DNA from: Gammaproteobacteria bacterium | GTDB taxonomy: Bacteria; Pseudomonadota; Gammaproteobacteria; SZUA-229 | Direction of reading: 5' to 3' | DNA: 64,000 nt | Assembly: GCA_015488885.1 (NCBI GenBank) | Contig: WFMW01000005.1 | Span: forward strand, 1-64,000 | In this document: positions 1 to 64,000 of the stretch, piece after piece | Position numbering within the stretch: the first letter of the stretch is position 1 | Layout of the letters: every line of letters begins with the position of its first letter | The notes under the pieces: model-generated | What the model was told of the DNA's origin: nothing | The model's input: only the letters and a program-made list of their open reading frames with translations | The model's database searches: none | Program-made: the position numbers and the translations under genes

Positions 1-255
1 CCTGAACATGCCTGGCTGAAAGATATCGGGCGTGTCAGCTATGTGGCGGCAACCGATACCGAAGCGCTGGAGGCTTTCGATATATTAACCCGTACTGAAG
101 GGATTATTCCAGCACTGGAATCCAGTCATGCGGTTGCCTACGGGATGAAACTGGCAGCTACTATGAAACCCGGGCAGCGTATTATTATTAATTTATCCGG
201 TCGTGGCGATAAGGATATCAATACCATTGCCGATCTTGAAGGTATCAAACTGTGA
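1..255 (+). CDS. trpB: Tryptophan synthase beta chain, C-terminal part (truncated by window edge)
   Basis: Frame open from base 1; '[28 protein letters not shown]...[15 protein letters not shown]' is the TrpB C-terminus; followed by trpA. Confidence 0.97.
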
Positions 256-1085
256 GCCGTTTAGCCCAATGTTTCGCGCAATTGAAACAGACATCGCGTA
301 AAGCCTTAATCCCCTATATTATGACCGCTGATCCCGAGCCGACGATAACCCTGCCTTTATTGCATGCCATGGTGGAAGCCGGTGCGGACATTATTGAACT
401 GGGCGCGCCTTTTTCCGACCCGATGGCAGATGGTCCGACAATCCAGGCTGCGGCTGAGCGTTCGCTGGCGCATCACACTAATCTGCATGATGTGTTTAAG
501 GTGGTGGCCGAATTCAGGCAGCAGAATACGACCACGCCAATTATCATGATGGGGTATCTGAATCCAATAGAAGTGATGGGCTATGAAAATTTTGCCCGGC
601 AGGCCGCCGCATCAGGGATTGATGGCGTTATTACAGTTGATATTCCACCAGTGGAAGCAAGCGCTTATGTAGCGGCTTTAAAACAGTTTGCCATCGACCC
701 GATTTTTCTGCTGGCACCAACCAGCACTGTTGAACGGATACAGCATCTGCATGGCATGGCCAGCGGTTTTGTGTATTATGTTTCACTCAAGGGGGTGACG
801 GGGGCGGCAAATCTGGATATCAGCAGCGTGGAACAGAAATTACATGAAATCAGGCAATATATCGACCTGCCGATTGGTGTCGGTTTCGGGATCAGTGATG
901 CCCAATCGGCAGCAAAAGTGGCTGCCTGTGCCGATGCGGTAGTGGTTGGCAGTGTATTAGTCAGGAAAATGGCCGAAAATAATCACCATAGACCTGAAGA
1001 TAGGACTATAATAATTAAAGAAATCAGTGATATACTTTCCACTATGCGTCAATCCATGGATGCTGTCGAGTTGCTGGAAACATGA
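252..1085 (+). CDS. trpA: Tryptophan synthase alpha chain
   Basis: '[11 protein letters not shown]', '[24 protein letters not shown]', '[14 protein letters not shown]', 'PIGVGFGI' motifs; GTG start overlaps trpB stop. Confidence 0.98.
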
Positions 1086-1113
1086 AGCGACGTGATTTTA
1101 AGATAGAAATAAT

Positions 1114-1280
1114 GTAACGACTCAGTGAGTAGTCAAAGGTAACAGTAACTGCTCAGATTGCCGCTGAAATCAGTCAGATCAAGGCGAAAAATGTGAGTTT
1201 ACAAGCGTAAATGTCCATTTTTCAACAATAATCGGTTTAATGTAAAACCGGCTGATTTCAGTGGTTAGCTGAGTCGTTAC
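1114..1280. repeat. MITE-like nested inverted repeat (167 bp), TIR GTAACGACTCAG
   Basis: GTAACGACTCAG (1114-1125) versus CTGAGTCGTTAC (1269-1280); inner arms CCGCTGAAATCAG/CTGATTTCAGtGG and GAAAAATG..TTTAC/GTAAA..CATTTTTC. Confidence 0.8.
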
Positions 1281-1314
1281 GAAACAATAAGCATGACACA
1301 AAGGTAATAACCTA

Positions 1315-2190
1315 ATGAGCCCAAGCTGGTTTGAAAAACTGATGCCCAGCAGCATTAGAACCGATAGCAGTACAAAACGTGGTGTCCCTGAAGGTTTGTG
1401 GACAAAATGCCCGTCCTGCAATGCGGTACTCTATCGGGCTGAGCTGGAACGTAATCTGGATGTCTGCCCGAAATGTAATTATCACATGCGTATTTTCGGG
1501 CGCAAGCGGCTGGCAATCTTTCTGGATGAAGATGCCACGGAAGAAATTGGTGCTAATCTCGTTCCCTACGATAAACTAAAATTTAAAGACAGTAAAAAAT
1601 ACAAAGACCGGCTGTTGCAGGCGCAGAAAAATACCGGTGAAAAAGATGCCTTGATTGCCTTGAAAGGTAAAGTGAAAGGCGTGCCACTGGTGGCTGTGGC
1701 GTTTGATTTTCGTTTTATGGGCGGTTCAATGGGTTCTGTGGTGGGCGAACGCTTTTTGCGTGCAGCAACCCTGGCGATGGAAGAAGGACTGCCTTTTGTC
1801 TGCTTTTCTGCCTCGGGCGGCGCACGTATGCAGGAAGCCCTGTTTTCCCTGATGCAAATGGCAAAAACCAGTGCGGTATTGACCCGGCTGGCAAAAAAAC
1901 GTATTCCCTATATTTCCGTACTTACCGATCCTACCATGGGTGGAGTTTCGGCCAGTTTTGCCATGCTGGGTGATGTGCATATTGCCGAACCCAAAGCGCT
2001 GGTAGGGTTTGCCGGGCCACGGGTGATTGAGCAGACCGTGCATGAAAAATTACCGGAAGGCTTTCAACGCAGTGAATTTCTGCTCGAACATGGTGCCATT
2101 GATATGGTTGTTGACCGGCGTGATTTACGTGACCGTATTGCCAGTCTGGTATTGATGCTGGCCAATAAACCGGCAGTGCAGAAAGTCTGA
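1315..2190 (+). CDS. accD: Acetyl-CoA carboxylase carboxyltransferase subunit beta
   Basis: N-terminal zinc finger CPSC..CPKC, '[16 protein letters not shown]', 'SGGARMQE'. Confidence 0.98.
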
Positions 2191-2322
2191 TATTGTTGTT
2201 ATCTTCATCTCTGACCGGTTCCACTTTAGCCTGCTGTTCTTTATTACTGGGAATTTTATTGCCTGTTGGTTTTCTATACTCGGACAAGCTCCTGATATCC
2301 ATCTGTAGAAAAATTTTGATTC

Positions 2323-3690
2323 ATGCGATTTGATTCTCTTGATGACTGGCTCGCCTGGCAGGAAACCCTGAACCCGGCAGAAATTGACCTCGGGCTGGAG
2401 CGGGTGACACAGGTGATGAAGCAGGCCGGTTTAGCCACCCGCTTTAACTGTCCGTTGATTACGGTAGCCGGTACCAATGGCAAAGGTTCTATCGTGGCTA
2501 TGCTTGAAGCCATGGCTGGTGCGGCGGGTTTGCGTGTCTGCAGTTATACCTCGCCACATTTGTTGCGTTATAATGAACGTATTCATATCCATCAACAAGC
2601 GATAAATGATGCTGCCCTGTGTGAAGCCTTTGTGTTTATCGATCGGCAGCGCGGCGCGGTTCCACTGACTTATTTTGAATTTGGTACGCTGGCTGCGCTG
2701 TATTTATTCAGCCGCACTCAGGCTGATCTGATTATACTGGAAGTGGGTCTGGGCGGCCGCCTGGATGCGGTGAATGTGATGCAGCCATCGGTGGCTATTA
2801 TAAGTTCGATTGGCATTGATCACACTGCCTGGCTGGGCAATAGCCGCGAACAGATTCTACGAGAAAAAGCCGGTATTTTCCGGGCGCAAACACCGGCAAT
2901 CTGTGGTGACCGGCAACCACCAGCCAGTCTTTTTTCACTAACCCGGCAACTGGGTGCCGATTTAAACCTGCTGGGGCGCGATTATGATTTTTTCCGGCAT
3001 GATAATGACTGGGATTTTCACGGCCCCTATGGTGATGTCATGCACTTGCCGATACCTGCACTGAAGGGTGAATTCCAGTTGAACAATGCTGCCACGGCTA
3101 TTCTTGCCCTGCAATGTTTGCAATTTAGTCCATTACCACAGCAAGCCCTGTCACAGAAAGTCCTCGCAGAGAAAAACATAGCGGATAAAATAACGATACC
3201 GCCAGCAGCTATAGCAGCCGGTTTACAGCATTGTCGTTTAGCTGCCCATTTTGAAACCTTGCGGGTGTCACCACTGGTGCAGGTTGATGTGGCACATAAT
3301 CCACAGGCTGTCGAAGCACTGGCAGCATTACTGAATGAGCCGTTACCGGTAACACAGGCTGATGCGGCAACAGGCAGAGGAAAAACCTGTGCCATTATTG
3401 CCATGCTCGCCGATAAAGATATTGCCCGGGTGGTTGAATGCCTGAAACCCTGTATTGATATATGGTGTCTGGCCGGTCTGCCTCAGGTTCCTCGTGGTTT
3501 ATCCGTTGAGGCGCTGAGAAAACGTGTTCAGAACAGTCTGTCAGGTGTTAAACTTCAGTCTGCGGAAACAGTCACTCAGGCCTGTATGCAGATGCATCAA
3601 CAACTGAACAAAAATGATCGATTAATTATCTTTGGTTCTTTTTATACTGCCGCCCAGGCAATCCATTTTTATGCGTCATTTGAAGATTAA
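2323..3690 (+). CDS. folC: Bifunctional folylpolyglutamate/dihydrofolate synthase
   Basis: 'VAGTNGKGS', 'YTSPHLLRYNERI', 'LEVGLGGRLDAVN', 'DVAHNPQA'. Confidence 0.97.
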   Translation: MRFDSLDDWLAWQETLNPAEIDLGLERVTQVMKQAGLATRFNCPLITVAGTNGKGSIVAMLEAMAGAAGLRVCSYTSPHLLRYNERIHIHQQAINDAALCEAFVFIDRQRGAVPLTYFEFGTLAALYLFSRTQADLIILEVGLGGRLDAVNVMQPSVAIISSIGIDHTAWLGNSREQILREKAGIFRAQTPAICGDRQPPASLFSLTRQLGADLNLLGRDYDFFRHDNDWDFHGPYGDVMHLPIPALKGEFQLNNAATAILALQCLQFSPLPQQALSQKVLAEKNIADKITIPPAAIAAGLQHCRLAAHFETLRVSPLVQVDVAHNPQAVEALAALLNEPLPVTQADAATGRGKTCAIIAMLADKDIARVVECLKPCIDIWCLAGLPQVPRGLSVEALRKRVQNSLSGVKLQSAETVTQACMQMHQQLNKNDRLIIFGSFYTAAQAIHFYASFED

Positions 3691-3723
3691 TAAAACTTAT
3701 TTACATTCGGGTTATGTAAACTG

Positions 3724-4245
3724 ATGGATTCTCCGTTATTACAGCGTATTATTGGCGCGGCAGTTCTGGTTGCTCTGGGGGTGATCTTTATCCCGGCTCT
3801 GCTGGATGGCGCAGGGTATAAATCCCGACTGAATATCCATCATATAAAACCAGAACCTGACTTTCCGCCCTTAAGCAAAAAAATACCAGAACATATTATT
3901 TCTCCTCTGGAAAAAGCACGTAAACAGCAGCAACAGGCTAACCAACGACAGGTAAAAAGGCAGACGCTAAAGAAATACCGGCATAAACACAGCGATAAAC
4001 AACGCGCTTTACATGCTTTTGCACTACAAATGGGAACGTTTAAAAATAATGCCAATGCAAAAAAGTTGCGTGATAAATTAAGAAAAGCTGGTTATCATAG
4101 TTTTGTGGTGCCCGTGGCGGGAAAAAATGAAACCATCTACAAAGTTCGTATTGGTCCTGAACTACAGAAATCAGTGCTGGAAAAAATGAAAAAGAAAGTT
4201 AAAAAGCAGTTTAAAATAGATGCTTATGTGGTTAATCATTCGTAG
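3724..4245 (+). CDS. dedD: SPOR domain protein (DedD-like)
   Basis: N-terminal TM 'IIGAAVLVALGVIFIPALLDG' and C-terminal SPOR-like 'ALQMGTFKNNANAKKLRDKLRKAGY'; folC-dedD-cvpA synteny. Confidence 0.85.
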   Translation: MDSPLLQRIIGAAVLVALGVIFIPALLDGAGYKSRLNIHHIKPEPDFPPLSKKIPEHIISPLEKARKQQQQANQRQVKRQTLKKYRHKHSDKQRALHAFALQMGTFKNNANAKKLRDKLRKAGYHSFVVPVAGKNETIYKVRIGPELQKSVLEKMKKKVKKQFKIDAYVVNHS

Positions 4246-4274
4246 CCTTTTTTTACCTTTTAAGAGTAAATCTT

Positions 4275-4769
4275 ATGACAGTCGTTGATATTATTATAAT
4301 TTTTGTCATTGTATTATCTGCATTGTTCAGTTTAATGCGAGGTTTTGTCAAAGAAGCCATATCCCTGGCAAGCTGGATCGTTGCGATCTGGGTGGCGGCC
4401 ACTTTTGCCCCTAAACTGTCCGGGATGCTTGTTGATATGATTGATTCAGAGGCGGTCAGGCAGGCGATAGGCTTTGGCGTGTTGTTTATTTTAACCCTGA
4501 TTGCAGGCGGGCTGGTTAATTATATGATTAGTCAGCTAGTGAAAAAAACCGGGCTTTCCGGTGCGGACAGAATCTTCGGGGTGATTTTCGGGGTAATTCG
4601 GGGTGGCCTGATTATTGTTGTTTTTGTGGTGGTAGGTGGTATGACAGCATTACCGCAATCACAGTGGTGGCAGCGTTCACAGTTACTACCCTGGTTTGAA
4701 AATACGGCAGGGGTTATCCAGGACTATATTCCTGAAGACCTGAATTTATCGTTTAAAAAAGCGCAATAG
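4275..4769 (+). CDS. cvpA: CvpA family membrane protein
   Basis: Four-TM pattern, 'LMRGFVKEAISLASWIVAIWVA'; upstream of purF. Confidence 0.95.
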   Translation: MTVVDIIIIFVIVLSALFSLMRGFVKEAISLASWIVAIWVAATFAPKLSGMLVDMIDSEAVRQAIGFGVLFILTLIAGGLVNYMISQLVKKTGLSGADRIFGVIFGVIRGGLIIVVFVVVGGMTALPQSQWWQRSQLLPWFENTAGVIQDYIPEDLNLSFKKAQ

Positions 4770-4778
4770 AGATTAAAT

Positions 4779-6275
4779 ATGTGTGGAATTGCAGGTATTG
4801 TTGCCGGTAAAGCCGTCAATCTGGATTTATATGAAGCCCTGTCTGTCCTGCAACATCGTGGACAGGATGCAGCAGGTATCACTACCTGTGAAAAAGGTCG
4901 CTTTTATTTGCGCAAGGGCAACGGCCTGGTGCGTGATGTGTTTTTAAGTGAACATATGCAGCAGCTGCCCGGCAATATGGGTATTGCCCACGTGCGTTAC
5001 CCGACAGCAGGTTGTTCCTCGTCTGCGGAAGCGCAACCGCTGTATGTAAATTCGCCCTATGGTATTGCACTGGCGCACAATGGTAATTTAACCAATGCCG
5101 AGGAACTAAAAAAAGCCCTGTTTTTATCGGATTTGCGCCACCTGAATACCGAGTCGGACAGCGAAGTTCTGTTAAACGTTTTTGCGCATGAATTACAGAT
5201 AAAAGCCCAGCCAAAATTTGATATAGATGCAATTTTTGCGGCGGTATCGGCAACCCACAAGCGTTGTCGTGGTGGTTATGCTGTGGTTGCGATGATTGTT
5301 GGTAAAGGTATTCTGGCCATCCGTGATCCCCACGGCATTCGACCGCTGGTTTATGGTAAGCGGGTGACCCGTGAAGGTATAGATTATATGGTGGCGTCGG
5401 AAAGTGTTGCCTTGCAGTCACAGGGCTTTGAGCTGGTGCGTGATGTAAAACCGGGTGAAGCGATTTTTATTGATGCAACAGGGCAGTTGCATAGCCGTCA
5501 ATGTGCTGAACAGCCTGAACTGTCCCCCTGTATTTTTGAGTATGTCTATTTTGCCCGGCCCGATTCCATTATTGACGGGGTGCTGGTTTATAAGGCACGA
5601 CTGCGTATGGGGCAGAAGCTGGTACAGAAAATTCTGCGAGAACATCCCGATCACGATATTGATGTCGTTATTCCCATTCCCGATACCAGTCGCAGTACGG
5701 CGCTGGAAGTAGCCTATCATCTAAATGTGAAATACCGCGAAGGATTTATTAAAAATCGTTATATCGGGCGAACTTTTATTATGCCCGGACAGAAGCAGCG
5801 TAAAAAATCGGTACGCCAGAAACTTAATCCCATCGATCTGGAGTTCAAGGGAAAAAATGTTCTGCTGGTCGATGATTCCATTGTTCGTGGCACCACCTCA
5901 CAACAGATTGTGCAGATGGCGCGTGAAGCCGGTGCGAATAAAGTGTATATGGCTTCAGCCGCGCCGCCGGTGCGCTATCCCAATGTCTATGGTATTGATA
6001 TGGCATCGCACGAAGAATTTATTGCGCATAATCGTAACCTTGAAGAAATCACTGCAATAATCGGTGCTGACTGGCTGATTTATCAGGATCTTGATGACCT
6101 GAAAGCCGCCGTGCAACGCGGTAATAAATCGTTGCAACATTTTGACTGTTCGTGTTTTGACGGCCAGTATATTACCCATGATGTTGATGAAAATTATTTT
6201 AAACGGCTGAATGCCTTACGCTGTGATTCAGCAAAAAGCAAACGTAAACGTGAATTGAAATCGGTGCAGTTATGA
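4779..6275 (+). CDS. purF: Amidophosphoribosyltransferase
   Basis: 'MCGIAGIV' N-terminal nucleophile, '[17 protein letters not shown]' PRPP motif. Confidence 0.99.
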
Positions 6276-7009
6276 AAAAGATAACCTCTGCTTATATAAC
6301 GCCTGTTCATATTTTACTGCTAAGCATTACATTGGTATTCAGCCAGACTGTTTGCGCTAGAAATGGAGATAATTATTATAACCGGGTAAGGTTGAGTGCA
6401 ACAGCTTCAACAATACTGGAAAACGATACCATGGTGGCCGTGGTATTTGCCGAAGAAGAAGGCTCGCATGCTGCCGATATTTCCGCAGTGGTAAACAAAA
6501 AAATACGTCAGGCACTGGTGTTAATAAAACAGTACCCCGCTATTAAATATCAGACCAATACCTATACCACGCAGCCTGTTTATCAGCCTGTTAGCAGTCA
6601 TGATGGTGGTAATAAAATAAAAGGCTGGCGGATTCGCCAGAGCCTGCGTCTGCAAAGCCGGGATATGACCTTGATGAGTGATGTATTAGGACGTCTGCAA
6701 ACCATGCTGGCTTTACAGTCGATGCAGTTTTCTGTCGCGCTGCAAAATCGTCACCGGGCCGATACGCAACTTATTAATAAAGCTCTGGCTGCATTTACTA
6801 AACGCGCCCAACAAATAGCCCACCAGCTTGGCTATAAGGGCTATAAAATTGTTGATATTGCCCTTACCTCATCGGGCAATAACCGGCCACGTCCCTATTA
6901 TGCGGCACGGGTAATGGCAGCCAAAGCATCGACACCACCTGCCGTTGCAGCTGGTGAGCAGACTGTCAGTATGACGGTAAACGGTAGCATTGAATTAGGG
7001 AACTTCTGA
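6272..7009 (+). CDS. SIMPL (DUF541) domain periplasmic protein
   Basis: Signal peptide; '[12 protein letters not shown]...[15 protein letters not shown]' SIMPL pattern. Confidence 0.75.
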
Positions 7010-7059
7010 ACAAGTCGTGAATACGCATCTTGAGTCCAGTGTTCTCATTGCTGTATTGC

Positions 7060-7095
7060 TACTAAGGCGAACACTAATTAGTGTTCGCCTTAGTA
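7060..7095. terminator. Perfect 36-bp palindrome, candidate bidirectional terminator or protein-binding site
   Basis: TACTAAGGCGAACACTAA|TTAGTGTTCGCCTTAGTA with no loop, between convergent genes and overlapping the stop of the minus-strand gene. Confidence 0.6.
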
Positions 7096-7725
7096 ATTAG
7101 CGACGCTCTCTGCCGCATTGCGCATAAGCTTTTCACTCACGGCACCGGTTAATACCCTGTTGCCAAAAATAAAACTGGGTACGCTTTCAATCGCATGCTC
7201 TCTGGCGGCATGGTAATTATTCTGTAATCTTAGTGCATAGGTCGGGTCTGTCCAGGCCGCTTCAATAATCTCCTCAGCAATGCCGCAATCTGTGGCCAGG
7301 GTATGCAATAATTTTTTATTGGCAATATTTTTTGTTTCAACAAAATAGGCTTTAAACAAGGCGTTGTGTAACGCATAAAAACAGGCTTTGCCTGCCTGCT
7401 TGGCAGCTTCTGAAAGTAATAAGGCGTTTTTTGAGTTAAAGATAAAATTTAATTCGGCTAATGCTATCTGTTCTTTTCTGCTAATGACTTTTAGCCTGGA
7501 CATCATCTTCTGCCAGGTTTGAGACGGGTAATCCAGTGAGGAGACAGGTTCGCCATGTTCAGGTGTTTCGGGATGTATCTCAAGAAAGCACCAGTTTATC
7601 TTTAAATTATAATGTTTTTTTAAATGCATTAAACGATGGTGGCCAATGTAGCAGAAAGGGCAGATATAATCACTAAACACGGTTACTTTTAATTCAGGCA
7701 GGGCTGACATAGCTTGACCTCGCAT
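7090..7725 (-). CDS. DsbA family (FrnE-like) thioredoxin-fold oxidoreductase
   Basis: 'VTVFSDYICPFCYIGHHRL' CPFC motif, C-terminal 'SVPSFIFGNRVLTGA'. Confidence 0.88.
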   Translation of the reverse strand: MRGQAMSALPELKVTVFSDYICPFCYIGHHRLMHLKKHYNLKINWCFLEIHPETPEHGEPVSSLDYPSQTWQKMMSRLKVISRKEQIALAELNFIFNSKNALLLSEAAKQAGKACFYALHNALFKAYFVETKNIANKKLLHTLATDCGIAEEIIEAAWTDPTYALRLQNNYHAAREHAIESVPSFIFGNRVLTGAVSEKLMRNAAESVANY

Positions 7726-7783
7726 TTGCGGTTAATGTGGATGTGACAGTTACGGTAGCAAAAATATCCAGGAAAATATATTT

Positions 7784-8575
7784 TTATGCCAGAAACATTT
7801 TCAGGCTTAAACCCAGTAAAAACAGCGCAAAGACTTTTTTAAGGGTTTTCTCGTTAAGGGAATGCGCCAGTGTTGCGCCCAGTGGCGCACATAGAAAACT
7901 GGTCAGAATAATTGCCGAAAAGGCAGTCAGGTTAATATAACCCAGTGATGTTACATGTAGAAAGGATTTTCCCCATCCGGTATAGATATAGCTAAGACTG
8001 CCGGCCAGGGCAACAGGAAAGCCGCAGGCGGCTGAGGTAGCGATGGCCTGTTTCATATTGATATTGAACCAGTGCAGAAAGGGAACCGTCAGCGTACCAC
8101 CACCAATACCGACAATTGATGAGAGCAGACCGATTAGCAGGCCGCCGCTTAAAGTATGGATGAATGTAATGGATTTATGGTGTGAGCGCGTGGTAAAGTT
8201 TTTCAACATCATCACTGCAACCAGAAATTCAAAAATCGAGAATACTGGTTTGAGAATACTGGTATCAAGTCGGCTAGCAATCAATCCACCTGCCCAGGCA
8301 CCAGCTAAAATACCAGGGGTTAAATGCAAAAATATACGCCAGCGTAATGCCTGTTTTTTATAATGCGCATAACTCGAAGAAAGTGAGGTAACAACAATGG
8401 TTGCCAGTGACGTTGCCAGTGCCATATGCATGACCACGGCCGGGTCAATGCCCTGGGAAGAAAAAATCGTATACAAAACCGGGACAATAATCAGCCCACC
8501 ACCCACACCAAGCAGGCCTGCTACCAGGCCTGCGAAGCAGCCGGTAAGCAGATACAGGATAATACCGTCAGGCAT
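7784..8575 (-). CDS. TauE/SafE family membrane permease
   Basis: 'GLVAGLLGVGGGLIIVPVL' and 'GLLSSIVGIGGGTLTVPFL' repeats. Confidence 0.92.
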   Translation of the reverse strand: MPDGIILYLLTGCFAGLVAGLLGVGGGLIIVPVLYTIFSSQGIDPAVVMHMALATSLATIVVTSLSSSYAHYKKQALRWRIFLHLTPGILAGAWAGGLIASRLDTSILKPVFSIFEFLVAVMMLKNFTTRSHHKSITFIHTLSGGLLIGLLSSIVGIGGGTLTVPFLHWFNINMKQAIATSAACGFPVALAGSLSYIYTGWGKSFLHVTSLGYINLTAFSAIILTSFLCAPLGATLAHSLNEKTLKKVFALFLLGLSLKMFLA

Positions 8576-8578
8576 AAA

Positions 8579-9370
8579 TCATGTGTTGTTACCGGGTTTT
8601 TGATGCAGGTATTCGATCATCCTGCAATCAAGATAATCGTAGCCATTAGCGTCTCCCTGAATAAGCTGAAAGGGTGAATCCGGTTCGCCCATGTTGTCCA
8701 GCACAATTTCAGCACCCGTAAAGTCATGCCCGGTAGTATAGTCATTGGTGGTGACAACGGTTTTTAAACCGGCACCCAGTGATGAAAGCAGACCATTGTG
8801 TGAATCCTCAAAGGCCATACATTGTGCTGCTGGCAGCTGCAATTTCTGCAGGGCACAGGTATAAATATCGGCTGCCGGTTTTTTTGCCGGAACGATATCC
8901 CCGGCAGCAATAACATCAAACCAGCTTATCGCATCTTCGCCTAATGTATGGGTGAGTAAAGCCGTAACATTGGCCGGTGTGGTGGTGGTGGCAATCGCCA
9001 GGCGCAAACCGGTTTCACGTGCTTCCTTTAATAATCGCTCTACACCTGGACGCAGTGGAATGGCACCACTAGCCAGTAGTTCGGTGTAGTGACGTGTTTT
9101 TGCCTGATGCAGTACTGGAATCAGGGCATCAAAGTCATTGGGTACATTTTTATTGTGCAGAAAATCTGTGGCGAAATATTTTATCCGTTCCTTACCGCCC
9201 GTTACGGCAAGCAGTTGACCGTAGGTGTCGATATTCCAGTGCCAGCCCAGTTTGTATTCATCAAAAGCAAGGTTAAAGGCGATGCGGTGACCATCAGCTT
9301 CCGTATTGGACAGGGTACCATCAACATCGAATATCAGGGCTTTCAGGCTGGCAGGCATCGTTGCACTCAT
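8579..9370 (-). CDS. HAD-IA family hydrolase (CbbY-like)
   Basis: 'ALIFDVDGTLSNTEADGH', 'LAIATTTT', 'FEDSHNGLLSSLGAGLKTVV'. Confidence 0.85.
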   Translation of the reverse strand: MSATMPASLKALIFDVDGTLSNTEADGHRIAFNLAFDEYKLGWHWNIDTYGQLLAVTGGKERIKYFATDFLHNKNVPNDFDALIPVLHQAKTRHYTELLASGAIPLRPGVERLLKEARETGLRLAIATTTTPANVTALLTHTLGEDAISWFDVIAAGDIVPAKKPAADIYTCALQKLQLPAAQCMAFEDSHNGLLSSLGAGLKTVVTTNDYTTGHDFTGAEIVLDNMGEPDSPFQLIQGDANGYDYLDCRMIEYLHQKPGNNT

Positions 9371-9480
9371 TAAAATGATTATAGATCAGGCATTTTATAG
9401 AAAAAACAGACTAAATACGAACACGATGAGCAAGGTTTTGGACTGTTGCCTGGTTAATAATAAAGATCAGAAATCTAAGG

Positions 9481-10362
9481 TCAGAACTTTTTTTTATCCG
9501 ACATGAACAAGCTGGATTTATTAATTTTGTTAGTGATACCCGGGTTGATTTCACCTGGGCTTATAAAGTAAAAACCCTGCATCAGATCACAGCCAGCAGC
9601 CATTAGAAAATCATATTGATATTTATGTTCAACACCAACAGCAATGGTTTTCAGCCTGAGGGTTCTGGCAAGGTTGAGTATATTTTTGATGATGGTTTCA
9701 CTGCGCTCAGATTCACCAATCTGGCTGATAAAACTGTAATCAATTTCGAGGTAGTGAGTTGGCAGTTCGAGTAGCCGTATCATGGATGCGTAGCCGGTAC
9801 CGAACCCACCGAGACAGAACTGGGTATTATATTCGTTCAGGGTTTTACAGAAAGAGATGGTTTTTCTTATGTCGTTAATGGCGTGCGTTTCAGATATTTC
9901 AAAGATAAAATCAGCAAGTTTTAGCTGATAGTGGTTACATAGATCAATGAGCTTCTGTGAATAATAAACACTTTCACAGTCCAGTGAAGAAATATTAACG
10001 GCTATTTTCAGTTGTGGGCTGAGTGTTTTTCGATATTGAATTAAATCTTTGCAGCATTGTTCAAAAACCCATAAATCGAGTGCAAAGATTAAACCATGAG
10101 TTTCGGCAGCTCGAAGAAAAGTGTTGGGATAGAAAGTGCCCAGTCCGGGACGTTCCCAGCGTACCAGAGCTTCAAGAATATTCGCATGGCCACTTAGGCT
10201 GTCGTAACGGGGTTGATAATGCAGATGCAGTTCGTTATTGCGAATGGCTGCGCTTAAATTGGACAGAAACTGTTCATTATTAGCATCTGGTCGAACACCA
10301 TGACGACGTTGTAGAAAATTATGCTTGCTGTGGGAGTGCTTGTTATATTCGCTCTTGTTCAT
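9481..10362 (-). CDS. Standalone EAL domain protein, probably catalytically degenerate
   Basis: 'LHLHYQPRYD..EALVRW', 'FEISETHAI', but DDFGTG is 'GGFGTGYASM'. Confidence 0.88.
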   Translation of the reverse strand: MNKSEYNKHSHSKHNFLQRRHGVRPDANNEQFLSNLSAAIRNNELHLHYQPRYDSLSGHANILEALVRWERPGLGTFYPNTFLRAAETHGLIFALDLWVFEQCCKDLIQYRKTLSPQLKIAVNISSLDCESVYYSQKLIDLCNHYQLKLADFIFEISETHAINDIRKTISFCKTLNEYNTQFCLGGFGTGYASMIRLLELPTHYLEIDYSFISQIGESERSETIIKNILNLARTLRLKTIAVGVEHKYQYDFLMAAGCDLMQGFYFISPGEINPGITNKINKSSLFMSDKKKF

Positions 10363-10539
10363 AATCTTCCACTATCATACTGATGTATTTATGCAGGCGA
10401 TAAATACATCATTACATATAAACCCTGAAACTGCCAGTAAATATATTGCTTGAAAATAAAATTATCAGGGTGATTTTGTAAATCTTTGTAATATAAACAC
10501 TCATAAATTAATAGAGGTACCTTTATGTCATCATAGCTG

Positions 10540-11772
10540 TTATTTTACTAATGAGTTCAGGTCAAAAATAGGCAACAATATGCCGAGAACAATCAATAAT
10601 ACCATCAGTCCCATAATAAGAATAATTACGGGTTCCATAATACCAACGATATAGGCAATTAAAGTAATTTGTTCACGTTCCAGCTGGATGGCAGCACGTT
10701 CCAGCATGTTTTCCAGTTTACCGCTGTTTTCACCGCTGGCAATTAACTGTAATGTCATTGGGGGGAAGAGTTTGCTTTGATCCAGTGCATTTTTGATACC
10801 ACTACCTTCGCGTACCCGGTCAGTGGCCTGTACAATCGCTTCACGCATGGGTATGTTGGCAACTACTTTGGCTGAAATTTTCATGGATTCAATCACGGTT
10901 ACACCACTGCTGATTAGAATGCTGAAGGTACGGGTAAACAAGGCTGCATTTAAACCCCGTACCAGACGCTGGATCACGGGAATTTTATACAGGAACAGGT
11001 GGTAGCTGTATAGAAAAGCCGGGCGTTTAAGCATGGAGCGAAAACCGATAATTAAGGCAATAATGATAATCAGTAAATAAATACCATCGTTAACCACGAA
11101 ATCACTGGTGGCAATTAACCCACGGGTGAGTCCTGGCAGTGCCTGACCGGTATCTTCAAAGACGCTGACCACCTGGGGGACAATACTGGTCATCATAAAA
11201 ATAACAATCGCAATGGCAAAGAAAGACAGGAAAGCGGGATAGATTAATGCCTGTCTGACTTTACCCTGTATTTCCTGGCGGCTTTCAGTGTAGTCTGCAA
11301 GCCGTTCGAGAACCGTATCAAGATGACCAGACTGTTCCCCGGCTTCGATGGTGGCACGATAGAGTTCGGGGAAAACTTTTGGGTAATCACTCATGCCGGT
11401 AGCCAGCGAGTGGCCTTCGAGTACGCGCGAACGAATTGCATAGATCATGCTCTTTATCCGCTGTTTCTCTGTCTGTTTGGCAACGGCTGCCAGAGTCTCA
11501 TCCAGTGGCAATGCTGCCTGCACAAGGGTGGCTAGCTGACGGGTGAGCAGCGCCAGTTCAGTGGCGCTGATGCCACGCTGAAACAGACCTGTGAAATGAA
11601 TGCTGGTGGATTTTTTATCATACCGAGCCTGTTTCAGACTTTCGCTGATTTCAAGAGGCATTAAGCCTTTGTCACGTAATACCTGCCGCACCTGGCGGGC
11701 GGTATCGCCTTCAGCTACGCCTTTTTGTTCCTTACCTTTACGGTCAAGTGCAATGTAGTCGAAGGCGGCCAA
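10540..11772 (-). CDS. gspF: Type II secretion inner-membrane protein GspF
   Basis: 'LALLTRQLATLVQAALPLDETL', 'LIASGENSGKLENMLERAA'; next to gspE. Confidence 0.95.
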   Translation of the reverse strand: MAAFDYIALDRKGKEQKGVAEGDTARQVRQVLRDKGLMPLEISESLKQARYDKKSTSIHFTGLFQRGISATELALLTRQLATLVQAALPLDETLAAVAKQTEKQRIKSMIYAIRSRVLEGHSLATGMSDYPKVFPELYRATIEAGEQSGHLDTVLERLADYTESRQEIQGKVRQALIYPAFLSFFAIAIVIFMMTSIVPQVVSVFEDTGQALPGLTRGLIATSDFVVNDGIYLLIIIIALIIGFRSMLKRPAFLYSYHLFLYKIPVIQRLVRGLNAALFTRTFSILISSGVTVIESMKISAKVVANIPMREAIVQATDRVREGSGIKNALDQSKLFPPMTLQLIASGENSGKLENMLERAAIQLEREQITLIAYIVGIMEPVIILIMGLMVLLIVLGILLPIFDLNSLVK

Positions 11773-11773
11773 T

Positions 11774-13294
11774 TTAGTTTTCCTGGCTGACGCGTAAGAC
11801 TTCTTCCAGTGAGGTTTTACCCTGAAGAATCAAGCGACGACCATCCTGTCCCAGACTGGGGGTTTTGGTGCGAGCATAGTGTTCCATTGCCTGTTCCCCG
11901 GCACCTTCATGAATCATGTTATGCAGGCTGGCATTGATACGGATAAATTCATAGATACCGCTACGTCCCTGATAGCCGGTGTGATTACAGTGGCTGCAAC
12001 CTTTGGCCGAATAGATGGTGGGGATTTCATTTTCTACCAGTTCCAGCCAGTCACGTTCGCCTTCGGTGATAGTGTGTGGCGTTTTACATTCCACGCACAG
12101 GTTGCGTACCAGGCGCTGTGCCATAACACCAATTAAGCTGGAAGCCAGCAGAAATGGTTCCACCCCCATATCACGTAAACGGGTAATAGCACCAATAGCT
12201 GTATTGGTATGCAGCGTGGATAATACCAGATGGCCGGTTAAACTGGCCTGCACAGCGATTGAGGCAGTTTCCAGATCCCGAATTTCACCAATCATGACAA
12301 CATCGGGATCCTGACGCAGGATAGAACGCAGGCCTTTGGCAAACGTCATGTTAACGCGGTTATTGACCTGAGTTTGACCAACGCCATCAATATAGTATTC
12401 AATGGGGTCTTCGACGGTGAGAATATTGCGGGTTTTTTCATTCAGAATGCTAAGACCGGCATAGAGTGTGGTGGTTTTGCCAGAACCGGTAGGACCGGTA
12501 ACCAGTATAATACCGTGCGGTTTATGCAGCAGCTTTTCAAAACTCTGTTGTAATTCTGGCCCCATGCCAAGGTGTTTTAAGTCGAGTCGCCCCGCCTTTT
12601 TATCAAGAATACGTAAAACAATGCGTTCACCGTATCCCGAGGGCAGGGTAGATACACGCACATCGACGGCGCGTCCAGCAACACGTAGAGAAATGCGGCC
12701 ATCCTGGGGCAGGCGTTTTTCGGCAATATCCAGTTTTGCCATGACCTTAATTCGTGATATGACCAGTGGGGCGATATTACCGGGTGGTCGTAAAATTTCA
12801 CGTAACATACCATCGACACGAAAACGTACCCGCATTCGATTTTCAAAGGGTTCAATGTGAATATCGGATGCGTTGACTTTTATTGATTCGGTTAATAATG
12901 CATTAATCAGCCGGATGATGGGGGCATCATCATCCGCTTCCATCAAATCTTCCGGTTCCAGCGTGTCGGCCAGTTCATCAAGGTTAAGTTCTTCACCAAC
13001 GCCTTCCATCATCGCCATCGCCTGATCGCTACCCTGTTCATAGGTTTGCGCCAGTAAGGCAGCAAACTGTTCTTTACTGGTAGAATTCAGGGTAATTTTA
13101 CGTTGGGTAATACGTTCTACTTCTGCCAGAACAAGCGGATCAGGCTGGCCGTGATATAACAAATTAATAGCATTGTTATCAATCTGGCTGATTAATACAC
13201 CATGACGTTTGGCAAAAGCATACGGCAGAATCTGTGCGCTAAGCGGTTTATCTGGTGTCGATACGGGTTCAGAGGAAGTCGTTGTCATCGTCAT
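11774..13294 (-). CDS. gspE: Type II secretion ATPase GspE
   Basis: Walker A '[17 protein letters not shown]', 'EDPIEYYIDGVGQTQVN', CxxC zinc motif 'CVECK..CSHCNHTGYQGRSGIYE'. Confidence 0.97.
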   Translation of the reverse strand: MTMTTTSSEPVSTPDKPLSAQILPYAFAKRHGVLISQIDNNAINLLYHGQPDPLVLAEVERITQRKITLNSTSKEQFAALLAQTYEQGSDQAMAMMEGVGEELNLDELADTLEPEDLMEADDDAPIIRLINALLTESIKVNASDIHIEPFENRMRVRFRVDGMLREILRPPGNIAPLVISRIKVMAKLDIAEKRLPQDGRISLRVAGRAVDVRVSTLPSGYGERIVLRILDKKAGRLDLKHLGMGPELQQSFEKLLHKPHGIILVTGPTGSGKTTTLYAGLSILNEKTRNILTVEDPIEYYIDGVGQTQVNNRVNMTFAKGLRSILRQDPDVVMIGEIRDLETASIAVQASLTGHLVLSTLHTNTAIGAITRLRDMGVEPFLLASSLIGVMAQRLVRNLCVECKTPHTITEGERDWLELVENEIPTIYSAKGCSHCNHTGYQGRSGIYEFIRINASLHNMIHEGAGEQAMEHYARTKTPSLGQDGRRLILQGKTSLEEVLRVSQEN

Positions 13295-15368
13295 CCCAGA
13301 TATCTGTGTTATTTTTATCTAACTGTGTACTGGATTTCTCCGTGGTTTGTCTGGATCGATCAATTTGTTCTTTTGGTGGTAATAAGGGTGCAGAGCCTTT
13401 GAGCAGGCCATAACTGCCTTTGTTTTTATTGTATACGTTATTTTCCAGACCGCGAATATAGTTATATTTTTCATTGGTGAAAGCCGATGCATCGTTATGG
13501 TCACGAATAATGCTGGGGCGTATAAATACCATAAGATTGGCCTTTTTCTTGGTAGTATTTTCGTCCGTGAACAGTTTGCCAATAATCGGAATATCACCCA
13601 ACAGGGGAACCTTGCTGACACTGTCTGTTACTTCATCCTGGATTAATCCACCAAGTACCAGAATGCCGCCATCATCAACCAGTACACTGGTTTTAATCGA
13701 GCGTTTACGGGTGGAAATATTAACTCCGCTGGTACCGGGGATAACACTGGAGGTTTCCTGTTCCAGGGTCATTTTAACGGTGTCACCTTCGTTAATCTGT
13801 GGGGTCACTTTTAAGGTTAAACCTACATCCTGGCGTTCAATCGTCTGGAAAGGGTTGTTTGGATTGGTGCTACCGGTACCAGTAAAACTGCCGGTAACGA
13901 AAGGCACGTTCTGGCCGACAATTAATTCAGCTTCTTCATTATCCAGAGTCACAATATTTGGTGTGGATAGAATATTGGAATTTGTGTCAGATTGAAGAGC
14001 ACGTAGTAACAGGGCAAATCGGGCGCCCGAACTGAGCGTATGAGCAACCCCTAATGACAGTCCTGAGGGAATAGATGTGACACTTTTGCCGCCAAGAATA
14101 GATGTAATGATATTGCCAATGCCGGCAAAGTTACTGATTGCCGTCGGTACAGTGTTGTTTTTATCAGGGGTGCCATCATAGGCAAAACCAACACCAACTT
14201 CTTTATTTTTATTGACAGTGATTTCTGCAATGATAGCTTCAATTAATACCTGTGCCCGACGAATATCCAGTTGGCGAATCACTGATTGCAGACTTTTCAG
14301 TGTCGTGGTATCGGCAGTGATAATGAGAGCATTAGTTTCATCATCTGCCTGAATAATGGCATTCTGGCTGATACTGCCAGCACCCAGATTTTTTTTGCCG
14401 GGGATGGATCGAGTTAATTTCTTTTTTTTATCCTGAATGCCAGTAAGAATTTTTACCAGATTAGACGCTTTGGCATATTTTAAATAAATCACATGGGTGT
14501 TGCCGGTGCCTTTTTCCAGTGGGGTATCAAGATAGGAAATGGTAGCGCGAATTTTTAGCCGGGCACTGCGTGAACCGGTAACCAGAATACTGTTGGTGCG
14601 TTCATCGGCAGCCAGCTTGACATTATCATTGGTGTTATTAAGTTTTCGATTACCACTACTGTTTAATGAATTTAATATGCGTACCAGTTCCGGGGCTGAG
14701 GCATGTTTTAAGGGAATAATTTCCAGTTCATCACTGTCAGGCCGGTCAACGCTGGCAATGATTTTTAGCAGACGTTGTATATTGCCGGCATGGTCGGTGA
14801 TGATAAGTGTATTGGTCGGGTTATAGGCTGCCAGATGCCCCTGTTGTGGAACCAGTGGTCGTAAGATGGGGACGAGCTGAGAAGCTGGAACATGATCCAG
14901 CCTTATAATTTTGGTAACCAGTGCATCTTCCGGGTAGATATCTTTATTCTTTTCTACCGGTAATGGTCCCTGTTTGGCATTCACTTCAGGAACAATTTTA
15001 ATCACCGGGCCGGTTTTTACTGCGGCAAAACCATGTACCTGTAAAACCGATAAAAAAACTTCATAGACTTCATCAGATGATAATGGTGTGGCTGAAATAA
15101 CGGTGACTCTGGCTTTAACTCGCGGGTCGATAATAAAGTTTTTGCCGGTAAATCTTGATACCGTGCTAATTAAAGCACGAATATCTGCATCTTTTAGATT
15201 CAGCGTAATATTGTCTGCAAAAGCATAGCTGTTAAACAATAGTGTGAAGAACAGAATATAACAGCATGGACGTAGATATCGGTATAGCTTTATGTACGGC
15301 GTTCTCGAACGACAGGGTAAGGCCGTCGTTAAATATTTAAAAAAATGCATACAGGTTTCCTGATTCAT
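13269..15368 (-). CDS. gspD: Type II secretion secretin GspD
   Basis: N domains 'ITLNLKDADIRALISTVSRFTGKNFIIDPRVKARVTV', secretin 'VGQNVPFVTGSF..VGLTLKVTPQI', 'VPLLGDIPIIGKLF'. Confidence 0.97.
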   Translation of the reverse strand: MNQETCMHFFKYLTTALPCRSRTPYIKLYRYLRPCCYILFFTLLFNSYAFADNITLNLKDADIRALISTVSRFTGKNFIIDPRVKARVTVISATPLSSDEVYEVFLSVLQVHGFAAVKTGPVIKIVPEVNAKQGPLPVEKNKDIYPEDALVTKIIRLDHVPASQLVPILRPLVPQQGHLAAYNPTNTLIITDHAGNIQRLLKIIASVDRPDSDELEIIPLKHASAPELVRILNSLNSSGNRKLNNTNDNVKLAADERTNSILVTGSRSARLKIRATISYLDTPLEKGTGNTHVIYLKYAKASNLVKILTGIQDKKKKLTRSIPGKKNLGAGSISQNAIIQADDETNALIITADTTTLKSLQSVIRQLDIRRAQVLIEAIIAEITVNKNKEVGVGFAYDGTPDKNNTVPTAISNFAGIGNIITSILGGKSVTSIPSGLSLGVAHTLSSGARFALLLRALQSDTNSNILSTPNIVTLDNEEAELIVGQNVPFVTGSFTGTGSTNPNNPFQTIERQDVGLTLKVTPQINEGDTVKMTLEQETSSVIPGTSGVNISTRKRSIKTSVLVDDGGILVLGGLIQDEVTDSVSKVPLLGDIPIIGKLFTDENTTKKKANLMVFIRPSIIRDHNDASAFTNEKYNYIRGLENNVYNKNKGSYGLLKGSAPLLPPKEQIDRSRQTTEKSSTQLDKNNTDIWDDDDNDFL

Positions 15369-15406
15369 TAATATTGGCCCGTGCCTTTATTTGTGTCGTA
15401 CATATT

Positions 15407-15452
15407 ATTTTAGCTGAAGGTTCATTTTAGCTGAAGGTTCATTTTAGCTGAA
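15407..15452. repeat. 17-bp tandem repeat (about 2.7 copies) at the 3' end of gspC
   Basis: attttagctgaaggttc x2 followed by attttagctgaa. Confidence 0.85.
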
Positions 15453-16320
15453 TATAAAGGGGAACTTGCGAGCCATTGCGATTGACCATCAGGTTAAGTT
15501 GATTCGCGGTCGTCAATTTACGTAAAGCAGCGATTCCATTTTGTGGTTTATTTAGCTCGATACCGTTTATACGAGTAATAATATCGTTGGGTTGCAGGCC
15601 AAGTTGAGATAGTAATTGCCCTTTTGCCTGAGGTTGCAGGCGATATCCCATTTGTCTGCCATTTTTTCGTACCACGATGGGTAAGGCGTAATCGCCAAAT
15701 GAGGTGGGGGATCTTAAAATATTCTGTCGAATTTGAGCGAGTGCCTGCCCGGGTGTATGGTTAGCAAAGCGGGTCAGGTGATTTATACCAGTTTGGTTAA
15801 AGCCGCTTTGCTTTAAACCACTTTGCCTGGGTAATTTTAGTATTTCACTACGACCACCACGATTTAATACAATATATTCAGGGTAGATGTCTTTTATGCT
15901 TACGTTGGCGCTGATTTTATCGCCAATGCCATAAATGGTTTCTTTACCATTTCTTCCCTGGGCAATAATAGCTGTCGCGCGTTTCATTGGGGTAGCAGCT
16001 AACACCCCTTTAAGGGTTAAATTAAGATTTGTTACTGGTGCTTTAACCGGGTTGGCTATGGCTGGCGCTTGACTGGTACCAAAGATGTGTGCTGTTGTCA
16101 GCCGCCTGAAATTTTGCGGTGAAGGTTGACGATAAAAAGTCTTTCCCGGTACTAGATGAATTCGAGCTATTTTCGGTTGTGAAAAAAATAACCAGGTGGT
16201 TTTTGCCAGTAACCATGCGATAGCCAGTATTAGCAGGCTATTAATAAATACTGACAGGTATTTATTGACTGTCTGAATAGTTGCAGACGTGGGCAGGTGG
16301 TTAAATAAAGCAGTGGGCAT
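15439..16320 (-). CDS. gspC: Type II secretion protein GspC (PDZ-containing)
   Basis: N-terminal TM, 'LKGVLAA', C-terminal PDZ 'LGLQPNDIITRINGIELNKPQ'; upstream of gspD. Confidence 0.88.
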   Translation of the reverse strand: MPTALFNHLPTSATIQTVNKYLSVFINSLLILAIAWLLAKTTWLFFSQPKIARIHLVPGKTFYRQPSPQNFRRLTTAHIFGTSQAPAIANPVKAPVTNLNLTLKGVLAATPMKRATAIIAQGRNGKETIYGIGDKISANVSIKDIYPEYIVLNRGGRSEILKLPRQSGLKQSGFNQTGINHLTRFANHTPGQALAQIRQNILRSPTSFGDYALPIVVRKNGRQMGYRLQPQAKGQLLSQLGLQPNDIITRINGIELNKPQNGIAALRKLTTANQLNLMVNRNGSQVPLYIQLK

Positions 16321-16422
16321 GGCTTGAGTTTAGCTGATTAAATATTTGATTAATGTGATATTAGCAGAGTAACATCATTGTTGCAGAGATAAAATTTATC
16401 GTGTTTCGATGGAATATCTGAG

Positions 16423-17037
16423 TTAAGTCGTGTTTGACTGACAGAATCGATAAATTGCAATTTCACCAAACAGATTAGGCAGCCATTTCATCCCAAAGTT
16501 GCCCTGATGATGGCTATAGTCAACCACCGTACGCTGAAGGATGGAAATACCGTGTTGTTTGCATAACCTTTCAAAATCATTCAATGTGCATAAATGTACA
16601 TTGGGGGTATCATACCACTGGTTAGGCAGGTTTCGGGTGACCGGCATAATGCCTTTAAAACCCAGTTGTAAGCGTGCCCGCCAGTGTGCCATATTCGGGA
16701 AGGTGACAATGCCTTCACGACCAACCTGTAACATTTCGTCAATCAGTTGATCAGGGCGCTGGGTTGCCTGCAGGGTTTGGCTCATAATGACATAATCAAA
16801 ACGGTTATCAGAAAAATAATCGCGAAAGCCATTATTTAGATCCAGCTGGATAACATTGACCTGATGGCGGATGCAGGCTTCGATCTTGGTTTCATTTATT
16901 TCCAGCCCATATCCATCAACATTATGATTTTGTTGTAAATAATGTAATAAAGTTCCATCACCACAGCCTAAATCCAGCACTCTGGAACCGGTCTCTATCC
17001 AGTGTGCAATAATAGCCAGATCTGCCCTCAGTTGCAT
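16423..17037 (-). CDS. metW: Methionine biosynthesis protein MetW
   Basis: '[16 protein letters not shown]', '[21 protein letters not shown]', '[13 protein letters not shown]'. Confidence 0.95.
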
Positions 17038-18203
17038 TTTTCGACCTCATCATCAGATGTAAAAGCAGCATGTCTGATATTTTTCATGTAAGCATCAAAT
17101 ACATTAAGATAATGCGGAATAGGAATCAAAAAGGCATCGTGTCCCTGGTTGGCTTCAATTTCGATATAGCTTACCTGTTTTTTTGCCTGTAACAGAGCTT
17201 TGACAATCTCACGCGAACGTTCAGGCGCAAAGCGCCAGTCTGAACTGAAGGAAATAACCAGAAATTTTGCTTTTGCCGGTGCCAGTGCCAGCGATAAATT
17301 ATCCTGATAATTACTTGCCGGGTCAAAATAGTCCAGTGTTTTGGTCATCAGTAGGTAGGTGTTTGCATCAAACCGGTCAACAAAAGACCGCCCCTGATAA
17401 CGCAGGTAACTTTCCACCTGAAAATCGACATCAAAACCAAAGTTAAGCTTACCTTCACGCAATTCCCTGCCAAATTTATGGCGCATAGCAGCATCAGACA
17501 GATAGGTAATATGCCCCAGCATGCGTGCCAGCATCAGTCCACGCCGCGGGCTGGTATTCTGTGCCAGATAATGGCCGTTATAAAAATCTGGATCAGCCAT
17601 AATGGACTGGCGTGCGACTTCATTAAAGGCAATATTCTGTGCAGACAGTTTGGGTGCAGCGGCAATAACAATAGCGTAATTCAGCAGTTCGGGATAGTCG
17701 ATAGACCACTGTAATACCTGCATGCCTCCCAGACTACCACCGATAACAGCCTGCCAGTGAGGAATATCCAGTGCCTGCATAAAGCGTTGTTGTGATTTTA
17801 CCCAGTCTTTTACCGTAACGATGGGGAAATCCGGTCCCCAGTATTTTCCAGTTTCAGGGTTGACAGTATTCGGCCCGGTTGATCCTTTGCAACCACCGAG
17901 GTTATTAATACAGACAACAAAAAAATGATTAGTATCTATTGGCTTGCCCGGGCCAATGGCCGACTCCCACCAGCCGGGTTTTTTATCGTCCATGCTGTTA
18001 TAGCCGGCAGCATGCTGGTCACCGGACAGTGCATGACAGATTAAAACAGCATTATTTTTCTGTGCATTAAAACTGCCATAGGTTTCATAGGCAATATCAT
18101 ACTCAGCTAAGGTTTTGCCGCACTCCAGTATTAATGGCGTGACGCAATGATGAATATGGGTCTGCACCAGACCAACAGAATTTTCAGGCAGTGTTTCAGG
18201 CAT
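17028..18203 (-). CDS. metX: Homoserine O-acyltransferase (MetX family)
   Basis: '[17 protein letters not shown]', '[15 protein letters not shown]', 'GHDAFLI'. Confidence 0.96.
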
Positions 18204-18273
18204 TGAATACTATATAAACGAAAGTCATTAAGCTGACAGTGTAAACACTGGATGGGGAAGATGCAAATCCGGG

Positions 18274-18329
18274 GAAGCTCTGAACAAGTCTGGACGCAAA
18301 GTTCGTATTCACGACTTGTTCAGAGCTTC
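18274..18329. repeat. Perfect inverted repeat, 17-bp arms; member of dispersed TCTGAACAAGTCGTGAATACG family
   Basis: GAAGCTCTGAACAAGTC (18274-18290) versus GACTTGTTCAGAGCTTC (18313-18329); one half shared with about 7003-7042. Confidence 0.85.
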
Positions 18330-18613
18330 TCTGGTTCACTGATAAAAAGCGCTGGTAATTTGCCGGGCTGTGGGATTTTAATACGTTTATTGCGGCCAGT
18401 ATCGCCTGACAGAATCTGTATGGTTGATTTTGCCACTTTAAACTGTTTGGCCAGAAAAGCGATTAAATGTTTGTTTGCCTTGCCGTCAACGGGTGGTGAA
18501 GTAATGCGTATCTTAAGTCGATTATCGATGACTTCGGCAAAGCTGTCACGAGAGGCTTTAGGTTGAACGCGAACATTTATTATAAGATCTTTTTCCTGCC
18601 ACTGATAAAACAT
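18320..18613 (-). CDS. YggU/DUF167 family protein
   Basis: 'INVRVQPKASRDSF', 'RITSPPVDGKANKHLIAFLAKQFKV'. Confidence 0.93.
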   Translation of the reverse strand: MFYQWQEKDLIINVRVQPKASRDSFAEVIDNRLKIRITSPPVDGKANKHLIAFLAKQFKVAKSTIQILSGDTGRNKRIKIPQPGKLPALFISEPEKL

Positions 18614-19173
18614 CAGAAGAACTTAAGTACCAGTAATTTTAAAAACATCAGCCCAATTAATGCCACCAGGCTGGACAGATCCAAACCACCCATGGGTGGT
18701 AACCGTTGCTGAATAGGGCGTAGTACAGGATAGGTAATACTATAAAGTAAGGTGCTGATTGGGTTGTAGGGATCGGGATTTATCCAGCTCAGGATTGCCT
18801 GAATAAAAATAGCAAAGATAAAGATATTAAATGTCAGGCTGATAATGTCACGCAGGCTGAGTAACAAAAGAGCCAGAAAATTAATCGAAGAGTTGGATAG
18901 CACACCACCGGATAGCACACCATAAAGTAAAAAGGTTTTTAGTATTATCAGTAGTAGTGTGAGTACCAGGGTGGCGGTATCAATACGCCCTACACTGGGA
19001 ATAATGCGGCGTGCATTTTTTACCAGTGGCTGCGTGGCTTTAACAATAAACTGTGAAATCGGGTTATAAAAATCCGCCCCAACCTGTTGCAGAATAAAAC
19101 GTAGATACATAATAGTAATATAAATACTGAATAAAGTATCAACAAGAAAAATAAAGGGGTCGCCGTTATTCAT
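18613..19173 (-). CDS. YggT family membrane protein
   Basis: Duplicated 'YLRFILQQVGADFYNPISQFIVKATQPLV' / 'ILSWINPDPYNPISTLLYSITYPVLRPIQ'. Confidence 0.93.
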   Translation of the reverse strand: MNNGDPFIFLVDTLFSIYITIMYLRFILQQVGADFYNPISQFIVKATQPLVKNARRIIPSVGRIDTATLVLTLLLIILKTFLLYGVLSGGVLSNSSINFLALLLLSLRDIISLTFNIFIFAIFIQAILSWINPDPYNPISTLLYSITYPVLRPIQQRLPPMGGLDLSSLVALIGLMFLKLLVLKFF

Positions 19174-19242
19174 TATTTTTTGTCCGTTTTTAGTTGTGTT
19201 TCTATAAATTAAACAGGGAAATAGTGTCGATGTATGGCTTAC

Positions 19243-20064
19243 TCAGAGTTTCCCTAATTCTTCAGCCAGTGAAATTGAGCGGTCATTAGCAGCCTGCAGA
19301 GCCTGCATAACCATGTTGCGGAAATGGCTGGCTTCAAAACTGTTTATAGCCTGTTCAGTAGTGCCACCTTTTGAAGTAACCTGCTGGCGTAATGTGGCAG
19401 GGGATATCTGTTTTTCACTGGCCATGCGTGCGGCGCCCAACGCCGTCTGTAGGACCAGTTGTAATGCGGTTTCAGTTTCCAGGCCCAGTTTTTCACCTGC
19501 CTGTTGCATGGCTTCCATCAGCAGGAAAAAATAAGCCGGGCCACTGCCTGATACAGCGGTGACAGCATTAAGCTGGTCTTCATTCGCTACCCAGACGGTG
19601 ATGCCGACTGACTGAAGAATTTTTTCAGCCTGCTGCTGTTGTAACGAGGATGTTGCTTTGTTAGCAAACATGGCGGTCGCGCCACATTGTACCAGTGCAG
19701 GGGTATTGGGCATACAGCGTACAATGGCCTGATTATCGCCTAACCATTGATTGATGGTAGCGCTCATTAAACCTGCCGCAATAGAAATAAATAATGGTGC
19801 AGTGGTGCTCAATGCTGGTTTGAGCTGGGCACATATCTGGTGCATTATCTGGGGTTTAACTGCCAGCACCACGCATTCGCATTGCAGGGTATCGGTATTA
19901 CTCTGTGTGGTATGAACCTGATAATGATCAGCAAGCATCTGGCAGCGGCTGGCATCAGGTTCCGCAACCAGAATATCGGCAGCGTTAATATTTGCCCGTA
20001 ACATACCGCCAATCAGGCTGCTGGCCATATTACCACCGCCGATAAATCCAATAGTGGGTTTCAT
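19243..20064 (-). CDS. proC: Pyrroline-5-carboxylate reductase
   Basis: 'IGFIGGGNMASSLIGGM', 'VRCMPNTPALV', 'SGSGPAYFFLLMEAM', 'TSKGGTTEQAI'. Confidence 0.98.
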   Translation of the reverse strand: MKPTIGFIGGGNMASSLIGGMLRANINAADILVAEPDASRCQMLADHYQVHTTQSNTDTLQCECVVLAVKPQIMHQICAQLKPALSTTAPLFISIAAGLMSATINQWLGDNQAIVRCMPNTPALVQCGATAMFANKATSSLQQQQAEKILQSVGITVWVANEDQLNAVTAVSGSGPAYFFLLMEAMQQAGEKLGLETETALQLVLQTALGAARMASEKQISPATLRQQVTSKGGTTEQAINSFEASHFRNMVMQALQAANDRSISLAEELGKL

Positions 20065-20227
20065 ACTTTAACCTGATATTTCAATAAAAAAGAAAATTTT
20101 ATCACAGCAGCAAGGCTCGGTTGAGAAAAAAACAGTCATTGAACATAGAATCCATGAAGTGTTGATGATTATTGGCTATAACTAGAGAGATAATATTATA
20201 TAAAGAAGACAATAACAGGGGATATTA

Positions 20228-21262
20228 ATGGATATCGCACAATTACTTGCCTTTAGTGTTAAAAATGGTGCTTCAGATTTACACCTTTCTGCCGGTCTGC
20301 CACCGATGATTCGGGTTGACGGGGATGTGCGCAGGATAAATGTCGAACCCATGGATCATGAAAATGTACATGGCATGGTGTATGACATTATGAATGACAA
20401 ACAACGTAAGGCTTATGAAGAATATATGGAAACAGACTTTTCGTTTGAAATTCCCGGCCTGGCGCGTTTTCGGGTTAATGCATTTAATCAGAACCGTGGG
20501 GCCGGTGCGGTTTTTCGTACCATTCCATCTAAAATTCTGACCCTGGAAGAATTACAGGCACCAAAAATATTTGAAGAGATCTCAGATACCCCGCGAGGGA
20601 TTGTACTGGTAACCGGGCCTACCGGTTCGGGTAAATCAACCACTCTGGCGGCTATGGTTAACTATGTTAATGAAAATCATTATGGGCATATTCTGACGAT
20701 TGAAGATCCGATTGAATTTGTTCATGAAAGTAAAAAAAGCCTGATTAACCAGCGTGAGGTGCATCGTGATACGCTGGGTTTTAGTGAAGCATTACGTTCC
20801 GCATTGCGTGAAGACCCCGATGTGATTCTGGTTGGGGAGATGCGTGATCTGGAAACCATTCGACTGGCTTTATCAGCAGCTGAAACCGGGCATCTGGTTT
20901 TTGGCACCCTGCATACCAGTTCGGCAGCCAAAACTGTTGACCGTATTGTTGATGTGTTTCCGGCTGCAGAAAAAGAAATGGTACGATCGATGTTATCCGA
21001 GTCACTACGTTCGGTTATTGCGCAGACGCTATTAAAAAAAATCGGCGGAGGCAGGGTGGCGGCACATGAAATTATGATTGGGACACCCGCTATCAGAAAC
21101 CTGATTCGGGAAAATAAAATTGCGCAGATGTATTCAGCCATTCAGACCGGCCAGTCGATAGGTATGCAAACTCTCGATCAGAATTTACAGGAATTACTTG
21201 GCCGTGGTCTGGTGAGTAAAGAAGAAGTAAGGAAAAAAGCCGCTAATAAAGATGCTTTTTAA
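20228..21262 (+). CDS. pilT: Type IV pilus twitching motility ATPase PilT
   Basis: 'GASDLHLSAGLPPMIRVDG', 'VTGPTGSGKSTTLAAM', 'GEMRDLETI'. Confidence 0.97.
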   Translation: MDIAQLLAFSVKNGASDLHLSAGLPPMIRVDGDVRRINVEPMDHENVHGMVYDIMNDKQRKAYEEYMETDFSFEIPGLARFRVNAFNQNRGAGAVFRTIPSKILTLEELQAPKIFEEISDTPRGIVLVTGPTGSGKSTTLAAMVNYVNENHYGHILTIEDPIEFVHESKKSLINQREVHRDTLGFSEALRSALREDPDVILVGEMRDLETIRLALSAAETGHLVFGTLHTSSAAKTVDRIVDVFPAAEKEMVRSMLSESLRSVIAQTLLKKIGGGRVAAHEIMIGTPAIRNLIRENKIAQMYSAIQTGQSIGMQTLDQNLQELLGRGLVSKEEVRKKAANKDAF

Positions 21263-21327
21263 AAGCAAAACGATACCAGAGATCTGATCACAGATTTAAA
21301 GAATACAGAGAATACACTGGAGTATTT

Positions 21328-22491
21328 ATGGATCGCAATAAAGCAATAAAATATATGCATGACCTGCTGCGTATGATGGTGCAGAAAAAAGGCTCTGACC
21401 TGTTCATTACTGCGGGGGCGGTTCCATCGATGAAAGTGGATGGTATCATTCAGCCACTGTCCAATCAGGCGCTAACACCACAGCATACACAGATTCTGGT
21501 AAGTGCCATTATGAATGACCGTCAGCGTGCAGAATTTGAACAAAATCAGGAGTGCAACTTTGCTATCAGTTTACCGGGCGTGTCCCGGTTCAGGGTCAAT
21601 GCGTTTACCCAACGTGGTTCAGTAGGTGTGGTGTTACGGGTTATTCGTTCAGAGATTCCAAAATTTGAAGATTTAAACCTGCCGCCTGTCCTACAGGATA
21701 TTGCCATGACCAAACGTGGTCTGGTTATTTTTGTCGGCGCAACTGGCTCAGGTAAATCTACCTCTCTGGCAGCGATGATTGGGCATCGAAATGAATACAG
21801 TAAAGGTCATATTATTACTGTAGAAGACCCGATTGAATTTGTTCATAATCATAAAAACTGTATTGTGACGCAAAGGGAAGTTGGGGTGGATACAGAAAGC
21901 TATGAAGTTGCATTGAAAAATACCCTTAGGCAGGCACCAGATGTTATATTGATTGGTGAGGTGCGTGACCGTGAAACCATGGAGCACGCCATTGCATTTG
22001 CGGAAACCGGGCATCTATGCCTGACTACCTTACATGCAAATAGTACCAATCAGGCACTGGATCGGATTATTAACTTTTTCCCGGAAGATCGTCGTCAGCA
22101 ATTATTAATGGATCTGTCATTAAATCTCAAAGGCATTATTTCACAACGTTTAATCTCGAGTATTTCAGGTGAAGGACGTATTGCAGCGGTAGAGGTCATG
22201 CTTAATACCCCATTAATGTCTGACCTGATATTTAAAGGTGAAGTCCATGAGATAAAAGAACTGATTGCCAAATCGACCGAGCTGGGGATGAAAACTTTTG
22301 ACCAGGCATTGTTTGATTTATATGAAAATGGCCAGGTTAAATATGAAGATGCTTTACGCAATGCCGACTCGGTTAATGATTTACGGTTACGGATTAAACT
22401 TGAAGGCAAAGAGGCAAAACAGCATAACCTGATGGATGGGCTCGACAAAATCACCGTGGATAACGATGATGACCGTTCCATGTTGCGCTAA
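21328..22491 (+). CDS. pilU: PilT/PilU-type ATPase (PilU)
   Basis: 'KKGSDLFITAGAVPSMKVDG', 'FVGATGSGKSTSLAAM', 'LTTLHANSTNQALDRIINFFP'; directly after pilT. Confidence 0.92.
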   Translation: MDRNKAIKYMHDLLRMMVQKKGSDLFITAGAVPSMKVDGIIQPLSNQALTPQHTQILVSAIMNDRQRAEFEQNQECNFAISLPGVSRFRVNAFTQRGSVGVVLRVIRSEIPKFEDLNLPPVLQDIAMTKRGLVIFVGATGSGKSTSLAAMIGHRNEYSKGHIITVEDPIEFVHNHKNCIVTQREVGVDTESYEVALKNTLRQAPDVILIGEVRDRETMEHAIAFAETGHLCLTTLHANSTNQALDRIINFFPEDRRQQLLMDLSLNLKGIISQRLISSISGEGRIAAVEVMLNTPLMSDLIFKGEVHEIKELIAKSTELGMKTFDQALFDLYENGQVKYEDALRNADSVNDLRLRIKLEGKEAKQHNLMDGLDKITVDNDDDRSMLR

Positions 22492-22513
22492 TCGCTGACT
22501 CAGAGAATAAAAC

Positions 22514-23632
22514 ATGAATTTACAACCTTATCTGAAATTAATGTCTGAGCAGCAGGCCTCGGATATGTACTTCACCACGGGTGCACCGGTAAGTGTACGC
22601 ATTGATGGAAAAATACGTCCGGTGGGTAAGAGTATGTTGAGTCCGGGGATAACCAGAAAACTGGCTTATGATCTGTTAACGCCTTTGCAGATAAAAGATT
22701 TTGAAAACAAGCTGGAGTTGAATCTGGGGGTGTCATACACGGATCTTGGTCGTTTTCGGATTAATATTTATATGCAACGTGGCGAAGTATCCATGGTTAT
22801 TCGTTATATACATGCAGATATTCCTACACTTGAAACACTAGGCCTGCCGGATGTGTATAAAAAAATGATGATGCACAAAAAAGGCCTGGTACTGGTGGTT
22901 GGCGCCACGGGAATGGGTAAATCTACATCCCTGGCATCGATGCTGGATTATCGTAATATGACTGAAACCGGGCATATTCTTACCATTGAAGATCCGATTG
23001 AATTTATGTTCCGACATAAAAAATGTATTGTTGGACAACGTGAAGTCGGGCTGGATACGCTATCGTTCGACAATGCTCTGTGCGAGGCCATGCGTGAAGC
23101 GCCGGATGTTATTATGATTGGTGAAACACGTGATCACGATACCATGGAAGCGGCCATGCGTTATGCTGATACCGGGCATTTATGTCTCACCACACTGCAT
23201 GCAACCAATGCGAATCAGGCACTTGACCGGCTGTTGAATTTTTTTCCGAACAATGCCCATAATCAGATTTTAATGGATTTATCGCTGAATCTGAATGCGA
23301 TTCTGGCACAACGATTAGTCACTGGTATTGATGGTAATCGGGTGGCTGCGGTGGAGGTGCTGGTGAACACACCCTATATTAGCAAGTTGATTCGGGAAGG
23401 CGATTTTCACGAAATAAAAGAAATTATGGAAAAAGGTCATGAGTCGGGTATGCAAACCTTTGATCAGGCTCTGTTTGACCTGTTTAAAGCCAGAAAAATT
23501 GATCTGAAATCCGCATTGGCAAATGCTGATTCGAGCACTAATCTGGAATGGAAGATAAACTTTGGCGGCGGGGTTAAGGATTTGCAGGCTCAACAGGGTG
23601 CCGTTGAACCTTTACAGTTTCCTGATGAATAA
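22514..23632 (+). CDS. Third PilT/PilU-family ATPase
   Basis: 'QQASDMYFTTGAPVSVRIDG', 'VGATGMGKSTSLASM', 'LTTLHATNANQALDRLLNFFP'. Confidence 0.92.
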   Translation: MNLQPYLKLMSEQQASDMYFTTGAPVSVRIDGKIRPVGKSMLSPGITRKLAYDLLTPLQIKDFENKLELNLGVSYTDLGRFRINIYMQRGEVSMVIRYIHADIPTLETLGLPDVYKKMMMHKKGLVLVVGATGMGKSTSLASMLDYRNMTETGHILTIEDPIEFMFRHKKCIVGQREVGLDTLSFDNALCEAMREAPDVIMIGETRDHDTMEAAMRYADTGHLCLTTLHATNANQALDRLLNFFPNNAHNQILMDLSLNLNAILAQRLVTGIDGNRVAAVEVLVNTPYISKLIREGDFHEIKEIMEKGHESGMQTFDQALFDLFKARKIDLKSALANADSSTNLEWKINFGGGVKDLQAQQGAVEPLQFPDE

Positions 23633-23652
23633 GCGGCGTATTTACCTGCATT

Positions 23653-24936
23653 TTAATTGCCGACTAATTTTCCTTTAACCAGCGTATATTTTACTTTGCC
23701 CTGAAAATGCCAGCCGTTAAAAGGTGTGTTTCTGCCGCAACTAAGCATTTTTTCTGTGTCGAATTGCCAGCGCTCATTGGCATCAAAAAGACAGATGTCT
23801 GCCACAGCACCGGGTGCAAGCTGGCCATAATTCAGCCCTAGAATATGGGCAGGTGTAGCAGTGATGGCTCGTATTATAGTGTGGATATCAATACCGTCAC
23901 GGGTCAGGTTTAATGCCAGTGGCAGAAAGCTTTCTAATGCTGAAATACCCGGTTCAGTACTGGCAAAGGGGGCCTGTTTGGCATCCTGCTCATGAGGTTG
24001 ATGGTCGGAGCATATCGCATCAATAATACCGTTTTGCACTCCCTGTTTAAGTGCATCCTGATCGTACTGGGTGCGCAGTGGCGGCTGGACATGACAGGCA
24101 CTGTTAAAATGACCGAGATTGTCATCGGTAAGGTATAGCTGATGAGCGCTGACATCAGCAGTAATGGGTAACTGATCGTGTTTGGCGCGGCCAATCATGG
24201 TGACAGCTTCAGCCGTTGAAAGTCGCCCAAAATGTACACTGACGCCGGTTTCTTTAATCAACGGTATAGCGCTGGCAATGGCTACGGTTTCAGCTGAGCG
24301 CGGAATACCCTGTAACCCCAGGCGACTGGCCACGTTGCCCTCATGGGCGCAACCGCCGACACTTAAACTGTATTCGTTGGGTTCAATAAAAACGCGGAGA
24401 TTAAAGGTGGCGGCATAAGCAAAAGTGCGTTTTAAAATAAGTGTGTTTTCAATAGGGTGGCGCGCATTACTCAGACCGACACAGCCAGCCTCGCTGAGCG
24501 CGGCCATTTCACTTAAATGTTTGCCTTTTAAACCAGCAGTGAGGGCACCCAGCGTGACTACGTGACTATAACCCGCATGCCTGGCCTGTTGATGAATCAG
24601 CTTAACCACTGCTGGTTCGTCAATGGCCGGATCCGTGTCAGGTGGGCAACATAATGTAGTAATACCTGCATGGCTGGCAGCTCGAGTTTCAGTTGCAATG
24701 GTAGCTTTGTTTTCATCGCCGGGTTCACGCAGACGTGCGCAGCAGTCAACCAGACCTGGACAGGCGATCAGCCCACTGGCATCAATATGATGGTCGATTT
24801 CCTTGCCTGTACTGGCGAGTGTATTTGCTTCGGCAATAGTCTCGATTTTACCTCGGCTGATATAAATGTCAGCCTGCCGGTCAACGTTATTTGCCGGATC
24901 AATAAGATGTGCATTGTTGATGAGCAGGGTGGTCAC
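23653..24936 (-). CDS. Dihydroorotase-like protein PyrC' (PyrX), probably non-catalytic
   Basis: Dihydroorotase fold motifs, but the metal-binding HxH is '[14 protein letters not shown]'; adjacent to pyrB. Confidence 0.9.
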
Positions 24937-25973
24937 GATTGACGGGTTCCATGGTTAGAAGCTGGTGATTGAGCATGAGGTTGTTCTGGTAATATCTGGT
25001 TGCTTCCCAGAGTCATGGTCATTACTGCCATGCGTACAGAAATGCCATAGGACACCTGATTGAGAATCACGGAGTGGCTACCATCCGCGACACTGGAATC
25101 AATTTCCACCCCCCGGTTAATTGGCCCCGGGTGCATGACGATGACATCTTTTCGAGCAGCCTTTAAGCGTGATGAGGTCAGTCCGTAGAGACGATAATAT
25201 TCCTGTTCGCTGGGCAGAAATGCGCCCTGCATACGTTCTTTCTGTAAACGTAACATAATCACTACGTCGGCATCTTTAATACCTGTTTCCAGCCGGTTGT
25301 AGATATTGACCCCCATGTCTTCAATATCGACGGGTAGTAATGTTCTGGGGGCAATAACACGTACTTCGCCAGTGTTGAGTATGTTGAGTGCATGGATTTG
25401 TGAGCGAGCTACCCGTGAATGCAGAATATCACCAACAATGGCTATGCGCAGGCGGGAAAAATCGGCACCTTTATTACGCCGGATGGTAAACATATCGAGC
25501 ATTGCCTGAGTCGGGTGAGCATGGCTGCCATCCCCCGCATTAATAACACTGATATTGGGGGCAACATGGCTGGCAATAAAATAGGCTGCCCCGGAATCGC
25601 TATGGCGTACTACAAACATATCGCATTGCATGGCCTGAATATTCTGTAAGGTATCCAGCAGGGTTTCACCTTTGGATGTGGATGAAGTGCTGATGTTAAT
25701 ATTCAGTATATCGGCAGACAGGCGTTTGGCGGCAAGTTCAAAGGTGGTACGGGTACGGGTGCTGGCTTCAAAGAAAAGATTGACAATAGTTTTGCCACGC
25801 AGTAATGGCACTTTCTTAACCCGTTGATCATTGATGTTGGCAAAACTTTCGGCGGTATCCAGAATTTGAGTCAGGATTTCACTGCTCAGACCTTCTGTGG
25901 TCAGAAAGTGTTTTAGCTGGCCATTATTATCCAGCTGAATATTTGCTGTTTGGTTACTGGCCTTATTTACCAT
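24933..25973 (-). CDS. pyrB: Aspartate carbamoyltransferase catalytic subunit
   Basis: '[19 protein letters not shown]', '[22 protein letters not shown]', '[12 protein letters not shown]'. Confidence 0.97.
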
Positions 25974-25991
25974 GATAGTAATTCAACCGTC

Positions 25992-26486
25992 TCACAATGT
26001 TTGTAATTCAAGTGTCAGCGGTTCTGGCCCGGTTAATTTAATATGCTGATTATGCTCAAGCTGCAGGTGCCCGGCGACAATATCTGGCTGTATCGGCAGC
26101 TCACGTCCACTGCGCTCAAGCAGGCATACCAGAATAATACTGGCGGGACGGCCATAATCAAAAATTTCATTCATGGCAGCGCGGATAGTACGCCCGGTAT
26201 GCAGAACATCGTCAACCAGTATAATGTGGCGGTTTTCTACCTGGGGTGGTAATTGTGTCGATTTAACGGTTGGGTGCATGCCGATCCGTGAAAAGTCATC
26301 CCGATAGAAACTTATATCCAGTGTTGACAAAGGTTGTTCCAGTGCTAATTCATGGTGTAAATGTTGGGCAATCCAGACGCCGCCTGTGTGTATACCAACC
26401 ATGAGTGGTTGATCAATTTGACGATCATGCAAAAGTTGTTTTAGCTGTCCGGTTAGCTGTTGCAGAAAAATCTCAGGTGTTTGCAT
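25992..26486 (-). CDS. pyrR: PyrR bifunctional regulator / uracil phosphoribosyltransferase
   Basis: 'GIHTGGVWIAQHL', 'ILVDDVLHTGRTIRAAMNEIFDYGRPA'. Confidence 0.93.
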   Translation of the reverse strand: MQTPEIFLQQLTGQLKQLLHDRQIDQPLMVGIHTGGVWIAQHLHHELALEQPLSTLDISFYRDDFSRIGMHPTVKSTQLPPQVENRHIILVDDVLHTGRTIRAAMNEIFDYGRPASIILVCLLERSGRELPIQPDIVAGHLQLEHNQHIKLTGPEPLTLELQTL

Positions 26487-26539
26487 TATTTTTTATGGTA
26501 TCTGTTTGCCGGGATTCATTGTGGTTTCCTTAATCCAGG

Positions 26540-27031
26540 TTAAAAAAACTGCCCACTTTCATTTTCCAGCCAGCGTTGCACAATAACGGCTGCCGCCATT
26601 TTATCAATCTCAAGTCGGTTATGCTGGTTTATTTTAATGTTTTTTTTCAACTGTGTTTCCGCCTGTGCCGAACTATAACGTTCATCTATCAGGACAATGG
26701 GCAGTTTATAACGTTTCTTCAGCGCAAAACAGAAATCCTCAACAGCCTGAGTCATGGTGTTTTTCTGGCCATCAAGATGGTAAGGCATACCAACAATCAG
26801 CGCTTGAGGTTGCCATTGTTGTATTTGTTCGGTAATGGCGTGCCAGTCGGGGTTACCGTTAACGGCATGCAAGGTGGTTTGTGGTGTGGCAGTGTGGGTA
26901 ATGGTCTGGCCGCTGGCAATGCCGATACGTTTTTTGCCAAAATCAAACCCCAGAACCTGGCTGAAATTTTTCTGTATTTTGTTTGGTTTTCCCTCGCTAC
27001 GGCTTCTATTCTCGGGCAGATTCCTAGGCAT
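26540..27031 (-). CDS. ruvX: Holliday junction resolvase RuvX (YqgF); start may be downstream of the annotated M
   Basis: 'VLGFDFGKKRIGIASG', 'VGMPYHLDGQ', 'LIDERYSSAQAE'; about 25-aa N-terminal extension. Confidence 0.93.
   Translation of the reverse strand: MPRNLPENRSRSEGKPNKIQKNFSQVLGFDFGKKRIGIASGQTITHTATPQTTLHAVNGNPDWHAITEQIQQWQPQALIVGMPYHLDGQKNTMTQAVEDFCFALKKRYKLPIVLIDERYSSAQAETQLKKNIKINQHNRLEIDKMAAAVIVQRWLENESGQFF
26987..27025. repeat. Copy of dispersed repeat TTTCCCTCGCTACGGCyTCTATTCTCGGrCAGrytCCT inside the ruvX 5' region
   Basis: About 34/38 identity to the reverse complement of 53598-53638. Confidence 0.8.
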
Positions 27032-27599
27032 GACCCGCTTCCTGGCTTAGCAATTGCAGGTCAACACCAAGTAGTCTGGCTGCTTCTTGCCAGCGCTTTC
27101 TGGCCGGGGTTCTAAAAATAATCTGTTCATCTGCCGGACAGTTAAGCCAGGTGTTCTGAGCGATTTCCTGCTCCAGCTGACCGGCTGCCCAACCTGCATA
27201 ACCCAGTGCAACGATGGCGTCCTCGGGGCCGGTGTTATTAGCCATAGCTTCGAGAATATCTTTGGAGGTGGTTAATGCAATGCTGTCATTAATTTTCAAG
27301 CTTGATTTCCAGCTGCCAGTGGGGCGGTGGAGGACAAATCCACGACCGGTTTCAACCGGGCCGCCAAGATAAACATGGGTAGAATCAGGAACCATTAATG
27401 GGTTTTTGATGGCCATCTCGTCGATAATTTGCCGTAGTAGCACATCGGTTTCGTGGTTGATGACAATGCCAAAGCAGCCGTTTTCATCGTGTTCGCAGAT
27501 ATAGGTAACCGCCTGATTAAAGTGGCTATCAACCAGACTGGGCATGGCAATCAGAAACTGTCCGGCTAAACTGCTTTGTTTTTGTGTATCAGTACTCAT
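27024..27599 (-). CDS. YqgE/AlgH family protein
   Basis: 'LAGQFLIAMPSLVDSHFNQAVTYICEHDENGCFGIVIN', 'VYLGGPVETGRGFVLH'. Confidence 0.96.
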   Translation of the reverse strand: MSTDTQKQSSLAGQFLIAMPSLVDSHFNQAVTYICEHDENGCFGIVINHETDVLLRQIIDEMAIKNPLMVPDSTHVYLGGPVETGRGFVLHRPTGSWKSSLKINDSIALTTSKDILEAMANNTGPEDAIVALGYAGWAAGQLEQEIAQNTWLNCPADEQIIFRTPARKRWQEAARLLGVDLQLLSQEAGHA

Positions 27600-27611
27600 T
27601 GTTGGTGGTGT

Positions 27612-28496
27612 TTAATGCGTATGTAAACCTCGATTATTAATAAATTCCCAGCTACGGGTAATATGTATGACCGCTGCCTGCTGGCGGAGTTTCTGTGGAA
27701 AAGCGGCAAACGGTGCTGCCAGTTTTACAATACGTTTAGCTGCGTCATCCAGTAGTTGATGCCCGGATGACTGACGGATCACAGTTTTAAGTAATTTGCC
27801 ACTGGCATCAATGGTGGCGTCGAGAATGAGTGTGCCGCTGAGTTTCTGCCGACGAGCCTGATCAGGGTAATTGAGGTTACCGATACGTTCGACTCGATCA
27901 ATCCAGTGGCGCATATATCTGGCAGGGGCAAAGGCGCGAGTGCTGGAATTCAGAAAGGCAACTTTACCGGTTCTGGCGTGGTCGTCAACCGTATCCTGAA
28001 TCTCAGCAGCTAACCGGGCTGCCTGTTGGCTGATGGAATGATTGACTGGCGGTGTCGGTGTTTTATACTCGGGGCTGTTGCTATGATCAGGTGGCTGGAT
28101 CCGGTAATCAGCGCTGGTCTGATGTAATAAAGCCAGCCGTTTTGTCTGTGGTCGAGGCTGTTGCTGCTGGTGCCGAGTTTGTCGAGCCATACCGGGAGCT
28201 TTAGCCAGTGTGGGTACACTAAACAGGTTGCGTAGCCGGTTTTTCTGTTTACGATCACCACCGCCGACCTGTGATATCTGCGCCAGATAATCAGCATGGT
28301 CATTGTTTGAGGGTGTCTGGGTCTGGAGTAGAATAATGTCCATGGTTGGCGAAGTTTCGCTGTCGGCAGAGGGTGAGAACGTAAAAGTAACGCCCAGAAT
28401 AATTATGCCATGTACAATGGCAGTGAGTAAAAATGTCAGCCCAAAGCGATCCTGATCATTAATATCGGGTTTGATTCGACGCCGTTTTGTATGCAT
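27612..28496 (-). CDS. Energy transducer TonB family protein
   Basis: N-terminal single TM, C-terminal 'IDRVERIGNLNYPDQARRQKLSGTLILDATIDASGKL'. Confidence 0.92.
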   Translation of the reverse strand: MHTKRRRIKPDINDQDRFGLTFLLTAIVHGIIILGVTFTFSPSADSETSPTMDIILLQTQTPSNNDHADYLAQISQVGGGDRKQKNRLRNLFSVPTLAKAPGMARQTRHQQQQPRPQTKRLALLHQTSADYRIQPPDHSNSPEYKTPTPPVNHSISQQAARLAAEIQDTVDDHARTGKVAFLNSSTRAFAPARYMRHWIDRVERIGNLNYPDQARRQKLSGTLILDATIDASGKLLKTVIRQSSGHQLLDDAAKRIVKLAAPFAAFPQKLRQQAAVIHITRSWEFINNRGLHTH

Positions 28497-28568
28497 AAGT
28501 AATAATACTGGTTTTCTCGGACAGGCTCCCGGACAAACTGCCGGAATAATCCATTTCTACTGTGGTGA

Positions 28569-29624
28569 TTATAGCGGTTTACTGAGTATTATGTGGTTTG
28601 TACCGGGTTTTGTCAGGCTAATTCTTTTTGCCATTTTCGGGTTCATATAAATGCTGCCATGTTCATCAATTAACATGGCATATTTAATGCCCATCGAGCG
28701 GGCGGTTTGCCACCATTTTTCCGGGCCGGCAACCATCAGCGCGGTTGCCGCAGCATCGGCGACACCGCCGTCATTATCAATAACCGTTACCGAGCTGAAG
28801 CCCCGGGTAGGATAGCCGGTATGCGGGTTGAGTATATGATGGTAGCGTTTGTGCTGATAAATATAATAGCGCTCATAATCGCCTGATGTGAAGACATTTT
28901 CGCCACTTTTAGCTTTTACACTGGCGATAATACCCTTGCTGCGTGGGTCTCGAATACCGATATTCCAGTTACGTTTACCATGCTTGCCACGCACACCAAG
29001 ATCGCCACCGGCATTGATAATGGCATTTTTAATACCCATTTTTGTCAATTTGTTCAGTTCGACCTGAATACCATAACCTTTGGCAAAGGCACCCAGACTA
29101 AGCTGAACGGCTGGATTGGAACTACTGATGGTATTATTACCCCGAAGATGAATATCACTGGCTTCTGGCCGGGTTTTAAGTAACCTGGCTATACGTTCAG
29201 GAGCCGGGGGTTTTATATCCGGGCGATCATATTTATGAAATTGCCAAAGATTAATCAGCTTGCCAATGGCAGGGTTAAAAGCACCCTGACTGCGTTTGCT
29301 CAGGGTTATGGCCTGGCGGATCATTGGCACCATGCTGGCAGGCAGTGTACTGGCCTTGCCCTGCTGTAGCTGTTTATTTGCCCGGGCCAAAGCACCGTCT
29401 TCCCATGGCGACCAGTTGTGGTGATCACGCTGGAAATCATTCTCCATCTGCGCAAAGGCGGTATTGGCCTGTTTGCTGGTAACATCATACAGGGTAATAT
29501 CAATCAGTGTGCCAAAGGCGAAGATAGTGGTTTTATATTCCGTAGGAGAAGGTGCACAGGCACTGGAAGCAAGTAAAACAATAAAAAACAGTGGAAAAAG
29601 GCGGGTAAAGCGGTAATGAATCAT
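28569..29624 (-). CDS. apbE: FAD:protein FMN transferase
   Basis: Lipoprotein signal 'LLASSACAPS', 'LSLGAFAKGYGI', 'NAGGDLGVRG', 'HHILNPHTGYPTRGFSSVTVI'. Confidence 0.95.
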   Translation of the reverse strand: MIHYRFTRLFPLFFIVLLASSACAPSPTEYKTTIFAFGTLIDITLYDVTSKQANTAFAQMENDFQRDHHNWSPWEDGALARANKQLQQGKASTLPASMVPMIRQAITLSKRSQGAFNPAIGKLINLWQFHKYDRPDIKPPAPERIARLLKTRPEASDIHLRGNNTISSSNPAVQLSLGAFAKGYGIQVELNKLTKMGIKNAIINAGGDLGVRGKHGKRNWNIGIRDPRSKGIIASVKAKSGENVFTSGDYERYYIYQHKRYHHILNPHTGYPTRGFSSVTVIDNDGGVADAAATALMVAGPEKWWQTARSMGIKYAMLIDEHGSIYMNPKMAKRISLTKPGTNHIILSKPL

Positions 29625-29678
29625 TATTTATACTGAATGTGTGCAGAATGTTGGTAGATTAAAGTTCGCCCTGGTAAC

Positions 29679-30692
29679 TCAGCCGGGCTGTTGCAATTTC
29701 TGTTCAATACAATGCATTAACTCAGTGGCGATGTCCAGCTGGTATATTTTATCAAGTTCACGGATGCAGGTGGGGCTGGTGATGTTAATTTCAGTAAGAT
29801 AATCACCAATCACATCAATACCAGCAAATAAAATACCCTGCTGGCGTAAAACAGGCCCAATCTGTGTGCTTATCCATTTATCACGCTCAGTTAAGGAAAC
29901 ACCAACCCCCTCACCACCGGCTGCCAGATTACCCCGGGTTTCCCCTTCTGATGGAATACGGGCCAGTGCATACGGAACTGCTTCACCATTAATCATTAAT
30001 ATGCGTTTATCACCTGCGGTGATTTCAGGGATAAACTGCTGTGCCATGACTGTTTTTTTGCCATGCAGCGTTACCGATTCAAGTATTACTGATAAATTCG
30101 GGTCATCGGGGCAGACTCTGAAAATAGATGCTCCGCCCATACCGTCAAGGGGTTTGAGGATAACATCCTGCTGTGCCTGCTGGTAGCGTTCGATAACAAA
30201 ATGGCGTAAACGCTGCATATCACGACTAACCAGAAAAGGCGTGCAGCATTGTGGAAACCGGGTGATGAACATTTTTTCATTATTATCACGTAGACTGGCT
30301 GGTGGATTAACGATCAAACTGTTCCGAGCTTCAGCCAGGTCAAGTATATATGTTGTGGATATATACTCCATATCAAAGGGTGGATCCTTGCGCATAAAAA
30401 TGACATCCAGCGTTTCCAGAGAAATATCCTGTTGCGCGGTAATATGATACCAGTCTGATATTTCTGATTCAGCGTTGCCTGTTAATTCAATCCTGCTGGT
30501 TGTCGCTCTGGCTTGATTATCAACAACATAGAGGTCATCCTGAACCATGATATGAATTTGCCAGCCTTTCTTTTGTGCGGCCAGCATCATTGCCACGCTG
30601 CTGTCCTTGTAGGCTTTAAGGGAATTAAGAGGGTCGATGATAAAGCCAGCTTTTAGTGAGGTGGTTTTTCCAGCAATGGTTTTTTTAATCAT
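29679..30692 (-). CDS. gshB: Glutathione synthetase
   Basis: 'GFIIDPLNSLKAYKDSSVAMMLAAQ', 'MRKDPPFDMEYISTTYIL', 'LKPLDGMGGASIFR', 'NITSPTCIRELD'. Confidence 0.97.
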   Translation of the reverse strand: MIKKTIAGKTTSLKAGFIIDPLNSLKAYKDSSVAMMLAAQKKGWQIHIMVQDDLYVVDNQARATTSRIELTGNAESEISDWYHITAQQDISLETLDVIFMRKDPPFDMEYISTTYILDLAEARNSLIVNPPASLRDNNEKMFITRFPQCCTPFLVSRDMQRLRHFVIERYQQAQQDVILKPLDGMGGASIFRVCPDDPNLSVILESVTLHGKKTVMAQQFIPEITAGDKRILMINGEAVPYALARIPSEGETRGNLAAGGEGVGVSLTERDKWISTQIGPVLRQQGILFAGIDVIGDYLTEINITSPTCIRELDKIYQLDIATELMHCIEQKLQQPG

Positions 30693-30717
30693 AATATTTC
30701 TACATAATCTATTTAAT

Positions 30718-30782
30718 CTATTTTCAGTATCTATTTTCAGTATCTATTTTCAGTATCTGTTTTCAGTATCTGTTTTCAGTAA
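30718..30782. repeat. 13-bp tandem repeat x5, consensus CTrTTTTCAGTAT
   Basis: Five contiguous units at 30718, 30731, 30744, 30757 and 30770. Confidence 0.95.
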
Positions 30783-30927
30783 TAATAAAGAAAAAGTAAA
30801 CACGAAGCAAAATCCTGACCAATGCTGATAATTATTGCTGATAATTATTGGCAATAAGTCAATCATAGTCTACATTCAAAGTGACTGGAATTTTTATAAA
30901 GATGCATGTTAACTAGATGGTGTATGA

Positions 30928-31326
30928 ATGATAATGGCTGAAAAAATTGTTCCGATGGATGTTCTTAAAGTAATGGTCATTGATGATAGTAAAACAATTC
31001 GCCGCACAGCAGAAAATTTGCTAAAAAAGGAAGGCTGCGAAGTTGTGACTGCCGTTGATGGCTTTGAAGCATTGTCAAAAATTGCGGAAACACACCCTGA
31101 TATAATCTTTGTTGATATTATGATGCCACGATTAGATGGTTATCAAACCTGTGCGCTTATTAAAAATAATCAGACATTTAAAACAACGCCGGTCATTATG
31201 CTATCCAGTAAGGATAGTATTTTTGATCGTGCGCGGGGTCGAATTGTTGGTTCAACACAATATTTGACCAAACCCTTTACCAAAGAAGATTTGCTTGGCG
31301 CAATAAAAGATTATGTTCCTCAATAA
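30928..31326 (+). CDS. pilG: Twitching motility response regulator PilG
   Basis: Receiver domain 'VMVIDDSKTIRRTAENLLKKEGCEVVTA'; first of pilGHIJ-chpA. Confidence 0.93.
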   Translation: MIMAEKIVPMDVLKVMVIDDSKTIRRTAENLLKKEGCEVVTAVDGFEALSKIAETHPDIIFVDIMMPRLDGYQTCALIKNNQTFKTTPVIMLSSKDSIFDRARGRIVGSTQYLTKPFTKEDLLGAIKDYVPQ

Positions 31327-31445
31327 ACAGATGGAAGGATTTTTCCTGGTAACCTGGAAAGGTCAAAAACCGGGATAATACCGGCAGTAAAAAAGAATAA
31401 TACGTAAAATTTTAAAAAACAGAGACATTAAGTTGTGGTGCAACT

Positions 31446-31823
31446 ATGGCAAAAATATTAATCGTTGACGATTCGCCAACCGAAGTGCATGTTTTACAAA
31501 CCATGTTAACAAAAAATGGCTACGATACTATCGTGGCAACCTCGGGTGAGGATGGTGTCAATATAGCAGGTAAAGAACGACCTGATCTGGTGTTGATGGA
31601 TGTCGTTATGCCGGGGATGAATGGCTTCCAGGCCACCCGGCAATTATCAAAAAATGAAAATACAGCAACCATACCTGTCATTATGGTGACAACGAAAGAT
31701 CAGGAAACAGACAAGGTGTGGGCAATGCGGCAGGGTGCAAAAGATTATCTTGTTAAGCCAGTGCGTGAAAAGGCATTGATTGAACATGTTAATATGGTTC
31801 TATCCAGCCAGGCAAGCAAGTAG
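31446..31823 (+). CDS. pilH: Twitching motility response regulator PilH
   Basis: 'KILIVDDSPTEVHVLQTMLTKNGY', 'DLVLMDVVMPGMNGFQATR'. Confidence 0.93.
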   Translation: MAKILIVDDSPTEVHVLQTMLTKNGYDTIVATSGEDGVNIAGKERPDLVLMDVVMPGMNGFQATRQLSKNENTATIPVIMVTTKDQETDKVWAMRQGAKDYLVKPVREKALIEHVNMVLSSQASK

Positions 31824-31829
31824 ATAATA

Positions 31830-32378
31830 TTGATGAATATGGAGAATCCTTTTGATCTGTTGTGCGCCTATGAACAACGTGTGTTGCAAAAATCATCTGG
31901 TTTGCCAGCAGACAGGCAGGCAGATGAATGGATTGGCCTGGGGTTTCGGGTTGGCAAAAATCATTTGCTTGTGGATATGAAAGAAGTAAAAGAAATTCTT
32001 AAATTACCAGAATTTACTTCTGTTCCAGGTGTCAGGTCATGGATTATTGGTGTGGCGAATGTACGTGGTAGTTTACTGCCTGTTATGGACCTTAAAGGCT
32101 ATCTGGTTAGCGAAAATATTCTTAATCGGCAAAAAGGCAGTGTCATTGTCATTGACTACAAAGGCTTCAACACCGGGTTGTTAGTGGAAGAAGTATATGG
32201 TATGCGGCATCTGACAGAAGCAGAAGAAATAACAGAAAGCACCAGCAATAAATTTGAGCTGGATGAGATAATAAAACCCTATATTATAAAAAACTATAAA
32301 CAGGGTGAAGACTACTGGCCAGTTTTTAGCTTTACAAAAATGACATCAGACGAGCGCTTTTTAAAAGCGGCTTTGTGA
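31830..32378 (+). CDS. pilI: CheW-like protein PilI
   Basis: 'LLVDMKEVKEILKLPEFTSVPGVRSWIIGVANVRGSLLPVMDL'. Confidence 0.92.
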   Translation: MMNMENPFDLLCAYEQRVLQKSSGLPADRQADEWIGLGFRVGKNHLLVDMKEVKEILKLPEFTSVPGVRSWIIGVANVRGSLLPVMDLKGYLVSENILNRQKGSVIVIDYKGFNTGLLVEEVYGMRHLTEAEEITESTSNKFELDEIIKPYIIKNYKQGEDYWPVFSFTKMTSDERFLKAAL

Positions 32379-32460
32379 TGTTATTAGCTGCGAATAGCTA
32401 ACAAAAAACGGCTTAAATAAATAAACTATAATAGATAAAAATGACTGGAGAAAACATCCT

Positions 32461-34515
32461 ATGAGCGCAGAAAGAAAAAAAATCTCCATAGGTAAACCTG
32501 TAATATTCATTAGTATATTGCTCTCGATATTTATTTTCCTGATGCTTGCAAGTCTGTTGTATGTGGGGAATAAACGAGCTGTTTTACAACATCATGTTGA
32601 GCTATCGGCGGAGCAGTTATTGCTGTCTCAGCAGATGGCAACTTTTTCATTGCGGGCATCATCGGGCAGTGAAAAAAGTTTTGATCATCTACTTCAATCA
32701 CGTAATCGATTTGATTCATTACTGGCTATCAATCGTAAGGGTGATAAGTTTTTACCAGTAGTGAACAAAAAAGTGCTGGCTTTACTGGATCCTGTTGAAA
32801 AGAACTGGGCTGATTACCGAAAGAATATAGATATTATTTTAAAGGGTAAGCAGGCAGTTTCAGAAGTCGGTGATCTATATAAAGTTATTGATAGTTTTAT
32901 CCCGCAAATGCTGACATATTCCGATGAAGTTGTCGGTGTATTGATCAGAAAAAAAGCATCAGATCGGCAAATTTATCTGGCTACCCGTCAGATGATGTTA
33001 TCGCAACGTATTAAAAATAACCTGAATCAGGTGCTTGTCGGTGGAGAAGAAGCTGCTGCCGCAGCAGATCGCTTTGGTCGTGATGCAGCATTATTCGGTC
33101 GTGTACTGGAAGGATTGTTAAAGGGGTCAAAAGGACTGCGTATTAAACAGATTACTGATAAGGAGGCAGTCAGTAAATTACGTGAAGTTGCCATGCTTAT
33201 TAGTGCTGTAAGTGATAATATCGCTGGTATTCTGGAGTTGTCACCACAGTTATTCGAGGTTAAAGATGCTGCTGGTCGCGTCAGTGGTAGCAGTGAACAG
33301 CTATTGAAGTCGCTAAAAGCTTTTCAGGCTGTTGTAATTAAACAAGGTGATAAACTGGATAAAGTCCAGATTCTTGGTATTGCTTTCGGTGCTGCGGCCG
33401 TATTGTTAATTATTATTCTTGGCATACTGTTAGTGAAAGATGCCCGGCGACGTGAGCGTGAAGCGCATGAGAGTAATCGCCGGAATCAACGAGCTATTTT
33501 ACGTTTACTGGATGAGATGGCCAATCTTGCAGATGGTGATTTGACGGTTCACGCTACCGTAACTGAGGATATCACCGGTGCAATTGCAGATTCAGTCAAT
33601 TTTACCATTGATGCACTGCGTACACTGGTAACAACAATCAATAAAACAGCAAATGAAGTTTCAAACTCAACGGAATCAACTCAACAGACAGCAACTGAAC
33701 TAGCAGAAGCCTCCAGCCAACAGGCTAGAGAAATTGTGTCAGCCAGTGCTCTGGTGACAGATATGGCTGAGTCCATGGTAGAGGTAACCAGTGAGGCAGA
33801 TAATTCTGCTGAGGTGGCAGAGACATCCGTACAAATTGCACAAAAAGGTGTTCAGGTAGTGCGTAATACCATTGGTAGTATGGATAATATTCGTGAAACC
33901 ATTCAGGAAACGTCCAAACGCATCAAACGCCTGGGTGAATCTTCACAGGAAATTGGTGATATTGTCGGGCTGATTACTGAAATTGCTGATCAGACAAATA
34001 TTCTGGCTTTAAATGCAGCTATTCAGGCTTCAACAGCTGGCGATGCTGGCCGTGGTTTTGCTGTGGTTGCGGATGAGGTGCAACGTCTGGCTGAGCGTTC
34101 CAGTAATGCGACCAAACAGATTGAAAGCCTGGTTAATACCATTCAGGCAGATACAAATGAAGCCGTTAAATCCATGGAAATCAGTACTTCCGGGGTTGTT
34201 GAAGGCGCAGCAATGGCAGAAAACGCAGGTGAAGCATTGAAGGAAATTGAAGAGGTGTCGGCAAATCTTTCACAACTGATTAAGGGGATATCGCATTCTA
34301 CCAAAGCACAGTCAGAAATTGCATTATCCGTCTCTGACTCGATGAACGTGATTCAGGAAATAACCCTGAAAACATCTGAAGGTACCGATGAGACTTCGAC
34401 ATCCCTAACGGCATTAAATACCTTGTCAACAGAACTAAGTCGATCAGTATCTGGCTTTAAGTTACCTGACTCTGATGATGACAGTAAGGTCGAAACAGTC
34501 ATTCTAAATAATTAA
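32461..34515 (+). CDS. pilJ: Methyl-accepting chemotaxis protein PilJ
   Basis: Two TMs and MCP signalling tip '[43 protein letters not shown]'. Confidence 0.95.
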
Positions 34516-34563
34516 TTCTTATTAGTTATATTTGTATTTAGAAAAAGATAGAGCGAGAGGATT

Positions 34564-37500
34564 ATGAATCCACAAAGCACTGTAGAATATAATTCACTAA
34601 GCTGGGTTAAAAAACAGCTTGATACCGTATTGGCCGAAGCGCAGATAAGCTTAAGTGATTATATCGACCAGCGTGAACAAGATCATTTGACGCAGTGCGC
34701 TGAAAATCTAAAACTCGTTTATGGCACGCTGCAAATGGTGGAAGTATATGGTGCTGCGATGCTGGCAGAGGAAATGCTGCATACTATTGTTGCCCTTCAG
34801 CAAGGAACTGTTGAACGCATTGATGATGCTTTTGATGTATTAATGCGAGCCATGCTGCAATTGCCGGATTATCTGGAGAATATACAGAATGGAGCCACTG
34901 ACACACCCATAATATTAATGTCATTAATTAATGATTTACGTGCAGCACGTAATGATAATTTGTTATCAGAAAGTGTACTGTTTGTTGCCGATACAGATAA
35001 TATTAAATTAGAAACAGACAATTTTAATCATGCTTCAATTAAAGCCGGGAAGCTGGAAAAAGAGGTAAAACGACTTAGAACACATTTTCAACTTGGATTA
35101 CTGGATATTATTCGTAATCATAAGGAAAAAGCCGGGCTGCAACGTATTAGTGCTGTTCTGAGCGCACTGGAAAAAGTAACCCATGATGATGAAATTCGTC
35201 ATTTATGGATGGTGTCAAGTGCGTTGGTTGAAGGTTTGATGCATGCTGGAATTGACAATAATATTAGTGTAAAAATGTTATTGGCTGCGGTTGACCGGAA
35301 GTTAAAACAAATTCTGGATAAAGGTGAAGAAGAATTCTTATCTACATATTCCACTGATCTACTGAAAAATATGCTGTATTATGTTGGCAGCAGTAAAACT
35401 GATGGTAAGCGCATAAAAGCTGTTAAGCAAGCGTACAAACTTAAAGAATTTATTCCGGCCGAAGAAGATAATAAGACCCCTGCAATGGGCGGTTTGAATG
35501 CGGATCTATTTGAAACAGTTTCAAAAGGTATAACAGAAGACCTCTTCAAAGTGAAAGATTTACTTGAAATCTTTATGCAACATGATGATCAGGATATACA
35601 GCAATTACCCCCGGTTAGTGAACAACTTGGCAGAATTGCAGATACCTTTGGTATGCTAAGCATGGGTGCGACCAGGCACAAAATTGTTGAGCAGCGTGAT
35701 GTTATTGAAAAAATTATCGGTGGCGATGAAACTATTAGTGAAGCGCTGGTGCTGGGTGTTGCTGAAGAGTTACTGAATGCAGAATCTGATTTAAAACAAT
35801 TTATCAGTAATCGTTCCGGGCATATTGTTGAGCATGAAGATGCTGATCAGATAGTTCCATCTGCAGAATACCGTCAGGTAGTACTGGCTGTTGTTGATGA
35901 AGCATTAAAAAACTTTTCTGTGGCAAAAGAAGCATTGCTTTCATATGTGTCTGGTATTGGTAGTACCGAGAAACTTGATCTTATTATAGAAAAACTTGAA
36001 GAGGTACGTGGTGTCGCATTAATGCTGCCACTTAGTCGTATTGAGAAGCAGATTGATCAGCTTAAAGACTATGTGAGTATAGCCCTGCGTGATAATAAAC
36101 GACACACAGAAAGTGACGAGCAGGATAAGGTAGCAGATGTTGTAACATCCATAGAATATTATCTGGAAGCGCTATCGGAGGGACGACCGGGTATAGATCG
36201 AGCAATGGAAAGTGGCGATAGAGCCGCACAAATTTTGCTGGATATTTATAGTCACTATATTGACGATGTCGAAAATCAGGAAAATCAATTAGCAGAGAAT
36301 CATTCTGTGCAGAATGAGCAGATTGATAATATACATGATGAATCACAGCTTACTCAAACTGATGAAATAATACCTGATGGCAGCCAGAGTGAAGATGTAG
36401 CAGAAGATATAATTATCCCAGCTAAAGATGACCTGCAGGTAACAGCGGTTGAAGCTCCGACCGTAAAAAATAACGCCATAGATAAAATAAATACTGTTCC
36501 TGATTATGATCAGCAATATACTATTCTTGGTGATGATGCAGATGACGAAATTGTTGAAATATTTATTGAAGAAGCAGTGGAGGTACTTGAAGAATTACAC
36601 GGTAGTTTTCCACAATGGAAAACTAATCCCGATGATAATGAGGCTGTTTCAACTATCCGAAGAGGCTTTCACACGTTGAAGGGAAGTGGTCGTCTTGTTG
36701 GTGCAGAACTTATTGGTGAATTTTCATGGAAATTCGAAAACGCATTAAACTGTCTTATTGATAAGAAAATTAGTAGTACCCCTGCTTTGTTCAATGCAGT
36801 AGAAGAAGCCTTGTCTGTATTGCCACAGCTAATTGAACAACTTAATGGTAATCGTGAACCCATACAGAATATTAATAATTTAATGGCAGCTGTTGATGCT
36901 CTGGCTGAAGGTATTGAACCCGGGGTAATGAATGAGGCTATTATAGAAGATATACAGTTAGCTGATGAAACTACAGCAAATGCAGATTCAGAAGATACAA
37001 TATCGGCTGAAGAAGTAGAAGAAATCTGTATAGATGAAAGTATCACCAAACCTTATGAAGAAAATATACTGGAATTAATTGATGCTAATGATGTGGTAGT
37101 AGAAATGCCAACATCCATGGGTGAAAATAATACAGAAAATATTGTCATCGATGATAAAGATGACAGTCATAATATTAATAACGTTATCCATATTAATGAG
37201 CTAAAAAGTTCCCACGATAATAAACACAATAAAAATAAAGCTATAACTGATGATACCGAAGGTGATGAATGTGACGTTAATGATAATAAGGCCGAAGTCA
37301 CGGAGGATGATAATGGGAATGTTTTTGAAGAAATAGATATTGATAATTCTGCAACCAATACATCATTAGATACCGATATTGAGGTTATTGATGATCTGTC
37401 ATTAGAACCTGACCTGGAATCTAATGAAACCACACGTGCTAATTCATTTGAAGAGATTCATTTTAATGAATCAGAGATTCTCAATGAAAATCACAATACT

Positions 37501-40500
37501 GAAAATGATGATTTATATGTAATAAAAATTGATGAAGACGGCGATATTGTTTCAAATGAAACTAGTCTGTTAAATATTGACCCGGTACTTCTACAGATAT
37601 TTTATGATGAAGGCATTAGTCATCTTGATAATATACATGCGTTGATTGCATTGCATCAATCCGGTGAAAAACAGTTATTTGCCGATAAAAACTTTAGTCG
37701 TCTGTTTCATACATTATATGGTAGCGCGCGTGCTGCAGAAGTTTCTGCAATAGCAGAAATAAGTAGTGTTGCTGAAAAGTATATAAGAGAGAAACAGAAT
37801 AATGAGGATACAATATTAAGCGATGATGTAGTAGATTTATTTGTAAAAACAGAACAATCACTCAGGAACATGCTGTCTTTTGTTAAAGATAGTAAAATTC
37901 CAGAGACAGATAAAGAACTGCTTGCACAGCTAAACAAGCTTTTACAGGATGAAATACAGAATCAATTGCAACGTGCTCAATTACATCATGCCAGTAGTAC
38001 AGAAGATATAGTTGTTGACGAAGTCATAATAGATAATGAAGCCATATTAGATGATTCAATACTGGAAAGCACTAAAGATGATAACCAGCAAAACAATGAT
38101 GTTACTGCCGATTCTGCGACTGAAATAAATTCGACTGATGATGTTAATAAGGCTGAATTGTCAGAATCAGAAAAAAAATCGACAACTGATGTTTCCTATG
38201 GTGATATCGATGATGAGCTTATCGATATATTTATTGAAGAAGCAGATGAATTACTGGAAAAAAGTGAACAGATATTACAGTCTATAAGAGACGAAGCGGA
38301 TACCGCAGAATATATCCATCATTTACAGCGTAATATGCATACCTTAAAGGGTGGTGCACGTATGGCTGAAATAATACCTGTTGGTGATCTAACTCATATT
38401 CTGGAATCACTTGTTGTTTTAATGAGTGAGAAAAAGATTTCCATAACAGCAGATCTTGTGGATTTAATACAGGAGTCTATTGATACACTCGTCGGGATGA
38501 TTGATAGCGTCAGACAGCGTCAGCCATTGAATCCGACTGGCTCTTTGATAGCCAGAATAGAAAAATTCATGTCTGGTGAAGTTGAAGAAAAACGTTCACT
38601 GGAACGTTATGATATCAATTTAAGTGATCTTGATGAATTACCCGAAGCTGATCAAACTCTCGTCTATACAGAAGAAACATTAACTGAAGACGTCGATTTA
38701 ATTAGCAATGAAACCCACAACAACAAAACTGATAATAGTGAAATAGAACAAAAAGTAGAACAGACTATATCAGAAGATACGCCATCTCCTGCAAAACCAC
38801 ATTGGGGTGAACGTGCGTCCGATATTAACTTTGTAGAAAGTCAGGATCAGGTTCGAGTACGTACTAATTTACTGAATAACCTGGTTAATTATGCGGGCGA
38901 AGTTAATATATATCATGCACGTCTGGGCAAGCAGGTTGCTGACTTTGGTTTTAACCTGTCAGAGTTATCACAAACTGTGGTGCGATTGAAAGAACAGTTG
39001 CGCAAACTGGAGATTGAAACTGAAATTCAAATTCGCTCTGGTTATGGAAAAGAAATAGATGAATATGATGAAGGCTTTGACCCGCTTGAAATGGACAGGT
39101 ACTCAACCTTACAGCAACTGACGCGTAGTTTGATGGAAACAGCTGCTGATGTTGAAAGCATTAATACTATTCTTAGTGATATAACTCGCGATTCCGAAAC
39201 CCTGTTACTGCAGGAATCTCGTGTTAGTACTGATCTACAGGAAGGTTTAATGCGTACCAGAATGGTACGTTTTGGTGGTCTGTCATCACGGATGCGACGT
39301 ATAGTAAGACAAATAGCCAGAGAGCTTAAAAAAGACGTTGAGTTAAAGATTGTAGGTGAAAATACTGAAGTAGATCGTACTGTTCTTGATCGAATTATTG
39401 CACCATTAGAGCATATGGTAAGAAATGCAATCGCACATGGTATTGAATCGCCAGAAGAAAGGCTTGCTAATGATAAAACGGAAACGGGTACAATAAGCAT
39501 TGCAGTTGGTCGCCAGGGAACAAATATTGTGATTAGCGTGAAGGATGACGGGCGCGGTATAAATCTTGAAAAGGTTTGTAATACGGCTATTGCACAAGGG
39601 CTACTTGACTCTACAGAAACTGTATCTAATCATGATATTTTACAATTAATTTTGCACTCAGGTTTTAGTACTGCAGATGAAGTAACCCAGGTTTCCGGTC
39701 GTGGTGTGGGTATGGACGTGGTAGATAGTGAAATCAAACAACTGGGTGGGATACTGGAGATTGATACAGTTGCTGGTCGTGGTACGGAGTTTAATATTCG
39801 TCTACCATTAACGCTGGCAATTAATCAGGCTTTACTGATTACAACTGGCGATGATATTTATGCCGTACCACTAACAAGTATTGAAGGTGTGGTTCGAATT
39901 ACCGGTATGGAACTACAGCGTTTTTATGATGATGATGCTGAAGATAGCTGTTATGTGTTTAATGGTGTTGAATATGAATTAAAACATCTTGGCGCAATGT
40001 TAACAGGCATTCAACCTGACTATTCAAAACAGCTTCGCCTGTTTCCGGTATTGTTGGTTAATGTTGGTGAACAACATTTTGCTATCCATGTTGATGATTT
40101 AATTGGGCGACGTGAAATAGTTGTTAAACCGGTTGGCCTGCAAATTGGTGGCGTACGCGGAATTGCCGGTGCGACCATTCTTGCAGATGGACGTGTGGTG
40201 TTAATTCTTGAAATGGCCACACTAATATTGGCTGGTGGCCTGTTCAAATCAGAGTGTACTGATCAGGTTGTTGCTTCAGGCCATTCAGAAAAAAGATTAT
40301 CTATTCTAGTCGTTGATGATTCAATCACCATACGTAAGGTAACCGAACGTATCCTTGGGCGAAATGGTTTTGACGTTATTCTGGCCAAAGATGGTGTCGA
40401 TGCAACCAGTAAAATGCAGGATCACATTCCTGATTTAATGTTGCTGGATATCGAAATGCCGAGGATGGACGGTTTTGAAGTTGCTGCCTATGTTCGAAAT

Positions 40501-40665
40501 AATGAAAGATTAAAAACTTTACCTATTATTATGATTACATCACGTAGTGGCGCTAAACATAAAGAGAAGGCGATGGAAATTGGTGTGAATGAATATTTAG
40601 GAAAACCTTATCAAGAAGAAGAATTAATGAAAAATATTCATTCACTGCTGGATACAGCATCATAA
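34564..40665 (+). CDS. chpA: Giant hybrid CheA-like kinase ChpA/PilL (2033 aa) with HPt domains, kinase core, CheW-like and receiver domains
   Basis: 'FHTLKGSGR', 'FHTLYGSAR', 'MHTLKGGAR' HPt-type motifs; 'HMVRNAIAHGIESPEER', 'GRGVGMDVV'; C-terminal receiver 'SILVVDDSITIRKVTERIL'. Confidence 0.95.
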   Translation: MNPQSTVEYNSLSWVKKQLDTVLAEAQISLSDYIDQREQDHLTQCAENLKLVYGTLQMVEVYGAAMLAEEMLHTIVALQQGTVERIDDAFDVLMRAMLQLPDYLENIQNGATDTPIILMSLINDLRAARNDNLLSESVLFVADTDNIKLETDNFNHASIKAGKLEKEVKRLRTHFQLGLLDIIRNHKEKAGLQRISAVLSALEKVTHDDEIRHLWMVSSALVEGLMHAGIDNNISVKMLLAAVDRKLKQILDKGEEEFLSTYSTDLLKNMLYYVGSSKTDGKRIKAVKQAYKLKEFIPAEEDNKTPAMGGLNADLFETVSKGITEDLFKVKDLLEIFMQHDDQDIQQLPPVSEQLGRIADTFGMLSMGATRHKIVEQRDVIEKIIGGDETISEALVLGVAEELLNAESDLKQFISNRSGHIVEHEDADQIVPSAEYRQVVLAVVDEALKNFSVAKEALLSYVSGIGSTEKLDLIIEKLEEVRGVALMLPLSRIEKQIDQLKDYVSIALRDNKRHTESDEQDKVADVVTSIEYYLEALSEGRPGIDRAMESGDRAAQILLDIYSHYIDDVENQENQLAENHSVQNEQIDNIHDESQLTQTDEIIPDGSQSEDVAEDIIIPAKDDLQVTAVEAPTVKNNAIDKINTVPDYDQQYTILGDDADDEIVEIFIEEAVEVLEELHGSFPQWKTNPDDNEAVSTIRRGFHTLKGSGRLVGAELIGEFSWKFENALNCLIDKKISSTPALFNAVEEALSVLPQLIEQLNGNREPIQNINNLMAAVDALAEGIEPGVMNEAIIEDIQLADETTANADSEDTISAEEVEEICIDESITKPYEENILELIDANDVVVEMPTSMGENNTENIVIDDKDDSHNINNVIHINELKSSHDNKHNKNKAITDDTEGDECDVNDNKAEVTEDDNGNVFEEIDIDNSATNTSLDTDIEVIDDLSLEPDLESNETTRANSFEEIHFNESEILNENHNTENDDLYVIKIDEDGDIVSNETSLLNIDPVLLQIFYDEGISHLDNIHALIALHQSGEKQLFADKNFSRLFHTLYGSARAAEVSAIAEISSVAEKYIREKQNNEDTILSDDVVDLFVKTEQSLRNMLSFVKDSKIPETDKELLAQLNKLLQDEIQNQLQRAQLHHASSTEDIVVDEVIIDNEAILDDSILESTKDDNQQNNDVTADSATEINSTDDVNKAELSESEKKSTTDVSYGDIDDELIDIFIEEADELLEKSEQILQSIRDEADTAEYIHHLQRNMHTLKGGARMAEIIPVGDLTHILESLVVLMSEKKISITADLVDLIQESIDTLVGMIDSVRQRQPLNPTGSLIARIEKFMSGEVEEKRSLERYDINLSDLDELPEADQTLVYTEETLTEDVDLISNETHNNKTDNSEIEQKVEQTISEDTPSPAKPHWGERASDINFVESQDQVRVRTNLLNNLVNYAGEVNIYHARLGKQVADFGFNLSELSQTVVRLKEQLRKLEIETEIQIRSGYGKEIDEYDEGFDPLEMDRYSTLQQLTRSLMETAADVESINTILSDITRDSETLLLQESRVSTDLQEGLMRTRMVRFGGLSSRMRRIVRQIARELKKDVELKIVGENTEVDRTVLDRIIAPLEHMVRNAIAHGIESPEERLANDKTETGTISIAVGRQGTNIVISVKDDGRGINLEKVCNTAIAQGLLDSTETVSNHDILQLILHSGFSTADEVTQVSGRGVGMDVVDSEIKQLGGILEIDTVAGRGTEFNIRLPLTLAINQALLITTGDDIYAVPLTSIEGVVRITGMELQRFYDDDAEDSCYVFNGVEYELKHLGAMLTGIQPDYSKQLRLFPVLLVNVGEQHFAIHVDDLIGRREIVVKPVGLQIGGVRGIAGATILADGRVVLILEMATLILAGGLFKSECTDQVVASGHSEKRLSILVVDDSITIRKVTERILGRNGFDVILAKDGVDATSKMQDHIPDLMLLDIEMPRMDGFEVAAYVRNNERLKTLPIIMITSRSGAKHKEKAMEIGVNEYLGKPYQEEELMKNIHSLLDTAS

Positions 40666-40696
40666 TAGTTAGTCATACTTATATATTTTATTTACT

Positions 40697-41167
40697 ATGG
40701 AAAATGAGAAGCAGACAATCAAGTGCGTTATTTTAACCATGCATAAGGAGAATATAATTTTACCTGATGCCAATGTCGCTGAAATAGTCTCAGTAAAGAA
40801 TATGCGGCTGGCAGAAAATAAGCCTGCCTGGTTTTTAGGTGAAATACAGTGGAATGGTAATTTTGTGCCATTGTTATCATTTGAAGCAGCAGGTGGAGAA
40901 ACAACGATAGCAGTCAACCTGAATACACAGGTTTGTGTGATACACTCATCCGGCAGTAATGGCAATAATGATGTGCCTTTTATTGCTTTGGTCATGTCAG
41001 GCGTACCGCATACTAGCTGTTTTTCCCGTGAACTGATAAAAACCGATGATGACAATATTGATGATCACCCGATGATTGCGCAACGGGTCAGAATTAATGG
41101 TGCAAGGCTGAATATTCTGGATATTGATGCAATGGTTGCCATGGTTAACGAGGTGAATGCGGTATGA
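40697..41167 (+). CDS. CheW-like protein (ChpC-like)
   Basis: 'IILPDANVAEIVSVKNMRLAENKPAWFLGEIQWNGNFVPLLSFE'; directly after chpA. Confidence 0.82.
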   Translation: MENEKQTIKCVILTMHKENIILPDANVAEIVSVKNMRLAENKPAWFLGEIQWNGNFVPLLSFEAAGGETTIAVNLNTQVCVIHSSGSNGNNDVPFIALVMSGVPHTSCFSRELIKTDDDNIDDHPMIAQRVRINGARLNILDIDAMVAMVNEVNAV

Positions 41168-41184
41168 TGTTAAACTCACGGTGT

Positions 41185-41252
41185 TAAAAATATGTGTTTA
41201 AAAAAAATATGTGTTTAAAAAAAATATGTATTTAAAAAATATGGGTATTAAA
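41185..41252. repeat. Imperfect AT-rich tandem repeat, unit about 17 bp (AAAAATATGTGTTTAAA)
   Basis: About 4 imperfect units between chpC and rsmE. Confidence 0.8.
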
Positions 41253-41994
41253 AATCACCCCAAAGTATCTGTAGCGATGCAATCACGGCTGGCCCAGCTG
41301 TTTCTGTGCGTAGAATACGTGGCCCCACTTTAACTGCCTGCCAGTCAAATTGTTTAAACTGATTTATCTCCTGCAAGCTGAAGCCACCTTCAGGTCCGAC
41401 CAGAATGGACAAGCGATACCTGGCAGAATTCTCTGCATTCAGCTTTATGGTTTTTAATGACTGACCAGCATCAGGATGTAAAAAAATAGTCGGCTCACTG
41501 TCAGTTATTGTTTGAAAATAATCGTTAAGCATCTGTAAAGGTTCAATGGCGGGAATGATATTTCGCCCAGATTGTTCGCAGGCACTGTTTGCGACTGATT
41601 GCCAGTGCTGTAATTTTTTTTCCTGGCGTTTTTTATCCAGCCGATAATTTGAACGTTCGCAAATAACCGGGGTAATTTTATATACACCCAGTTCAGTTGC
41701 TTTCTGAATACATAGTTCCATGCGATCATTTCTGGAAACACCCTGAACAAGATTAATTTCAAGAGATGACTCTCGACTGACTGTCTGTTCGACTAAAACA
41801 GCTACTGTTGTTTTTGTCAGACTTGCATCGACCATTTTACATTGATACTGTTTACCATTGCCGTTAAACAGGGTAACAACGGTACCGGGTTGGCAGCGCA
41901 ATACCCGCACCAGATGAGCAGACTGGTTTTTATTCAGCCTGATGTCTGTATTACATTTCAGTTCACCGGGATAGAAAAGTCGTATTGTTCGCAC
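41248..41994 (-). CDS. rsmE: 16S rRNA (uracil1498-N3)-methyltransferase
   Basis: 'HLVRVLRCQPGTVVTLFNGNGKQY', 'LSILVGPEGGFSLQEI', 'LGPRILRTETA'-type motif 'VGPRILRTETAGPAVI'. Confidence 0.96.
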   Translation of the reverse strand: MRTIRLFYPGELKCNTDIRLNKNQSAHLVRVLRCQPGTVVTLFNGNGKQYQCKMVDASLTKTTVAVLVEQTVSRESSLEINLVQGVSRNDRMELCIQKATELGVYKITPVICERSNYRLDKKRQEKKLQHWQSVANSACEQSGRNIIPAIEPLQMLNDYFQTITDSEPTIFLHPDAGQSLKTIKLNAENSARYRLSILVGPEGGFSLQEINQFKQFDWQAVKVGPRILRTETAGPAVIASLQILWGDF

Positions 41995-42019
41995 CTTAAC
42001 GCCTCCGTTTCATCTGGAA

Positions 42020-42928
42020 TTATTCAGTATCCTCAGAATTTTTCTGACTTAAACATTGCCAGATTGCGGTGGTTATTTCAGGTTGATTAAGGGTGTAAAA
42101 ATGTAATCCTGGTGCTCCCAGTTCCAGCAGTTGCTGACATAGTTCTGTCACCACATCTAGGCCGAATGCTCGTAGACTATCCAGATCATCGGCAAAGGCT
42201 TCGAGCTGTTTTCGAATCCAGCGTGGAATTTCTGCGCCGCAGAGGTCGGAGAATCGGGTCAGGTTTGCGTAACTGCTGATGGGCATAATGCCAGGGGTGA
42301 CCGGGATATTGATACCGGCCTGCTGGCATTTCTCCATAAAGTGCACATAAGCGTCAATATTATAAAAATACTGGGTGATGGCGCCATTAGCACCAGATTC
42401 GACTTTGCGTTTGAAATTTTCAAAATCTGCTTGTGGGCTAGCTGATTCAGGATGATATTCGGGGTAGGCAGCAACCTCCAGAGTAAAGTAGTCGCCAGTT
42501 TGCTGACGAATATACTGCACCAGTTCACTGGCGTAATTAAAATCACCCTTAATTATATTATCTTCAGAGATCTGCCTGGGTTTATCACCACGCAGGGTGA
42601 CCAGATGTCGAATTCCCATCGTCTGATAATGCTGTAATAATTCATTTAGCTGTGTTTTACTGGAGCCAATACAGGATATATGTGGTGTAACGTTAGCCCC
42701 TGCATTTTTTAATTGCCGGACGGTTTCCAGTGTGCTGTCGCGGGTGCTGCCGCCAGCACCAAAAGTAACCGAAAAATAATCAGGTTGCATTATTCTGGTC
42801 AGTGATGCCTGGGTACGTAATAGCTTTTCCATCCCCGCCTCGCTACGGGGGGGGAAGAATTCACAACTAAAAACAGGTCTTGCTGGATTGTCTGTCATAG
42901 TAAGCGTTTTGCTACGGTGTTTAATCAC
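42020..42928 (-). CDS. metF: Methylenetetrahydrofolate reductase
   Basis: 'FSCEFFPPRSEAGMEKL', 'SVTFGAGGSTRD', 'HLVTLRGDKPR', 'GAITQYFYNIDAY'. Confidence 0.97.
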   Translation of the reverse strand: MIKHRSKTLTMTDNPARPVFSCEFFPPRSEAGMEKLLRTQASLTRIMQPDYFSVTFGAGGSTRDSTLETVRQLKNAGANVTPHISCIGSSKTQLNELLQHYQTMGIRHLVTLRGDKPRQISEDNIIKGDFNYASELVQYIRQQTGDYFTLEVAAYPEYHPESASPQADFENFKRKVESGANGAITQYFYNIDAYVHFMEKCQQAGINIPVTPGIMPISSYANLTRFSDLCGAEIPRWIRKQLEAFADDLDSLRAFGLDVVTELCQQLLELGAPGLHFYTLNQPEITTAIWQCLSQKNSEDTE

Positions 42929-42932
42929 TGTA

Positions 42933-44363
42933 TTAATAGCGGTAGTGGTCGGCTTTATAAGGGCCTTCTACTGGTACATTGATATACTCTGCCTGTTGTG
43001 GTGACAGTGTAGTCAGGTGAGCACCAATTTTTTCCAGATGCAACCGGGCGACTTTCTCATCCAGTCTCTTGGGTAAAATATACACTTCATTTTTGTAATT
43101 TTCCCCATTAGTAAAAAATTCGATCTGCGCCATGACCTGATTGGTAAATGATGCTGACATAACAAAACTCGGATGACCGGTAGCGCAGCCGAGATTAACC
43201 AGGCGACCTTTAGCAAGCAGAATGATGCGTTTGCCATCCGGGAAGATAACATGATCGACCTGAGGTTTAATTTCCACCCATTCATATTGTTCCAGTGAGG
43301 CAATATTGATCTCGGAATCGAAATGACCGATATTGCAGACAATTGTTTCATTTTTCATTGCAGCCATATGATCGTGGTCAATAACATGAAAATTGCCGGT
43401 AGTGGTAACAAAAATATCACCCAGCGGTGCAGCTTCTTCCATAGTGATGACCCGATAACCTTCCATGGATGCCTGCAAGGCACAGATAGGATCAATTTCA
43501 GTGACCATGACAGTTGCCCCCATCCCTCGAAAAGCCTGGGCACAACCTTTACCAACATCACCATAACCGACAACAATACATATTTTTCCAGCAACCATCA
43601 CATCGGTTGCGCGTTTAATTCCGTCCAGCAGTGATTCACGACAACCATAAAGATTATCGAATTTAGACTTGGTTACCGAATCATTAACATTCATCGCTGG
43701 AAACCGCAGTTCACCGGTTTTCATCATCTGATAAAGACGATGTACGCCAGTAGTTGTTTCCTCGGTTACACCTTTAATGTTACTGCATATTTCCGTCCAT
43801 TTGGCAGGGTTGTCGGCAAAAGTACGTTGCAGAACCCCAAGGACAGCCCTGTATTCTTCATTGTCCTCATCATTGGCATCAGGAACCTTGCCGGCCGCCT
43901 CAAATTCTGCGCCTTTATGTACCAGCAGGGTAGCGTCGCCACCGTCATCCAGAATCATATTGGGCTTCTGCCCATCTGGCCAGCTTAGAATCTGTTCGGT
44001 ACACCACCAGTATTCTTCAATGCTCTCACCTTTCCAGGCGAAGACCGGAATGCTCTCGGCTGCGATAGCTGCAGCAGCCTGATCCTGAGTAGAAAAAATA
44101 TTGCACGATGCCCAGCGGACTTCAGCACCAAGTGCAACCAGAGTTTCAATCAGTACAGCTGTCTGGATGGTCATGTGGATGCTGCCAGCGATACGCGCAC
44201 CTTTAAGTGGCTGCTGGTCTTTGTATTCTTCGCGAATGGCCATTAAACCGGGCATTTCGGTTTCTGCAATGGCAATTTCCTTACGTCCCCAGTCAGCCAG
44301 TGACAGGTCGGCAACTTTAAAGTCGGTGAAGTTGTTTTTGATAACGGCATTTGTCATGCTCAT
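42933..44363 (-). CDS. ahcY: Adenosylhomocysteinase
   Basis: '[27 protein letters not shown]', '[40 protein letters not shown]'. Confidence 0.99.
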
Positions 44364-44385
44364 CTCCTAAAATGGTAATAAGAAA

Positions 44386-44458
44386 TGAGCGCCGTTAGTA
44401 CTTAATGCAGGTTTACTCAAGCCTGGCGAAATGATTTTCGGTGCAGCGCTCCTTGAGT
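44386..44458 (-). promoter_or_regulatory. SAH riboswitch in the 5' leader of ahcY-metF-rsmE
   Basis: Minus strand ACTCAAGGAGCGCTGCACCGAAAATCATTTCGCCAGGCTTGAGT...AACGGCGCTCA: P1 ACTCAAG/CTTGAGT, conserved GAGCGCTGC, CCAGGCT, pseudoknot GGCGCTC; directly upstream of ahcY. Confidence 0.96.
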
Positions 44459-44686
44459 AAATTTTTAGCAGCTTGTAACTATAAAAAATATTATATGCAA
44501 GCTGATTAGTGTGAAAGTATAGCATTAATTTCTGAATGCGTTAATTAGAATTTGGTGTCGGAGTTAAAATTATGACCAGTTTGCTACAAACAATCACCAG
44601 CTCCGGCAGCTAAATTTGTGCTTTGATCAAAATGTCAACGATGTGAACTATACTTACAGGATTAAATATACATAATATAGCTATTC

Positions 44687-46747
44687 ATGTTTAGTTTTGT
44701 CGTCCCAAACCTTAATCCACTATTGAAAAAGCAGGTTGAACCCCTGTTTAAATCAACACGCCTTGGTGGATTGGCAAATATATTTGCAGTATGGCTGGTT
44801 TTTTCTCTTGTGTCTTCAACACATCAGGAAAATCATGCCTTCTTTCTGGGTATCAGCGTCACTATTTTATCCATTATAAGGATTCTTGTTTCAGAAAACT
44901 ATCTGCGTTGTCGCAATTATTTGCGGATTCATCTTATATCCTACTTATTATTAACTTTTTTAATTGGTTGCGCATGGGGCGCTTTTGCGCTGATGTTGAT
45001 TTCACAACCGGATCAGGCAATCAGAAACATGGTTTATCTGATTAATTTTGGGATGATAGCCGGAAGCCTGGCGACATTATCGGTGTGGTTGCCTGCCTAT
45101 ATTTCCTATATTGCGCCTCAAGCACTTGGTATTTTCACGGTTCTTGCCTTGCAGGGTTCAGCGCTGGATTTTTATTTTTCAATCGCATTTCTTGTTTTTA
45201 TTCTCATTATGGTTTCTGCCAGCCTGAGTTTTCATCGTGCATTTAAAAGAGAGTTATTACTGAAGCAACGATTAAGATTCAGCCAGAAAGAACTGAAACA
45301 AAAAGTTATTGACCGAACCCGTGAACTTGAAATTATCAATAAAAGTCTTGAGGAAGAAGTTAAACAAAGAAAGCAGGTGGAGAAAGATCTGGCGTTTATC
45401 GCCTATCATGATGAGCTAACTGAGTTGCCACGAAAAAATTTACTGATTGATAAAATTGAAACAGCGATTTCATCTGCAAAAAGAAACAGGGAAAAAATTG
45501 CTGTCCTGTTTATTGATCTGGACAGATTTAAAACCATCAATGATACTCTTGGCCATATTGTTGGTGATGAATTAATCAAGGCGGTATCCAGGCGATTAAA
45601 ATCCATATTGCGCGATGATGATACGGTCAGTCGCAACGGCGGTGATGAGTTCGTTATTGTTCTGCAACGTTTAAATACCGAGAGTAAACCGGTCGTGGTG
45701 GCAGAAAAAATAATCAATAATATTAAAAAAACCTTTAATATAAAATCACATAAAATTCACATTGGCGTTAGTATCGGGATTAGTCTTTACCCTGATGATG
45801 GTAAACAAGCCCTGGACTTGCTTCGTGATGCCGATACCGCGATGTTTTATGCCAAAAAACAGGGCGGTAATCAGTATGCGTATTACAGGAAGAGCATGTC
45901 AAATCACCTGCGCAAACGCCTGGAGATGGAAACAGAAATCCGAACAGCGGTTAACAATAACGAATTTTACCTTGTATATCAGCCTAAAGTTAATTGTCTT
46001 ACAGGTAAAACCATTGGTTTTGAAGCATTACTAAGATGGCAGAATAGACAGATTGGTAACATAGAACCGTCCGTTTTTATCCCACTGCTGGAAGAAACCG
46101 GGCTGATTTATGATGTTGGTATATGGGTACTAAAGTCAGTTATATCGGCCATTGCCAGTGGCGATACCGGTAAGCTTCCGGTTGCAATCAATTTATCTGC
46201 TTTACAGTGTGGTGATATGGAGCTGGTTGCTTTTATATCGGAACAGATATTAAGTGCCAGGGTTGCAGCAAATCTAATAGAATTTGAAATCACTGAATCT
46301 ATGCTAATCAACGATTTCGAAAAAACAGAAGTTTTCCTGAACAAAATTCACAATATTGGTTGCACGATTGCGCTTGATGATTTTGGTACCGGCTATACAT
46401 CCATGAATTATCTTTCACGTTTACCGATTGATGTCATTAAAATTGATCAAAGTTTTATGCGATGCATTGACAGTAATACACGACTGGAGAATATCGTCAA
46501 AGCCATCGTTACCATGAGTGAAAGCCTTGGCATTAAAAATATTTTTGAAGGTGTCGAAACAATTGGTGAACTGGATACAACGAAGGCGTTGGGTGGTAAA
46601 TATATACAGGGTAATATTTTTAGCAAGCCATTAAGTGTTGATGAGATGAAAAAATGGGTAAGGTTAAAAACGGCGAAGATAGAAGCCGTTCATCAAATAG
46701 ATAAAAGAAAATCATCGTGTTTTCTTAAGCACGATAACAGCGTTTAA
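44687..46747 (+). CDS. Membrane GGDEF-EAL protein (apparently intact motifs)
   Basis: 'SRNGGDEFVIVL', 'GFEALLRW', 'LDDFGTGYTSM', N-terminal TM segments. Confidence 0.95.
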   Translation: MFSFVVPNLNPLLKKQVEPLFKSTRLGGLANIFAVWLVFSLVSSTHQENHAFFLGISVTILSIIRILVSENYLRCRNYLRIHLISYLLLTFLIGCAWGAFALMLISQPDQAIRNMVYLINFGMIAGSLATLSVWLPAYISYIAPQALGIFTVLALQGSALDFYFSIAFLVFILIMVSASLSFHRAFKRELLLKQRLRFSQKELKQKVIDRTRELEIINKSLEEEVKQRKQVEKDLAFIAYHDELTELPRKNLLIDKIETAISSAKRNREKIAVLFIDLDRFKTINDTLGHIVGDELIKAVSRRLKSILRDDDTVSRNGGDEFVIVLQRLNTESKPVVVAEKIINNIKKTFNIKSHKIHIGVSIGISLYPDDGKQALDLLRDADTAMFYAKKQGGNQYAYYRKSMSNHLRKRLEMETEIRTAVNNNEFYLVYQPKVNCLTGKTIGFEALLRWQNRQIGNIEPSVFIPLLEETGLIYDVGIWVLKSVISAIASGDTGKLPVAINLSALQCGDMELVAFISEQILSARVAANLIEFEITESMLINDFEKTEVFLNKIHNIGCTIALDDFGTGYTSMNYLSRLPIDVIKIDQSFMRCIDSNTRLENIVKAIVTMSESLGIKNIFEGVETIGELDTTKALGGKYIQGNIFSKPLSVDEMKKWVRLKTAKIEAVHQIDKRKSSCFLKHDNSV

Positions 46748-47917
46748 TCCCCCAAAAGCAAATGAATTGCTCATTGCAATATTAATATTGTTGCAACATC
46801 TTTTTTTATCAAGGACATAGTCCAGATCACATTCCTCATCATCAGTGGTATGATTAATGGTTGGTGGTATGATGTTTGTGTAAAGTGTCATGGCTGTCGA
46901 AATAATTTCCAGCGCACTCGATGCGCCTAATGCATGGCCATGAAGGGGTTTGCTTGATGATACAGCAAGGTGTTTTGCATGGTCACCAAAAATACGTTTG
47001 ATCGCCATGGTTTCAATACGATCATTCGCTACCGTGCCAGTACCATGCGCATTAATATAATCAACGTTTTCGGGCTGGATAGCAGCATTTTTGATGGCAG
47101 ATTCTAATGCCTGGCTCATCCCGGCCAGATCAGGCCGGGTAATATGTCCAGCATCCGATGACATGCCATAGCCAATAATTTCAGCATAGATTCTGGCACC
47201 TCTGTGCTGTGCATGGTGTTTCGATTCCAGCACCAGTATGCCCGCACCTTCACCCAGAATCATCCCGCTTCTATCCTTGCTGAAGGGGCGGCAGGCATCA
47301 TTAGTGACGACACGCATAGCATCCCAGGCCTTGACCAGACCATACGGGAAAGGCGCATCGGAGCCACCTACAATAGCGACATCAACAATCCCTAGTTGTA
47401 TCATCATTGCTGCCTGGATAACAGCATGGGCACCTGATGAACAGGCGCTGGCAACCGAAAAGGCTGGCCCTTTGCTACCGAGATAACGACTGACGCTGCT
47501 GGCGACAGCACTATGCATGCCTTTGGGTATCATTAATGGATGGACGCGTGATTTACCTTCCTTGTAAAGCTTGTGGTAACCTTCTTCATCAGTATGTTTA
47601 CCGCCGCCACCGCTGCCAATAATGGTAGCGGTATTTTTTAAATCGTCAAAATCCAGGTTACTGTCTAATACCGCCTGTTGTGCGGCAATGATCGCGAGTT
47701 GTGAAAATCTATCAAGCAGAGAAAGTTCGGTTGTGGTGAAGAGTTCATCTTCAGCATAATCAGGCAATTTTGCTGCCTTCGTCATTTTAATCCCTTCCAG
47801 TGGTTGCAGTGGCTTGATCGCACTGTTACCGCTACATATTCCTTCCCAGAAGGCTGTGGTATCCAGGCCATAGGCTGACACCGCGCCGAGACCGGTTATA
47901 ACGACATCTTGTTTCAT
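46712..47917 (-). CDS. Beta-ketoacyl-ACP synthase family protein (FabF-like); start assigned to MKQDVVITGLG
   Basis: 'VASACSSGAHA', 'INAHGTGTVANDRIE', 'SSKPLHGHALGASSALE'; ORF track extends to 48013 but homology begins at MKQDVVITG. Confidence 0.93.
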   Translation of the reverse strand: MKQDVVITGLGAVSAYGLDTTAFWEGICSGNSAIKPLQPLEGIKMTKAAKLPDYAEDELFTTTELSLLDRFSQLAIIAAQQAVLDSNLDFDDLKNTATIIGSGGGGKHTDEEGYHKLYKEGKSRVHPLMIPKGMHSAVASSVSRYLGSKGPAFSVASACSSGAHAVIQAAMMIQLGIVDVAIVGGSDAPFPYGLVKAWDAMRVVTNDACRPFSKDRSGMILGEGAGILVLESKHHAQHRGARIYAEIIGYGMSSDAGHITRPDLAGMSQALESAIKNAAIQPENVDYINAHGTGTVANDRIETMAIKRIFGDHAKHLAVSSSKPLHGHALGASSALEIISTAMTLYTNIIPPTINHTTDDEECDLDYVLDKKRCCNNINIAMSNSFAFGGLNAVIVLKKTR

Positions 47918-47979
47918 AATAATAAGCCTGGTAAATAAGTTGGTAATGGTAGATTGAGCAGAGTATCTCTGATTTGTGT

Positions 47980-49233
47980 TTATATGGTTTGTCTCAATCC
48001 ATCGGGTTTCCATGCTGGCGCAATAACATCAGGCATATTGGAACGTTTCAGCAGGCGGGCAGGCGCCAGGGTAAAATCGCCATAACGCTGATTGATTTTA
48101 TCAATAGCCCGGTTTAGTTGTGCTGCGGTTTTTTTCGGTGAGGTATTATCGCCGGCAGGGCTAAATAAATCCATCTGTGTGCTCACGGCTTGCGGGTCGA
48201 GCGCGGTAAGCTGTACCTGAAAAATACCTTCACCCTGCCAGTATAAATTAACCACCGTTTTAGCCAGTCGAAAAATTTCCCGCTGGTCATTGCTGCATGT
48301 TGTTAAACGACTTTTGCAGCCAATCCAGCCATGGCGGGTTTTCAACCCCACCCAGAAAGTCCGCGCAACAAAATGGTGACGCCGCATCCGGGTGCCGACT
48401 TTTGTACTCATGTGCTGCAGGTAAGTGAGAATACTATCACGTTCGCGGGTATCGGGCGGCATAACTTTACCGTGACCAATCGATTTGGGGGCGGCAATAT
48501 CAGGGTGTAACGGGTCGGGGTCAGCGCCCTGGCACATATACCAGATACGTCTACCGGGGTTGCCAAAACGTCGGGCCAATACGCTGATAGGGAGTTTTTC
48601 CATATCACCGCAATAGACCACACCATATTGGGCAAGGAAGCGGCCAATACCGCTGCCAATACCACAAAGTTCGGTAACCGGGATATGTTGTAATGCGGTT
48701 TTAGCCTGCCATGGTGGAATAACCGTAAAGCCATCCGGCTTATTGCACTTGGCTGCGTATTTGGCGGTGGTTTTATCACCACTTAATCCCAGTGAACAGA
48801 GCAGGCCCGAGGTTTCATAAACGGCGCGTTTGAGACGGTGTGCCGCGGCCACCGGGGAGCCATAAAGTTTCTGGCAGGGGGTAATGTCGATAAAGGCTTC
48901 ATCCACCGAAAATATTTCGATATCCGGGCATATATTGCGCAGGCTGTGCATAATATTCGTTGAGACTCGGGCATAGACCGTGGGTCGGGCCGGGCGTTGA
49001 ATAAGCCGCGGGCATAATTTTATCGCTTCGCGTAGCCGCATACCGGTATGCACGCCATAAGCACGCGCTTCGTAAGAGCAGGTGATAATACAACTGCCAC
49101 GCATCCCGTTGGTCACCGCAACCGGCTGACCGAGCAGTGAGGTAACGTCGCGTTGTTCAACGGATGCAAAAAAAGCATTCATATCAAGCAGGGCAATAGC
49201 ACGCTGCCAGTGTTTATGATGTGTGGCATGCAT
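47980..49233 (-). CDS. dinB: Y-family DNA polymerase IV
   Basis: 'IALLDMNAFFASVEQRD', 'YEARAYGVHTGM', 'FSVDEAFIDIT', 'LCGIGSGIGRFLAQYGV'; 18 bp after lexA. Confidence 0.92.
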   Translation of the reverse strand: MHATHHKHWQRAIALLDMNAFFASVEQRDVTSLLGQPVAVTNGMRGSCIITCSYEARAYGVHTGMRLREAIKLCPRLIQRPARPTVYARVSTNIMHSLRNICPDIEIFSVDEAFIDITPCQKLYGSPVAAAHRLKRAVYETSGLLCSLGLSGDKTTAKYAAKCNKPDGFTVIPPWQAKTALQHIPVTELCGIGSGIGRFLAQYGVVYCGDMEKLPISVLARRFGNPGRRIWYMCQGADPDPLHPDIAAPKSIGHGKVMPPDTRERDSILTYLQHMSTKVGTRMRRHHFVARTFWVGLKTRHGWIGCKSRLTTCSNDQREIFRLAKTVVNLYWQGEGIFQVQLTALDPQAVSTQMDLFSPAGDNTSPKKTAAQLNRAIDKINQRYGDFTLAPARLLKRSNMPDVIAPAWKPDGLRQTI

Positions 49234-49251
49234 GGTTATGAAACTGCTGGG

Positions 49252-49875
49252 TTAATAACGTCGAAGCTGGCCAATTACCACACCCTGAATCCGTACCCGG
49301 CTGGCTTCATACACCATCGGCTGCATGGTTTTATTGGCCGGAACAAGTTTGATATAGCGACCTTTCTGGCTGCGTTGGAAGCGTTTCAGGGTGGCTTCTG
49401 TCTCATCAATCAGGGCGACCACGATATCACCGTCATTGGCGGTTTCGCAGAACCTGATAATCACGGTGTCACCGTCCATAATGCCTGCTTCAATCATGGA
49501 ATCACCCTGTACGCGTACTGCAAAATTATGTTCACCAAAAAAGTCAGCCAGGTCAATGTCATCTTCGCCGGGAATAGCTTCAACAGGTTTGCCGGCAGCG
49601 ACTTTACCCAGCAACGGTAAGACAGATTCAGCTCGGGCATAATGGTTATTGATGAGTTGAATACCGCGATGTTTGCCACCGTCTGTCTGGATATAACCTG
49701 CCTTGCTTAATGCCTGCACATAACGGTGGGCAACACCACGTGAGTGGATACCAATCCCTTCGGCAATTTCCTGCAATTTAGGTGACAGATGATGCTGGCG
49801 AATATAATGCTGAATAAAACCCAGTGTTTGACGTTGTTTATCAGTCAGAGGGGTATTGGTATTATTTGTTCTCAT
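49252..49875 (-). CDS. lexA: LexA-type SOS repressor (start assigned to MRTNNTN)
   Basis: N-terminal HTH, cleavage A-G 'GKVAAGKPV', catalytic 'VQGDSMIEAGI' and 'ATLKRF'; ORF track start (49914) is a TTG further upstream. Confidence 0.92.
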   Translation of the reverse strand: MRTNNTNTPLTDKQRQTLGFIQHYIRQHHLSPKLQEIAEGIGIHSRGVAHRYVQALSKAGYIQTDGGKHRGIQLINNHYARAESVLPLLGKVAAGKPVEAIPGEDDIDLADFFGEHNFAVRVQGDSMIEAGIMDGDTVIIRFCETANDGDIVVALIDETEATLKRFQRSQKGRYIKLVPANKTMQPMVYEASRVRIQGVVIGQLRRY

Positions 49876-49882
49876 AATGTTC
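49868..49882. promoter_or_regulatory. Candidate LexA operator GTTC-N7-GTTC
   Basis: gttc tcataat gttc, between the predicted -10 and the lexA start codon. Confidence 0.5.
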
Positions 49883-49884
49883 TC

Positions 49885-49914
49885 ATTATAAGGGAAAGGC
49901 CGGTCTTTTTTCAA
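49885..49914 (-). promoter_or_regulatory. Predicted sigma70 promoter of lexA-dinB (TTGAAA-N18-TATAAT)
   Basis: Minus strand TTGAAA AAAGACCGGCCTTTCCCT TATAAT immediately upstream of the lexA ATG. Confidence 0.65.
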
Positions 49915-50041
49915 CCTGTAAACCTTTATCCTGAATTATTGCTTCACAAAGGCTGCCCGGTATCTCTTGACCATAAACCTTTCAAAGCGTATGATTCCCC
50001 GCCTGTTGTGGCAAGGACATAAAAGTAAGTTATGTCAAAAA

Positions 50042-50118
50042 CGGGGTATAGCGCAGTCTGGTAGCGCGTCTGCTTTGGGAGCAGAATGTCGGGAGTTCGA
50101 ATCTCTCTACCCCGACCA
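50042..50118 (+). tRNA. tRNA-Pro (TGG)
   Basis: 77-nt cloverleaf cggggta...taccccg-acca; anticodon loop tttggga; encoded CCA. Confidence 0.97.
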
Positions 50119-50201
50119 ATAAGAAAATTGTATATGGTATAAATGAAAGAGAAATGGACATTACAGGTTAATACCGGGCAGGGAGAGAGATTTGAACAAA
50201 A

Positions 50202-50298
50202 GAGTTCGACAAAATCGTCAGGAACGATTTTGCATGTGCGCAGCACAACCCGAAGGGTGGAGGGCAGGAAGCCCGGAATAATCTCTCTACCCCGACCA
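50202..50298 (+). pseudogene. 3' tRNA-Pro fragment interrupted in the T-loop by a 71-bp insert (50210-50280)
   Basis: gagttcga + 71 bp + atctctctaccccgacca; outer parts identical to the intact tRNA-Pro 3' end. Confidence 0.9.
50210..50280 (+). mobile_element. 71-bp hairpin-chain insert, copy 1
   Basis: caaaatcgtcaggaacgattttgcatgtgcgcagcacaacccgaagggtggagggcaggaagcccggaata; identical to copy 2. Confidence 0.75.
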
Positions 50299-50412
50299 GA
50301 TATATAATCAGTTTACGATGGAGAAGTAACTGGAAGCCTGTACTACAGGTAAATAACTATTAACCAATAGTTTATGTGCAAAGCACAATCAGGAATATAA
50401 AATATGGATTCT

Positions 50413-50489
50413 GCGCCTGTAGCTCACTCGGATAGAGCATCGGCCTTCTAAGCCGAGGGTAGCAGGTTCGAATCCTGCCAGGCGTGCCA
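50413..50489 (+). tRNA. tRNA-Arg (TCT)
   Basis: gcgcctg...caggcgt-gcca; anticodon loop cttctaa; encoded CCA. Confidence 0.97.
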
Positions 50490-50523
50490 AAAACTGGCTA
50501 GATGCAAGTGATATTTTACAGTT

Positions 50524-50647
50524 GCATTGGCCTTCTAAGCCGAGGGTAGCAGGTTCGACAAAATCGTCAGGAACGATTTTGCATGTGCGCAGCACAACCC
50601 GAAGGGTGGAGGGCAGGAAGCCCGGAATAATCCTGCCAGGCGTGCCA
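50524..50647 (+). pseudogene. 3' tRNA-Arg fragment (anticodon stem to CCA) interrupted in the T-loop by a 71-bp insert
   Basis: gcattggccttctaagccgagggtagcaggttcga + 71 bp + atcctgccaggcgtgcca; one mismatch to the intact tRNA-Arg. Confidence 0.92.
50559..50629 (+). mobile_element. 71-bp hairpin-chain insert, copy 2
   Basis: Identical to 50210-50280. Confidence 0.75.
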
Positions 50648-50692
50648 TTTTCTTTTTTCCTTAAATGGATGCTGGTTATTTCGAGTGTTTAT

Positions 50693-50769
50693 GGTGGATG
50701 TAGCTCAGTTGGTAGAGTCCCGGATTGTGATTCCGGTTGTCGTGGGTTCGAGACCCATCGTCCACCCCA
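50693..50769 (+). tRNA. tRNA-His (GTG)
   Basis: ggtggatg...cgtccac-c-cca; anticodon loop ttgtgat; extra 5' G opposite the discriminator C. Confidence 0.96.
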
Positions 50770-50810
50770 TTTTTTCAGCATAATGAAACTATTCTGGTTT
50801 CCCCTTCTCA

Positions 50811-50972
50811 GAGGGTGTCACAAAAGTCCTTCCTGGACTTTGCGACACACGAAAAGGAAAAATGCGATTTTCCCTTTTCTCGCTGAAACAACGACTTGGC
50901 GTCGTTGTTTCAGGCAGCACATCCATGTACTGCACGAGGTTGTCGCAAAGCTATCGCTTTTGCGACAACCTC
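50811..50972. repeat. Five-hairpin element (162 bp) with related outer arms GAGGGTGTCACAAAAG / CTTTTGCGACAACCTC
   Basis: Hairpins at 50815-50848, 50851-50879, 50885-50911, 50914-50933 and 50936-50972. Confidence 0.85.
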
Positions 50973-51027
50973 TCTCAGGCAGAGTCTTCGTTAAAGCTTC
51001 AATTCAGAAGTCTGGCGGATTATTTTA

Positions 51028-51110
51028 TGTTTTAATCAGCCATGTTTTAATCTCAGCTATGTTTTAATCAACAAATATTTTAATCAACAAATAAAAATCA
51101 ACAAATAATC
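51028..51110. repeat. Short AT-rich reiterations (TGTTTTAATCa.. and AATCAACAAAT)
   Basis: tgttttaatc x3, aatcaacaaat x3. Confidence 0.75.
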
Positions 51111-51146
51111 GCCAAATAAAGTTTGTTTTGGTAAGATTGCGCGTTC

Positions 51147-51230
<84 letters not shown>

Positions 51231-51347
51231 GTTATCGGCTGTCTGATTGATTGTACAAAGTCCATTATTTAATCCTGAGTAATCATTATTAAATAGAGGT
51301 TTATAGTTAACCACAGACATTATTTATTATTTTTTACCGAGGTAATT

Positions 51348-52634
51348 ATGCAAGTTTCAGTTGAAGCAGGTGAAGGTCTTGAGCGAAAACTAACCGTTCA
51401 GCTTCCTGCAGAAACCGTCGAGACGGAAGTGAATAACCGTTTGAATTCATTAAAAAACACGGTTCGTATTGATGGTTTTCGCCCGGGCAAGGTGCCCTTG
51501 AGAGTGATTAAGCAGCATTATGCAGGCAGAATTTTACAGGAAGTGGCCAGTGAGTTGATGGAGAAGAGTTTTCAGCAAGCGGTGCAGCAGGAAAATCTGC
51601 AACCGGCGGGTGAGCCAACTATTGCTGCAAAAGACCTTAATCTGGGGCAGGTAATGGAATATACTGCCACCTTTGAAATTTATCCTGTGGTTGAACTGTC
51701 ACCAATATCAGAGATTAAAGTAGAAAAACAAACTGCAGACGTTGAAGATGCTGACGTTGATAAAATGCTCGAAACTTTATGTAAACAGCGCATGAACTGG
51801 TTGCCTGCAGAGCGTGCATCGGCTGAGGGTGATAAAGTCACTATTGACTTTACCGGTAAAATGGATGGTGAGGTTTTTTCTGGTGGCAGTGGTTCGGATA
51901 TGCCTGTTGTGATTGGTTCCGCCAGTATGATACCGGGGTTTGAAGATAATTTAACCGGTTTGTCCGCAGGGGATGAAAAAACCTTCAATATCACCTTTCC
52001 CGATGATTATTCAGCCGCAGACCTGGCCGGGAAAGAAGCCGAATTTAATATAACGGTGAATAAGGTGGAAAGCCCTGAATTACCTGAAGTGGATGCTGAG
52101 TTTGCCAGGGCATTTGGTATTGAAGACGGTAATATTGAACAGTTGCGCGGTGAAATTCGTGCCAATATGGAACGTGAGCTTGAAAAAAAGCTGCGTACTG
52201 ATATGAAAAATAAAGTGATGGACGCACTGCTTGAAACCAACCCTGTTGACGTGCCAGCTGCTATTGTTGGGCAGGAAGCTGAAACGTTGAAAAAACAGAC
52301 TGAAGCCGAGCAGACTGGTAGTAATCTGCCGCTGGAAAGTTTTATGGACAGGGCTAAACGGCGGGTTCAACTTGGTATTTTGCTGGCTGAAGTGGCAAAG
52401 CTGTCTGCATTACAGATTGATGCGGAAAAAGTACAGTCACGTATAGCAGAAATGGCGAGAGATTATGAAGACCCCGAAGAGTTCAAACGTTATTATGCCG
52501 GTAACCCTCAGTTATTACGTGGCGTTGAAACGCTGGTGATGGAAGATATGGTTGTAGACTGGATCGTTGATCAGGCTCAGGTAGTTGAAAAAGCGGCCAG
52601 TTTTGATGCTTTAATGAATCCTGTTACGGTATAA
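51348..52634 (+). CDS. tig: Trigger factor
   Basis: 'MQVSVEAGEGLERKLTVQLPAETVE', 'RIDGFRPGKVPLRVIKQHY', FKBP 'DKVTIDFTGKMDGEVFSGG'. Confidence 0.98.
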   Translation: MQVSVEAGEGLERKLTVQLPAETVETEVNNRLNSLKNTVRIDGFRPGKVPLRVIKQHYAGRILQEVASELMEKSFQQAVQQENLQPAGEPTIAAKDLNLGQVMEYTATFEIYPVVELSPISEIKVEKQTADVEDADVDKMLETLCKQRMNWLPAERASAEGDKVTIDFTGKMDGEVFSGGSGSDMPVVIGSASMIPGFEDNLTGLSAGDEKTFNITFPDDYSAADLAGKEAEFNITVNKVESPELPEVDAEFARAFGIEDGNIEQLRGEIRANMERELEKKLRTDMKNKVMDALLETNPVDVPAAIVGQEAETLKKQTEAEQTGSNLPLESFMDRAKRRVQLGILLAEVAKLSALQIDAEKVQSRIAEMARDYEDPEEFKRYYAGNPQLLRGVETLVMEDMVVDWIVDQAQVVEKAASFDALMNPVTV

Positions 52635-52942
52635 AAGCCGGGGATACCCTGAATTAAGTATGGTAATTTTATGCTGTCCAAAATATAGCTGTCCAAACTA
52701 TAACTATATTGGCCTCGAAGTTCGTTGCAATAGAGTAACCCACATGTGTCTGAATAAATGGCGCCTCACTTCGTAAAAAATACAATACATTTTATCTCAG
52801 CCTGATTTTTATCCTCTTTAATCAGAGTATTCCTGATGTTTAAATCCGGCCAATAAATTATTTGGCTATTTTTGTATAAAAACTGGCTAATTCATCCTAT
52901 TATTAATTCTTAATACATATATTTATAAACAGGTAACAGACA

Positions 52943-53599
52943 ATGAGTAGAATCTTTCAGCCAGCCAGTGTATCTATGGTAGCACCGCACCAGCAGGGTG
53001 CCTCAATAGTGGAGTCATTAAATCTTGTGCCTATGGTTGTTGAACAAACCTCACGTGGTGAGCGTTCTTACGATATTTACTCACGTTTGCTGAAAGAACG
53101 GGTTATTTTCATTGTTGGTCAAATCGAAGATCACATGGCTAATTTAGTTGTTGCGCAGTTATTATTCCTTGAATCTGAGAACCCGGATAAGGATATTTCA
53201 GTTTATATTAATTCGCCAGGCGGTTCGGTGACTGCTGGCCTGGCTATTTACGATACCATGCAGTTCGTTAAGCCGCATATTAGTACCTTATGTATTGGTC
53301 AGGCAGCAAGCATGGGGGCGGTTTTACTGGCAGCAGGTGAGAAAGGCAAGCGTTATTCATTACCGCATTCGCGGGTGATGATTCATCAGCCATTAGGCGG
53401 GTTTCAGGGGCAGGCCTCTGATATTGATATTCATGCGCGTGAGATATTGAAGATACGCGAACAGTTAAATCAGATGCTTGCCAGTCATACCGGTCAGAGT
53501 ATTGAAAAAATTGGTGAAGATACCGAGCGTGATAACTTTATGGATGCATCTACAGCCGTTGAATATGGACTCATTGATGAAGTCCTGCAAAAACGCTAG
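52943..53599 (+). CDS. clpP: ATP-dependent Clp protease proteolytic subunit
   Basis: '[31 protein letters not shown]', '[14 protein letters not shown]', 'MIHQPLGG'. Confidence 0.99.
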
Positions 53600-53600
53600 G

Positions 53601-53757
53601 AGCCTGTCCGAGAATAGAGGCCGTAGCGAGGGAAAGCTGGTTTGAGCTAGATTTTTCATCAATTTGAGGTGAATGGTTGCTCTATTTAACGAGAATTGAG
53701 GGGAAATCAAGCCAAATCCAGCTTTTTCGCAGTAGGTTATCTGTTCTCGGACAGGCT
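53601..53757. repeat. MITE-like element (157 bp) with 16-bp TIR AGCCTGTCCGAGAAtA/TgTTCTCGGACAGGCT
   Basis: Near-perfect TIRs 53601-53616 and 53742-53757, inner inverted AAGCTGG../..CCAGCTT; starts 1 bp after the clpP stop. Confidence 0.85.
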
Positions 53758-54118
53758 TCTGGTAATTTTATCCACGGAAAGGTAGCTGGCCTGTGCTGAA
53801 TATGGGTGATATGGGTGAGGACAGGTCTGGTTCTGCTGCATGTCGTCATTTTCTGTCAAAAAAACACATAGAAATCCTCTGAAAAATGGTATGAATGTTT
53901 TTCATGCGCTATTGTCTATATAAAAGAGGTCTTTACGCGATACATTTACCAGCAGATGTCGCTTCGATTTGTATCTTTAATAGGGAAAAGTGAGTGAATC
54001 GTTCGGTGACTGTTGTGTTGCACAATAGCCTCAATAATTATTTTTTATTAATTCTACTTGCAAGATGGCGTCTGAATTGGCAAGGTAGTGGTATCGAGAT
54101 ATTTAAGAGAGACACATT

Positions 54119-55399
54119 ATGAGTGACGATAAAACCACAACTGGTAACGATAATGAAAAGCTGTTGTACTGCTCTTTTTGTGGCAAGAGTCAACACGAGG
54201 TTAAAAAGTTAATTGCAGGCCCATCTGTGTATGTCTGCGATGAATGTGTTGAGTTATGTAATGACATTATCCTGGAAGAGCTGGAGGATGAGTCCAGTGA
54301 CGCCATTAAAAAATTACCAACACCTAAAGAAATCAATGATATCTTGAACGATTATGTCATTGGTCAGGCCAATGCCAAAAAAATACTCTCAGTCGCTGTT
54401 TACAACCATTATAAACGTCTTCAGGTAAAACATAAAAAAGACGATATCGAATTATCCAAAAGTAATATTCTGATGATTGGTCCGACCGGTTCGGGTAAAA
54501 CTCTGCTCGCAGAAACCCTGGCAAGGTTGCTTGATGTACCCTTTACTATTGCCGATGCGACGACCTTAACCGAAGCTGGTTATGTAGGTGAAGATGTTGA
54601 AAATATTATCCAGAAATTACTGCAAAAATGTGATTATGATGTTGACAAGGCACAGACAGGCATTGTTTATATCGATGAAATAGATAAGATTTCCAGAAAA
54701 TCAGACAACCCTTCCATTACCCGTGATGTGTCCGGTGAAGGGGTGCAGCAGGCATTGTTAAAACTTATTGAAGGCACGGTTGCTTCGGTTCCACCACAGG
54801 GTGGGCGTAAACATCCTCAGCAGGAATTTTTACAGGTAGATACCGGTAATATTCTATTCATCTGTGGTGGTGCTTTTTCCGGGCTGGATAAAGTTATCCG
54901 CAATCGTTCCGAAAAAAGCGGGATTGGTTTTGGGGCAGAAGTTCGCTCCAAAGATGAAGAGCGTAAAGCCAGTGAAGTGGTCAATGATCTGGAAGCAGAT
55001 GATTTAATCACTTATGGACTGATTCCTGAATTTGTTGGTCGCCTGCCTGTTGTTGCCACTCTCGAAGAGCTGGATGAAGATGCGCTGGTCACTATCCTGA
55101 CACAGCCAAAGAATGCACTGACCAAGCAGTATGGCAAAATGATTGAAATGGAAGGCAGCGATCTCGAGATTAGAGAAGAGGCTTTACATGCCATTGCCCG
55201 TAAGGCGATGGCGCGTAAAACTGGTGCGCGGGGCTTACGTACCATCCTGGAATCTCTGTTGCTTGATACCATGTACGAATTACCTTCACAGGAAGGGGTG
55301 TCGAAAATCGTTATTGATGAAACAGTGGTTGAAGGTAACAACCAGCCTTATATGGTGTTAGAAGGTGGTGAGCCGCAGCAATTAAGTCATAAAAAATAG
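54119..55399 (+). CDS. clpX: ATP-dependent Clp protease ATP-binding subunit ClpX
   Basis: Zinc finger '[30 protein letters not shown]', '[17 protein letters not shown]'. Confidence 0.99.
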
Positions 55400-55579
55400 T
55401 AACTACTCAGCAAGTAATCAAATTTAACAGACTCTCGACTTGAAATTACCCGTTATTGGCCACACTAAGTGAGAAGCCTGTCTGGAAATTATCTAAATAA
55501 TTGCTATTTTCGGACAGATGGCTAAAGGTTTTGTCCTAACGGACGAAGCTGATTTATATAACACTACCTAGAGGACGAT

Positions 55580-58021
55580 ATGGCCAGTTCAAATGACCAA
55601 AATCCAGTATTAGTCGATTCAACTGACGTTCCTGTTTTACCACTCAGAGATGTCGTGGTTTACCCTCACATGGTCATACCATTATTTGTTGGCCGTGAAA
55701 AATCCATTCTTGCCCTTGATGCGGCCATGCAGTCGAATAAACAAATTCTGCTGGTTGCACAAAAAAGTGCTGATATTGATGAACCAGCTATCAGCGATGT
55801 TTATGATGTAGGCACACTTGCCTCAATTCTGCAATTATTAAAACTTCCTGATGGCACCATAAAAGTACTGGTTGAAGGGACACAGCGTGCGCAGATTCAG
55901 AACCTGCAGGAAAACAATGACTACTTTGTCGCTGATTATCGTCTACTGCAAGAAACAGTCATTAAAGACTCACAGGAGCTGGATGTGCTTTCACGCTCAA
56001 CGCTGGGCGTTTTTGATCAGTATGTAAAATTAAACAAGAAGATACCGGCAGAAATTCTTACCTCGCTTGCCGGTATTGATGACCCGTCCAGACTTTCCGA
56101 TACTATTGCCGCACATATGTCATTAAAGCTGGATGAAAAGCAAAAATTGCTTGAAATTGCCGATGTGCAGCAAAGGCTTGAATACATCATGAAATTAATT
56201 GATGGTGAAATCGATATGCTGCAGATTGAAAAGCGTATTCGTGGTCGGGTAAAGCAGCAAATGGAGAAAAGTCAGCGTGAATACTATCTGAATGAGCAGA
56301 TGAAAGCGATTCAGAAAGAGCTGGGTGATATGGAAGATACACCTAATGAAATCGAAGAGTTACAGCAACGCATTGAAAAATCTGGCATGAGTAAAGAAGC
56401 CAGGAAAAAAGCAGACAGTGAATTAAACAAGCTGAAAATGATGTCGCCCATGTCGGCAGAAGCCACTGTCGTGCGTAATTACATTGACTGGCTTGTCGAT
56501 TGTCCGTGGAAGAAAAAATCCAAGATAAGGCATAATCTGACCCAGGCAGAAAAAGTGCTTAATGATGACCATTATGGTCTGGATAAAGTAAAAGAAAGAA
56601 TTCTTGAATACCTGGCGGTTCAGCAACGGGTTAAAAAATTAAAAGGCCCAATTTTATGTCTGGTAGGACCACCGGGTGTGGGTAAAACATCGCTCGGGCA
56701 ATCTATCGCGCGTGCAACAAATCGTAAATATACCCGTATGGCTCTGGGTGGCGTGCGTGATGAATCTGAAATTCGCGGGCATCGTCGTACCTATATCGGT
56801 TCATTGCCCGGTAAGATAATTCAGAATTTATCTAAAGTGGCCACACGTAACCCACTGTTTTTGCTGGATGAGATTGATAAAATGGCTGCAGATTTTCGTG
56901 GTGATCCAGCTTCTGCCTTACTTGAAGTGCTGGATCCTGAGCAGAACCATACGTTTGCCGATCACTATCTGGAAGTTGACTTTGATTTATCCGATGTGAT
57001 GTTTGTAGCCACCGCCAATAGCATGAATATTCCCGGCCCGTTACTCGATAGAATGGAGGTCATTCGGCTGCCCGGTTATACCGAGGATGAAAAGGTCGAG
57101 ATTGCAAAAAATTACCTGTTACCCAAACAAAAGGATAATAATGGCCTGAAGTTAGATGAACTCGTACTGACGGATGATGCATTGCGTGATATCGTGCGTT
57201 ATTATACCCGTGAAGCTGGGGTGCGTGGTATTGAACGTGAAATTGCCAAAATCTGCCGTAAGGTTGTTAAAGCGGTGGTAATACAGGATAAGAGCACCAA
57301 AGTTACTGCAAATACCGTAACCCCTGAAAATCTTGGCGATTATCTGGGCGTAAAACGCTTCCATTATGGTGTGGCCGAAGAAAATGATCAGATTGGTCAG
57401 GTGAATGGCCTTGCCTGGACGGAAGTAGGCGGCGAATTACTGACTATCGAAGCGGCAGTGATGGCGGGTAAGGGTAAACAGTTATTTACCGGCCAGCTGG
57501 GTGATGTTATGCAGGAATCTATACAGGCGGCGATGACAGTTATTCGTAGCCGTGCAGCCAGCCTGGGTTTAAAATCGGATTTTCAGGAAAGTATTGATAT
57601 TCATGTCCATGTTCCCGAGGGAGCAACACCCAAAGATGGGCCGAGTGCAGGTGTCGGTATGTGTACTGCGCTGGCTTCAGCATTCACGCATATTCCAGTC
57701 AATGCAAATGTTGCTATGACTGGTGAGATAACCCTTCGTGGTGAAGTTTTACCCATCGGCGGCTTAAAAGAAAAACTGCTGGCAGCTCACCGAGCGGGTA
57801 TCACCATGGTATTAATTCCCAGCGAAAATGAAAAAGACCTGGTTGAGATACCCAAAAATATCCTGAGTAAGCTGGATGTGAGGCCAGTGCGCTGGATTGA
57901 TGAAGTGCTGGAACTGGCGCTGACAAAAATGCCTGCACCACTGGAAAATTCAGATGCACCTGTCAACAAACCCGCAGCTCGGGCAAAGACAAAAAAATCA
58001 GGCAGCTTAAGGCCTCATTGA
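55580..58021 (+). CDS. lon: Endopeptidase Lon
   Basis: '[25 protein letters not shown]', '[17 protein letters not shown]', '[15 protein letters not shown]'. Confidence 0.99.
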
Positions 58022-58291
58022 TTTTTGGTGCTGTCCGATCAGATTTCTGGGGTAACGAGCAGAAATCCTCTTTTTTGATGTTATAAGAGATCTTTGCACG
58101 ATAGAATCACAAGTAAAAATGGCTAAAATTCCACTGCCTGTTGTTAGAAAACTTGTCGTTAGAAAACTTGCCAATATCAGATATTAGCTGCGTTTCCTGC
58201 CTCAATTAGCAAAATTTTAACGCATTTTTCTTTTGTGCCTCTATCATGCAAAGGCCACTATAAGGTTGCTTGAAATCCGTTTTTTTATTAA

Positions 58292-58326
58292 AGCAAATAT
58301 ATTTTACGATGTATTTGCTTTTTTAT
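58292..58326 (+). terminator. Candidate Rho-independent terminator downstream of lon
   Basis: gcaaata..tatttgc followed by a T-run (gcttttttatt). Confidence 0.55.
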
Positions 58327-58650
58327 TGGCAAAAGGACTGTAAATATTCATCATTTTATGCGAACATCTGCCATCCGCAAAAAACGGTGTAAGTATATTA
58401 AATCCCGTATTTATAAAAATAATAGATTTAATCTATTTGGATATTAATAATATGGAGTTAATAAATAGAAAGAATAATGTGACGCCAGTAATAGATAACA
58501 AGCATAGATAACAAGCATAGATAATTAAGCATAGACAACAGGCAGCGTTATCTATTATCGTCGTCTTTTTTAACCACCCAGGAGTCTGTTGATTTTTCGC
58601 AGTAGCATGTGTTGAATCTGATAGAATCCAATATAACAGGATAATAATTA

Positions 58651-58923
58651 ATGAATAAAACAGAATTAACTGATGCTGTTGCTGAAACAGCAGGCATGAC
58701 GAAGGCAGATGCTGCAAAAGCTGTTGATGCCGTTCTTGGTTCAATATCTGCTACCCTGGCAAAAGGTGAGCAAATAAGCTTAATTGGTTTTGGCACGTTT
58801 CTGGTTCGCGACAGAGCAGCCCGTACAGGCCGGAATCCACAGACTGGCGCAGAGATACAGATTGCTGCAGCAAAAGTTCCTGCATTTAAGCCTGGTAAAG
58901 CACTGAAGGATGCCGTAAACTAG
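58651..58923 (+). CDS. hupB: HU-beta family DNA-binding protein
   Basis: '[29 protein letters not shown]', '[21 protein letters not shown]'. Confidence 0.97.
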
Positions 58924-58938
58924 CGCGCTTTCCAGACA

Positions 58939-59014
58939 GGGTGCTTAGCTCAGCTGGTAGAGCGTCGCCCTTACAAGGCGAATGTCGGGGGTTCGACTCC
59001 CTCAGCACCCACCA
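58939..59014 (+). tRNA. tRNA-Val (TAC)
   Basis: gggtgct...agcaccc-acca; anticodon loop cttacaa. Confidence 0.97.
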
Positions 59015-59017
59015 AAC

Positions 59018-59094
59018 GGAGCGGTAGTTCAGCTGGTTAGAATACCGGCCTGTCACGCCGGGGGTCGCGGGTTCAAATCCCGTCCGCTCCGCCA
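59018..59094 (+). tRNA. tRNA-Asp (GTC)
   Basis: ggagcgg...ccgctcc-gcca; anticodon GTC. Confidence 0.97.
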
Positions 59095-59102
59095 TATTAA
59101 TG

Positions 59103-59153
59103 AACGCTGTAGCTGGTGATTAAACTTAATCATTCACTACAGCGTTTTTTTTT
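59103..59153 (+). terminator. Rho-independent terminator after tRNA-Val/tRNA-Asp
   Basis: AACGCTGTAG..CTACAGCGTT followed by TTTTTTTT. Confidence 0.88.
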
Positions 59154-59267
59154 ACCTTTCACACAAATAAGAGACTTGTGTACGTTTGTGCGGTTTGTAT
59201 GTTTGTACGATAGAGTCTCAAATGGTCTCAGTGATTATGTTTTTATAAAGGCTTGTTTGTTATGAAT

Positions 59268-59310
59268 TAAAAGGTTGAATAAAAAAGGTTGAATAAAAAA
59301 GGTTAAATAA
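59268..59310. repeat. Short tandem repeat (AAAAAGGTTGAATA x3) upstream of ppiD
   Basis: aaaaggttgaat aaaaaaggttgaat aaaaaaggttaaat. Confidence 0.85.
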
Positions 59311-59316
59311 AATTTT

Positions 59317-61218
59317 ATGTTACAGGCAATTAATGATCGAATTAAAGGTTGGTTAGGGATAGTTGTTGTCGTACTGATTGGCCTGCCTTTCGGGCTTTGG
59401 GGTATCCAGTCGTACCTCGATAACAGTGGCCCGCGATATGCAGCAAAGGTCAATAAAATCGAAATTTCGGTGCCTGAACTGGAACAGGCGGTTTCTTTAC
59501 AACGTCAGAGATTAATGCAGCGGTTTCAGGGGAAATTACCGATTAAAGAAAAGGCGTTGCGTAAACAGGTGTTAGACCAGCTGATTAATCAGCATTTACT
59601 GGCAAAAGTCAGTTATGAGCAAGGATTTCGTATTTCTGATTCGGTGCTGGCCGCAGAAATAAAGCAGATGTTTTCTATTGGTGGTAAATTTAACCGCAAT
59701 GCCATGGAAGCACGCCTGGCTTCCATCGGGCGGACGCCGAAGCAATTTGAATATCAATTACGTAGTGAGCTACGAGTTCAACAGATGCAGGCTGCCTTAA
59801 CAAACTCAACGATTGTCAGTAAACCAGCAGTCAGGCAAATGGCCACACTGGAACAGCAGCAACGTGATGTCAGTATTATTACGTTTAATGCAGATAAATT
59901 TGCCGGTGACTATCAGCCCACTAAGGCTGAGATACAGCATTATTATGAAACCCATCAACAACGTTTTATGAACCCTGAAAAGGTCAAGGTTGATTATGTT
60001 GAATTTACCACTGCTAAAATTGCTGCAAAGGCAACGATTGATGAAGATAAGATAAAAGCAGCCTATGATGATTATGTATCCAGTGTTAAAAATCGTGAGC
60101 AGCGTGAAGCCGCCCACATTTTAATTACTGCGGGTAAAACAGCGAAGGACAAAGCCGCCGCAAAAGCAAAAATTGCGGACATAAAAAAACAGCTGGAAGC
60201 GGGTAAATCTTTTGCTGAGCTGGCGAAAAAATATTCACAGGATCCTGAGTCGGCAAAAAAAGGCGGGGAGCTGGGCTGGATATCATCGGGTGATATGGTT
60301 AAACCCTTTGAAGATGCCCTGTTTACTATGAAAAAAGGCACGGTGAGTCATATTGTAAAAACCCGCTTTGGCTATCATTTGATCAAGCTGGAGGATATTC
60401 GTAAACAGAAAGTCTTATCGCTGGCGCAGAAACGACCTGAAATTGAACGTGAGTTACGCAATCAGGTGGCCAGTGATCAGTTTTATGATTTAAGTGAAAA
60501 ACTGGCAAATAAGGCATTCGAGAACCCGGATAGTCTTGATGAAGTTGTCGAATCCATGCATGCCAAACTGCATACCAGTGATTATTTTACTCGTCAGCAT
60601 GGCACAGGTATTGCGGGTAATAAAAAAGTCCGGCAGGCCGCTTTTTCCTCTGATGTGTTAAATAAAGGGGTTAATAGTGATGTTATTGAGTTAACCCCAA
60701 AAGATATTGTTGTTATTCGACTGAACAATTATGTTAAAGCTCAACCAGAACCACTGGCTGAAGTCAGTGCAAAAATTCAGGCTATTCTTAAAATAAAATC
60801 AGGGTACAGGAAAACCCTGACAGCAGCCAGTGAGGTACAGAAAAAACTGGCTTCTGGTGCTTCTATTGATAGTATTTCTGGTAATGGCATTGTTGTATCA
60901 AAAACAGGGCTGGTTTCACGTACCGATTTCAGCAAAGTCTCCGAACCTTCTTTAATTAAAACTATTTTTGATATGCCGGTACCGCTGGATGGTAAATTAT
61001 CAACTAAGCGATCATTTAAACGTGTTGATCTGTTAACCGGTGATGTTGCGTTGATTGTGTTAAATAAAATCATTGATCCAGACAAAATCAGCAAGGATAA
61101 ACTCGCTGTGGCACGCAATGAATTACGGCGTCAGATTGCCATGGATGAATTTAAAGCGGTTCTACAATCTATTAAAGCGAAAGCCGATATTGATATAAAT
61201 AATCGTGTTTTGCAGTAA
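59317..61218 (+). CDS. ppiD: Peptidylprolyl isomerase/periplasmic chaperone PpiD
   Basis: SurA_N-like N-terminus with TM, rotamase 'AAHILITAGKTAKDK...FAELAKKYSQDPESAKKGGELGWIS'; after hupB. Confidence 0.94.
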   Translation: MLQAINDRIKGWLGIVVVVLIGLPFGLWGIQSYLDNSGPRYAAKVNKIEISVPELEQAVSLQRQRLMQRFQGKLPIKEKALRKQVLDQLINQHLLAKVSYEQGFRISDSVLAAEIKQMFSIGGKFNRNAMEARLASIGRTPKQFEYQLRSELRVQQMQAALTNSTIVSKPAVRQMATLEQQQRDVSIITFNADKFAGDYQPTKAEIQHYYETHQQRFMNPEKVKVDYVEFTTAKIAAKATIDEDKIKAAYDDYVSSVKNREQREAAHILITAGKTAKDKAAAKAKIADIKKQLEAGKSFAELAKKYSQDPESAKKGGELGWISSGDMVKPFEDALFTMKKGTVSHIVKTRFGYHLIKLEDIRKQKVLSLAQKRPEIERELRNQVASDQFYDLSEKLANKAFENPDSLDEVVESMHAKLHTSDYFTRQHGTGIAGNKKVRQAAFSSDVLNKGVNSDVIELTPKDIVVIRLNNYVKAQPEPLAEVSAKIQAILKIKSGYRKTLTAASEVQKKLASGASIDSISGNGIVVSKTGLVSRTDFSKVSEPSLIKTIFDMPVPLDGKLSTKRSFKRVDLLTGDVALIVLNKIIDPDKISKDKLAVARNELRRQIAMDEFKAVLQSIKAKADIDINNRVLQ

Positions 61219-61257
61219 CGCTCATATTTACTGGCCGTATTTAAAAATTAGCCACTG

Positions 61258-62529
61258 ATGCTGCATATAAAACTTGCCCTGCACTGGCAGATTCTGCTTG
61301 CTTTGTTATTAGCAATACTGGCTGGTCTGGTATTTGATCAAAATACACAGATAGGCGGTGTCTCGCTATTGTCGATACTGTTATTTATTGGAACGCTTTT
61401 TCTCAATGCACTAAAAATGTTAATTGTGCCACTGGTGATGGCTTCGATTATTACCGGTATGATGAGTCTGCAGGCCGATACGCTGGGACGGCTGGGTGGT
61501 AAAACACTGCTTTACTATATGAGTTCCAGTCTTATTGCTATTCTTATTGGTTTATTGCTGGTTAATCTATTGCAACCGGGCATTATGCATGGTCAACCGG
61601 TACGCGATATGATTGGTCTGTCCGCCGATACCTCGACAGTATTACACAAAGTAGGTGGGAAGGGTGCCAGTGATATTGCCGATGTGTTATTACGCATGGT
61701 ACCTGCTAATGTTGTAACGGCTGCGGCAAAAGGACAGATGCTGGGCTTAATCTTTTTCAGTTTGCTGTACGGGTATTTTTTATCCAGGCTGGAGGGAAAG
61801 TCGGCAACAGCACAAAGAAACTTCTGGCAGGGTTTGCTGGATATTATGCTGGCAATGACCAACCTGATTATGAAATTTGCCCCCCTCGGTGTGTTTGCGC
61901 TGGTGGCAAAAGTCGTGCTGGTTTCTGGCGTGGATGCATTTAAACCGCTGTCTGTTTTCTTTTTTACCGTTATTCTGGCGTTGTCCATTCATCTGTTTGT
62001 TATTTTGCCGCTGGCGTTACGTTTTATTGCACGGGTATCAGTGGTTAAACACTTTAAGGCGATGATGCCAGCTTTATTAACTGCATTTTCAACCAGTTCA
62101 TCATCTGCAACCCTGCCGATTACCATGGACAGTGTTGAGAAACGCGCAGGTGTATCCAATCAGATAACCGGGTTTACTTTGCCATTGGGGGCTACCATCA
62201 ATATGGATGGTACGGCTTTATACGAGTGTGTGGCAGCTATGTTTATTGCACAGGCATATGGTCTATCGCTTGATATTACCACGCAGTTTACCATTGTTCT
62301 GGTGGCCTTATTAACCTCGGTAGGTGTGGCCGGTATTCCTTCAGCCAGCCTGGTGGCGATCACAATTATTTTATCGGCAATCGGCCTGCCACTGGAAGCA
62401 GTAGGATTAATACTGGTGGTTGATCGTGTGCTGGATATGTGCCGTACTGCAGTCAATGTGTTCAGCGACTCCTGTGCGGCAGTTATTATTGCCCGTCTGG
62501 AAGGCGAACAGACACGGCTGGTAGTATAA
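61258..62529 (+). CDS. Dicarboxylate/amino acid:cation symporter (DAACS/SDF family)
   Basis: 'SSSSATLPITMDSVEKRAGV', 'LPLGATINMDGTALYECVAAMFIAQ'. Confidence 0.95.
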   Translation: MLHIKLALHWQILLALLLAILAGLVFDQNTQIGGVSLLSILLFIGTLFLNALKMLIVPLVMASIITGMMSLQADTLGRLGGKTLLYYMSSSLIAILIGLLLVNLLQPGIMHGQPVRDMIGLSADTSTVLHKVGGKGASDIADVLLRMVPANVVTAAAKGQMLGLIFFSLLYGYFLSRLEGKSATAQRNFWQGLLDIMLAMTNLIMKFAPLGVFALVAKVVLVSGVDAFKPLSVFFFTVILALSIHLFVILPLALRFIARVSVVKHFKAMMPALLTAFSTSSSSATLPITMDSVEKRAGVSNQITGFTLPLGATINMDGTALYECVAAMFIAQAYGLSLDITTQFTIVLVALLTSVGVAGIPSASLVAITIILSAIGLPLEAVGLILVVDRVLDMCRTAVNVFSDSCAAVIIARLEGEQTRLVV

Positions 62530-62596
62530 TAATACTGCCAGGCTTAACACCCGCATCCCTACGGCTTCTATTCTCCAACCGGCTCGCAGATCAGAC

Positions 62597-63412
62597 TTAA
62601 CCAGGTTTCTGACTCAGGCTTTTATCTTCTGTTCCCATTAATCCGGCAGTATGGTAACCGCCATCAACGTAAATAATTTCACCGGTAATGCCACTTGCCA
62701 GGCTGGAACAGAGAAATGCGGCGGTATTACCAACTTCATCAATGGTAACATTACGGTGAAGCGGTGCACTCTGTTCAACATGCTCGAGAATACGATTGAA
62801 GCCCGAAATACCTTTTGCTGACAGGGTTTTTATTGGTCCGGCAGAAATAGCATTAACCCTTATGCCTTCGGGGCCGAGTGAATGTGCCAGATAGCGTACG
62901 TTGGCTTCCAGGCTGGCTTTGGCCAGGCCCATCACATTATAGCCGGGGAAGGCGCGTACGGCACCCAGGTAGCTCATGGTGATAATCGCCGCATCTTTAC
63001 TTTCCTGCATCATATGTCTGCCAGCTTTGGCAATGGCAGCGAGACTGTATGAGCTAATTTCGTGTGCTGTGTTAAAACCTTCACGACTTATATTATCGAG
63101 ATAATCTCCTTCCAGCATTTCTTTGGGGGCGAAGGCAACACAGTGGACAATAATATCAAGCCTGTCCCAGAAATCATCAAGGTGATCGAAAACTGCTTCA
63201 ATCTGTTCATCATTTTCAACATCGCAGGGAATAACGATATCAGAATCACATTCTCCTGCCAGTTTTTCTACGCGCTCATGTAAACGTTCGCCCATATAGG
63301 TAAATGCCAGTTCAGCACCTTCTCGATGCATGGCTTTGGCAATGCCCCAGGCAATAGAACGATTACTTGCCACGCCAAAAATTAATGCACGTTTACCGGT
63401 TAAAAAGCCCAT
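62597..63412 (-). CDS. fabI: Enoyl-[acyl-carrier-protein] reductase FabI
   Basis: '[34 protein letters not shown]', '[31 protein letters not shown]'. Confidence 0.98.
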
Positions 63413-63462
63413 TCTTATCGCTCCCCTGTTATTAGTGATAATGATTGCTGATAATAGTCATA

Positions 63463-63497
63463 TGAGACCTTTGCGCGTCTATCGTGCAAAGGTCTCA
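63463..63497. repeat. Perfect 12-bp inverted repeat TGAGACCTTTGC...GCAAAGGTCTCA
   Basis: Arms 63463-63474 and 63486-63497; related sequences at 53925, 58085 and 58240-58262. Confidence 0.8.
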
Positions 63498-63583
63498 ATG
63501 TAGTTTGCGGTTAGTGGTCATTGCTGTAAACTTGCGCCACATTATACATACAATTTCAGCAAGATTAACCCATGTTGTATAAC

Positions 63584-64000
63584 ATGAAAATACTTATTGT
63601 TCTTTTTTCTGTATTCATGGCATTTGCCAGTCAGCCGCTTTATGCCGCCTATGCAATGGGTATGGGCTATATACCAAAATACCCTGCTAATTTCAAACAC
63701 TTTGACTATGTTAATCCAAAGGCGCCCAAAGGTGGTAACCTGGTTATGGACGGGGTGGGTACCTTTGACAGTCTCAATCCCTATTTATTAAAAGGCATTG
63801 CTGCCGATGGTCTGGGAACGCTGGTATTTGAAAGTTTACTGGAAAAAAGTCTGGATGAACCTTTTAGTGAATATGGTCTACTTGCCGATGATTTTTATCT
63901 GGCAAAAGATAAATTATCGGTGACTTTTCATATTAATCCAGCGGCACGGTTTTCAAATGGTCAGCCAGTCACTGCGGCGGATGTCAAATATTCTTTTGAT
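63584..64000 (+). CDS. Peptide-type ABC transporter substrate-binding protein (YejA/SBP family 5-like), N-terminal part (truncated)
   Basis: Read by eye to the window end: MKILIVLFSVFMAFASQPLYA signal peptide, 'FDYVNPKAPKGGNL', 'FDSLNPYLLKG', 'FHINPAARFSNGQPVTAADVKYSFD'. Confidence 0.88.
   Translation, partial: MKILIVLFSVFMAFASQPLYAAYAMGMGYIPKYPANFKHFDYVNPKAPKGGNLVMDGVGTFDSLNPYLLKGIAADGLGTLVFESLLEKSLDEPFSEYGLLADDFYLAKDKLSVTFHINPAARFSNGQPVTAADVKYSFD

Follow-up and report, generated by a model that had tools for sequence, protein, structure and literature searches.

A 71-nt hairpin unit shared by two partial tRNA copies, and its relation to the tRNA-linked repeats of Gammaproteobacteria

The tRNA-linked repeats (TLRs; Rudd 1999, as described in PMC8144298) include rtT and RrA, RrB and RrF of E. 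coli, number 22 in K-12 at ten loci, and repeat exactly, in their last 18-19 bp, the 3′ end of the RNA gene that precedes them (PMC8144298). TLRs have been described for E. coli, and RrA, RrB and RrF in Enterobacteriales (PMC8144298), and RtT-type RNAs have been detected in Actinobacillus (PMC4986893). RrB binds Hfq and CsrA in vitro, via GGA loops, and its 3′ repeat is a proposed RNase E signal, while the 19 TLRs of E. coli tRNA operons have a CsrA-type binding score below 0.01 (PMC8144298). For RtT, a tandem-GA motif has been reported (PMC7657543). TLRs have hitherto been regarded as an oddity of E. coli to which no function was assigned.

Our window, the whole stretch of DNA that was analysed (64,000 nucleotides), holds two copies of a 71-nt hairpin unit inside a Pro-Arg-His tRNA operon, each directly downstream of an intact tRNA gene. 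The features of the locus are as follows.

50042..50118, + strand: intact tRNA-Pro(TGG) (ARAGORN; Rfam tRNA, 68.8 bits)
50176..50197, + strand: inverted (antisense) copy of the tRNA-Pro T-stem/acceptor 3′ strand, GGGCAGGGAGAGAGATTTGAAC, read from the sequence, ahead of GAGTTCGA
50200..50209, + strand: sense T-arm 5′ part of the Pro copy, AAGAGTTCGA, from the sequence
50210..50280, + strand: 71-nt hairpin unit, copy 1 (exact match, fold, covariation in relatives), with hairpins S1 at 50210-50232 (loop CAGGA), S2 at 50235-50247, S3 at 50248-50258 and S4 at 50262-50274 (loop AGGAA)
50281..50298, + strand: repeated tRNA-Pro 3′ end, 18/18 identical through CCA
50413..50489, + strand: intact tRNA-Arg(TCT) (ARAGORN; Rfam)
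50529..50558, + strand: partial tRNA-Arg copy, anticodon arm through GGTTCGA, 5′ part missing
50559..50629, + strand: 71-nt hairpin unit, copy 2, 100% identical to copy 1
50630..50647, + strand: repeated tRNA-Arg 3′ end, 18/18 identical through CCA

The 71-mer occurs twice in the window, on the + strand and with 0 mismatches, at sites 349 bp apart; its expectation in shuffled sequence is 0. A first-pass annotation had reported this identical insert, downstream of intact tRNA-Pro and tRNA-Arg(TCT) genes, and its main observations stand: both partial tRNA copies are split at the same position, GTTCGA/ATC (the slash marks the junction), and resume with a tRNA 3′ end that is unmutated through CCA. 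The insert is, as proposed, a discrete unit independent of its host tRNA, and the outer pieces are locus-specific. In the Arg copy, the tRNA is retained in sense starting at the anticodon arm. The Pro copy is more than a simple truncated tRNA, since an inverted tRNA 3′-strand piece precedes its sense part. Such an inverted piece is also present in the Rfam RtT alignment and in about half of the relatives. An assembly artefact, or one duplicated segment, was rejected as the source of the two copies because the outer pieces differ and the arrangement is found in many genomes. Given that both copies lie inside the operon and that no terminator-like site was found within 49900-51400 of the window, their transcription along with the tRNAs is expected. 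Between tRNA-His and tRNA-Leu, the window contains a separate hairpin-rich repeat (50805-50985), which is not the 71-nt unit; a second copy of that stretch, 97% identical, lies at G000:C12:96645-96816(-) in the source genome (G000).

The four successive hairpins proposed from the sequence are both the minimum free energy and the centroid structure of the insert (-23.7 kcal/mol, z -2.8), and 1 of 200 shuffles folded as well. The stems covary strongly, as the suggested covariation check revealed: in a consensus fold derived from a structure-free alignment of 47 unit sequences, 14 of 18 pairs have compensatory changes, and the covariation score is 0.534 compared with 0.191 for shuffled alignments (0/500) and 0.04-0.14 when the pairing partners are slid. 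The window unit displays GGA in the loops of S1 and S4, as in the CsrA-binding RrB. Among relatives, the S4 loop has GGA in 71 of 83, a feature that the search did not demand, whereas the S1 loops read CNGGA because the search pattern required it and thus provide no independent evidence. In addition, where an inverted piece lies opposite the GA of GTTCGA, it has GA in 48 of 112 cases and TC, the expectation for a plain inversion, in 6, as counted with a permissive hairpin finder that also passed 59 of 145 shuffled controls. The GA-opposite-GA count agrees with the tandem-GA motif of RtT and points to selection on a junction.

To compare the unit with described elements, we used a covariance model built only from the insert copies of the source genome (R1). 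R1 matches the TLR between T1 and T2 of E. coli rrnB with 63.9 bits (E 3.5e-20) and the four RtT repeats of E. coli tyrT with 22-27 bits. The window unit and the K-12 rrnB unit are identical at 54 of 74 positions (73%) and form the same four hairpins. BLASTN with the Pro copy likewise returned, at 76%, an rrnB-type TLR that lies between 5S and murB in a few E. coli genomes. A Cedecea TLR used as BLASTN query gave no match in E. coli, and the comparison therefore required the covariance model. The Rfam RtT model (RF00391) matched the Pro copy only, aligning over its full length (model 1-130) at 24.6 bits (E 0.016-0.09), below the 45-bit gathering cut-off, and the Pro copy thus spans the RtT consensus with its GTTCGA..AATCC split. 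Three equivalent units (L124, L132 and L162) pass that cut-off, and the L162 unit lies beside tRNA-Tyr. With both copies directly downstream of a tRNA in one operon, ending in 18 of 18 nucleotides of its 3′ end and homologous to a described TLR, the two window features are almost certainly tRNA-linked repeats. The earlier statement that no named element behaves in this way does not hold, since TLRs, Rfam RtT and RrA, RrB and RrF are named relatives.

A search of the source genome with R1 found about 21 good copies. The best eight include the GTTCGA sites of partial Pro, Arg, Ser(GCT), Val(GAC), Ser(GGA) and tmRNA copies, and one of them is the second half of a doublet. Two units instead occupy GTTGA sites in the D-loops of partial 5′ copies of tRNA-Ser(GGA) that precede the intact gene (L011, G000:C58, ~11624-11718 and ~11805-11899), and further copies occupy unrelated places, protein genes among them. 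The majority of source-genome tRNAs are without the element. Uninterrupted 3′ tRNA copies are almost absent, indicating that the duplication and the unit go together. At tRNA-Met(cat) (L377, G000:C44), the 3′ end is cleanly duplicated (22/22) 105 nt after the gene; this duplicate has no unit and resembles an island attachment site. csrA is present once in the source genome and adjoins the Ser(GCT) element locus, an adjacency that fits the usual csrA-serV gene order. The orthologous Pro-Arg-His-(Lys)-Leu-tig operon varies in occupancy: the element follows Pro in G000, G019, G006, G002 and G005, follows Arg in G000 and G019, lies upstream of Pro in G008, and is absent from the operon in G017, G020, G045 and G011. 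In G019, the tRNA copy after Arg is full-length and its T-loop contains a doublet, and G008 holds the unit within a nearly full-length tRNA-Pro. Doublets are joined as ..GGAATA followed directly by CAAAATCG.., which defines the 71-nt unit independently of tRNA.

Related copies beyond the source genome are widespread, many in T-loops beside tRNAs, as had been predicted. R1 matches were obtained in 37 of 37 genomes of the source organism's family. The exact pattern TTCGA plus first hairpin recovered at least 119 stretches; among the matches listed, record titles are almost all Gammaproteobacteria or Proteobacteria; one record carries the title Polarisedimenticolaceae, and its element is almost the same as in L077 and L080. 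The same search gave one match among viral contigs, and no match placed the unit on a plasmid. We collected 195 T-loop copies with the GGA loop, of which 168 have a same-strand tRNA or tmRNA nearby, covering more than 20 tRNA types. This neighbour is upstream in 145 and downstream in 23, with none in reach in 16 and a contig edge in 11. The upstream tRNA mostly ends 63-94 nt from the copy, and 63 of 116 spacers contain T5 runs. The 3′ piece shares a mean identity of 84% with its own neighbour tRNA and 59% with other tRNAs, in a matching whose downstream class is inflated because its search window takes in the intact tRNA. The plan extends to 5S rRNA genes of non-enteric relatives (L395, L397, L404), which are followed by a terminator, the inverted 5S 3′ end, the hairpin unit and the repeated 5S 3′ end. 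Inserts at different tRNAs of one genome have a median identity of 66%, compared with 64-65% between genomes. General gene conversion within a genome is thus unsupported, and the perfect Pro/Arg identity is exceptional and reflects one recent local conversion or copy. Of the proposal that the insert had moved or been gene-converted, the local event is retained and routine homogenisation is not.

Outside tRNAs, insertion of the unit can be followed at sites where the empty state is recoverable. In an RHS gene (L186), exactly 71 nt lie between GGA and AAACC, and the frame is open once the unit is removed; removal also restores an open frame in a transposase-like gene, so named by eye and without a Pfam match. 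An integrase gene and a TOTE-primase gene have natural joints after removal, placed to one base either way by reading the protein motif. No target-site duplication was found at the insertions in these four genes. In the source genome, units interrupt a Y1/RAYT-like transposase gene (L021, G000:C4:39341) and a TOTE conflict-system primase/helicase gene (L025, G000:C12:25698). ERIC elements provide filled and empty versions of one site: the unit lies between GAGCGA and ACCCGAAGCC, and an unfilled ERIC is present in the same genome. In Intestinirhabdus alba (L198, L205, L210, L229), a single ERIC can hold as many as three distinct hairpin-chain inserts, whose three fixed sites all follow GA. Rheinheimera carries tandem arrays of the unit, and insertions in ERIC, genes and arrays are mostly 3′ of GA. 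The T-loop, claimed as the one site of insertion, is therefore recurrent across Gammaproteobacteria without being the sole site. The E. coli rpiA-argP case was set aside: it concerns a whole ERIC with two units, present in only 5 genomes at full coverage, and so gives no proof of unit-level mobility. No transposase gene was found beside the unit, with 0 units near 30 Y1 transposase genes, and six f1 genomes, some of them incomplete, have units and no Y1 match. The presence of the unit in ERIC, genes and arrays, and the lack of target duplication, suggest that it behaves as a copy-and-insert unit, and we consider it likely that it is an insertable unit in its own right.

The locus as a whole is probably best explained by TLRs that combine a tRNA 3′ copy with a spreading hairpin unit, are co-transcribed with the tRNA and carry putative CsrA sites. 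Several other explanations deserve consideration. Decayed tRNA pseudogenes that an unrelated repeat entered a single time, before a local duplication, would account for identical inserts so close together; however, the outer pieces are Pro in one copy and Arg in the other, and this account, which we judge very improbable, is contradicted by the recurrence of the arrangement, in many families, at tmRNA, 5S and over 20 tRNA types. Integrase-made duplication of tRNA 3′ ends at the att sites of integrated islands is less probable still: tRNA 3′ ends are indeed duplicated, and the tRNA-Met on C44 has a clean duplication of that kind, but the copies lie within ~160 nt of the tRNA with the hairpin unit inside the copy and no island between, on which grounds the att origin was rejected at this locus.

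A purely selfish DNA, in the form of a miniature mobile palindrome of REP or MITE type whose RNA has no function, is a more serious though still unlikely candidate. T-loops would be its hot spot because GTTCGA/A is found in nearly every tRNA gene and tRNA hairpins extrude, and only sites with an additional tRNA copy would retain it. The occurrence of the unit in genes, ERIC and arrays, the lack of target duplication, up to 123 copies per genome, the discrete unit of the doublets and the presence/absence pattern at the orthologous operon are all consistent with such an element. A functionless RNA accords less well with inserts at tRNAs that are old (~65% identity) and have nevertheless kept their paired stems, with a T-loop junction apparently under selection, with the same-strand intact tRNA that adjoins most T-loop copies and with the near absence of uninterrupted 3′ tRNA copies. 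It is rather improbable that the element is instead a transcription or processing device, a trailer that protects the upstream tRNA during maturation of its 3′ end, sets the timing of that step or takes part in termination, with the 3′ repeat as decoy or processing site. The regular spacing past the tRNA end, the T5 runs and the RNase E signal proposed for the RrB 3′ repeat (PMC8144298) agree with this role, but the window has no terminator-like site nearby and most source-genome tRNAs do without the element.

Under the preferred reading of TLRs as a tRNA 3′ copy plus a spreading unit, two layers can be proposed. At the DNA level, a non-autonomous four-hairpin unit of ~71 nt would occupy GTTCGA/ATC in a second copy of the 3′ end of the tRNA upstream, having been copied and inserted without target duplication, mostly 3′ of GA; a TLR would arise when the unit lands in the repeated 3′ terminus of a stable RNA gene. 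About half of the units have inverted pieces, which suggests that fold-back copying over the terminator and T-arm may have taken place. At the RNA level, the window copies would be transcribed with the operon tRNAs, and the repeated tRNA 3′ end may act as a processing signal that releases a short structured RNA presenting GGA in its S1 and S4 loops. By analogy with RrB, the most likely role at this level would be that of a CsrA-binding RNA freed from tRNA transcripts, although a CsrA-type function is itself a tentative proposal. GGA loops also occur in copies far from tRNA genes, where they may serve mobility rather than regulation. The low scores of E. coli tRNA TLRs and the lack of GGA loops in tyrT RtT indicate that CsrA binding is not the function of all TLRs. 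A tRNA 3′ copy joined to an independently spreading, class-wide unit with an rrnB homologue offers a testable origin for TLRs, and an RNA that titrates CsrA and is produced at a level matching the synthesis of stable RNA would be a testable function. Our findings also raise the question of which enzyme could place a chain of hairpins 71 nt long in the T-loops of tRNAs without duplicating the target.

Compared with known systems, the elements are of a kind already recognized, the little-studied tRNA-linked repeats. Like TLRs, they lie downstream in a tRNA or rRNA operon, repeat its 3′ end and are often in tandem; unlike TLRs as described, they extend to further families of Gammaproteobacteria and are found at tmRNA and over 20 tRNA types. 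The tRNA-linked copies have GGA loops, in contrast to the E. coli tyrT RtT units. Rfam RtT shares the split and the inverted 3′ piece, but the window copy falls short of its cut-off, and S1 and S4 are unlike. RrA, RrB and RrF in the E. coli rrn T1-T2 spacers have the same S1-S4 unit, with loops CGGGA and AGGA, but are attached to 5S rRNA rather than tRNA. REP/RAYT elements are likewise small hairpin repeats in many copies, some in genes; the unit differs in being 70-75 nt with four hairpins and no REP-type GTAG tag seen at its ends, and identity with REP/RAYT was rejected for want of Y1 linkage. In the parts of the ERIC, REP and MITE literature that were available, no mention of this tRNA arrangement was found. 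Insertions of ~70 bp within ERIC were reportedly noted by Sharp in 1997, and the unit is found inside ERIC, although there the host sequence is different and the window copies are outside ERIC. It is possible that TLRs, RtT RNA, the rrn T1-T2 sRNAs, the ~70-bp ERIC inserts and the intragenic inserts form one non-autonomous mobile family that inserts 3′ of GA without target duplication, with T-loops as its main landing site, and spreads putative CsrA-binding hairpins into growth-rate-controlled operons via tRNA, tmRNA and 5S 3′ ends. What is new here is the class-wide reach, the exact T-loop anatomy and a single unit that links TLR, RtT, ERIC and intragenic inserts.
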